Shown: positions 1-37,779 of the stretch, piece by piece | Layout: each line of letters starts with the position of its first letter | How positions within the stretch are numbered: the first letter of the stretch is position 1 | Source: Planctomycetaceae bacterium | GTDB taxonomy: Bacteria; Planctomycetota; Planctomycetia; Pirellulales; UBA1268 | Length of the DNA: 37,779 bases | Assembly (NCBI GenBank): GCA_947449135.1 | Contig: CANFQO010000027.1 | Location: 1-37,779 of the forward strand | Direction of reading: 5' to 3' | Translations under genes and position numbers: made by a program | Notes under the pieces: model-generated | Told to the model about the DNA's origin: nothing | Databases searched by the model: none | The model's input: the letters and a program-made list of their open reading frames with translations, nothing else

Positions 1-931
1 TCTTGTTCCAGAGCAGCCGCAGGAAGCCGAAGGGAAACAGCCGGCCGTTGATCGCCTTGATCCGTGGGTTGTAGTCGAGCAGGCAGAAGACGGTGCCGAT
101 CGGTTTGCCGTTCACTTCGGCCACGAGCGCCAACTCCGGCACGATCAGGTGCCGCAGACTCTCGGCCATGTGCTTGACCTCACCCGACGAGAGCGGGACG
201 AAGCCCCACGTTCCGCCCAGGCTTGAGTTGTAGATGTCGAGAAACATCCGCACCTCTTCGTCGAAACGACTGCGATCGAGCGGTCGGACCTTTACGCCGA
301 ACCGATCTTTCACTCCCTCCACCATCGTCGCCAGCTTGGAGTCGAGGTTGTTGAGCATCGAGATCTCGCCCCAGAAGGCGTAGAGATCCTCGATCTTCCC
401 GAAGCCGTTGGCCTCGACCAGCTTTCCGTACCAGGGCCGGTTGTGCGTCATCATGAAGAAGGGGGGCGTTTCAAAGCCCTCGATGAGCAGTCCGCACTCG
501 TAGTTCAGCGAGGGATTGGCCGGCCCACGGATCGTCGTCATGCCCTGTCCATGCAGCCAATCCTTTGCCGCATCGAACAGGCCGCGAGCCGCTGCCTCGT
601 CGTCATCGCATTCGAAGAAGCCGAAGAAGCCCCGCTGCTCCTTGTACCGTTCGATGTGGCCGGCATTCACGATCGCCGTGATCCGCCCCACATCGCGGCC
701 ACCCCGCGTTGCCAGGAACGAGCGGCTTTTCGACCGCTCATAGAATGGGTGCGGCCGGAACCCGAGCAGTTCCTCCTGGGACATGACGAGCGGCGGCATC
801 CAGCACGGGTCGTCGCGGTAGATCCGCCACGGCAGTTGGATGAACCGCGCCCGCTCCGCGCGGGTGTCCACCGGTCGAACGATGACTTCCGCCAAGGCAG
901 GCTCCATGTCGGGGGTATGCCGTTGCTGCAT
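1..931 (-). CDS. GNAT-like N-acetyltransferase family protein (3' end cut by window edge)
   Basis: The reverse strand reads without a stop from an ATG at 931 to the left edge, about 310 residues. The N-terminus runs MQQRHTPDMEP, followed by IVRPVDTRAERARFIQLPW, and further on by FFGFFECDDDE and NYECGLLIEGFETPP. This matches my memory of a family of roughly 380-residue cytosolic GNAT-related proteins common in Planctomycetes, whose substrate is unknown to me. The C-terminal acetyl-CoA-binding half is partly missing here because the gene runs off the window. The frame stays open upstream of 931, but the ATG at 931 (or the next at 907) gives the usual family N-terminus and leaves a 207-bp divergent promoter region before the next gene. 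The family call is fairly safe; the enzymatic activity is inference. Confidence 0.72.
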   Translation of the reverse strand, partial: MQQRHTPDMEPALAEVIVRPVDTRAERARFIQLPWRIYRDDPCWMPPLVMSQEELLGFRPHPFYERSKSRSFLATRGGRDVGRITAIVNAGHIERYKEQRGFFGFFECDDDEAAARGLFDAAKDWLHGQGMTTIRGPANPSLNYECGLLIEGFETPPFFMMTHNRPWYGKLVEANGFGKIEDLYAFWGEISMLNNLDSKLATMVEGVKDRFGVKVRPLDRSRFDEEVRMFLDIYNSSLGGTWGFVPLSSGEVKHMAESLRHLIVPELALVAEVNGKPIGTVFCLLDYNPRIKAINGRLFPFGFLRLLWNK

Positions 932-1138
932 CGGCTGGAAACCCTGCCCTTGCAGTAATTTCCAGCGTGCGACTGCATCATCTGCCCAGCCGTTAGGGTC
1001 GTCAACGCCGACAGCATCGCCGCCCCTGAAAGTCTGAAACCGCGGCGTCCGATGGTATACTTCAGGCTGGTTTGCACGTTCATCCACGGACGGAACGACA
1101 ACCCGGCAGGATCCGGATTGTTCGGGAGTTGTCCGCCG
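932..1138. promoter_or_regulatory. Divergent intergenic region with a TATACT -10 candidate
   Basis: This 207-bp gap separates the minus-strand GNAT-like gene from the plus-strand epimerase and must hold promoters for both. The plus strand has TATACT at 1056-1061, a 5/6 match to a sigma70 -10 box, but no convincing -35 box at the right distance. No other structure was seen. Confidence 0.3.
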
Positions 1139-2224
1139 ATGATCGCCTCCTCGCATCTTCATCCGTCCACGGCATCGACTGCCGACTGTCTGGTCACGGG
1201 CGCCACCGGATTGGTCGGCAACAACGTCGTCCGCCTGCTGGTCGACCGCAATCAAAGCGTGCGAGTGCTTGTCAGGCCCGGCCAACCGCGGGAATCCAGC
1301 GGATCGACCAGGCAGGGCATTGGCGGCGGAGCGTTCGCGGCCCTCCCGGTCGATGCGGTCGCGGCCGCCCTTCACGACGAGGCCGCGATGCAACGCGCCG
1401 TCGATGGTGCGAGGGTCGTTGTTCATTCCGCGGCGATGGTCCACGTCGGCTGGCGGCACCTCGATGAGATGCGGCACGTCAACGTCGAGGGCACTCGGGT
1501 GGTGGCGCAGGCAGCCCGGCGTGCCGGCGCGAGACTGATCCACGTTTCCAGTGTCGATGCCCTCGGACTGCGCGGCGATGGTGAACCGGCCAACGAGGAG
1601 ACTCCCCCCGGCGGCATGCTCGCTTGCCCCTACGTCGTGACGAAGCGTGAGGCAGAGGCTGCCGTGCTCGCGGAGATCGAGAAGGGACTCGATGCCGTGA
1701 TCGTCAATCCTGTCTACATGATCGGGCCGTGGGACTGGAAGCCGTCAAGCGGCCGGATGCTTCTGGAGGTGGGGGCGGGCCGTGGCCTGTTCGCCCCTCC
1801 GGGCTCCAACGACTTCGTCGATGTCCGCGACGTCGCGCAGGGCATCCTCGCGGCAATGACCCGTGGACAGACCGGCCGTCGCTACATCCTGGGTGGCCAG
1901 CCGCTCTCCTACCTCGACGCCTGGCGGATCTTTGCCCGCGTCTCGGGCCGCATGCAGCCATTAGGCATCGCTCCCTGGCCATTCGTGCACGTGGCCGGCT
2001 GGTGCGGCGATCTCGCCGGCATGCTGTCGCACCGCGAACTGCAGGTGAATTCGGCGGCCACCGGCATGTCGATGCTGCCCCACAACTTCTCCTGTGCGCG
2101 TGCCGAGGCCGAATTAGGCTACGCGAGACGGCCCTTCGAGGCGGCGGCACAAGACGCCTGGGACTGGTTCCTGGGCCACGGCTATGTGCGGGCCCTCCGG
2201 CCGCGGACGGCGCTGGCGCGATAG
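1139..2224 (+). CDS. NAD-dependent epimerase/dehydratase (extended SDR)
   Basis: A 361-aa extended short-chain dehydrogenase/reductase. The N-terminal Rossmann glycine motif is GATGLVG (residues 21-27, GxxGxxG). The catalytic Ser lies in VSSVDALG (about 137-138), and the YxxxK pair is Tyr165/Lys169 in PYVVTKRE. A downstream NPVYMIGPWDWKPS segment is typical of dihydroflavonol-4-reductase and HpnA-like epimerases. It probably uses NAD(P)H to oxidise, reduce or epimerise a sugar-nucleotide or ketone substrate in the cytosol. The sequence resembles the hopanoid-associated HpnA group, but no hopanoid gene is adjacent, so I do not give that symbol. The ATG at 1139 is preferred over one at 1052 because it places the Rossmann fold close to the N-terminus. 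The next gene starts 74 bp downstream. Confidence 0.85.
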   Translation: MIASSHLHPSTASTADCLVTGATGLVGNNVVRLLVDRNQSVRVLVRPGQPRESSGSTRQGIGGGAFAALPVDAVAAALHDEAAMQRAVDGARVVVHSAAMVHVGWRHLDEMRHVNVEGTRVVAQAARRAGARLIHVSSVDALGLRGDGEPANEETPPGGMLACPYVVTKREAEAAVLAEIEKGLDAVIVNPVYMIGPWDWKPSSGRMLLEVGAGRGLFAPPGSNDFVDVRDVAQGILAAMTRGQTGRRYILGGQPLSYLDAWRIFARVSGRMQPLGIAPWPFVHVAGWCGDLAGMLSHRELQVNSAATGMSMLPHNFSCARAEAELGYARRPFEAAAQDAWDWFLGHGYVRALRPRTALAR

Positions 2225-2242
2225 CCGCTGCCCGCGGTACGA

Positions 2243-2271
2243 TTGTCACTGGTTTACTCCCAGTGTCTACC
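2243..2271 (+). promoter_or_regulatory. Candidate promoter/operator before the response regulator
   Basis: TTGTCA at 2243-2248 is a 5/6 -35 match, followed after 17 bp by a poor -10 (TCTACC). The spacer carries a perfect 6-bp inverted repeat, CACTGG (2247-2252) and CCAGTG (2260-2265). A dyad overlapping a promoter suggests autoregulation, but the -10 is weak. Confidence 0.3.
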
Positions 2272-2298
2272 GGTCGCGACACAGCCGCGAGCACTCCC

Positions 2299-3102
2299 AT
2301 GCCGCATATTCTCGTTGTTGAAGACGAAGAGCATCTGGCCATCGGCATCAAATACAACCTTGAAGCAGAGGGCTTCAAGGTGACCACCGTTGGGAACGGC
2401 CAAGCGGCGCTGGCCGCAATCACGACAGCGGATGCTCCGGTCGATCTCGTCGTGCTCGATCTGATGCTGCCGGGCATGAGCGGCTACGCCGTCTGCGAGG
2501 CGATCCGTGACCAGGGTCGCGATACGCCAGTCGTGATGCTGACCGCACGGACGCTCGTGGAGGACCGGATCCGCGGTTTTGATGCCGGCACGGATGTCTA
2601 TCTGCAGAAGCCGTTCGATCTCGATGAACTGCTGTCGATCGTTCGCAACCTGCTCGGCCGACAGGTCCGCCATGGTCGGCCGCCAGTCGCAGCCCAGGGG
2701 GATGACGACGAGAAAGTGAGTGCGGCTGTGGGCGGAGCGGTCTATCGCTTCGGCGATGCCGCGGTGAACTTCGACACCTGGGAGGCAAGCAGTGGCGACA
2801 AGCCGGTACGGCTTACGAATCTGGAGATGAAATTGCTGAGGTATCTGGTCGAGCACGAGGGCACGGTATCGTCCCGCAGCGACCTCCTCAAAAAGGTCTG
2901 GGGCATGGCCCGTGCGCCCGCCACGCGGACGGTCGACACGTTCATGCTCAACCTCCGCAAGTATTTCGAGGCCGATCCGGCCCGGCCGGTGCACTTCCTC
3001 TCGGTCCGTGGCATGGGCTACCGGTTCGTGAAAGGCAAGCCGGTCTTACCTGCCCAGGAGCGCGGCGGCGGCGATGCCGGGGTCGGGGCTCCGCAGGAGT
3101 GA
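2299..3102 (+). CDS. OmpR/PhoB-family response regulator
   Basis: A 267-aa two-domain transcription factor. Receiver domain, residues 1-125: acidic pocket VVEDEE, phospho-acceptor Asp54 in VVLDLMLPGM, Thr82 in MLTART, Lys104 in YLQKPF. The usual GADDY is GTDVY here, a mild deviation. A charged linker (about 126-145) leads to a winged-helix DNA-binding domain (about 146-255) containing LTNLEMKLLRYLVEHEG and ending FLSVRGMGYRFV. It should bind tandem promoter sites when phosphorylated. No kinase is adjacent. The nearest is the orphan sensor kinase at 13269-14234, a plausible but unproven partner. The start at ATG 2299 gives the canonical N-terminus; an in-frame extension upstream overlaps the epimerase and was discarded. 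The 3' end overlaps trpC by 57 bp on the opposite strand. Confidence 0.93.
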   Translation: MPHILVVEDEEHLAIGIKYNLEAEGFKVTTVGNGQAALAAITTADAPVDLVVLDLMLPGMSGYAVCEAIRDQGRDTPVVMLTARTLVEDRIRGFDAGTDVYLQKPFDLDELLSIVRNLLGRQVRHGRPPVAAQGDDDEKVSAAVGGAVYRFGDAAVNFDTWEASSGDKPVRLTNLEMKLLRYLVEHEGTVSSRSDLLKKVWGMARAPATRTVDTFMLNLRKYFEADPARPVHFLSVRGMGYRFVKGKPVLPAQERGGGDAGVGAPQE

Positions 3103-3828
3103 TTCGCCGACGAGCATCGCGCCGATGCCTGCCTGCTCCAACCGCTCCACGTCGGCCCGATTGCGGATGCCACTCTCCGCCACGACGACACAGTCGGCCG
3201 GCACACGGTCGCAGAGTCGGAGGACGTGGTCGAGGTCGGTCTTCATCGTATGCAGATCACGATTGTTGATACCGATGAGGGTAGCGCCGATGTCCAGCAC
3301 GCGGTCGAGATGCTCCTCCGAGTGCAGTTCCACCAGCGGTGTCATGCCCAGATCGAGAATGTCGCGGTAGAGGCTCCGCAGGTGGCAGTCGTCGAGGCAC
3401 TCGGCGATGAGGAGCACCGCATCGGCCCCGTGCGCCCGCGCCTCAAGCACCTGATAGCGGTCGACGACAAACTCCTTCCGCAACACGGGCAGTGGCACGG
3501 CCACGCGAGCCGACTCGAGATCGACCAGGCTGCCACCAAACCCGACGGCATCCGTGAGCACGGAGAGCGCCGCGGCCCCGGCGGCCGCATACCCGCGGAC
3601 GATCTCCTCGATCGTGGCGTCAGGACGAAGCTCCCCGGCGGACGGACTCTTTCGCTTGAATTCGGCGATGAGTCTGATCGCCCCAGGAGCAGCGACCGCC
3701 GCGAAGAAGTCGCGGACCGGCGGCGCCACCGCCAGTCGGCCCTCGAGGGCCGCTGTCGGCACGCGTTCGCGTGCGAATTCGACCTCACGATGCTTTCGGG
3801 CCACGATCTTTTCGAGCAGGGTCGACAT
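3046..3828 (-). CDS. trpC: Indole-3-glycerol phosphate synthase
   Basis: A 260-aa monofunctional TrpC of standard (beta/alpha)8 length. It catalyses ring closure of CdRP to indole-3-glycerol phosphate in tryptophan synthesis, in the cytosol. Visible family motifs are IAEFKRKSPS (54-63, with the catalytic Glu56/Lys58 region), GFGGS (96-100), VLRKEF with Lys118, GINNRDL (about 187-192), and VAESGI (216-221) of the phosphate-binding end. The ATG at 3828 gives the usual MSTLLEKIVARKHREV start. No other trp gene is adjacent; a TrpG/PabA-type glutaminase lies 30 kb away, so the pathway is dispersed. The last 57 bp overlap the 3' end of the response regulator gene on the other strand. Confidence 0.96.
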   Translation of the reverse strand: MSTLLEKIVARKHREVEFARERVPTAALEGRLAVAPPVRDFFAAVAAPGAIRLIAEFKRKSPSAGELRPDATIEEIVRGYAAAGAAALSVLTDAVGFGGSLVDLESARVAVPLPVLRKEFVVDRYQVLEARAHGADAVLLIAECLDDCHLRSLYRDILDLGMTPLVELHSEEHLDRVLDIGATLIGINNRDLHTMKTDLDHVLRLCDRVPADCVVVAESGIRNRADVERLEQAGIGAMLVGESLLRSPDPGIAAAALLGR

Positions 3829-3898
3829 CGGGACAGCGGTTTCCGGCAGTGAAAGGGGATGTGTTGGTCGGCCTGATTCTATCATCGCCCTCACCCAT

Positions 3899-5230
3899 TC
3901 ACACCTCCGCCAGCGGCTCCGTCGCATCGCCAAACGATTGTTCGCGGCGGCCCATGGTGTCCATCATCGAGAGGTAGAGCCGGCACAGTTGTCGATTCTC
4001 AGCCTTCGAGTAGTCGAGCACGCGGCCCGAATTGATCCGACCGCCAGCGCTGCCGAGCACCGCAACCGGCAACTGGTCGTTATCGTGCTTGGAGCCGGCC
4101 ATCATGCTCGAGCAGATCATGACCATCGAGTTGTCGAGCGCCGTCCGGCCCCCCTCGTCGATCGCATCAAGCCTGCGGGCGACGTGGGCCAATTGCTCCA
4201 TGAAGAATTGGTTGACTTTCAGCCAGTCGTCGTTGTCGGAGTGCGAAAGCAGGTGGTGGATCATGTAGTCGATGCCTTGCGCGGGATCGTCGGCACGCGG
4301 CAGGTTCGGGAACCGCAGGGCCGAATGGTCGTTGTTGAGCTTGAGTGTGACGATCCGCGTGGTATCGGTCTGGAAGGCGAGCACGAGGATGTCGCACATC
4401 AGCCGCATGTGCTCAGCAATGTCCTGTGGGATGCCATCGGCAGGCCTGGGCATGTCTGGCTTGTTCAGCGTCGGCTTCCAACCCTGGAGCTCCCCCCGCT
4501 CTCCTGCGGTGGCTATCCGCTGTTCGACATCGCGGACGCTCTCGAGGTATTCGTCGAGTTTGCGGCGATCGGCGGCGCTGATTCGCCGTCGCAGATCTCC
4601 GGCCTCCTCGATGACGGCGTCAAGGACACTTTCGTCCCCCTTCTCCGTGCCCTCCTTGAAGAGCCGGTCGAAGGCGAGGGCCGGATAGAGCTCCAGCGGC
4701 GTCGGCGTCGTCGGCGAACTCCACGAGATGTGGGAGCTGTAGAGCATCGAGTAGTTTTTGTGCACTGAGGGGTTCGACTTCTCGCAGCCGAGCACGAGGC
4801 TCGGCACCTTCGTCGAACGGCCGTATGACTGGGCGATCAATTGGTCGAAACTCGTGCCGGAGCGGATGTCGCCGCCGGAGGCCAGTGGTGCGCCGGAGAG
4901 GAGGTTGCCCGTCTGCGAGCTGTGGATGTTGCCCTTTCTCGCCTGCTCGTTGTAGAGCCCCTTCACGAAGAGCAGCTTCTCGCGGAAGCCGGCGATTGGC
5001 TCGAGCACCTTGCCGAGCTTCATGTCGGCCCCCGATCCCTCGGCCCACCATTCCTTCGAATGGAAGCCGTTGCCCGCAAAGAGAACGGCCAACCGCACCG
5101 GCGGCTCGCTTCCAACGGCCCCCGGCTTTGCCTCGTCACCCCAGACGGCGAGCGACTCCATCCAGGGCAGCGCGATGGTGACACCCAGCCCGCGGAGCAT
5201 CGCGCGTCGCGTGAAACGGTGGTTGGTCAT
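3899..5230 (-). CDS. DUF1552 family exported protein
   Basis: A 443-aa protein of the DUF1552 family, found largely in Planctomycetes and Verrucomicrobia. The N-terminus MTNHRFTRRAMLRGLGVTIA looks like a twin-arginine signal (RRAMLRG), so export of a folded protein is likely. The mature part contains the family stretches VLFAGNGFHSKEWW, LNNDHSALRFPNL and a near-C-terminal NRQLCRLYLSMMDTMG. The function is not established. It lies 48 bp downstream of the giant cytochrome/PSD gene on the same strand. That pairing recurs in planctomycete genomes and suggests one periplasmic oxidative system, perhaps acting on polymeric substrates. Confidence 0.9.
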   Translation of the reverse strand: MTNHRFTRRAMLRGLGVTIALPWMESLAVWGDEAKPGAVGSEPPVRLAVLFAGNGFHSKEWWAEGSGADMKLGKVLEPIAGFREKLLFVKGLYNEQARKGNIHSSQTGNLLSGAPLASGGDIRSGTSFDQLIAQSYGRSTKVPSLVLGCEKSNPSVHKNYSMLYSSHISWSSPTTPTPLELYPALAFDRLFKEGTEKGDESVLDAVIEEAGDLRRRISAADRRKLDEYLESVRDVEQRIATAGERGELQGWKPTLNKPDMPRPADGIPQDIAEHMRLMCDILVLAFQTDTTRIVTLKLNNDHSALRFPNLPRADDPAQGIDYMIHHLLSHSDNDDWLKVNQFFMEQLAHVARRLDAIDEGGRTALDNSMVMICSSMMAGSKHDNDQLPVAVLGSAGGRINSGRVLDYSKAENRQLCRLYLSMMDTMGRREQSFGDATEPLAEV

Positions 5231-5278
5231 ACGTGGTCCCTCCCATGATGGCCGTCATCGCGGCTCCAGCGCAGCATT

Positions 5279-8200
5279 CTACTCGGTCGTGAGTTCGTCA
5301 GCGTGTGCGGCGTCCTGCCCGCGGATCTCGCGAAATTGCCGGCTCGATACGATCGCCTCGATCGCCACGTGGACGCGGTGGCCATTGGCCGCCAGCGTCG
5401 CCTGAATCTCGTCGAGCAGCGGCTCATCGGAGAGTTGCACCGATCGGCCCAGAGCGTAGCCCAAAAGCTTGCGGCAGAACTGCCGCTCGAATGCGTCGCG
5501 GCGGTCGTTGAGCAGGTAGCTGCGGAGCCCCTCGGGGCCTTCGATCGGCGTGCCGTCCATGAGCGTCGTGGCGGCGTCGATCGGATGGCCAGCAGCGTCC
5601 TGCGTGCGGAACCTCCCGATGGCGTCGTATGTCTCGAGCGCGAATCCAAATGGATCGATCCGCATGTGGCACTTTGCGCACGCGGCATCACTCGAATGCC
5701 TTGCGATCAGCTGTCGCTCGGTGAGACCCTCGGGCACAGTCTCCGCCAACAGCGGCACGTTCTTGGGTGGCTTGGGCAGCTTCTCGCCCAGGATCACCTC
5801 GCTGAGCCAGTTGCCTCGCAGGATCGGGCTGGTCCGCGATGCCCCCGCCTGCGTCGCGAGCGTGGTGGCGAGTCCGAGGATGCCACCGCGGCCATGCTGT
5901 CGCACCCCGTCGACTCGCCGCCACTGCGGGCCCGCAACTCCAACGATGGAATAGTGCTTCGCAAGGTCTTCGTTCAGGAACGTGTGGTCAGCGTCGACCA
6001 GCGACAGGATCGAGCGATCGTTCTGGAAGAAGTCGGCGAGGAATAGGATCGTCTCCTCCTGCATGGCCCCGCGCAGGGCCGCGAACGTGGGGAACACCTC
6101 CTCACTCTTCTCGTCGTGCTCGGCGAAGCCGTGGACGTGGAGCCACTGCGTGCCGAATTCCTCAGCGAGCCGCCGCGACTTCCCGTCATGAAGCATCCGC
6201 CGCGTCTGGGCGAGAAGGGTCTCGGGCTCGTGCAACCGCCCAGCCGCGGCCATCTGCAAAAGCTCCGGGTCGGGCAGCGACGACCAAAGGAAATAACTCA
6301 GCCGCGTCGCCAGCTCGGCATCGCTCACCGGCTGAGGCCCAGCCCCCAGCCCCGGCGACTCCGCCTTGTAGAGGAAGGCCGGGGACACGAGCACGCGGGC
6401 GAGCGTCAGGGCGAAGGCCTGCTCGTGCGGGAGATCATCGCGGCGGAGTTCGGCATACAGATCGCGGAGTTCCCGCATCTCTTTCGGATGAAGCGGCCTT
6501 CGGTAGGCCCGTGCCGCGAAGTCGACGAGCCTCTCAAGATGGAGTGGCTCAGCAGCGGACATTCGTTGCAGGAAGGCCGCGGCTCGGGCCTCGAGCGCCG
6601 GTCGCAACGATGTGAACGAATTGACGATGTCGTTGCGATCCTGCGACGCGTAGCCCAAGAGCTGCTCGTACGCATCGACCAGCTCCACCGGCTCCTGGCT
6701 GATGAAGAGCAACTCGTCCCAGAGCCTGTCGAGCTCTTGTCCCTGTGGTTCGTCGAGCATGAGCCTTCGCAGCTGATCATCCTCCCGGTAGAAGAGGTTG
6801 AACGTGATGACCTCGTCGACCGGCACGATCCGGGCGTAACAGAGGGCCTTCGGGAAGAGACCGCGGAAGTCGTCGCATGCAGACTCGAAGCGTCGCCAGG
6901 CGGCGGAGTCTTTGCGGGCCACCACCGGCTCGGACGGACTCACAGCGTCTTCCCTTGCAGGCAGGTCGTCGCCGGCAAGGACGCCGGCCTGCAGTTGCAC
7001 GTCAGCTTCGGTCCCGGCCTGCGGATGGATTGAGCCCGCCGTCACCAACTCGTAGCCCACGGCGAGTTCAGCCGGAATCGTGACTCTGAAAGCAGCGGGG
7101 GCCTTCCCGCAGAGATCTGTGGAAGCAACCGGCAGCCCCTCTGGATGCCGACCAAAGAGCTTGGGATCGATGCCCACGGTCTCGCCACCGCCGTCGCCAG
7201 CGTCTCCTCCCTCCGCATCGGCGTGCAGATCGATGCGGGCCAGCAGCGGCCCGGTGGCGGAGAGAAGGGTGCGGCGAAGATCGACATCGGGCGAGTCCTT
7301 CGGCAGATCCGCTTCGCTTCCTCTCAACAGACTTTCGATTTCGGAGGCCAGCAGACCTCGGTCCCCCAACTCGGCTGCCGCCATCCAACGGGCCAGCAGC
7401 GATCCGTCGGGAACAGTCCAGACGGTGTGCGGTGCATCGGCCTCTGGTGCGACGACACGGAGGTACGTGAGCCAGCCGGAAAGCACTCGCGGATCGACGG
7501 CGTGCTTCTGCGACAGTTCCGCAATCACGGCCTCGGCTCTCTCAGCGTTGTCGGCGCCGTTGGGTTTGATCGGCGGCTCGATCGCCGCGGCCTCGGCCGC
7601 GGCCGCAAGGCACTGCGAGGCGGTCGCAGCGACCCGCTTCCGCTGCGAGGCAAGCGCGGACACCATCGGCCGCACGAGCCGCAGCGGCAGGTCGGCCCGA
7701 CCGGGGGCCACGAGCCGTGGGTTTTCCCACACGAAGAAGTCCTGGTCGCAGCCGTCACCGGCATCGGTGGTGGTGAGAAACAGCGTGATCTCTTTCACAC
7801 CCTCCGGCACCGCGAGTTTCACTCGAAACTCCTGCCGCTCCACCAGCGGCGTGACCGCCTCCATCCACGAAGCCGGACCATCGGGCCGGCCAAACTGCCT
7901 GGCGATCTGGCCGACGTGGTTGAATTTCCAGACAGCGTCCTGCCACCGTGCGACGAATGCGGTGACATCGGCGGAGGTTTCAGGAGTTGCGGTGCTCCAG
8001 CGAGCCCGCAGCGAGTCGAGGATCAATGAAGGTCCGGCAGTTGGCCGAGTCAGCGCCAGCCACAGCGCGGCCAGATATTTTGGATTCAAACCCTGGTTAC
8101 GCGCCACGTCCGCAACCGCATCGGCCCGTTGCTTCAGCCGTTCCCGTTCGGCAAGGGTCGTGTGCAGGTATTTTTCTGTCGGCAAAAATCCCTCGTGGCC

Positions 8201-8986
8201 CGTGTCGAGCCTGATCCCCTGCTCGACGGTCGTCTGCGCCGCGGCGGCGGCAGTATCGAGCGGCTGTGTGAATCGCCCGTAGAAGTCACGCAGTCGGGCA
8301 AGTGCCTCGTCGGTCCAGTCGCGGCGGGAGTCTCCTTTGGAAAACCGGAGGCCATCGGGCAGCAACACGGCGTGATCGGCCACTGCCTTCGCGGCGTCGA
8401 GATACTTGGTCACAAGCGCCGGCGACATCACCAGCGACTGCCCCGTGTTCGTAAAGCCTTCGCCAGCCCCGCCATCAGCGGGAAACTCGTCTGCGGGATC
8501 GAGCGTGCTGACACCGGTGAGGTCGCGGATCGTCCAGGTGTATTCCGCGTTGTTGAGCCGCCGGAGCACGACACGGCCTGGGTCGCCGGCATGCACAACC
8601 GCTTCAGCGGCGAGAAACGCCCGCAGCCCCTGCCGCAACGATTCCCGTTCGGCCTCAGTCGGCTGATCGGCGTCGGGCGGCGGCATCTGTCCGTCGGCGA
8701 CAACCTCGGCCACACGCTGCCACATATTCATCCGCGCTCGCATGTCGGCAAGCGTGTCGAACGACGCCAAGTCGACGTCGCCCTCGACGACGCCACCGGC
8801 ATGGCAGTCGTGGCAATACCGGATCAGGAGCGGTCCAACCCGTAGAGCAAACGCCGCGTGGGCATCATCGGCAGCCGAGGCCGTTCCACTCGGGCCTGCC
8901 GCCATCAGCGACAAGCAGGCGGCGAACGCACATCGAATCCACCGGACTCCGCATGGCTGGCAGTTGGCGAAAGGGTGGGCTCGCAT
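5279..8986 (-). CDS. Giant planctomycete cytochrome c protein (PSCyt1-PSD3-PSD5-PSD4-PSCyt3-PSD2)
   Basis: A 1235-aa exported protein with a signal peptide at about residues 15-39. PSCyt1 (about 45-110) carries a haem c motif CHDCH (Cys58-His62). PSD3/DUF1587 (about 118-190) begins VVLRRLNNAEYTWTIRDLTG. A long insertion (about 190-810) follows. PSD5/DUF1595 (about 815-877) contains FAARAYRRPLHP. PSD4/DUF1592 (about 886-1013) contains ATRLSYFLWSSLPD. PSCyt3/DUF1588 (about 1030-1130) carries the second haem-type motif CAKCH (1103-1107). PSD2/DUF1585 (about 1145-1225) forms the C-terminus. It is probably a periplasmic or membrane-associated electron-transfer protein working with the DUF1552 protein encoded next. 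Common relatives are about 700-900 aa, so this is a long form. Part of the insertion (KEITLFLTTTDAGDG) looks like a beta-rich, carbohydrate-binding-type module, which is inference. The substrate is unknown. Confidence 0.92.
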   Translation of the reverse strand: MRAHPFANCQPCGVRWIRCAFAACLSLMAAGPSGTASAADDAHAAFALRVGPLLIRYCHDCHAGGVVEGDVDLASFDTLADMRARMNMWQRVAEVVADGQMPPPDADQPTEAERESLRQGLRAFLAAEAVVHAGDPGRVVLRRLNNAEYTWTIRDLTGVSTLDPADEFPADGGAGEGFTNTGQSLVMSPALVTKYLDAAKAVADHAVLLPDGLRFSKGDSRRDWTDEALARLRDFYGRFTQPLDTAAAAAQTTVEQGIRLDTGHEGFLPTEKYLHTTLAERERLKQRADAVADVARNQGLNPKYLAALWLALTRPTAGPSLILDSLRARWSTATPETSADVTAFVARWQDAVWKFNHVGQIARQFGRPDGPASWMEAVTPLVERQEFRVKLAVPEGVKEITLFLTTTDAGDGCDQDFFVWENPRLVAPGRADLPLRLVRPMVSALASQRKRVAATASQCLAAAAEAAAIEPPIKPNGADNAERAEAVIAELSQKHAVDPRVLSGWLTYLRVVAPEADAPHTVWTVPDGSLLARWMAAAELGDRGLLASEIESLLRGSEADLPKDSPDVDLRRTLLSATGPLLARIDLHADAEGGDAGDGGGETVGIDPKLFGRHPEGLPVASTDLCGKAPAAFRVTIPAELAVGYELVTAGSIHPQAGTEADVQLQAGVLAGDDLPAREDAVSPSEPVVARKDSAAWRRFESACDDFRGLFPKALCYARIVPVDEVITFNLFYREDDQLRRLMLDEPQGQELDRLWDELLFISQEPVELVDAYEQLLGYASQDRNDIVNSFTSLRPALEARAAAFLQRMSAAEPLHLERLVDFAARAYRRPLHPKEMRELRDLYAELRRDDLPHEQAFALTLARVLVSPAFLYKAESPGLGAGPQPVSDAELATRLSYFLWSSLPDPELLQMAAAGRLHEPETLLAQTRRMLHDGKSRRLAEEFGTQWLHVHGFAEHDEKSEEVFPTFAALRGAMQEETILFLADFFQNDRSILSLVDADHTFLNEDLAKHYSIVGVAGPQWRRVDGVRQHGRGGILGLATTLATQAGASRTSPILRGNWLSEVILGEKLPKPPKNVPLLAETVPEGLTERQLIARHSSDAACAKCHMRIDPFGFALETYDAIGRFRTQDAAGHPIDAATTLMDGTPIEGPEGLRSYLLNDRRDAFERQFCRKLLGYALGRSVQLSDEPLLDEIQATLAANGHRVHVAIEAIVSSRQFREIRGQDAAHADELTTE

Positions 8987-9027
8987 GCAAACCTCCCAGC
9001 CACTTCCAAGGGCTTACTTCCAAGCGC

Positions 9028-9627
9028 TCACTTCGTGTCGCCGTCGCCAAGCCTCTTCATCAGCTTGTCGTGTTCTGCCTGGGCTTTCGCGAGCGCCGCG
9101 TTGATCTTCTGGCAGTGCTGCTGTGCGGTCTTCGCGTCGATCTTCTCGCCCGAGTGGTGTTCGTCCAGGGCTTCATGGTGGGCCTTGGCCTCGGCGAGGT
9201 TCCGTTCGACGTCGTCGATGAGTTCAAGCGACTCGGTGTCCTTGATCGCTGCCGCGTGCTTTCGCATCTTGCCGAGATAGCGGCCCAGCTTTTCGATGTA
9301 GTTCCCGATCGTGTCACTCGCCTCCTCGGCCACTTCTCGATCGACCACGCCGGCCGGCGTCGCCACAGCCGCGGCACTCGCTGCGACTGTCGGCGAAGCG
9401 GCAGCCGGCTGGGCCACCGGGGTCTGCACGCTGCTGAGATACTGGCTGTAGTGATCGACGTTCTGGCGGGCGCTGTGGAACGAACTGTGGGCACTGCTCC
9501 CGTAGAAGTTGTACTGGCCGCCGGCCTTCGCCCCGGCATTGGCCTGAGCCAGTGCGGCCTGTGCGGCCAGCGACAATCCGATGGTCAGAACAAAAACAAG
9601 GCCGACGGTCTTCGTGGCTGCTCGCAT
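9028..9627 (-). CDS. Small exported helical protein of unknown function
   Basis: 199 aa. A clear Sec signal peptide, MRAATKTVGLVFVLTIGL then AAQAALAQ, is cleaved at about residue 28. An Ala/Pro/Val-rich low-complexity stretch (about 70-105) follows. The last 95 residues are charged and strongly helical (IGNYIEKLGRYLGKMRKH, KINAALAKAQAEHDKLMK), probably a coiled coil or helical bundle. I do not recognise the family. The start at 9627 is supported by an AAGGAG Shine-Dalgarno about 10 bp upstream. It lies 41 bp upstream of the giant cytochrome gene on the same strand and could be co-transcribed with it. The frame stays open to 9870, but that extension runs through a dispersed repeat and is not coding. 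Confidence 0.75.
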   Translation of the reverse strand: MRAATKTVGLVFVLTIGLSLAAQAALAQANAGAKAGGQYNFYGSSAHSSFHSARQNVDHYSQYLSSVQTPVAQPAAASPTVAASAAAVATPAGVVDREVAEEASDTIGNYIEKLGRYLGKMRKHAAAIKDTESLELIDDVERNLAEAKAHHEALDEHHSGEKIDAKTAQQHCQKINAALAKAQAEHDKLMKRLGDGDTK

Positions 9628-9739
9628 CACTTCAAGCTCCTTTTGGAAAATCAGGTCCCTCTCCCGTCGCTTTGAGTTCCTGATACACGAGAGTGTAGCA
9701 CTGTGCTGGAGGGTTTGAGCAGAAGGGAACGGGCCGTAT
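9628..9739 (-). promoter_or_regulatory. Upstream region of the small exported helical protein
   Basis: This is the gene-free stretch between the small exported gene and repeat copy A. On the minus strand it holds the AAGGAG ribosome-binding site and a possible -10 box TACACT, read from 9701 down to 9696, without a good -35. The rest of the 304-bp gap is repeat copy A and a GC-rich hairpin after purH. Confidence 0.25.
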
Positions 9740-9870
9740 TGGTTCGCCGGTCTGCGGCATGCTCGTCGCCGGCGGACTTTGCCGTTGCATGCTCGTGGGC
9801 CCTGGTGCGTCCTGCGTTGCAGGCAAAGTGCACCGGCTCCTGCACGTGCCTCCGACCGTCTCCTCAGCAT
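9740..9870 (-). repeat. Dispersed structured repeat, copy A
   Basis: This is one of three copies (also 13119-13248 and 34511-34636). Read on the minus strand it has three parts. A conserved left block contains CGGTCGGAGGCACGTGCAGG. A perfect 8-bp stem, ACTTTGCC with GGCAAAGT (9829-9822 and 9783-9776), closes a 38-nt loop. A conserved right block contains GCCGGCGACGAGCATGCC and folds as CCGG...CCGG. The copies share left and right blocks, but the stem sequence differs while pairing is retained. It lies between purH and the small exported gene, in minus orientation. Confidence 0.8.
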
Positions 9871-9882
9871 CTGGAGATTTCA

Positions 9883-9910
9883 CGCGGCCCTCTGAATCGA
9901 AGGGGCCGCG
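9883..9910 (-). terminator. GC-rich hairpin after purH
   Basis: A perfect 8-bp inverted repeat, CGCGGCCC (9883-9890) and GGGCCGCG (9903-9910), with a 12-nt loop lies 22 bp past the purH stop. There is no T-run on either side, so it may stop or pause transcription or protect the 3' end rather than act as a classical intrinsic terminator. Confidence 0.35.
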
Positions 9911-9931
9911 GGATGGCCAATTCCCTGTCAA

Positions 9932-11608
9932 TCAATGCCGGAAGTGACGCCGTGATGTGAACACCATCGGGATGCCGGCCGTGTCGGCGGCAGCGATCAC
10001 CTCGGCGTCACGCTTCGAGCCGCCCGGCTGAATCACGGCCGCGATGCCAGCCCGCGCGATCAGGTCGATCGAATCTGGGAACGGGAAGAAGGCATCGGAC
10101 GCCAGAACGCTGCCCCGCACCCGATCCCCCGCCTTCTCCAGCGCGATCCGCACGGCGTCCACACGGCTGGTCTGGCCCAGTCCAGCCCCCACCAGGCTCG
10201 TTCCCTTACAGACCGCGATCGCGTTACTCGTGAGGCGACGCACGATCGTGAAGGCAAAGTCGAGCGACTGGGTCAGCGCAGGCGCAGGCGCCGCCTTCGT
10301 GACCACCCGCCAGGTCGCGGGATCATCGCAGGCAGTGTCGGGACGCTGGGCCAACAGCGCGCCGGCGATGCTCCGCAGTTCCAGGCCTCCCGTCGCCTCC
10401 CAGGGGTCGCCTGCCGGCACCTCCACCAGTCGCACGCTGCCCTTCCAGGTGGGCCGCGTGGTGATCAACTCAACCGCTTCCGGCTCGAAGGCTGGCGCGG
10501 CGATCACCTCCACAAACAACCCCGGGGCAAGGAGCACCTCGGCGCAGCCGCGGTCGAACGTCCGATTGACGGCCACGATCGAGCCGAAAGCACTGGTGGG
10601 ATCTGCCGCCATCGCGGTGGCCAGCGCTTCGGCGGCTGTTGCACCGGCAGCTGCACCGCACGGATTCGTGTGCTTCACGACCACGGCCGCCGGTTCGGCA
10701 AGCAAGCCGGCCAGCCGCGTGGCTCCGTCGAGATCGAGCAGGTTGTTGTAGGAGAGTTCCTTGCCGGAGAGTTGCTTGAGCCCCGCCAGCCCAAGGTGTG
10801 TCCCCACCGGAGCAAAGAGCGCCGCCGACTGGTGCGGGTTTTCTCCATATCGCAGCGGCAGCCGCCGTTCCAGATCCAGGGAGAGCCTGCTGGGGAGCGG
10901 CGGTTCGTCGCCATCGTCTTTCTCGATGGTGGCCACGGCCGTGGGCTGGCTCGAGGTGGCATGAAGATCGGCGTGGCGGGCCATCCAGGCCGCGATGGCC
11001 GTGTCGTAGACGGCCGTCCGCTCGAAGGCGCGGGCAGCCAACCGCCTACGCTGGGCCAGCGTGGTGCCGCCGCTGCCGAGCGCGGCGAGAAAATCGTCGT
11101 ACTGATCGGGGCTGGTCACCACGGCGGTGAATGCATGGTTCTTGGCCGCGGCCCGCACGAGGCTGGGACCGCCGACATCGATCAGTTCGATCGCCTCGCC
11201 GGCGGTGCAATCGGGCCGGGAGACAGCCGCTTCGAACGCGTAGAGGTTGACGATCACGGCGTCGAACATGTCGATGCCGTGGTCGGCGAGGACGGCCCGG
11301 TCATCGGCGCGGTCGTGGCGGGCGAGCACCCCCGCAAAGATCCGCGGGTGGAGCGTCTTGACGCGACCGTCGAGAATCTCGGGGAAGGACGTGATGGCCG
11401 AAACGTCCTCGACCTCGAGTCCGTGGCTGACGAGCGCCGCGCTCGTGCCGCCGGTGCTCACGACGCGGACGCCCGCCGCCTTCAAGCCGGCAGCCAGGCG
11501 GCCGAGGCCGGTCTTGTCGAACACGCTCACCAGCACGCGACGGATGGGAACGACATCAACAGCGGGCGTGTTGGCCGCCTGAGAAGCATGGGCATGTGTT
11601 GGATTCAT
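9932..11608 (-). CDS. purH: Bifunctional AICAR transformylase / IMP cyclohydrolase
   Basis: A 558-aa PurH catalysing the last two steps of IMP synthesis in the cytosol. The N-terminal cyclohydrolase (MGS-like) domain, residues 22-215, has VVSTGGTS (49-56) and GRVKTLHPRIFAGVLARHD (81-99). The C-terminal AICAR transformylase has RYGENPHQ (253-260) and the catalytic KHTNPCG (Lys312/His313), with SDAFFPFPDSIDLIA and IQPGGS near the end. The full-length reading frame has every motif intact. It is somewhat longer than the usual 510-530 aa because of an 18-residue N-terminal extension and a charged spacer at about 217-240. The next gene upstream, an aminotransferase on the same strand, ends 42 bp away; the link is probably only positional. 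Confidence 0.97.
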   Translation of the reverse strand: MNPTHAHASQAANTPAVDVVPIRRVLVSVFDKTGLGRLAAGLKAAGVRVVSTGGTSAALVSHGLEVEDVSAITSFPEILDGRVKTLHPRIFAGVLARHDRADDRAVLADHGIDMFDAVIVNLYAFEAAVSRPDCTAGEAIELIDVGGPSLVRAAAKNHAFTAVVTSPDQYDDFLAALGSGGTTLAQRRRLAARAFERTAVYDTAIAAWMARHADLHATSSQPTAVATIEKDDGDEPPLPSRLSLDLERRLPLRYGENPHQSAALFAPVGTHLGLAGLKQLSGKELSYNNLLDLDGATRLAGLLAEPAAVVVKHTNPCGAAAGATAAEALATAMAADPTSAFGSIVAVNRTFDRGCAEVLLAPGLFVEVIAAPAFEPEAVELITTRPTWKGSVRLVEVPAGDPWEATGGLELRSIAGALLAQRPDTACDDPATWRVVTKAAPAPALTQSLDFAFTIVRRLTSNAIAVCKGTSLVGAGLGQTSRVDAVRIALEKAGDRVRGSVLASDAFFPFPDSIDLIARAGIAAVIQPGGSKRDAEVIAAADTAGIPMVFTSRRHFRH

Positions 11609-11650
11609 GCCGTCGATTAGACCACTCCTGCCACGATCGAAAAGGGGGCG

Positions 11651-12886
11651 TCACGCCGCGGCGTATTCGTCGAGCAGGGACTCGATCCGGGCGAAGACAT
11701 CAGCCATCTGCTCCGCATCGGGCAGGAGGGTGACCCGGAAGTGGTCGCGGTAGGGCACGTTGAAGCTCGATCCCGGCGCCACCAGCACGTGCTTCCGCTC
11801 CAGCAGATCAAGCGCAAACGCCTGGTCATTGAAGGCCTTCTCGCCACCCGGCAGGCGGTCGGCATGCACGCGCACGAAGGCATACATCGCCCCCTGCGGC
11901 GTCACCACCGACAGATACCTGCTCCGTGCCGCCGCATCCAGCACCGCAGCACGGGTGGCATGCAGTCGGCCGCCCGCCCGCGTGAGATCGAAGATCGACT
12001 GGCGTCCGCCAAGCGCCGTCTGCACGGCGTATTGGCCCGGCACGTTTGAACAGAGGCGGAGCGACGCGAGCAATTCCACCGCCTGAATGTAGTCCCGGGC
12101 ATGCTCCCGTTCGCCGGAGCATACGAGCCAGCCCACGCGGAGCCCGCAGGCGCGGTAGATCTTGCTGAGTCCGCCAAACGTGAGGCAGAGCGTGTTTTTC
12201 GCCAGCGTCGCTGCCGGCACGAACTCCGCATCGTCGTAGAGCATCTCGTCGTAGATCTCGTCGGCGCAGAAGACCAGGTGCCGTCGCTCAGCGATGCCGG
12301 CCAGCGCCGCAAGCGTCTCCCTCGGGTAGACAGCGCCGGTGGGATTATTGGGGTTGATGACCACCAGGGCCCGCGTGCGGTCTGTGACGAGCGATTCCAC
12401 CTCGGCCGGATCAGGCACGAAGCCGTTCTCGGGCCGGCAGGGATAGTGCACCGCCTTCGCGCCGTGAATCACGACCGACGCCGTCCAGAGGGGATAGTCG
12501 GGGCTCGGCACCAGCACCTCGTCACCCGGATTGAGCAACGCCCGCATGGCGAGCATGATCAGTTCGGAGACGCCGTTGCCCATGAAGACGTCGTCGGCAG
12601 TGACATCCATGACGCCGCGGTTTTGCTGCTGCATCACCACCGCCTCGCGGGCCGGAAAGATCCCCTTCTGATGCGAGTAGGGATCGGCCTGATGGAGGTT
12701 CTCCACGATGGCCACCCGCATCGATCCAGGCATGCGGAAGCCGAAGGCGCCGGGATTGCCGATGTTGAGCTTGACGATCTCGTGCCCTTCGCGCTCCAAC
12801 TGCTCCGCGCGGCGGGCCAAGGCTCCGCGAATCTCGTACTTGACGTCGTGCAGGTGCTCGGAGGCACGCAGGATGGGAAGGCTCAT
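11651..12886 (-). CDS. Alanine-type aminotransferase, PLP-dependent class I (AlaA-like)
   Basis: A 411-aa fold-type I aminotransferase. Residues visible are NPNNPTG (178-184), Asp209 and Tyr212 in ADEIYDE, the PLP lysine Lys242 in GGLSKIYRACGLRVGW, and a substrate-carboxylate Arg near the C-terminus (about 386) in FRVTLLPD. The N-terminal stretch EHLHDVKYEIRGALARRA and the NIGNPGAFGF segment match E. coli AlaA, a glutamate-pyruvate aminotransferase of about 405 aa. The likely role is alanine synthesis from pyruvate. The ATG at 12886 gives the AlaA-like N-terminus; the frame is open upstream to 13024, but that stretch overlaps repeats. It lies 42 bp upstream of purH on the same strand. Confidence 0.88.
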   Translation of the reverse strand: MSLPILRASEHLHDVKYEIRGALARRAEQLEREGHEIVKLNIGNPGAFGFRMPGSMRVAIVENLHQADPYSHQKGIFPAREAVVMQQQNRGVMDVTADDVFMGNGVSELIMLAMRALLNPGDEVLVPSPDYPLWTASVVIHGAKAVHYPCRPENGFVPDPAEVESLVTDRTRALVVINPNNPTGAVYPRETLAALAGIAERRHLVFCADEIYDEMLYDDAEFVPAATLAKNTLCLTFGGLSKIYRACGLRVGWLVCSGEREHARDYIQAVELLASLRLCSNVPGQYAVQTALGGRQSIFDLTRAGGRLHATRAAVLDAAARSRYLSVVTPQGAMYAFVRVHADRLPGGEKAFNDQAFALDLLERKHVLVAPGSSFNVPYRDHFRVTLLPDAEQMADVFARIESLLDEYAAA

Positions 12887-13118
12887 GGCTGGGCGCGGCT
12901 CTGCCGTGGCTGGAAGGGGCTGAAAACCCTCAATCATAACGCGGGCTAAAGGCTGCAGCCAAAAAGCGGAATACAGGCAATGGTTCGGGCCTGTCCATGC
13001 CCTGAGAGCCGGCGTTGCTGACAAGCGCAGGCAGGATGCCGGAGCGTAGTCAGCATCGAGTGAGCGAAGGCCAGGATGGCCGTAGCGAACGTCCGGCGAC
13101 GGGGCATGGGCAGGCCCG
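12887..13118. repeat. REP-like palindromic cluster inside a 135-bp inverted repeat
   Basis: The gap upstream of the aminotransferase has no gene. From 12985 to 13119 it forms an imperfect long palindrome: 18-bp arms at 12985-13002 (TCGGGCCTGTCCATGCCC) and 13102-13119 (GGGCATGGGCAGGCCCGA) pair at 17 of 18 positions. Inside are two short hairpins of one type, GGCAGGATGCC (13030-13040) and GGCCAGGATGGCC (13069-13081). Both are flanked by GAGCG- or GTAGC-type words, as in bacterial REP elements. It abuts dispersed-repeat copy B directly. Confidence 0.75.
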
Positions 13119-13248
13119 ATGCTGAAGAGCCGGTCGGAGGCACGCGCAGGAGCTGGTGAATTCTGCGACTCACAAGTGGCTCACCATCGTCCGAGAGCCT
13201 CCCGTAGCAGAATCCGCCGGCGACGAGCATGCCGCAGCCGGCGAACCA
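13119..13248 (+). repeat. Dispersed structured repeat, copy B
   Basis: This plus-orientation copy of the element is also found at 9740-9870 and 34511-34636. The left block has GCCGGTCGGAGGCACGCGCA. The central stem is ATTCTGC (13160-13166) with GCAGAAT (13207-13213) around a 40-nt loop. The right block has CCGCCGGCGACGAGCATGCC and ends CCGGCGAACCA. The central stem shares no exact sequence with the other copies yet pairs perfectly. It lies just beyond the 3' end of the histidine kinase gene. Confidence 0.8.
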
Positions 13249-13268
13249 TTGCGTTCCGCACAGGCCCA

Positions 13269-14234
13269 TCACGGCGCCGCCGGCAACTCCACTTCCATGA
13301 TCGTGCCCTTCTGTGGCAGGCGGCCCTTCGCCACCACCCTGCCCCGCAGCTGTTTCACGATCGCATGCACGAGAAACAGTCCGAGTCCCGTGCCGGGCGT
13401 CGACCGCTCCAGTTCGCTCCCCAGCCGCACGAACCGCTGAAACACGTTTTGCCGTTCTGCCGCCGGGATGCCCGGCCCATTGTCCGCCACCCGCACGAGC
13501 ACCTTCCCCCGTGGCAACGCCGATGCCGTCACCTCCACCTCGGGAGCGGGCAGCGAATACTTCACCGCATTGTCGACGAGGTTGCGGAACACGATCTCCA
13601 CGTCGGCCTCGCGGCCACACACCCGCAGGACGCCTCCCGTGGCGGGCGAGCCGGCCACGCCCATCCCCACGCCCACGATCTCGAGCCGCACGCTCTCGGT
13701 CGGCACGCCGTAGCGGTGCACCGCGGCCTCGCAGGCCCGCTGGAGGACCGGCTCGATGGCCGTTGCATCGGTGCCTCGGCGGGCCCGACGCTGCAGTGTT
13801 TTGGCGGCGTCGAGCAGGTGGTCGATGAGCGTATCGAGTCGCTCCACGTCCTTGAGCATGAAGCGGTGGAAATCGGCCTGCTGTTCCGGCGGCACGCTGC
13901 GGCGGGTAAGTGTCTGCAGGTAGAGCTTGAGCGATGCCAGCGGGCTTTTGAGTTCGTGCGTGACGCTATCGATGAAGTTGCTCTGCCGCTGGGAGAGGGC
14001 GATGGCCTTGAGCGTGAGGGCCAGGTAGATGATCACGCCCACAAGCACCAGCACGAGCAGCGCCACGCCGATGCCCAGGATCGTCCAGTAGAATGCCGCG
14101 TTTTCATTGCGGTTCTGAGAACCCAGCGCCGCAGCGATGCTGACGAGCACCCAACCGACGCCCAGCGTCAGGATCGAGCCGATCAGCACGACACCCAGCA
14201 GGATTGGCCAGCGGAGCGAACGACGCGGTTCCAT
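13269..14234 (-). CDS. Membrane sensor histidine kinase with minimal sensor region
   Basis: 321 aa. Two membrane helices (about 9-35 and 50-75) are separated by a loop of only about 14 residues, so there is almost no periplasmic sensor. The HisKA box is FIDSVTHELKSPLASLKLY, phospho-His93. The ATPase domain has the N box FRNLVDNAVKYS (Asn222), G1 DNGPGIP (251-257) and G2 GTGLGLFLVH (281-290). The kinase should autophosphorylate and pass phosphate to a response regulator. None is adjacent; the orphan OmpR-type regulator at 2299-3102 is the only candidate in the window. The short loop suggests it senses the membrane itself or a partner protein. The ATG at 14234 has GCGAGG upstream as a plausible ribosome-binding site. 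Confidence 0.93.
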   Translation of the reverse strand: MEPRRSLRWPILLGVVLIGSILTLGVGWVLVSIAAALGSQNRNENAAFYWTILGIGVALLVLVLVGVIIYLALTLKAIALSQRQSNFIDSVTHELKSPLASLKLYLQTLTRRSVPPEQQADFHRFMLKDVERLDTLIDHLLDAAKTLQRRARRGTDATAIEPVLQRACEAAVHRYGVPTESVRLEIVGVGMGVAGSPATGGVLRVCGREADVEIVFRNLVDNAVKYSLPAPEVEVTASALPRGKVLVRVADNGPGIPAAERQNVFQRFVRLGSELERSTPGTGLGLFLVHAIVKQLRGRVVAKGRLPQKGTIMEVELPAAP

Positions 14235-14308
14235 CAAGAGCCTCGCAATAGCCTCGGCTGGCTGTGGTCCTGGCCACATCTGGGCATAAACGGTCGGGCG
14301 GCCGAAGT

Positions 14309-14869
14309 ATGCTACCAATCACCATGCAGCCACACGACACACGCTCACCGATCAACCGGCCGCCGATGCACCTTGCCGCCGGCCCCACCGCCGCCGTGTT
14401 TACCTGGACAGGCGACCGCTGGGCACATCGGATCACAACCGGCGGTGGCGAAGCCGACGGCTGGACGTCACTCGACGGGCCCTCTCCCGCCGACGATCCC
14501 CGCTGGCCGGCCTCGCCGGTCCTTGTCGAACTGTCGCGAGTCGAACTGTCGCGAGTGGACCTGCCGCGGGCCGCTGCGGCCGGCGAATCAGCCGTTGTCG
14601 GCGTTGGACTGGCCGGCCGTTCGCATTTCTCGGCCAGCATCGCCCCCGACCCCGAGGTGGCCGATGCGATTCGGTTTGAAATCGCCTGCCGGCTTCACGA
14701 ATCTCCACTCTGGCTGGGATCAACCTATCGAGCGGGAGGGCAACTCTTTCAACTGACTGCTGAGGACGATATGGCGACGCTGCCACGGACGGTCGTCTGG
14801 GCCTATTCCATCGGGCCACAGGGCATTTTTGGAGTGCGTGGGGCCGCGGTCGCCACTAGGCCCGCCTGA
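14309..14869 (+). CDS. Hypothetical protein with a small internal tandem duplication
   Basis: 186 aa from the ATG at 14309, or 181 aa from 14324; no clear Shine-Dalgarno decides between them. No signal peptide or membrane segment is visible. A 15-bp direct repeat (14526-14555) gives the peptide VELSRVELSRVDLPR, so two or three near-identical five-residue units. The C-terminal part (IRFEIACRLHESPLWLGSTY, then TVVWAYSIGPQGIFGVRG) looks like ordinary folded protein. I do not recognise a family. It is divergent from the histidine kinase with a 74-bp gap and is followed after 146 bp by the next plus-strand gene. Codon usage looks like that of its neighbours, which supports it being real. Confidence 0.6.
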   Translation: MLPITMQPHDTRSPINRPPMHLAAGPTAAVFTWTGDRWAHRITTGGGEADGWTSLDGPSPADDPRWPASPVLVELSRVELSRVDLPRAAAAGESAVVGVGLAGRSHFSASIAPDPEVADAIRFEIACRLHESPLWLGSTYRAGGQLFQLTAEDDMATLPRTVVWAYSIGPQGIFGVRGAAVATRPA

Positions 14870-15015
14870 CGCGTTGCCGGCCCGGTCAGTGAAACCGGCC
14901 ACCGATGCCGTTTTTGCGGACGACGCCTTGCGATCCGCCTGCGGATCGATCAGATTCTGGGGGCTGACCGTGCGAACCCACGCACTCAATTTCTGCCGCC
15001 CGCCGGAACGCCCAC

Positions 15016-15687
15016 ATGTTCGACGTCATCGAGCGACTGAAGTCAGAATGGACCGACAAGTATGTCGTGATCAATTCGTCGGCCCCCGAACTGGCCCGCT
15101 TCGCCCACGCGACGGGAACCGTTCGGACCGTCAACATGAACGGCCGCTGCCTGGTCGAGTTTGACCAGTTCAACAACATCGGCTGGTACGACATTGATCC
15201 CGCCGCCCTGAAGATCGTACCGCAACCGTTGCCGAAGCCGGTCGAAAAAGAGGCTCCCAAGCCTGCTGCTGCCGCCAAGCCTGCGGCTCCAGCAAAGCCC
15301 ACAGCCGCCAAAGCAGCCGTCGCCGGCAAGCCGTCGACAGCCGACATCCTCGCGGCGGCACGGGCCAAGGCCGGCGGTGCGGCCTCCCCCTCGGCAGCCA
15401 AGCCCGCGGCACCTGCAGCCACGCCTGGCGAGAAGAAGCCCGTGACTTCCGGCGGCAAGCTCTCGACCGCTGACATCCTCGCCCGGGCCCGGGCGGCCAA
15501 GTCAGCCGCTGCCGAGCCAGCCACTTCGGAGCCGCCTGCTCAGGAATCGGCCGACGCGGAAGCTGAACCAGTGGCGGCCCCTGCCAAGCCGGCTGCCGCC
15601 AAGAAGCAAGCTGCCAGTGGTGGTGCGCTCCCCACGACCACGGCTGAGAAAATTGCCTGGTGCCGCCAACACGACGCCACCGGCTGA
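15016..15687 (+). CDS. Planctomycete conserved protein with Ala/Pro/Lys-rich tail and repeated STADIL motif
   Basis: 223 aa. Residues 1-75 form a compact beta-rich domain (MFDVIERLKSEWTDKYVVI, then VRTVNMNGRCLVEFDQF and IGWYDIDPAALKIV) that I remember only from planctomycete proteins. From about 75 on it is a low-complexity Lys/Pro/Ala linker carrying two copies of a short motif, PSTADILAAARAKAG and LSTADILARARAAK. It ends in TTAEKIAWCRQHDATG, a conserved-looking cap. The layout, one folded domain plus a flexible tail with short linear motifs, suggests an adaptor or nucleic-acid-binding protein. That is inference. The lipoprotein gene follows 55 bp downstream, probably in the same transcript. 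Confidence 0.8.
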   Translation: MFDVIERLKSEWTDKYVVINSSAPELARFAHATGTVRTVNMNGRCLVEFDQFNNIGWYDIDPAALKIVPQPLPKPVEKEAPKPAAAAKPAAPAKPTAAKAAVAGKPSTADILAAARAKAGGAASPSAAKPAAPAATPGEKKPVTSGGKLSTADILARARAAKSAAAEPATSEPPAQESADAEAEPVAAPAKPAAAKKQAASGGALPTTTAEKIAWCRQHDATG

Positions 15688-15742
15688 TTCAGACACGTTT
15701 TCCACAGGCTTCAGTTTCCAAAGCGTCCAGGAGGGACTCTCG

Positions 15743-16228
15743 ATGCGACGGACCGTCATGCCGTTCTTGATGGCCTGCGCCCTGCTCCTCTGCGGCGCCG
15801 GATGCGGCCGGTTGTCCAGCCATCCGGTGGTCGTGGGCGCCAAAAAAGAGGTCACTCGCAATCCACGGGTACTGGAACTGCTCGCGGGCCCCGGAGGGAC
15901 GATCGAATGCAGTTCGACCGTCACAGGCCGGGCGAACGAGACCGACGGCATCGCCGCGATGGAGTTCGAGGCAATCGGCGCAAAGGGTCGCGGCACCGTG
16001 ATCGTCGAGGGGAAAAAACTCGGTCAGGAGTGGACTGTGACGCGGCTGGAACTGCAGCCCGTCGGGGGGGGCGAGCACCTGATGCTCACAGCGGATCTCG
16101 AGGCTCACACCGGCACCGACACGCCAAAGTTCGATCCCGCGGCCACATCGTCGCCAACCACCCAACCGGCCCCGCCCCCGCCGGCTGATATCGAGATCGC
16201 ACTGCCGCCAGGCGGCCCGTCCCCTTGA
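15743..16228 (+). CDS. Coa1-like lipoprotein (cytochrome oxidase assembly family)
   Basis: 161 aa. The N-terminus MRRTVMPFLMACALLLCGAGC ends in a lipobox-like LLCGAGC, so a lipid-anchored protein is likely. The mature part matches my memory of the Coa1/cytochrome c oxidase assembly factor family: NPRVLELLAGPGG, STVTGRANETDGIAAMEFEA, then GKGTV-type repeats (AKGRGTVIVEGKKLGQEW) and a hydrophobic beta strand. The C-terminus is Pro/Thr-rich. In bacteria this family is found as stand-alone proteins of unclear role; no oxidase genes are nearby. The ATG at 15743 is well supported by CAGGAGG 9 bp upstream. A terminator follows at 16287. Confidence 0.72.
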   Translation: MRRTVMPFLMACALLLCGAGCGRLSSHPVVVGAKKEVTRNPRVLELLAGPGGTIECSSTVTGRANETDGIAAMEFEAIGAKGRGTVIVEGKKLGQEWTVTRLELQPVGGGEHLMLTADLEAHTGTDTPKFDPAATSSPTTQPAPPPPADIEIALPPGGPSP

Positions 16229-16286
16229 AGGGACGCCCAAGTGACCGGCAAAGTCACTGGTAAACCGCAGCGATCGTGACGGTCAC

Positions 16287-16310
16287 TTCGGTCGCTAAAC
16301 CGAATTTTTC
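16287..16310 (+). terminator. Intrinsic terminator after the Coa1-like gene
   Basis: A perfect 6-bp stem, TTCGGT (16287-16292) and ACCGAA (16299-16304), encloses a 6-nt loop and is followed directly by TTTTTC. It overlaps a larger dyad, AAGTGACCG (16239-16247) with CGGTCACTT (16280-16288). It should end the plus-strand transcript covering 15016-16228. Confidence 0.75.
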
Positions 16311-16339
16311 TGCGATTCAAATCATCGCCCGGAAAAAGT

Positions 16340-16367
16340 TTGACTCGCGCAAGGGCGGGCCCATAAT
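16340..16367 (+). promoter_or_regulatory. Sigma70-type promoter of the 73-aa gene
   Basis: TTGACT (16340-16345) and CATAAT (16362-16367), each a 5/6 match, are separated by 16 bp. The promoter sits between the terminator of the previous unit and the small gene. The predicted start near 16374 gives a leader of about 150 nt before the ATG at 16525, long for such a small gene. The leader contains two near-identical 14-bp words (GTTGCCCGTCGCGG and GTTGCACGCCGCGG). Confidence 0.6.
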
Positions 16368-16524
16368 GGCGACGTCCCTTACGTTCACGGTTGCCCGTCG
16401 CGGCAGCTTCGGCCGCCCGTCATTCCGGGTTGCACGCCGCGGATTTTCGTGTTCGTCACGCCCCTCTCGAGTCTTCGCTAGTACACACATCATGTTGAAC
16501 CAAACAAGGAGTCGTTTCACGCCG

Positions 16525-16746
16525 ATGGCCCGGATTCGCAACGTTTTTGAAATTATTGAACTGTACGGACACGACGAAAATTTCGAACCGCACGCCACCA
16601 CGGAATTCATCCCCACGGCAGCGCCGGCCGGTTCGAAGCAGAAGATCGACATTCTGGCCGAGCGCATTCAGCGGGGCATGCCTCTGTGGCACCCGGAAGA
16701 CTCGACCGATTCGAGCACGGCCACGCTGGTTGCCGAGCACGTCTAA
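16525..16746 (+). CDS. Small conserved planctomycete protein, 73 aa
   Basis: 73 aa beginning MARIRNVFEIIELYGHDENF and containing QKIDILAERIQRGMPLWHPED. I remember similar 60-90 residue proteins ending in a RxxRGxPLWHPxD motif in other planctomycetes; their function is unknown. No signal peptide or membrane helix is visible. An AAGGAG lies 14 bp before the ATG at 16525, somewhat far. An alternative ATG at 16492 would add 11 residues without a better ribosome-binding site. The gene stands alone behind its own promoter and a long leader, converging on smpB. Confidence 0.7.
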   Translation: MARIRNVFEIIELYGHDENFEPHATTEFIPTAAPAGSKQKIDILAERIQRGMPLWHPEDSTDSSTATLVAEHV

Positions 16747-16760
16747 GCAGACGTCGTCAC

Positions 16761-16806
16761 GGCGAAGCCTCGTCGAGTCGACCCACATTGCGAGGCCAGC
16801 TTCGCC
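16761..16806. terminator. Interrupted dyad between convergent genes
   Basis: GGCGAAGC-CTCG (16761-16772) pairs with CGAG-(GCCA)-GCTTCGCC (16791-16806) with a 4-nt bulge. It sits between the 73-aa gene and smpB, which converge here. It lacks a T-run, so its role as a terminator is only a guess. Confidence 0.3.
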
Positions 16807-17364
16807 TTAGTCCTTCGATCGCCCTTCGCGGCCCGTGCGGCCGCGAAGGGCGATTTCGATATCACGCTTGGCGGTGTCGGCCTTCAGCTTCTGCCGCTTG
16901 TCGTGGGCCTGCCGACCGCGGCCGATTCCCATCAGCAGTTTCACGCGACCGTTCTTGAAATACATCTTGAGCGGCACGAGCGTGAGCCCTTTTTCGAGGG
17001 CCCGATCCGCGAACTTGCCAATTTCGCGGCGGTGCATCAGCAGTTTCCGCGGCCGCTTCGGCACGTGGTTGAGTTGGTTGGCCTTGTCGTACTCCGGAAT
17101 GTCGCAGCCCAGCAGCCAGACCTCGCGGCCATCGACACGGCCGTAGGCTTCGTCAAGCGACATCCGCCCGCCGCGCAGGCTCTTCACCTCGCTGCCCACC
17201 AGCGCGATCCCGCATTCGAGCGTGTCGATGATCTCGTAGTCATGACGCGCCCGGCGGTTTTCCGACACCACTTTCTCGGCCGGCTTGTCGTCGGCCTTCC
17301 CCTTCGCCTTGCCCGCTGGCTTGGAGGATTTGCCGGTCGGCTGGGTTGGCTTAGGTGCGGCCAC
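16807..17364 (-). CDS. smpB: SsrA-binding protein SmpB
   Basis: A 185-aa SmpB, the tmRNA-binding partner in trans-translation on stalled ribosomes. Visible family segments are NRRARHDYEI, IALVGSEVKSLR, the loop REVWLLGCDIPEY, PRKLLMHRREI, and the basic tail GRGRQAHDKRQKLK. The usual length is about 150-160 aa; the extra residues are a Lys/Ala/Pro-rich N-terminal extension (1-32). A perfect 16-bp inverted repeat (16818-16833 and 16839-16854) lies within the last 16 codons. No ssrA gene was recognised in the window. The upstream 156-bp gap is shared with the divergent FGE-like gene. Confidence 0.96.
   Translation of the reverse strand: MAAPKPTQPTGKSSKPAGKAKGKADDKPAEKVVSENRRARHDYEIIDTLECGIALVGSEVKSLRGGRMSLDEAYGRVDGREVWLLGCDIPEYDKANQLNHVPKRPRKLLMHRREIGKFADRALEKGLTLVPLKMYFKNGRVKLLMGIGRGRQAHDKRQKLKADTAKRDIEIALRGRTGREGRSKD
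16818..16854. repeat. Perfect 16-bp inverted repeat inside the smpB 3' coding end
   Basis: ATCGCCCTTCGCGGCC (16818-16833) and GGCCGCGAAGGGCGAT (16839-16854) are exact reverse complements around a 5-nt CGTGC loop. It encodes the C-terminal residues IALRGRTGREGR of SmpB. Neither side has a T-run. Confidence 0.85.
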
Positions 17365-17520
17365 GGGACAAGGGCTCGTTGAAGGATGCCCGTTGGTGGG
17401 CAGGGGGTTTCCAACAGATTACACTTTATCGTTCTCCCGCCGCTGAATCTTAGGCCCCACGACCGCCACCGGCGTTTCCCGCCCACGAACTCCCTTCCCG
17501 ATCAGGAAAGTGCACCGTTC

Positions 17521-18810
17521 ATGCAGAGGCTTGAACTTCCGATTGCCTGTCGTCCCACTGCAGTGATGATCGCACTGAGATGCCTTCTGTCTCTCGCGAT
17601 GAGCCTGTCGCTGCAACTGGCCCTGACTGTGAGTGGCTCGCTCACCTGCTGCCGTGCGGCTGACGGCGGCTCTGCCGTTGCCGACGACCCCGCCGGATTC
17701 GTGGCGGGGGAACAGCGACCTGCAGGAGATGGCCCGGCGATCAAGGTGCCTGGCGGCTGGATGGTCGCCTATGACGAGACCATCCCCGGCACCGACGTGA
17801 CGTTCCGGATGATCCCCGTTCCTGGCGGCACGCTCCACATGGGCAGTCCGGATGACGAGGCCGACCGCGAGGCCGATGAGGGTCCGCAATACGACGTGGC
17901 GATCGAGCCCTTTTGGATCGCTCGCTGCGAGCTGACGTGGGCTGAATACAAGGCCTACATGTCGGCCTGCGACCTCTTCAAGGCGATGGAGTCGGCCGGA
18001 GTCCGCGTGGTCACCGCCGACAACGAAGCCGACGCGGTCACGGCACCTTCCAACCTCTACGATCCCACGACGACATTCACCAACGGCGAGAATCCCCAGC
18101 AGCCGGCCGTGACCATGACACAGTTCGCTGCTCGGCAATACACAAAATGGCTCAGCGGCCTGACCTCGCGGTTCTACCGGCTACCGCTGGAGAGCGAATG
18201 GGAATACGCCTGCCGGGCCGGCACCTCGACGCCATGGAACTGTGGCGACACTTCGGACACGCTCGAGGCGACCGCTTGGTTCGCCGACAATTCCGACGAG
18301 ACCACACACCCGGTCGGTGAGAAAGAGCCCAATGCCTGGGGACTGTACGACATGCATGGCAACGTGGCTGAGTGGGTGCTCGACCAGTTGGCGGCCGATG
18401 GCTACGCCCGACAGGCAGCGATCAAGCAGCCGGTGTCGCAGGCCGACGCAACCGTCTGGCCAACCACTCTGTCGCCCCGCGTTGTCCGCGGCGGCAGCTA
18501 CTACGACGAGCCGTCGCAGTGCCGCTCTGCCGCCCGCCGCGGCTCGGAAGATCTTCCCTGGAAGGATGTCGACCCCAATCTGCCCAAGAGCCCTTGGTGG
18601 TATACGGAAGAGCCGGCCCTTGGAGTGGGCATGCGGCTCGTGCGGCCACTGGCCGTCCCAAGCCTCGCCGAGAGACGGCGCTTTGGCGATGCCGACGTCG
18701 ACAGCATCCGCGCCGACACCTCCGACCGTCTGATGCAGGGCCGAGGCGCCCGCGGTCTGGTCGATCCACAATTGCCGGCTGACCTGAAGGCCAAAGGCAT
18801 CACGAACTAA
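17521..18810 (+). CDS. Exported FGE-sulfatase-domain protein lacking the catalytic cysteine pair
   Basis: 429 aa. The N-terminus has a hydrophobic signal (MIALRCLLSLAMSLSLQLAL from residue 16). The FGE-sulfatase (SUMF1-like) fold follows: FRMIPVPGGTLHMGSPDDE, PFWIARCELTWAEYKAYM, FYRLPLESEWEYACRAG, GLYDMHGNVAEWV, and VVRGGSYYDEPSQ. True formylglycine-generating enzymes have two cysteines after the GGSY motif and end in GFRCA. Here the GGSY is followed by YDEPSQCRSAARR and the end is GMRLVR, so the oxidase site is not present. It is more likely a binding or scaffold protein. The ATG at 17521 has AGGAAAG upstream. It is the first gene of a five-gene exported cluster; the next starts 12 bp on. 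Confidence 0.88.
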   Translation: MQRLELPIACRPTAVMIALRCLLSLAMSLSLQLALTVSGSLTCCRAADGGSAVADDPAGFVAGEQRPAGDGPAIKVPGGWMVAYDETIPGTDVTFRMIPVPGGTLHMGSPDDEADREADEGPQYDVAIEPFWIARCELTWAEYKAYMSACDLFKAMESAGVRVVTADNEADAVTAPSNLYDPTTTFTNGENPQQPAVTMTQFAARQYTKWLSGLTSRFYRLPLESEWEYACRAGTSTPWNCGDTSDTLEATAWFADNSDETTHPVGEKEPNAWGLYDMHGNVAEWVLDQLAADGYARQAAIKQPVSQADATVWPTTLSPRVVRGGSYYDEPSQCRSAARRGSEDLPWKDVDPNLPKSPWWYTEEPALGVGMRLVRPLAVPSLAERRRFGDADVDSIRADTSDRLMQGRGARGLVDPQLPADLKAKGITN

Positions 18811-18822
18811 CGAGGACACCCA

Positions 18823-21228
18823 ATGATCGTACGTGCGCTGACTCTGCTGGCGGTTCTTCTGCCCCCGTGCGCTACACTGGCCGCCGAGTGGCCCGACTGG
18901 CGCGGTCCGCGTGAAAACAGGAGTGTTGCCGGCGACAGGCCGCTGGTGACATCGTTCGATCCAGAGAAGGGCACGAACATCCTCTGGAAGAGCGACGAGG
19001 CAGGGGGCATCTCCACGCCGGTGATCATGGGCGACAAGCTCTACACCCTCGTGCGGCACAAGCCCGGCACGACCGAAGAGGCCGAGAAGGTGCTCTGTCT
19101 CGATGCCGCGACGGGTCGAAAAATCTGGGAGAACGTGTTTAACGTCTATCTCTCCGACGTGCCGGCGGAGCGGGTCGGCTGGTCCGCTGTCGTCGCTGAC
19201 CCAGTGACCAACACCGTGTTTGCCCACGGCGTCTGCGGCGTGTTCACGGCGATCGATGCCACCACGGGCCAGACACGCTGGCAGCGTTCGCTCCACGAGG
19301 AGTTCGGATTTCTCTCCACCTACGGCGGCCGCACCAACATTCCGGTCGTCTTCGAGGATCTCGTCATCGCCAGCGCCGTCGTCACCGGCTGGGGAGACAC
19401 GGCCCGGCCCGCCCACCGCTTTCTCGGCATGGACGTGAGGACCGGCGAGGTCCGCTGGATGAACGGCACGAAGGAACTGCCCGAAGACACCACCTACAGC
19501 ACGCCGTCGCTGGCGAACGTGGGCGGGCAGGCAGCGCTCATCTTCGGGTCGAGCGACGGCAGCGTCTGGAACTTTCAGCCGCGGACGGGCAAGGCCGTCT
19601 GGAATTTCAAATTGTCACGACGGGGCTTGAATGTCGCGCCGCTGGTCGATGATGGAACAGTCCTGATCTCGCAGGCCGAGGAAAACCTCGACAACACCAC
19701 GATGGGCTCCGCCACCGCCTTCAAGGCTACCGGCGCGGGTGACATCACCGGCACAAACACCATCTGGCAACGCAAGGGCGTGATGGATGGCCGGGCGATG
19801 CCCGTGGTGCTCGGCGACCGCGTCTACTTCATCGACGACGGTGCGAAGGTCTATGCCTTCGACAAGAAGACGGGCGAGCCGGTGGGAAAGCCCCAGAAAC
19901 TGCTGGGCACGATCGTCCGCGGCAGTCCGCTCGTGGCAGGCGGACTGCTCTATGTCTGCTCCACAGGTGGCTGGCACGTGCTGGAGCCGACCAAGGATGG
20001 GCTGAAGTTCGTCAACCGGATGCGGCTCGGCGAGGAGGATGAGGTCACCGCCTCGCCGATCGCCGCGAACGGGCGGCTCTATCTGACGACGGGCGCCAGG
20101 CTCTATTGCCTCGGTGACAAGTCAGCGGCGGCCTCGTCCGCCGCGAGTGTCGCCGAACCGACACGGTCGCAGCAGGTCTCAGGTGCGACGAAGTCGCCCG
20201 TTGGCGAACCCGCCTGGGTACAGGTCGTGCCGGCCGAGGCGCAGATCGCAGCCGGGGCAACGCTGCCGCTGAAGGTGAGGCTGTTCGATGCCGCCGGCAG
20301 GTTCTGCGGGGAATTAGCGGACACGGCCAAGTTCACGACCACCGAGGGCACCGTCTCTGGCGACGGTCGTTACACCGCACCAGCAGGAGCCCATGCCGCC
20401 GCAGTCCTCACGGTAAATGTGGGATTGCTCGAGGGCAAGGCACGGATCCGGTCGATGCCGCCGCTGCCGTGGAAATTCGACTTTGAGGACGTCGCGCTCG
20501 AGCCGAATCCCAAGGGGGGCCCGCCGCGCGGCGAGCCGCCGTTGCCCTGGGTCGGCATGCGATATCGGCACGTCGTCCGCACCGTGGACGGATCAAAGTG
20601 TCTCGTGAAGGTGACGACGATCCCCAAGGGCACCAGGAGCCAAGGCTGGATCGGTCCGATCGGCCTGCACGACTACTCAATCCAGGCCGACTTCCGCGCC
20701 CAGGAGACCGGTGTCGAAAAGCGGACTACAGACACACCGGCCAGTTCGCCAGCTTCAGACACGCAGCCATCCGCTCCTGCTGCCGCACCCACGTCGGATG
20801 CTGATGCATTCGCGAAGAAGTTTGGCAATCCCGCCGCTCTCGAAAAGGCCCGCCTGCCCGACATGGGCCTGATCGCGCAGCGTTACACGCTCGACCTGAT
20901 GGGAGCCAGCCAGCAGTTGCAGGTGCGGAGTTGGCCGCCGCAGGTGGCGACGCACTTCTCGAAGACGATTCCCTTCGCCTGGGAGGCAGGCCGCTGGTAC
21001 ACCATCAAGTTCGAGGCCCGCACCCGCGCGGCGACCGGTGGCAAGGCCGCTGCCGCCGTGCTCCGCGGAAAGGTCTGGCCGCGGGGCGAGGCCGAGCCTG
21101 CGGAGTGGACGGTCGAAGCCGTTCACGAGGCCGGCAACCTTCAGGGCAGCCCTGGATTTTTCGGGAATTCCAAGGACTCTGAGATCTCCATCGATAACGT
21201 GTCTGTCAACGCAGTGACTCAACAGTGA
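18823..21228 (+). CDS. Exported PQQ-type beta-propeller protein with C-terminal Ig-like and LamG-like regions
   Basis: 801 aa with a clear signal peptide (MIVRALTLLAVLLPPCATLAA). Residues 22-430 form a PQQ-like/WD-type propeller that opens WPDWRGPRENRSV. Its blades contain repeating AxDxxTGxxxW-type words: CLDAATGRKIWE, AIDATTGQTRWQ, GMDVRTGEVRWM, FQPRTGKAVWNF, AFDKKTGEPVG. A linker leads to an Ig-like segment (WVQVVPAEAQIAAGATLPL, then YTAPAG) and a concanavalin-like region with FDFEDVALEP and KFEARTRA. There is no dehydrogenase signature, so these are probably structural or binding propellers, common in planctomycete secretomes. It starts 12 bp after the FGE-like gene and ends 16 bp before the next propeller gene. 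Confidence 0.9.
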   Translation: MIVRALTLLAVLLPPCATLAAEWPDWRGPRENRSVAGDRPLVTSFDPEKGTNILWKSDEAGGISTPVIMGDKLYTLVRHKPGTTEEAEKVLCLDAATGRKIWENVFNVYLSDVPAERVGWSAVVADPVTNTVFAHGVCGVFTAIDATTGQTRWQRSLHEEFGFLSTYGGRTNIPVVFEDLVIASAVVTGWGDTARPAHRFLGMDVRTGEVRWMNGTKELPEDTTYSTPSLANVGGQAALIFGSSDGSVWNFQPRTGKAVWNFKLSRRGLNVAPLVDDGTVLISQAEENLDNTTMGSATAFKATGAGDITGTNTIWQRKGVMDGRAMPVVLGDRVYFIDDGAKVYAFDKKTGEPVGKPQKLLGTIVRGSPLVAGGLLYVCSTGGWHVLEPTKDGLKFVNRMRLGEEDEVTASPIAANGRLYLTTGARLYCLGDKSAAASSAASVAEPTRSQQVSGATKSPVGEPAWVQVVPAEAQIAAGATLPLKVRLFDAAGRFCGELADTAKFTTTEGTVSGDGRYTAPAGAHAAAVLTVNVGLLEGKARIRSMPPLPWKFDFEDVALEPNPKGGPPRGEPPLPWVGMRYRHVVRTVDGSKCLVKVTTIPKGTRSQGWIGPIGLHDYSIQADFRAQETGVEKRTTDTPASSPASDTQPSAPAAAPTSDADAFAKKFGNPAALEKARLPDMGLIAQRYTLDLMGASQQLQVRSWPPQVATHFSKTIPFAWEAGRWYTIKFEARTRAATGGKAAAAVLRGKVWPRGEAEPAEWTVEAVHEAGNLQGSPGFFGNSKDSEISIDNVSVNAVTQQ

Positions 21229-21244
21229 CTCTATGAGGTGCATC

Positions 21245-22897
21245 ATGTCGAGGTTTGTCGCTTTCATGCTCGCCTGCGCGGTGAGCACCGTTGCCTCCGC
21301 CGGCGACTGGAATCAGTGGGGCGGCACGCCGGTGCGCAACAACGTCTCCGACGCTGCCAACGTTCCCGACACGTGGACGCCCGGCGACTTCGATGCCGAG
21401 ACAGGCAAGTGGAAGCCGGAGACAAGCGAGAACGTCGCCTGGGTCGCCGAACTCGGCAGCCAGAGCTACGGCAATCCGGTGGTGGCCGGCGGCAAGGCCT
21501 ATGTCGGCACGAACAATGGCAAGGGCTGGCTGACGCGGTATCCCGCCGCGACCGACCTCGGCTGCCTGCTCGCCTTTGACAGCAAGGACGGGTCGTTCCT
21601 CTGGCAGGACTCCAGCGAGAAGCTGCCCACCGGCCGCGTGCACGACTGGCCCCTGCAGGGCATCTGCTGTGCGCCCCTCGTGGAGGGAGACCGTCTCTGG
21701 TACGTCACCAGCCGTGGCGAGGTGAAGTGCCTCGATACTGAGGGCTTCCGCGACGGCGAGAACGACGGCCCGTTCACGACGGAAGCGGTGAAAGCTGACG
21801 ATGAAGCCGATGTCGTCTGGTCGCTCGACATGATGAAGAAACTCGGCGTGTCGCAGCACAACATGTGCTCATGCAGCGTGACGGCCGCCGGTGACCTGCT
21901 CTTCGTGAACACGAGCAACGGCGTGGACGAGGGGCACATCAATCTGCCAAACACCGATGCTCCCAGCTTCCTCTGCCTCGACAAGCGCGACGGCCAGGTG
22001 CTCTGGGCCGACGGATCTCCGGGCGCCAACGTGCTGCACGGACAGTGGTCGAGCCCGTCGTATGCAGAACTCGGCGGCGTGCCGCAGGTGCTCTTCGGCG
22101 GCGGTGACGGCTGGCTCTATTCGTTCGACGCCCGGGGCGACAACGGCAAAGCAAAACTCCTCTGGCAGTTCGACTGTAACCCAAAGGAATCGAAATACAC
22201 TCTCGGCGGCCGTGCCGACCGCAACCACATCATCGGCACACCGGTCGTGCATGAGGGTCTCGTCTACATCGCCGTCGGCGAGGATCCAGAGCATGGCGAA
22301 GGTGTCGGGCACCTCTGGTGCATCGACCCCACCAAGCGTGGCGACACGAGCCCCGAACTGGCCGTGAGCCTCAAGGCCCCCGACACTCCCCTGCCCCACC
22401 GCCGCAATCAGGCGGTCATCAAGGAGCAGGGCGAGGTGGCCCGGCCCAATCCCAACTCGGCTGCCATCTGGCACTATCCCGGCTTCGATGCCGACGGCAA
22501 CGGCAAGCTCGACTTCGAGGAGACGATGCACCGCACCTGCGGTACGGTGGCCATCAAAGACGGGCTGCTTTTCGTCGCCGACTTCAGCGGTCTGTTTCAC
22601 TGCCTCGACCTCAAGACGGGCAAGCCTCATTGGACGCACGACATGCTGGCCGCCAGTTGGGGCTCCCCGCTGATCGCCGACGGCAAGGTCTACATCGGTG
22701 ACGAGGATGGCGACATCTCGATCTTCAATCTGGCGAAGGAGAAGGAACTGATCGGTGAGATCAACATGGGCAACAGCGTCTACTCCACGCCAATCGTGGC
22801 GGGAGACACGCTCTACATCGCCAACAAGAGCCACCTGTTTGCGATTCGGGAAGGTGCGAAGCCATCCGCTTCGGTAGCCGCCCCGACCACCAAATAA
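21245..22897 (+). CDS. Exported PQQ-type beta-propeller protein with an EF-hand loop
   Basis: 550 aa. The signal peptide is MSRFVAFMLACAVSTVASA. Propeller blades carry words such as AFDSKDGSFLWQD, CLDKRDGQVLWAD, CLDLKTGKPHWTHD and a closing YSTPIVAGDTLYIANKSHLFA. An EF-hand-like loop, DADGNGKLDFEE, sits around residue 415 and suggests calcium binding. The ATG at 21245 has GAGGTG at a good distance; an ATG at 21233 is possible but has no ribosome-binding site. It lies 16 bp after the other propeller gene and 41 bp before the phosphoesterase gene. The two propellers are paralogous in type but not close copies. Confidence 0.9.
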   Translation: MSRFVAFMLACAVSTVASAGDWNQWGGTPVRNNVSDAANVPDTWTPGDFDAETGKWKPETSENVAWVAELGSQSYGNPVVAGGKAYVGTNNGKGWLTRYPAATDLGCLLAFDSKDGSFLWQDSSEKLPTGRVHDWPLQGICCAPLVEGDRLWYVTSRGEVKCLDTEGFRDGENDGPFTTEAVKADDEADVVWSLDMMKKLGVSQHNMCSCSVTAAGDLLFVNTSNGVDEGHINLPNTDAPSFLCLDKRDGQVLWADGSPGANVLHGQWSSPSYAELGGVPQVLFGGGDGWLYSFDARGDNGKAKLLWQFDCNPKESKYTLGGRADRNHIIGTPVVHEGLVYIAVGEDPEHGEGVGHLWCIDPTKRGDTSPELAVSLKAPDTPLPHRRNQAVIKEQGEVARPNPNSAAIWHYPGFDADGNGKLDFEETMHRTCGTVAIKDGLLFVADFSGLFHCLDLKTGKPHWTHDMLAASWGSPLIADGKVYIGDEDGDISIFNLAKEKELIGEINMGNSVYSTPIVAGDTLYIANKSHLFAIREGAKPSASVAAPTTK

Positions 22898-22938
22898 GAG
22901 TGCCCTGATCCGAGTGGCTTGGATTCGCTGGACACATC

Positions 22939-24642
22939 ATGGCTGCCCGATTCTGCCTGCTGATCGTGCTCGGCTTTGCGTCGGGTCTGGCTCTGTCTGC
23001 TGAACAAGCCGAGCAGCAGACCGCATTTCGCGTGCGGCCCTATCTGCAAAACCCAGCGTCCGATGCGATGACGATCCGCTGGTGTTCGCAAACTGCGGCG
23101 GCAGGCACGGTCACCATCGATGGGAGAACACTCGCCTCCGAGCCCGCCCTGCGCAATGAACTCGACTACCAGGGAGCCGAAGTGGCTGACCGGCGGTATG
23201 AATCACCGCCCTATCTGCATTCTGTCCGCGTGACAGGCCTGACGCCGTCGACGAGCTATCCCTACAGCGTCGAGCAGAACGGCGAGACGATCACGGCGAT
23301 TCTCACCACCGCACCGCGGCCCGGTGAGGTCGGCAAAGGGGGCGGGGTGCGGCTCTTTCTCTATGCCGACAGCGATGCGCAACCCGAGTCACGGGATAGC
23401 CGTGCGGACTGGCCGCCCTCGACGTCCATGCCCGGGGGACCGCGACCCCGCTGGGTCCGCGACCAATATCTGGCCGACGAGACCACCGGCTACCGGATGA
23501 ACCTCGCGCTCATCGCCAGCCGGGCCGCGGAGAGCCTCCGTGCCGGCAACCCGGTGCTCGCGAGCATCGTGGGCGACATGGTGGCCAATGGCGGCGAGCA
23601 GCGGGATTGGGACGAATTCTGGCGGCATAACGCCGGCGCCTTCGGCACCCTCGGCTCACGAGTGCCGATTGTGGCGGCGCTGGGCGATCAGGAGATGTGC
23701 GGCGGGCCAACCTCCAAGGACCTGCTGACTGATCTCGGCGGCTACTCGGGTCCGGCATCGCTGCTGGGATCGAGAAAGTTCCTCACCTATTTCGAACATC
23801 CCGACAATGGGGCGGCCGACACGCGGCACGTCGGCCGCTACCATCGCGTCGACTTCGGTCCAGTGACGCTCCTCACCCTCGATTCGACCAACGGAGGAAT
23901 TGACGGCACCGACAGCGACACCAACCAGTTGCTCGACCGCCTGAAGGCCCCACACATTCCCGACTACGCGGCCGGCTCCGAACAGTACCGCTGGCTGGAA
24001 CAGGAACTGGCCGCCGCCGAGCTCCGCGGCGCGATCACGTTGGTGCAGTTTCACCACGCCCCGTTCTCGGTTGGCCCCCACGGGCGGCCTTCCGGTACGG
24101 GATCGGGGAAGGATGAGCATTCCGGCCAGCCCCTCCGAGCCCTGTCGCCGCTTCTGCGGGAACACAACGTGCGGGCCGTGTTCTCGGGACACGACGGGAT
24201 GTACGAGCACTCGATCGTTGAGGGGGTTCACTACTATGACATCGGCATCGGCGGCGACAGCCTTCTGGGACCGCAGGACGGCGTGGTCAACGAACGACAG
24301 ATCTTCCTCGCCCACGACCATGCTCCCGAGCACTGGGACGGCAACGTGCTTCTCCAGGGCGGAAAGCATTACGGCCACATCGAGATCGATGTCCGGCGGC
24401 AGGAGAAGGCAGAGACCGACACCGAGACCGCCAGCAGCACCGCAGGCCGCGACACCGCCAGCGGTTTCACGGTGACGATCACTCCGGTCTATGTTTTCCC
24501 CGTCCTCGACCCTGAAAAGCCAGGATCGATTGTGACCTGGGAACGCCGCGAGTACGACGACACGCTGACGTTTCCGGTCGGCCCCAACCAGGTTCCATCT
24601 CCTTCCGCTGCTCCGGCAGTGCCAGAGGCCACCCAGCCATGA
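22939..24642 (+). CDS. Exported metallophosphoesterase, purple-acid-phosphatase-like, with N-terminal Fn3-like domain
   Basis: 567 aa. The signal peptide (about 1-21) is followed by a fibronectin-III-like domain (AFRVRPYLQNPASDAMTIRW to about 125), then a calcineurin-like phosphoesterase core. Metal-site motifs are LYADSDAQ, SIVGDMVANGG (GDxV-like), AALGDQE where the family has GNHE, VQFHHAPFS, and VFSGHDGMYEH where GHxHxYE is usual. The substitutions GDQE for GNHE and GHD for GHxH leave metal binding uncertain, though acidic and histidine ligands remain. It probably hydrolyses phosphomonoesters or diesters in the periplasm. The SGNH hydrolase gene overlaps its stop by 4 bp (ATGA), so they are translationally coupled. 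Confidence 0.87.
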   Translation: MAARFCLLIVLGFASGLALSAEQAEQQTAFRVRPYLQNPASDAMTIRWCSQTAAAGTVTIDGRTLASEPALRNELDYQGAEVADRRYESPPYLHSVRVTGLTPSTSYPYSVEQNGETITAILTTAPRPGEVGKGGGVRLFLYADSDAQPESRDSRADWPPSTSMPGGPRPRWVRDQYLADETTGYRMNLALIASRAAESLRAGNPVLASIVGDMVANGGEQRDWDEFWRHNAGAFGTLGSRVPIVAALGDQEMCGGPTSKDLLTDLGGYSGPASLLGSRKFLTYFEHPDNGAADTRHVGRYHRVDFGPVTLLTLDSTNGGIDGTDSDTNQLLDRLKAPHIPDYAAGSEQYRWLEQELAAAELRGAITLVQFHHAPFSVGPHGRPSGTGSGKDEHSGQPLRALSPLLREHNVRAVFSGHDGMYEHSIVEGVHYYDIGIGGDSLLGPQDGVVNERQIFLAHDHAPEHWDGNVLLQGGKHYGHIEIDVRRQEKAETDTETASSTAGRDTASGFTVTITPVYVFPVLDPEKPGSIVTWERREYDDTLTFPVGPNQVPSPSAAPAVPEATQP

Positions 24643-25652
24643 CGCGATTTTTTTCGGCCGCTTCGTCTTCACGATGGGTGAGGTTGGTGGTGGCCGTCGG
24701 CCTCGTTGCTGGAGCGACCAGCATGCTGCCGGCCGTGACCATGTCTGCTGAACCGTCCGCGTCGTCGCTCGCGCTCGTCAAGGATGCGAAGCGGATTGTG
24801 GTGCTGGGGGATTCGATCACGCATGACGGCCGCTGGGTTGCCATGCTGGCCTCCTGGATGGAGTCCCGTGGCATCACCGCGGAGGTCATCGACGTCGGCC
24901 TGCCAAGCGAGACCGTGTCGGGACTGTCTGAGGACGGGCATGCCGGCGGTCAATTCCCTCGACCCGACCTGGCCGAACGACTCGACCGCGTGCTCCGCGT
25001 CGCGCGGCCCGATCTCGTCATCGCCTGCTACGGCATGAACTGTGGCATCTACCAGCCGCTCGACGACATTCGCTTCGCGAAGTTCAAGGCCGGCATGGCA
25101 CAACTGCACGCCACTGTGGAGCAGTCCGGCGCGAAAATCCTCCACGTCACGCCGCCTGTCTACGACAAGCGGCCCGATCAGGCCGGCCCTGCTGGGAACG
25201 CCGATTACGACTCCGTTCTCGAGGCCTATTCGACGTGGCTGCTCTCAAAGCAAGCCGATGGCTGGCTCGTCATCGACGTGCACGGGCCGATGAAGGCGCT
25301 GCTCGCCTCCGCACGGGCAAAGGATCCCGCGGCCGTCTTCGCCCCCGACACCGTTCATCCCAACGATGATGGACACTGGGCGATGGCACGGGCGGTCATC
25401 GCAGGCCTTGGCGACAGCACAGCCTCCGAGGCAGCGACGCCGGCGGCATTCGCCGCGTTGCTCCCCGAAGTGACTGCCCGCCTGCAGTTGCTCCGTGACG
25501 CCTACCTGGCCGCGGCGGGCCACCTCCGACCGGGCCTCCCTGCTGGCCTGCCAATCGACGAGGCGGATGCCAAGGCGCGGGCGATCACGGAGTCGATTCG
25601 CTCACGAAGGCCACCACGCCAAAGCGAGCAAGACGCCCCCGTCAGCCCGTAA
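24639..25652 (+). CDS. Exported SGNH/GDSL-type hydrolase
   Basis: 337 aa. The hydrophobic N-terminus (about 11-37, ending MSAEP) is a signal peptide. Block I is VVLGDSITHDG with nucleophile Ser59. Block III is CYGMNCG (Asn134). Block V is PDTVHPNDDGH (Asp237/His240). This is a complete esterase/lipase-type SGNH catalytic set. It probably deacylates carbohydrates or lipids outside the cytosol. The start overlaps the stop of the phosphoesterase gene by 4 bp. The stop lies 11 bp inside the convergent 83-aa gene. The C-terminal 70 residues are helical and have no assigned role. Confidence 0.9.
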   Translation: MTRFFSAASSSRWVRLVVAVGLVAGATSMLPAVTMSAEPSASSLALVKDAKRIVVLGDSITHDGRWVAMLASWMESRGITAEVIDVGLPSETVSGLSEDGHAGGQFPRPDLAERLDRVLRVARPDLVIACYGMNCGIYQPLDDIRFAKFKAGMAQLHATVEQSGAKILHVTPPVYDKRPDQAGPAGNADYDSVLEAYSTWLLSKQADGWLVIDVHGPMKALLASARAKDPAAVFAPDTVHPNDDGHWAMARAVIAGLGDSTASEAATPAAFAALLPEVTARLQLLRDAYLAAAGHLRPGLPAGLPIDEADAKARAITESIRSRRPPRQSEQDAPVSP

Positions 25653-25893
25653 GCTCGGCCCGGATCGACCGCAGTTCCTCGAGCGGCTCCTTCTCGACCC
25701 ACTCCAATCTGCCGGCCTGCCGATACCAGTAGCGGCTGTTGCCGAGATCGCCTTCGATCTTGTGCAAGACGGCGTGGATCCACTGGGCCGTCGCATCCGA
25801 CTCATACCGCTGCGCAATCTCGTGGGCCTCGTCCCACTGGTCATCGAGGGCCAGATCGATCGCCCGCACAAGTTCGTTTTGCATCGATGACAT
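25642..25893 (-). CDS. Small conserved protein, 83 aa
   Basis: 83 aa, MSSMQNELVRAIDLALDDQWD, containing WIHAVLHKIEGDLGNSRYWYRQAGR. This alpha-helical pattern, including HxxEGD and RYWYRxAGR, matches small proteins I remember from planctomycetes and proteobacteria, with no known function. An internal ATG at 25884 is an alternative start. It lies 14 bp downstream of the 693-aa exported protein on the same strand, so the two are probably co-transcribed. Its 3' end overlaps the SGNH hydrolase gene by 11 bp on the opposite strand. Confidence 0.78.
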   Translation of the reverse strand: MSSMQNELVRAIDLALDDQWDEAHEIAQRYESDATAQWIHAVLHKIEGDLGNSRYWYRQAGRLEWVEKEPLEELRSIRAELTG

Positions 25894-25907
25894 CTGCTGC
25901 CGAACGA

Positions 25908-27989
25908 CTATTGTCTTGCCGCCAGCCGCATGTCAGACGGCACCGTGCTCTCCGACAGGACCTCCGCCGGCACCACCGTGCCCGACATGATCTCCTGCTG
26001 GATGACAGTCTCGCCAGGAACGGTGTCGATCGAGCCCTCGATGATGCGGCTGCCCGCGTCGCGACGGCGCCAGCCGGCCGCCACCCAGCCATCCTTGCGA
26101 GCGATGAGTTGCTGCATCGGCAGTGGACCGGCCGCGGCCAGTTCACCCTGCAGCGGCAGGTCTGGAATGTCGATCACCTGCTTCCAGAGCTTGTCGAATC
26201 GCTTCTGCAGAATTCGCCGCAGCGATGTCTCCGCCATCGAGAGCTTCTCGGTGCCGCCCGGCTTGAACCCGGGCGGGTAGATCTGCACGTCGCCCTCGCG
26301 GATCAGATGCATGCCCTGAGACGAGGTCGCAATCGCGTACGTGGCCCAGATGTCCATGCCCGGGAAACTCCGGTCTCCTGACACGAACTTGTCACCTCGC
26401 ACCATCAGCTTCACGCGGCCGTCGTCGACTGCCACGGTGACCGGCCGGTGCTTTGCGAACGTGACCGCCCACGGTTTCTGATCGGGATCGCTGCCGAGCG
26501 ACTCGGGCATCTTTGCCTTGCCCTCGCGAGCCATCCGGTCGACATCGGCCTGCGTGACCACCCGGCCGCCCAGCTTTTCTTCCAGCATGTTGTTGATCGC
26601 CGACTCATGCACGCGGGCGGAGATCATGTTTTCGGCGTCGGCGGCGGGCGGCAGGCTCGCCGCTGCGAGTTGACTGGCGGCGGCCTTGCGGGCCGTGATG
26701 GCAAGCGTGGTGTCGGTCGTGTTCATGTGGAGCATTTCGGGATAGAGCCCCTGCTTCTCCAGCGGTCCGCGAACCTTGTGCTGAAACTGATCCCGGAACT
26801 GCGTGAGGGCCGGTTCCGTCTCCTGCTGGAATTGCCGGCGGAGTCGCTCCCGGGCCCGGCCCTCGGCGATGGCCTCGGCCTGGGGCTTGGTCTCAGCAAT
26901 CTTGCGGTTGGCGATCTTCTGGATCATCCGCTTCCCGAACCGCGAACTGATTGCCAGGCCGGTGATGGTGGAATCGGTCGACGCCGACGCCTGCACGGGC
27001 GACGCCGATGCGGTGTATTCATCGAGGAAGATCCGGCGGCGAGCGGTCATAGCCGTCACGCCGCGGCTGTTGACGGTAACCGGCCCCTGCGAGCCGCGGG
27101 TGTTGGCGATGTTGGTGGCGACGAGCACGAGATCGAATGCGGCCCGATTGGGCGACGGCACGAAATCGAGCCGGACGTTGCCCTGGGTATGGCCGGTGCC
27201 CCGTACCCTGGTGCCCAACACGACCTCGTCCACAGGCATCACCTGATCGACCGGACGATTCACGGCCGCTGCGAGCAGGTTCTCGTGCACTTCGAGCAGG
27301 ATGTTCGGCTTTGAGTTGACGCCGCGGATGGCGGCCACGATCCCGGGAGCCTGGCCGGCCTCCACGAGCCGTTCCAGGATCGGCGGAACCGGTGCGAGGC
27401 TCTCGGCGCTGCCGGTGGCGGAGGCGGAGAGCAGCGACGAGGCGAGGGCTCCGAGCCGCTGGCTCATCCGGTTGGCACCATTGCCCCGGGCGGCATCGGC
27501 CACCTCGGCATAGCGTGTCACCGCCTTCCTGACCCGGACGAACTCGGGCATGTCGAGCCCTGTCTCGGTGGCGTTCAAAAGCTGCTCCAATCGCCGCAGC
27601 GTGGCAGGGTCGGCTGCCGTGCCGGAAGCGGCCTGTGCAGAAAGACTCGGCCAGTCGAGATAGGTCCGCCAGGCATCCCCGCTCGGGCTGCGGCGAAGCA
27701 GTGTTTCGAGCGGCGTGAGGGCCTGCCGAAGTCCGGACGCCGCCGCATCGAGGGCCGTGTCGCTGGCCGGCTGGAAGGTTTCCGTGGCCTGCAGGGCACT
27801 GGTGGCCAACTCCTCGAGCCGCTCTGACGGCAGTTGGGCCGAGGCCTGAGGCACGCCGACCGCCCAGACCAGAAGCAGCCCGATGGCGACCGCACTGCCA
27901 CTCCGCGGATACCGCCGGAGACCGCAGCCCGCCTGCCGGCCAAAGGGGTGTCGGGGCATCGGTGCGCGGTCAGGGGTGCTGGAAGCCAT
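25908..27989 (-). CDS. Large exported protein of unknown function
   Basis: 693 aa. A long basic N-terminus precedes a hydrophobic segment (SGSAVAIGLLLVWAVGVPQA, about 36-55), a signal peptide or anchor. The body is mixed alpha/beta, with a long charged helical region at about 300-400 (RMIQKIANRKIAETKPQAEA) and a C-terminal domain with VTFAKHRPVTVAVDDGRVKL and SLRRILQKRFDKLWKQ. I recognise it only as a planctomycete-type exported protein and cannot assign an activity. ATG 27989 is chosen over an ATG at 27959; neither has a strong ribosome-binding site. It is divergent from the Trx/CAP-like gene and leads the 83-aa gene by 14 bp. Confidence 0.85.
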   Translation of the reverse strand: MASSTPDRAPMPRHPFGRQAGCGLRRYPRSGSAVAIGLLLVWAVGVPQASAQLPSERLEELATSALQATETFQPASDTALDAAASGLRQALTPLETLLRRSPSGDAWRTYLDWPSLSAQAASGTAADPATLRRLEQLLNATETGLDMPEFVRVRKAVTRYAEVADAARGNGANRMSQRLGALASSLLSASATGSAESLAPVPPILERLVEAGQAPGIVAAIRGVNSKPNILLEVHENLLAAAVNRPVDQVMPVDEVVLGTRVRGTGHTQGNVRLDFVPSPNRAAFDLVLVATNIANTRGSQGPVTVNSRGVTAMTARRRIFLDEYTASASPVQASASTDSTITGLAISSRFGKRMIQKIANRKIAETKPQAEAIAEGRARERLRRQFQQETEPALTQFRDQFQHKVRGPLEKQGLYPEMLHMNTTDTTLAITARKAAASQLAAASLPPAADAENMISARVHESAINNMLEEKLGGRVVTQADVDRMAREGKAKMPESLGSDPDQKPWAVTFAKHRPVTVAVDDGRVKLMVRGDKFVSGDRSFPGMDIWATYAIATSSQGMHLIREGDVQIYPPGFKPGGTEKLSMAETSLRRILQKRFDKLWKQVIDIPDLPLQGELAAAGPLPMQQLIARKDGWVAAGWRRRDAGSRIIEGSIDTVPGETVIQQEIMSGTVVPAEVLSESTVPSDMRLAARQ

Positions 27990-28305
27990 GGGCCAAAGCC
28001 TGTCGTTGGGGGGCTGGGAACACGAGCCGGGAGTGTAGTCTGTTGCCAGATTCCCCTCCACAGCGGCTGTCAGCTGCCGGTATCCCCCCTTTTGTCGCCG
28101 GGAAAAACAGATTTTCCCAGATCGGCCACAACTGGCGGCAGCCACGGCACTTGAAGCAGATTGCCCAGGCCGCAAGTCAAGCAAAGACACCGCCTCCCCC
28201 CGTGTCTGCGCAACCAGCAGTGCTTGCCAGAGCCTCGACCCGGCCATTCAATCGCGGCTTGTTCCGCAGCGAAGCCTCGGCTGAAACCATGGAGAGGGTG
28301 ACCCA
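27990..28305. promoter_or_regulatory. Divergent regulatory region with a GGGAAAA/TTTTCCC dyad
   Basis: A 316-bp gene-free stretch lies between two divergent exported-protein genes. It contains a perfect 7-bp dyad, GGGAAAA (28100-28106) and TTTTCCC (28112-28118), near the middle, where an operator for both genes could sit. No promoter matched well enough to call. AGGGTG at 28294-28299 serves the plus-strand ATG at 28306. Confidence 0.35.
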
Positions 28306-29262
28306 ATGACCATCAACACCTGCACGGTGCTCACGCACATTCCAAAACACGCTTCTCTCTCGCAGCGGTCTGCCCACCTCTGCCGCTGGCTGATGGCATC
28401 GGCTATCAGCCTGGTGCCCATCAGCTCCGCCAGCCAGGCTGCGCCACCAGCCACGCTTGCTGCGACTCCTGCTCCGCCGTCATTCACTCGCAATGCCGCC
28501 GAAGGACTGGTCCAGCGGATCGACGACTATGCGGCCGCCACGGAGGCCGCCCGGCAGTCGCAGGCCATGCTCCTGGTGTCGGTTGAGCCTACAGCTGGCA
28601 ACCCCGCTGACATCGCCGGCCAGCATCTGGAGAGCCCCGACGTGCAACAGCAGTTCGCCACCAGCGGCATGCCCTGGGTGTTCTGCCGCGTCAGCATGCA
28701 GGACACCGGTGCCGGCATCGTGGGCGATCCAGGCCTCGTGGAAATGCGTCGCGGACCGGGCGTGTTCGTGGTCGACTACGCGCACGGAGAGTTCACCGGC
28801 AGGATCGTCTCGGTCCTGCCCCGGACGCCCGGCAAGTATTACCGGTTCAGCCCGTCCCATCTCGATGCACTCGCTTCTCTACCAGCTGGCACGCTCACAC
28901 AGCGGTCGCTGATCCTCGCCGTCCGGATGCACCCGGAAAACCCGCAGAGCACCCAGGGCACATGCGATCCGCGGCTCTGCCAGGAAGCCGCCGCCCACTC
29001 TGCCCATCAGGCCAGCATCCGCAAGCAGGGCCATCACAACTGGCAGACGCGCTCACAGCGGATCGGCGGCGGCGCCTCAGAGGTCTGTGCCGAGAGCTGG
29101 GAGAACCAGGATCTGATCGATTCCTGTGTCGATTGCGTCGCGAGCTGGCGACAGTCGTCAGGCCATTGGAACGCGGTCCGCAGCCCCCAGGCGGCCTACG
29201 GCTACGACATCCGCCGCGGTTCCAACGGCATCTGGTACGCCACGGGCATCTTCATGCGGTAG
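28306..29262 (+). CDS. Exported protein with thioredoxin-like and CAP-like parts
   Basis: 318 aa with a signal peptide ending at about residue 46 (SSASQA). Residues 60-190 resemble a thioredoxin-fold segment (VQRIDDYAAATEAARQSQAM, then DVQQQFATSGMPWVFCRV) but with no CxxC, so it is not redox-active by that motif. The last 90 residues look like a diverged CAP/SCP domain: HHNWQTRSQRIGG, VCAESWENQ, SCVDCVASWRQSSGHWNAV, YGYDIRRGSNGIWYATGIF. Several cysteines there could form disulfides in the exported protein. The combination is unusual, and the function is unknown. The ATG at 28306 has a good AGGGTG site. It converges on the PII gene, with 16 bp between the stops. Confidence 0.72.
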   Translation: MTINTCTVLTHIPKHASLSQRSAHLCRWLMASAISLVPISSASQAAPPATLAATPAPPSFTRNAAEGLVQRIDDYAAATEAARQSQAMLLVSVEPTAGNPADIAGQHLESPDVQQQFATSGMPWVFCRVSMQDTGAGIVGDPGLVEMRRGPGVFVVDYAHGEFTGRIVSVLPRTPGKYYRFSPSHLDALASLPAGTLTQRSLILAVRMHPENPQSTQGTCDPRLCQEAAAHSAHQASIRKQGHHNWQTRSQRIGGGASEVCAESWENQDLIDSCVDCVASWRQSSGHWNAVRSPQAAYGYDIRRGSNGIWYATGIFMR

Positions 29263-29278
29263 GACTTCGGGGCGTTCG

Positions 29279-29587
29279 TCAGATCATCGCCCGCTCGGTT
29301 GCTGGCAAGACGAAAATCTTGCCGTCCCCCATCCGGCCCGTGCGAGCCACTGCAACGATGCGGTCGACCACCTCGTCGACTCTGGCGTCGTCCACCCACA
29401 GCTGAATCTCCACCTTTGGCAAAAAGGCAAGGGCGTAGTCGCTCTCGCCGTATTGGTCGAGGTAGCTCTTCTGCCTGCCGAAACCCTTGACCTCCCGCAC
29501 CGTGCAGGCCTCCAGCGGCGCGAACTTGAGCGCCTCGAGCACCCGCTCCGCGAGGAAGGGCTTCACGATGGCAATCACTTCTTTCAT
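29279..29587 (-). CDS. PII-family nitrogen regulatory protein
   Basis: A 102-aa PII signal-transduction protein, which binds ATP/ADP and 2-oxoglutarate and controls nitrogen-assimilation targets. The alignment to GlnB is ungapped over most of its length: VREVKGFGRQK (30-40), T-loop with Tyr46 and Tyr51 and Lys58 in FLPKVEI, and RMGDGKIFV (85-93). It is about 10 residues shorter than E. coli GlnB and lacks the C-terminal RIRTGE-type tail, so nucleotide contacts there may differ. It is not next to amtB or glnA; the neighbour upstream on the same strand is a ferredoxin. The ATG at 29587 gives the canonical MKEVIAIVKP start. Confidence 0.93.
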   Translation of the reverse strand: MKEVIAIVKPFLAERVLEALKFAPLEACTVREVKGFGRQKSYLDQYGESDYALAFLPKVEIQLWVDDARVDEVVDRIVAVARTGRMGDGKIFVLPATERAMI

Positions 29588-29759
29588 GGGATCATGTGGC
29601 CAGCTGGTGCTGCGCACGGCATCCTGTCATGCAGTGTCGCGTCGCTATTTCAGGAGCCGGGGGTCGGGGCAAGCCGGAGCGAGTCGGGCTATCCTGCCCT
29701 CGAGTCGGAGGCTTGCACCGCCCCCGGCGGTTTGGGCCAATCAACGTCTCCAGAAACGC
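29588..29759 (-). promoter_or_regulatory. Gap before the PII gene with a REP-like hairpin
   Basis: A 172-bp gene-free stretch. It contains a small hairpin GGGC-TATCCT-GCCC (29686-29699), which on the minus strand reads GGGCAGGATAGCCC. This resembles the AGGAT-looped hairpins at 13030 and 13069 and may be a diverged REP unit. No strong promoter was seen. Confidence 0.3.
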
Positions 29760-30107
29760 CTAACTGAAGAAGTTGTCGCCAAAGAGGTTCAGCGGCGGAC
29801 AGGTCGTAACGCTGATGTCACCGTTCACCTTCGTCTGGCAGGCCAGCCGCATGGTGCCCTCGTTGCCGATGTAGGCAAGGGAAACCGCCATACGGGCCGC
29901 TTCAATGATGCCCCGGGGGCTGGTGTTTTCCATCCCCTTGGTGACGAGCACCCGGCAGCTTCCGCACGACCCAAAACCGTGGCAATTCGCGATCTTGTGG
30001 ATTCCCGGGTAGAGGGCGACGCCGGCGGAGAGCGCCTCCTTGCGGAGGTTGGCCCCGGCGGGAACCTGGATTTCCTTCTTTTCGTTCGTGAACGTGATGG
30101 TGGGCAT
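29760..30107 (-). CDS. Plant-type 2Fe-2S ferredoxin
   Basis: 115 aa. The cluster ligands follow C-x5-C-x2-C...C: Cys42, Cys48, Cys51 (NCHGFGSCGSC) and Cys90 (MRLACQTKV). The N-terminal MPTITFTNEKKEIQVPAGAN is the usual ferredoxin beta-grasp strand. It transfers electrons in the cytosol to a partner not visible here. The ATG at 30107 gives the usual N-terminus; a longer frame to 30209 was discarded as it runs through the divergent promoter region. The helical 86-aa gene diverges 86 bp away. Confidence 0.93.
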   Translation of the reverse strand: MPTITFTNEKKEIQVPAGANLRKEALSAGVALYPGIHKIANCHGFGSCGSCRVLVTKGMENTSPRGIIEAARMAVSLAYIGNEGTMRLACQTKVNGDISVTTCPPLNLFGDNFFS

Positions 30108-30193
30108 CGGAATTCTCTCGCTTGAGTGGGGTGGGTTGTCCGATACTGTAGCCAGCGCAGGAAAGTCCTTCCAGCAGACCGGAATTGGGGGCC

Positions 30194-30454
30194 ATGGCTG
30201 AACTCTCAAAATACCAGCAATCGATCGTCAAGAATTACTACGACAACCTCGATACCGCCCTGCTCCAGCGGCTGGGCGAGCAGGTGACCGATCTCTACCT
30301 CGCCGAAGGGAAAAAACGGGCAAAACTCTGGGAAACGATCGAGAAGTCGCTGACCAAGCTGGAGGTGCCCAAAAGCCGCATCGCGACGATCGTGAAATCG
30401 GACGACGCCCGCCAACTCGCCAAGATCCTGCAGGAACTGTTGGCGAAGGATTGA
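30194..30454 (+). CDS. Small helical conserved protein, 86 aa
   Basis: 86 aa, MAELSKYQQSIVKNYYDNLD, mostly helical and charged, without a signal peptide. It looks like a compact three- or four-helix protein (TALLQRLGEQVTDLYLAEGKK, then WETIEKSLTKLEV). I remember similar small planctomycete proteins but no function. The ATG at 30194 is preferred over a TTG at 30185. It is 55 bp upstream of thyX on the same strand and may share its transcript. Confidence 0.75.
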   Translation: MAELSKYQQSIVKNYYDNLDTALLQRLGEQVTDLYLAEGKKRAKLWETIEKSLTKLEVPKSRIATIVKSDDARQLAKILQELLAKD

Positions 30455-30509
30455 CCACACGGCTGCCGTGCCGCATCCTGTGGGGCTTCCACCCTCCGGG
30501 AGCCGAGCG

Positions 30510-31436
30510 ATGAGCACGACTGAACCAGCCGCAGAACGCACCGCCCTGCTTCGCTCCCTGCGCTGGAAGAAGTTTCCCGTCCTCGACGACGGGTTTGTGG
30601 CACTGGTGGACTGCATGGGCGACGACGGCTCCGTCGTGCAGGCCGCACGGGTCAGCTACGGCGAAGGCACCCGCAAGGTCAGCGACGATCGCCAACTGAT
30701 CCGCTATCTCCTGCGGCACGCCCACACCACCCCCTTCGAGATGGCGGAGCTGAAGTTCGTGGTCCGAGTGCCGATGGACTGCTGGCGGCAGTGGATCCGC
30801 CACCGCACGGCCAGCGTCAACGAATACTCGACCCGGTATTCGCTGGCGATCGACTCGATGCAGTCGACCCACGACGACGAGTGGCGAACGCAGGCGGCCA
30901 ACAACCGCCAGGGCTCGGCCGGCATGCTGCCGCGAGCGGCGGGGCACAACCTCACAGCCGCGGAGCAGGAACTGCAGAGCCTGGCGCGGCGGGTCTATGA
31001 GGAACGGCTGGCGGCAGGCACGGCGCGGGAGCAGGCCCGGAAGGATCTGCCGCTCTCCACCTACACCGAGGCCTATTGGAAGATCGACCTCCACAATCTG
31101 CTGCATTTCCTCGCGCTGCGAATGGATCCCCACGCGCAACTCGAGATCCGCCGCTACGCCGAGACGATCGGCCAGCAGATCGTGCAGCCGCTCTTCCCGG
31201 CCGTGTGGGAGGCATTCGTCGACTACCGGCTGGAGGCCATGCGGCTCACGAAGCTCGACCGCGATGTCATCCAACGGCTCGCGGCCTCCGCAAAGCATGG
31301 ACTGCCCGTCAGTCACGCCGACTTCCTGGCAGCCCAGGATCCGTCATGGGTCGCCTTGGAACGCTGCCGCGAACGGGACGAATGCCTGGCCAAGCTCATC
31401 GACCTTGGCCTCGTCCGCCCCACCGCATCTGCCTGA
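30510..31436 (+). CDS. thyX: Flavin-dependent thymidylate synthase
   Basis: A 308-aa ThyX, which makes dTMP from dUMP using FAD, NADPH and methylene-tetrahydrofolate, in the cytosol. The diagnostic ThyX motif RHRTASVNEYSTRYS starts at Arg97. YLLRHAHTTPFEMAELKF (66-83) and a C-terminal stretch DLHNLLHFLALRMDPHAQ are also family features. It is longer than small bacterial ThyX (about 220-250 aa) but within the range for long forms. No thyA is visible. The ATG at 30510 is consistent with GAGCCGAGCG upstream. It sits in a plus-strand run from the 86-aa gene to the CaMKII-AD gene. Confidence 0.96.
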   Translation: MSTTEPAAERTALLRSLRWKKFPVLDDGFVALVDCMGDDGSVVQAARVSYGEGTRKVSDDRQLIRYLLRHAHTTPFEMAELKFVVRVPMDCWRQWIRHRTASVNEYSTRYSLAIDSMQSTHDDEWRTQAANNRQGSAGMLPRAAGHNLTAAEQELQSLARRVYEERLAAGTAREQARKDLPLSTYTEAYWKIDLHNLLHFLALRMDPHAQLEIRRYAETIGQQIVQPLFPAVWEAFVDYRLEAMRLTKLDRDVIQRLAASAKHGLPVSHADFLAAQDPSWVALERCRERDECLAKLIDLGLVRPTASA

Positions 31437-31526
31437 TCCGACCGCTCCAGAACGCCCCCGCTTCGTGCCGTTTGATCGTATCGCTCGTGCCCTCGTCTCT
31501 GTTGTTACCTTGGGAGTTGCATCCAT

Positions 31527-31943
31527 ATGGCATCCGCCGCTGAAGACGTGCTCGAACTCAACCGCCGCCTGCTGACGGCCGTCGCCTCGGGTGACTGGAA
31601 AACCTATTGTCAGCTCGTGGCAGAGGACATCACCTGCTTCGAGCCAGAGGCCCGCGGGCATCTCGTGGAAGGACTCCCCTTCCACGAGTTTTATTTCAAG
31701 CTCCCCACACCGGCCAGCGATGCGAAGTCGCCTCCTCCCGCCAAGCCGGTGACGACGACGATGACCAGCCCCACGGTCAAACTCCTCGCTGCAGATGTGG
31801 CGCTCGTGGCCTATGTCCGTCTCACGCAGACCCTCGACGACGCCGGCAAGCCGGTAACCCGAAGCTCCGAGGAGACGCGGATCTGGCAGAAGCAGGGCGG
31901 CCATTGGAAGCACGTCCACTTCCACCGCAGCCTGCCGTCTTAA
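31527..31943 (+). CDS. CaMKII association-domain family protein (SnoaL/NTF2-like fold)
   Basis: 138 aa. The sequence matches my memory of the calcium/calmodulin-dependent kinase II association domain (DUF4440/NTF2-like): VLELNRRLLTAVASGDWKTY, CFEPEARGHLVEGLPFHEFY, VALVAYVRLTQTLDDAGKPV, SSEETRIWQKQGGHWKHVHFHRS. Bacterial stand-alone versions form rings, as in the kinase hub, and their ligand is usually unknown. No kinase is adjacent. A variable middle loop (PASDAKSPPPAKPVTTTM) is Pro/Thr-rich. GGGAG lies 10 bp upstream of the ATG at 31527. The last codons and stop are duplicated 118 bp downstream. Confidence 0.85.
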   Translation: MASAAEDVLELNRRLLTAVASGDWKTYCQLVAEDITCFEPEARGHLVEGLPFHEFYFKLPTPASDAKSPPPAKPVTTTMTSPTVKLLAADVALVAYVRLTQTLDDAGKPVTRSSEETRIWQKQGGHWKHVHFHRSLPS

Positions 31944-32083
31944 CGCGAAACATCGCATCCTGCGATTTTCGCTTGGCAAACGCAGTTTGCTGGTACTGCG
32001 CGTCGCATCCATGCGACGCAGATGTGGGCGGGTTCGCTCCGAACACGTGCTGCCGTCTTAACGCGAAACATCGCATCCTGCGA
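31932..32083. repeat. 34-bp direct repeat duplicating the end of the CaMKII-AD gene
   Basis: The 34-bp segment 31932-31965, which includes the last three codons (LPS) and TAA, is repeated exactly at 32050-32083, a period of 118 bp. Sequence inside the unit is also partly duplicated: GTGGGCGGGTTCGCTCC and GTGGGCGGGTTCACTCC. A dyad GCGTCGCAT-CC-ATGCGACGC lies at 31999-32018. Confidence 0.85.
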
Positions 32084-32183
32084 CGCAGGCGTGGGCGGGT
32101 TCACTCCAGACGCTTGCCACCGAAGCACCGTCGTACCCTGATCGCAACGAGACGGAAACCGCTCTCCGCTGCGAACCCGGTGT

Positions 32184-32210
32184 CCCCCGGCTTCCGCCGG
32201 GGGCTTTTAT
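32184..32210 (+). terminator. Terminator-like hairpin 1 of the array
   Basis: A perfect 8-bp stem, CCCCCGGC (32184-32191) and GCCGGGGG (32196-32203), with a TTCC loop is followed by CTTTTATT. This is a typical intrinsic-terminator layout for the plus strand. Confidence 0.7.
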
Positions 32211-32392
32211 TCAACCGGTCGGCCACCTTGTTTGGTCACGTCACCCCACCATGGAATAAAAGCCCGGAGCGGAAGCGATGGGACTCCGGGGATGAACACC
32301 ACCTCGGTTGCCACGCCCTTACGGCCAACTGCCCTCCCCCGCGCTCGAAAACCGACTGAAATGGAAACCGGTAGCCGCTGCAAACGCGGTGT

Positions 32393-32420
32393 CCCCCGGC
32401 TTCCGCCGGGGGCTTTTATT
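32393..32420 (+). terminator. Terminator-like hairpin 2 of the array
   Basis: An identical perfect stem, CCCCCGGC (32393-32400) and GCCGGGGG (32405-32412), with a TTCC loop is followed by CTTTTATT, 209 bp after hairpin 1. Confidence 0.7.
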
Positions 32421-32457
32421 CAAGCGACAAGCTACCGCACACGGCCGTGCCACCCAC

Positions 32458-32491
32458 GAATAAAAGCCCGGAGCGGAAGCGACGGGACTCC
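32458..32491 (-). terminator. Opposed, imperfect terminator-like hairpin
   Basis: On the minus strand CCCGTCGC-TTCC-GCTCCGGG, with a 2-nt internal mismatch, runs into CTTTTATT. A weaker sibling lies at 32254-32285 (minus). These face the plus-strand hairpins and could stop transcription coming from moeA. Confidence 0.5.
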
Positions 32492-32631
32492 ACTCATGAA
32501 CACCGCCTCGGTTGCCACGCGCATACGCGGCAACCGACTGAAATCGCAACCGGTCGCCGCAGCAGACCCACTGTCCCACGGCTCCCGCCAGGGGCTTTTA
32601 TTCAAGCGACATGCTTCATCACGCGCGTCCG

Positions 32632-33873
32632 CTACCGCAGGACGACCTCGACCTCTTCGCCTGCCTCATACCGCCGGCCGCCGGCTGGGAGAGCGAGCAG
32701 GCCGGCCGCGCCGGCCAAGCCCAGCAGATCAGATGAGCCCGACCACGGCAGCGGTGTTGCAGCCAGTGCATCGCCTGACGCATCGAGCCGGCAGGGAAGA
32801 TAGACCGGCCGGTCCGCCGCAGCCTTGGCCGGACCGGTGAGGCGGGCCGGGCGGCGAGGAAGATGCCAGGCCTCGCGGGGCCGGCCAGCGAGGATCGCGA
32901 TTGCGGGCCGCGCGAAGAGCTCGAAGCAGACGAGACTGCTCGCTGGGTTGCCCGGCAGTCCGAAGACGAGTGTTGGCGTAGCGCCCTCACGCTGGAGCAT
33001 GCCGAACCAGACGGGCTTGCCCGGCTTCAGCCGCACCTTGTGAAAGATCTTCTCGACGCCGCACTGTCGGAAGATCTCCGGCACGAGGTCGAGGTCGCCC
33101 GCCGACACGCCCCCCGACAAGACGAGCACATCGGCCGCCAGCCCCTGAGCGACGGCGGCGCGGATCGCCTCCGGCCGATCGGCCGCGATGCCCAGCGGAA
33201 TCGGCTCGGCCCCGAGTAGGTGCACGGCGGCGGCGATCATCGGGCCGTTGGAGTTACGGGTCTGTCCGAAGGCCGGCACGGCGGCGGGCGGCACGAGCTC
33301 GCTGCCGGTGGAGAGGATCGCCACGCGAACCCGAGGCATGGCGGTCACATGCGTGGCCCCAGCCTCTGCCGCCAGACCGATCTCGGCGCTGCCGAGCGTC
33401 ATGCCCACTGCCAGTACCTCCTGACCACGGCGAAATGCCGCTCCCTGCCTGGCGATGTGTTGGCCGGCGCGAAACTGGTCGTCCCGTAGGCGAACCCTGC
33501 CGCCGGCATGGACGCGGGCCGTGTCATCCACGGCCGCCTCCACCGGCACGATCGCGTCGGCGCCCGCGGGCACAGGCGCCCCGGTCATGATCCGGCCGCA
33601 GGCACCGCGGGCGATCGTCAGCGACGTCACATCGCCGGCCGCGAGATCGACCGCCACGTCGAGTTCGACGACCTCGGCTGAACCGGCGGAAAAATCGTCA
33701 CCCCGCACGGCGAAGCCATCCATCATCGCCCGATCCCAGGGGGGCGAATCGACATCCGACACGACCGGCGCCGCCAGAGCGCGTCCGCAGGCATCGAGCA
33801 AAGACATCCGCCGCCGCGGCAGGGGGGCAGCGGCCCGCTCGATGCGTGCAATCGCCTCCGGCAGGTCGATCAT
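32632..33873 (-). CDS. moeA: Molybdopterin molybdenumtransferase
   Basis: A 413-aa MoeA, which inserts molybdate into adenylylated molybdopterin to make Moco. The N-terminal lid domain has PPWDRAMMDGFAV (44-56). GRIMTGAPVPAGADAIVPVE, ILSTGSEL, LSGGVSAGD and GLPGNPASSLVCFELF are the MoeA/MogA-type motifs. The length is standard. The ATG at 33873 overlaps the stop of the upstream glutaminase gene by 4 bp (ATGA), so translation is probably coupled. That is an odd pairing of Moco and chorismate-derived pathways. Downstream lies the terminator-like array. No other Moco gene is in the window. Confidence 0.95.
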   Translation of the reverse strand: MIDLPEAIARIERAAAPLPRRRMSLLDACGRALAAPVVSDVDSPPWDRAMMDGFAVRGDDFSAGSAEVVELDVAVDLAAGDVTSLTIARGACGRIMTGAPVPAGADAIVPVEAAVDDTARVHAGGRVRLRDDQFRAGQHIARQGAAFRRGQEVLAVGMTLGSAEIGLAAEAGATHVTAMPRVRVAILSTGSELVPPAAVPAFGQTRNSNGPMIAAAVHLLGAEPIPLGIAADRPEAIRAAVAQGLAADVLVLSGGVSAGDLDLVPEIFRQCGVEKIFHKVRLKPGKPVWFGMLQREGATPTLVFGLPGNPASSLVCFELFARPAIAILAGRPREAWHLPRRPARLTGPAKAAADRPVYLPCRLDASGDALAATPLPWSGSSDLLGLAGAAGLLALPAGGRRYEAGEEVEVVLR

Positions 33874-34466
33874 GCCGGCACCGTGCCCGTCTTCAGGAAG
33901 GCCCGTAGGAGGTCGTAGCCTGCCGGCGTCAGAAAACTCTCCGGATGAAACTGCACGCCGTAGACGGGCAGCGTGCGGTGGCGGATCGCCATGATCTCGC
34001 GGCTGCCGTCGGGTGCGGTCGACCATGCGTCCACCTCAAAGTCGCGCGGCAGCGTGGGCGGATCGATGACGAGGCTGTGATACCGGGTCGCCTCGATCGG
34101 GCTTGGCAACCCAGCGAAGAGCCCCCGTCCAGCATGCTCGATCCTGTCGACCTTGCCATGCATCAGCCGTTGCGCCCTCACGATCGTGCCGCCGAACACC
34201 TGCCCGATCGACTGGTGGCCGAGACAGACACCGAGGATCGGCATCCGCCCCGCGAACCGTCGCACCGTCTCGCAGGAGATGCCGGCCTCATCGGGCGTGC
34301 ATGGTCCCGGCGAGATCACGATGTGGCTGGGAGACTTGGCGGCAATCTCGTCGCCTGTGATCTCGTCATTGCGATGCACCTCGACTGGAATCTCTGGGCA
34401 GATTTCACCGAGCCGCTGGACGAGATTCCAGGTGAACGAATCGTAATTATCGATGAGGAGGATCAT
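33870..34466 (-). CDS. Anthranilate/aminodeoxychorismate synthase glutaminase subunit (TrpG/PabA)
   Basis: A 198-aa class I glutamine amidotransferase that supplies ammonia to a chorismate-using partner. N-terminus MILLIDNYDSFTWNLVQRLG. Catalytic triad: Cys81 in GVCLGHQ, His174 and Glu176 in QFHPESFLT. The oxyanion-type ISPGPCTPDEAG (51-62) is typical of TrpG/PabA. The sequence does not separate TrpG from PabA, and no TrpE or PabB is adjacent, so no symbol is given. No strong ribosome-binding site precedes the ATG at 34466. It overlaps moeA by 4 bp. Confidence 0.93.
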   Translation of the reverse strand: MILLIDNYDSFTWNLVQRLGEICPEIPVEVHRNDEITGDEIAAKSPSHIVISPGPCTPDEAGISCETVRRFAGRMPILGVCLGHQSIGQVFGGTIVRAQRLMHGKVDRIEHAGRGLFAGLPSPIEATRYHSLVIDPPTLPRDFEVDAWSTAPDGSREIMAIRHRTLPVYGVQFHPESFLTPAGYDLLRAFLKTGTVPA

Positions 34467-34510
34467 TGGAAGCGGAAAGCCGGGAGTGGAAAGCCAAACG
34501 TATAAAGACG

Positions 34511-34636
34511 GAGCGAAGCCGGTCGGGGGCACGCGCAGACGACGGTGAACTTTGACTGTCAGTGTTGGTGGAGCACGCCCGTGGAGTGAATATCGTCAAA
34601 GTCCGCCGGCGGCGAGCATGAGCCCCGCCGGCGGAG
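34511..34636 (+). repeat. Dispersed structured repeat, copy C
   Basis: This is the third copy, plus orientation. The left block is GCCGGTCGGGGGCACGCGCA. The central stem ACTTTGAC (34549-34556) pairs perfectly with GTCAAAGT (34595-34602) around a 38-nt loop. The right block, CCGCCGGCG (34603-34611) and CGCCGGCGG (34626-34634), forms a perfect 9-bp stem around a GCGAGCATGAGCCC loop. It lies between the glutaminase gene and the ABM gene. Confidence 0.78.
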
Positions 34637-34668
34637 CGGCCGATGGGCAGAAACCGTCCACGACGCGA

Positions 34669-34956
34669 TCATTCGAGCAATGTGGCGGGATGTCCTTCGC
34701 GGTCGATGAGCGGCATCACGTGGGGTTTGTAGATCGTGGTGTAGGCCTCGGCCAGCCGATGCTGGTCGAGCGCCTCCTGCGAGGCCCAATGCTCCACGAG
34801 CACGAACCTCCGCGGCTCGGTGTTCGAGTGGTAGACATCGAACCGCAGACAGCCGGGTTCCGCACGGCTCATCCGCATTGCCCGGGCAAGATGCTCGCGG
34901 ATCATCGGCGCATCGGCAGGATCCTTGGCCAGCAGGAGTACGTTCACGCAGATCAT
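34669..34956 (-). CDS. Antibiotic biosynthesis monooxygenase (ABM) domain protein
   Basis: 95 aa, a complete single-domain ABM/YgiN-like protein (ferredoxin-like alpha/beta fold). MICVNVLLLAKDPADA, MRMSRAEPGCLRFDVYHSNT, RRFVLVEHWASQEALDQH and the histidine at HRLAEAYT are family features. Such dimers can oxidise quinols or small aromatics without metal, or degrade haem; the substrate here is unknown. It is 50 bp downstream of the methyltransferase gene on the same strand and may be the last gene of the B12-riboswitch-led operon, with repeat C marking the end. Confidence 0.88.
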   Translation of the reverse strand: MICVNVLLLAKDPADAPMIREHLARAMRMSRAEPGCLRFDVYHSNTEPRRFVLVEHWASQEALDQHRLAEAYTTIYKPHVMPLIDREGHPATLLE

Positions 34957-35006
34957 GGCTCATGGTTCCGAGGGGCGTTGGGGCCGGACGGGCAACAGTA
35001 TCCCCG

Positions 35007-35864
35007 CTACTCTACCAATACGATCGGCCCTCGTGAGATAGCCGCACCGGCCCCCGTCAGAACGGCCGACCGCCGGGCAAGAATGCGGAGGTAGGGCGGC
35101 ACGAAGGCGGCACGGTGGGCGAACGATCCGACCGCTGCCCCGGAGAGCGTGTGGTCAGGCTCGCAGACATCCTCGATCGTGAAGCCCGCCGCGCAGAGGC
35201 CGCCAAGCAACGCCGTGAGCGAGTGGACGAACTCCTGCGTGCCGGTCTCGCGGAGCCGTGACGGCGGCTCCGGCGGCAACGGCCCGCCGCCCGTCTGTGG
35301 ATGCACAAGCTCGTAGCGTCCGGTGGCTCCCGAATCGACCGATGCCTGCAGGCTGGTGGGCGACTTGTGCTGGCTGACGTAGCAGCCGCCGGGCTTCGTG
35401 ACCCGGGCCACCTCCTCGAACACGCGGCGGACATCGGGGACGTAGCAGGTGCTCACGGGATGGATCACGAGGTCGTAGCGAGCAGGCATCAGCATGGAGA
35501 GGTCGTCCATCGACCCCTGGAGAATCTCCAGGTCGATCCGGCGTTCGCGGGCCACCTCGCGATCGAGGGCGAGCATGGCCGGCGAGAGATCGACGACGGT
35601 GACCTTCGCGCCCGCCGCCGCATAGAGCGGCCCGTGCTTGCCGCCGCCCGCGGCAAGGCAGAGCACCTCCAAACCGTCGAGCCGCTGGGGCAGCCAGCTG
35701 CGGCCCGCCGGTCCACCGCTGCCGAGCCACGTCCGCGGATCGGCGAACGCACCATCTGCCGCGGGCCGCGCAAGCGCGGCGTGAGCAGCCGCCAGCCGAT
35801 CCCACGCGCGGGCGTTGTGGCACAGCACGCCTTCACGAGATCGCTCGTCGTCCCGTGGGTTCAT
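35007..35864 (-). CDS. Class I SAM-dependent methyltransferase
   Basis: 285 aa. Motif I is VLCLAAGGGKHG (about 67-78). VTVVDLSPAMLALDRE (about 88-103) holds the acidic residue for the adenosyl ribose. ARYDLVIHPVSTCYV (about 128-142) and RVFEEVARVTKPGGCYV are motifs II-III. It transfers a methyl group from SAM to an unknown acceptor; the substrate region is not recognisable. The start overlaps the stop of the 102-aa gene by 4 bp, so translation is likely coupled. It is the third gene after the cobalamin riboswitch. Confidence 0.9.
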   Translation of the reverse strand: MNPRDDERSREGVLCHNARAWDRLAAAHAALARPAADGAFADPRTWLGSGGPAGRSWLPQRLDGLEVLCLAAGGGKHGPLYAAAGAKVTVVDLSPAMLALDREVARERRIDLEILQGSMDDLSMLMPARYDLVIHPVSTCYVPDVRRVFEEVARVTKPGGCYVSQHKSPTSLQASVDSGATGRYELVHPQTGGGPLPPEPPSRLRETGTQEFVHSLTALLGGLCAAGFTIEDVCEPDHTLSGAAVGSFAHRAAFVPPYLRILARRSAVLTGAGAAISRGPIVLVE

Positions 35865-36169
35865 GACGCCGGCCGCAGGAGCCCCTGCCGCTGCATGACC
35901 TCAAGCGACGGCCCCGGCTTCCACTTTTTGCGTTTGGCATCGTAGACGGCCGGCACGAGCGTTGGTTTTCCTGTCGTCGGGTGAGGCAGTGTCGCCGCCG
36001 TCAACCGACGGGTGAACAGTTCACCCGTCTCCGTGCAGACATACCTGACTTCCGAAATGGACTCCTCGGCCACTACGGGAGCCCGTGCCGGGATCACGAA
36101 GGGGGCGATCAGCCGCCCCGCGACACTCAGGGCGACGACGGCAGTCCAGAAACGAGCATCCTTGAACAT
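35861..36169 (-). CDS. Small membrane-anchored conserved protein, 102 aa
   Basis: 102 aa with one hydrophobic segment near the N-terminus (WTAVVALSVAGRLIAPFVI, about 8-26), so an exported protein anchored by its N-terminus. The rest contains YVCTETGELFTRRLTAATLP and KPTLVPAVYDAKRKKWKPG, a pattern I associate with planctomycete pseudopilin-type operons, without a function. AGAGGA precedes the ATG at 36169. It lies 13 bp after the DUF1559 gene, and its stop overlaps the methyltransferase start by 4 bp. Confidence 0.75.
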   Translation of the reverse strand: MFKDARFWTAVVALSVAGRLIAPFVIPARAPVVAEESISEVRYVCTETGELFTRRLTAATLPHPTTGKPTLVPAVYDAKRKKWKPGPSLEVMQRQGLLRPAS

Positions 36170-36182
36170 GGTGTCCTCTGGG

Positions 36183-37076
36183 TCATTCTCGGTCGTAGAG
36201 GGCATCGCATTGGGTGTCGTCGTTGGGATCGCCGTCACACACGATCCCGATCCCGTAAAATTCCATCGGCTTGAGTTGCGCCGGATCCGTCCACGGGCCC
36301 GCACGGAACTTCCGCGTGTAAGTCTCCACGTGACCATCCAGAAAGGCCACGTTTGCCCGTTGACCAGCGTGCCTAAAGTGAACGGACGGATCGGCGGTGC
36401 TCGGCAGCAGGAGCCCCCCGAGATTCTCCCGCAGCGGGTATGGGGGGAGGAAGTAAACGATAGCGCTTTCGGCAAACGCGATCGTGCGCTGGGTTTCCCG
36501 TACCTGGCCGATCGTGTAGGTGCGGGTGGGCTTCTGCGTCACGGTCGGGTAGTTGTCCCAGTCATACTCTGTGCCGGCCCCCAGCGAGGCGTTGTAGTCA
36601 AACCCAGTGGCCATCTTCCCGAACCGTACGATGTCGACCGCTTGGAGGCCGAAGTTCGGACACTGGTAGGCGGCGACGTTGCCCTCCATGAACGGGGAGA
36701 GCGTTCCCAGCGTGAAATCGATCTTGCCAGACTCCACCGGGCGGCTCTCGTCAATTTCGGCGAACCAGTAGCGGCTCTTGCCCGGGTAGGGATTCTGGTC
36801 GGGATCGGCGATCGTGCCGGCGATCCGTGTCGCGTCGTCCACCTTCAGCGGCAGGAGTCTGCCGCCGTTGGCGCTGACGTAGTTTTGCAGTGCGATGCCC
36901 AACTGCCGAATGTTGCTGCCGCACGTTGTGCTGCGGGCCATTTCCCGGGCCGACTGCACGGCCGGCAACAGCAGGCCCACCAACATACCGATGATCGCGA
37001 TCGAGACGAGTAGTTCAACCAGCGTGAACCCGGGCCGGCGCGTTGCTGCACCTGGGCGTCCATTGCATGCCTGCAT
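36183..37076 (-). CDS. DUF1559 pseudopilin-like protein
   Basis: 297 aa. The type IV prepilin-type leader is [20 protein letters not shown], with processing expected at Gly|Phe, followed by the hydrophobic helix. The planctomycete DUF1559 signature H-x9-DG is present as [14 protein letters not shown], and the N-terminal [21 protein letters not shown] is typical of the family. These proteins are exported and expanded in planctomycetes; their roles are mostly unknown. The ATG at 37076 has GGAGGTTGTC upstream; an ATG at 37088 with AGAGGGA is equally possible. A cobalamin riboswitch lies about 170 bp upstream on the same strand. Confidence 0.93.
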
Positions 37077-37247
37077 GACAACCTCCATGCGGTCCCTCTG
37101 CACAGACTCCACGCGCGGCGCACCCCAGGGGATCCGCCGACAGGCGACAGGCAGACAGACCGAATTCCTGACAGACCAACGGTCTGCACACGCAGACCGT
37201 GCCCGAGCGACCGCCCTCGCAGTCTGCCCGTGCGCCTCATGAAAGCT
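37077..37247 (-). promoter_or_regulatory. Leader between the riboswitch and DUF1559, with a perfect hairpin
   Basis: This part of the 5' leader contains a perfect 9-bp stem, ACGGTCTGC (37179-37187) and GCAGACCGT (37192-37200), with a 4-nt loop. No T-run follows, so it is not a clear terminator. It could belong to the expression platform or hide the ribosome-binding site indirectly. No open reading frame is supported. Confidence 0.4.
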
Positions 37248-37437
37248 GGTAGGTCTTCTGACTCCCAAGCTCAGCCGACTGCATGCCTTCTCGCAAGCCG
37301 CACGGTTGTACCGTTTGGGTCGCAATGGCCTGATAACAGCCGACCTCGAACGCCTGGATACAGCGGCGGGGCCGTCCCGGAATCGCACCGGAGTTCCCTG
37401 TTTGCCCGTCGATCGCAGCAGCGATCTGCAGGTCACC
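37248..37437 (-). ncRNA. Cobalamin (B12) riboswitch
   Basis: Read on the minus strand, the conserved core is GGGAACTCCGGTGCGATTCC (37399 downwards), followed by CGGCCCCGCCGCTGTA ending at 37359. This is the P5/L5 and B12-box-type sequence of cobalamin riboswitches. The 3' segment GAGTCAGAAGACCTACC (37264-37248) is the conserved downstream arm (compare GCCAGGAGACCTGCC). A 6-bp hairpin GATCGC-TGCT-GCGATC lies in the 5' part. Order and spacing fit the class. It should down-regulate or switch the downstream transcript when cobalamin binds. The exact subclass (AdoCbl or MeCbl) cannot be read by eye. Confidence 0.85.
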
Positions 37438-37451
37438 AGATTCAACCGCGG

Positions 37452-37479
37452 AGTCTATCGGTCGTGACACCACTGTCAA
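37452..37479 (-). promoter_or_regulatory. Sigma70 promoter of the riboswitch-DUF1559 transcript
   Basis: On the minus strand a perfect -35 TTGACA (37479-37474) is followed after 16 bp by TAGACT (37457-37452), a 4/6 -10. The predicted start near 37445 falls just upstream of the riboswitch 5' end. Confidence 0.6.
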
Positions 37480-37779
37480 GCTGTAACGCGCGTGGCGTAC
37501 CAATCGGCACACTTTCACACACGCAAGCGAACTGTGTGAAAGTGTGCCGGTTGCGAAGAAGACTCTGTTGAATCTGTGCCGGTTGTATGGCTCCGCGCCG
37601 CACAGGCTGCACCCGCGGAACACACGGCATTTCTTGCCCATAACACGCCACAAGTCGTGTCTTGAAAAATACTTGGGTGTCGCTCAAGCCGCTTTCCCCC
37701 AGCCGCCGATAGCCCCTCATGTCCCCCGGGGCAATCACTGTGCCCGTCGGGCAACCAGGGGGCGGCAGTAACCTGAAAA
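37480..37779. repeat. Gene-free edge region with a perfect 16-bp inverted repeat
   Basis: CGGCACACTTTCACAC (37505-37520) and GTGTGAAAGTGTGCCG (37534-37549) are exact reverse complements around a 13-nt loop. A word TGTGCCGGTTG occurs at 37543-37553 and again at 37576-37586. The dyad sits about 26 bp upstream of the -35 of the riboswitch promoter, a position suited to an activator or repressor site. I see no supported gene between 37480 and the edge. Confidence 0.8.

Follow-up and report, generated by a model that had tools for sequence, protein, structure and literature searches.

The window, that is, the whole 37,779-nucleotide stretch of a Planctomycetaceae genome (the host) that was analysed, carries at positions 32150–32620 an array of three hairpin arms on the plus strand (A) and two opposed arms on the minus strand (B), located between plus-strand genes and the convergent gene moeA. 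The A arm is composed of the hairpin CCCCCGGC-TTCC-GCCGGGGG followed by the tail CTTTTATTC. The B arm reads GAATAAAAGCCCGGAGC-GGAA-GCGAYGGGAC on the plus strand, with CTTTTATTC as its minus-strand end. The third A arm is degenerate, retains its tail and is not faced by a B arm; the A arms are spaced 209 and 182 bp apart. The features are listed below, with the A–B spacers defined from the unit alignment.

30510–31436, plus strand: thyX, the upstream neighbour (TIGR02170, 175 bits; PF02511)
31527–31943, plus strand: gene for a CaMKII_AD domain protein, the plus-strand gene nearest the array (PF08332, 131 bits)
32184–32212, plus strand: A arm of unit 1, hairpin 32184–32203 and tail CTTTTATTC 32204–32212; fold −18.9 kcal/mol
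32213–32253, no strand: A–B spacer of unit 1
32254–32291, minus strand: B arm of unit 1 with tail; predicted fold −13.4 kcal/mol
32292–32392, no strand: linker between units 1 and 2, of the longer and rarer kind
32393–32421, plus strand: A arm of unit 2, hairpin 32393–32412, then tail CTTTTATTC; fold −18.9 kcal/mol
32422–32457, no strand: A–B spacer of unit 2
32458–32495, minus strand: B arm of unit 2 with tail; predicted fold −13.6 kcal/mol
32496–32572, no strand: linker separating unit 2 from the third A arm
32573–32603, plus strand: third A arm, degenerate, with tail; fold of 32573–32595, −12.0 kcal/mol; no B arm after it
32632–33873, minus strand: moeA, the convergent neighbour (PF03453, PF00994, PF03454)

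The 22-mer CTTCCGCCGGGGGCTTTTATTC, searched at up to 3 mismatches, matched five positions of the window, all inside the array (three A arms and two B arms, the latter both at 3 mismatches), and had no match in 100 shuffles. Coordinates, folds and this control agree with the hairpin units that a preliminary description had reported at the locus.

A separate pair of repeats lies at 31932–32122, where a 34-bp exact direct repeat, with copies 118 bp apart, begins within the final codons of the CaMKII_AD gene and is accompanied by a second repeat of 44 bp. The core of the direct repeat, GCGAAACATCGCATC, occurs 5 times in 0.50 Mb at up to 2 mismatches (reversed control, 0), and may represent another small repeat family.

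Predicted folding and termination

A terminator scan of 31000–34000 returned 11 sites against 1.6 expected. On the plus strand these included each of the three A arms; on the minus strand neither window B arm was flagged. The median predicted fold is −19.3 kcal/mol for the A arm and −8.1 kcal/mol for the B arm on its terminating strand. With its G+C-rich hairpin and T-rich tail, the A arm fits an intrinsic terminator, and termination of plus-strand transcripts is a plausible prediction. In its usual form the B arm is a hairpin with a two-by-two internal mismatch, in which the motif CnGA (n, variable base) comes before the inner loop and a T-tail follows on the minus strand. This arm may serve as a minus-strand terminator less effective than A, a case that is weaker because the scan missed both B arms and because the second of them has its own tail paired in the best predicted fold. 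Of the four convergent gaps in the window, as defined by a simple gene caller, one holds the repeat and three are without it, so the repeat is not the sole way of ending such gene pairs.

A genome-wide repeat family

In the host assembly, 3.69 Mb in 169 contigs, the A core is matched 110 times when up to 2 mismatches are allowed, and the B core 102 times when up to 3 are allowed; a few of these 102 are A arms. At up to 3 mismatches the A core has 160 matches, some B arms among them, since B differs from A by 3 mismatches. Reversed control patterns of the A and B cores had no match in the host genome. The TTCC-containing 22-mer is present in 43 exact copies in the host and in 2–3 copies in each of four congeners (G001–G004), and the A core was absent from all 54 genomes examined outside the host genus. 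A model search in which up to 150 candidates were scored per genome gave 127 hits for the host and 31, 81, 56 and 22 for G001–G004, respectively; owing to the near-palindromic unit, some places are counted once on each strand. The view that the array belongs to an amplifying repeat is thus borne out genome-wide; further copies, whose absence had been named as its refutation, are many. A literature search of titles and abstract openings found no mention of this repeat. In a separate observation, a record titled Candidatus Kuenenia stuttgartiensis (CAMCQY01; L066 and L068) has the same match positions as G001, assigned to the host's genus by genome search, and the title looks wrong.

Alignment of 62 A–B units yielded a firm unit consensus. 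These rows were obtained from 80 printed units by removing 9 read from the wrong strand together with 13 others, many of them near-copies of a neighbour and left out without a fixed rule, and by adding 4, two of which are the units of the window. The foot of the A arm is CGGAGT in 40 of the 62 units and CGGTGT in 12, and the minus-strand foot of the B arm is mostly CCGGTGT. Of the 62 B arms, 59 have the CnGA motif ahead of the inner loop (CGGA in 51, CTGA in 6 and CAGA in 2), and neither a GTAG nor a CGTC tag was found at the arm ends of the aligned units. The preliminary description was right that the first two units are each faced by an inverted hairpin; its account of B as a more degenerate hairpin needs one correction, as the B arm is more than a decayed A and has a 62-unit consensus of its own.

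A second form of the B arm, CCCCGGAC-GGAA-GTCCGGGG, is a perfect palindrome and rare in the host, where it was seen at L121 305–420, L124 3481–3595, L250 and L256. The same form is found at the site of the largest host array in G003 and G004, and it may be the older one.

Placement between genes

Genes were called with a simple codon-usage caller in 0.50 Mb of DNA around the copies. The sampled host DNA contains 86 clusters of arms, 84 of them outside called genes and 2 inside, both in contig stretch L130; a further 13 are without a known flank, leaving 71 classifiable. Convergent-gene gaps hold 51 of these 71, tandem gaps 19 (10 and 9 by sense) and a divergent gap 1. Background gene pairs of the same DNA (n = 342) comprise 71 convergent, 74 divergent and 197 tandem pairs, and the convergent excess is significant by a binomial test (51/71 against 71/342, p = 4e-20), the base rate being that of the DNA fetched around the repeat. 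A Fisher test against neighbouring gaps (51/20 against 6/150) gave p = 2e-27, but such gaps are rarely convergent beside a convergent gap, and the binomial test is preferred. Within convergent gaps the clusters lie close to the gene ends, with a median distance from cluster edge to gene end of 60 bp and 85 of 102 distances below 100 bp.

Of 82 clusters, 14 lie no more than 500 bp from the end of a contig, the expected share being 0.046. The repeats seem to break assemblies, and array lengths may be underestimated owing to this proximity to contig ends.

Tandem units and growth of arrays

The A and B arms alternate, with the order A on the plus strand and B on the minus strand kept in 129 of 143 neighbouring arm pairs. 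Two or more A arms are present in 30 of the 86 clusters, and the usual tandem period is 156–160 bp (26 of 30 A–A distances outside the window array). A–B spacers of neighbouring units have a median similarity of 0.94 (17 pairs, of which five score 0.76 or less), and those of different arrays one of 0.50 (2,597 pairs). Since spacers are alike within arrays and unlike between them, arrays are likely to grow mainly by copying of a neighbouring unit.

Tandem REPIN arrays that include flanking sequence are described in the passages cited for Pseudomonas fluorescens SBW25 (PMC3116915). With this precedent and 30 of 86 clusters containing several A arms, the multiplication at one site, which had been called unusual, is not so. 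The earlier picture of an amplifying repeat that happens to terminate transcription therefore stands in its first part, given the genome-wide copies, and its second part is plausible as a prediction.

The same gaps in the congeners

Three host array sites were looked up in G001–G004 through a neighbouring gene, independently of any repeat in the congener. The thyX/moeA gap contains arms of other variants in all three congeners in which it can be read, the contig of G004 stopping short of it. At the site of the largest host array, which has four units, arms are present in all four congeners, as one A/B pair each in G003 and G004 and as another type in G001 and G002. The third site has arms of another type in G001, a single arm in G004 and no arms in G003; its neighbour gene was not found in G002. 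Arms thus occupy 9 of 10 readable congener gaps, and in none of these gaps does the host's own repeat type form an array of several units. The preliminary description had proposed comparing the number of units in close strains; among the species compared at these sites, unit numbers are not the same. Of the loci picked up with the A pattern, 12 of 24 lie at a host array, and of those picked up with the model, 8 of 24; these counts are biased towards similar copies.

Transposase genes in the genus and beyond

Class 3 of the Y1 family has been described, from few sequences and with palindromes identified by manual inspection, as having a Y----Q signature and flanking palindromes with a CnGA foot (passages cited from PMC6006769). 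A gene for a 165-residue HUH protein of this kind is found in G002 (L171, 1321–1818; the start codon is our choice). Each side of the gene carries three A-type arms and one B-type arm, in which TTGC replaces TTCC, and one B arm overlaps the gene end. The 20-mer of this A variant occurs in 25 exact copies in G002 and in none of the other four genomes of the genus. For this arm type, the link to a transposase comes from this one gene. A second class-3-like gene of G002 (on contig C69) and its relative in G001, which lies at contig ends, have other arm types and are located at the site orthologous to a host array (L132). All three aligned congener proteins contain HVH and YVLECQ or YVTECQ (Y----Q), and Pfam Y1_Tnp scores of 22.8 and 21.9 bits fall just below the cut-off of 23.

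A profile built from the three proteins, one of them partial, matched 19 of 59 genomes at E ≤ 0.01, some of them weakly. At this threshold no class-3-like gene was found in the host assembly, and there was no match in G003 or G004. By the REPtron definition of a cognate transposase, a sister variant of the repeat flanks the gene in G002, and no such gene was found in the host.

Repeats common to both flanks are present at 14 of 17 class-3-like loci tested. For this test 20 of 30 profile loci were taken (L232–L235 and L241–L246 were left out), and 17 remained after removal of L218 and L228, each without a flank, and of L225, with wrong gene bounds; L172 was an artefact and L094 was without a flank. 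The number of 12-mers shared between flanks was 0 at L226 and 2 at L227 and L239. Separately, the class-3-like loci L217–L240, from several genera of the order, often have AGCCCGA-type repeats in both flanks, and each of these scattered genes may have its own repeat type.

Origin and role of the array

The array is best explained as one site of a species-amplified repeat of BIME/REPIN type, most likely served by a class-3 HUH/Y1 (IS200/IS605-like) transposase, a reading to which we assign a probability of about 0.58. The repeat, the alternation of its arms, their excess between convergent genes, the species-specific variants and the class-3-like gene of G002 with its sister variant are all evident from the sequences. 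The repeat is outside the GTAG and CGTC super-families; it probably belongs to the class-3 type. A class-3 enzyme would have spread it through single strands, as the congener suggests, and the host gene would since have been lost, or be absent from the assembly. Tandem units would have arisen by local duplication. The A arm would stop plus-strand transcripts; the B arm might stop minus-strand transcripts less well, and might be the arm recognised by the transposase.

The same array could instead be a strong terminator without a transposase, copied by recombination or gene conversion and selected at convergent gene ends. Placement in convergent gaps (51 of 71), the failure to find a class-3-like gene in the host and the likeness of tandem copies within arrays are in keeping with such an origin, and arms in 9 of 10 congener gaps, mostly of other variants, are what selection fixed to a site would give. 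Against it, the transposase gene of G002 has sister variants at its flanks, such genes elsewhere are flanked by other variants, and linkers outside the hairpins are conserved among dispersed copies, beyond the needs of a bare terminator. We consider this origin possible but unlikely.

It is improbable that the array represents a structured non-coding RNA, or that it is a DNA uptake signal, with the terminators incidental in either case. A 163-nucleotide stretch of another array does fold better than its shuffles (z = −3.4), but the four Rfam matches in 31400–33000 are all far below gathering scores and are read as chance, and none of 18 consensus pairs shows change on both sides, a covariation test that decides nothing because the consensus is a long A:B hairpin whose pairs hardly vary. 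The passages cited (PMC1852404) describe terminators made up of uptake signals in Neisseria and Pasteurellaceae and generally give such signals 1,000 or more copies; this possibility was set aside on copy number and placement, with the copies here in the low hundreds and all but 2 of the 86 clusters outside called genes.

Least probable of all is a GTAG-type REP system driven by a RAYT-like gene of the host on contig C148, the single host Y1_Tnp gene (60.1 bits to NF047646, cut-off 80), which was set aside because its locus has no A or B arm, although one side is barely seen as the contig ends 46 bp beyond the gene start, and has inverted TGAATTTCCGC copies on both sides instead, as a G003 relative has an inverted AAATGGGGACGGGA pair, and because the arms lack the GTAG tag. 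This gene (L094, 1195–1878), whose contig stops within the far TGAATTTCCGC copy and whose G003 relative is L169, looks like a TIR-flanked type of tyrosine transposase.

The preferred reading, a BIME/REPIN-type repeat served by a class-3 transposase, leads to a more speculative proposal, which we regard as doubtful. The class-3 transposases of the genus may spread ready-made terminators in which a mismatched CnGA-bearing B arm, recognised by the enzyme, is joined to a perfect A arm that stops RNA polymerase, with convergent gene ends as a lasting niche in which repeat types replace one another. If this were true, a mobile repeat would be carrying and renewing the function of termination at convergent ends. 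A single genus provides a natural series of the same convergent gaps with different repeat types and unit numbers, and G002 holds a transposase gene together with the matching repeat variant, so that short oligonucleotides and reporters could test how the repeats are recognised, their replacement at fixed sites and their use as terminators.

Comparison with known systems

The array shares with bidirectional intrinsic terminators its G+C-rich hairpins and T-rich tails on both strands, but differs in having two separate hairpins, B being the weak one, in being tandem and in being dispersed as one family. Parallels are also found in the BIME/REPIN elements of E. coli and Pseudomonas, which, in the passages cited (PMC3733652, PMC8266576, PMC3116915), are likewise short extragenic palindromes with two inverted arms in alternating order, tandem arrays that include flanks, a preference for gaps downstream of genes and a separate transposase gene. 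Unlike the GTAG-type elements, the host repeat has neither a GTAG nor a CGTC tag; its arms are one perfect and one mismatched, both with T-tails, and no cognate transposase was found in the host assembly. The E. coli enzyme is described as needing a mismatched stem (PMC8266576, passage cited), which the conserved two-by-two mismatch of the B arm recalls as a resemblance only. Relative to the class-3 TnpAY1 systems, the transposase genes were found in congeners and not in the host. The traits in common with the published account, as far as it is cited here (PMC6006769), are the Y----Q signature, occurrence in Planctomycetes, gene-flanking palindromes repeated throughout the genome and a CnGA tetranucleotide, which in the host's B arms may or may not correspond to the published foot.
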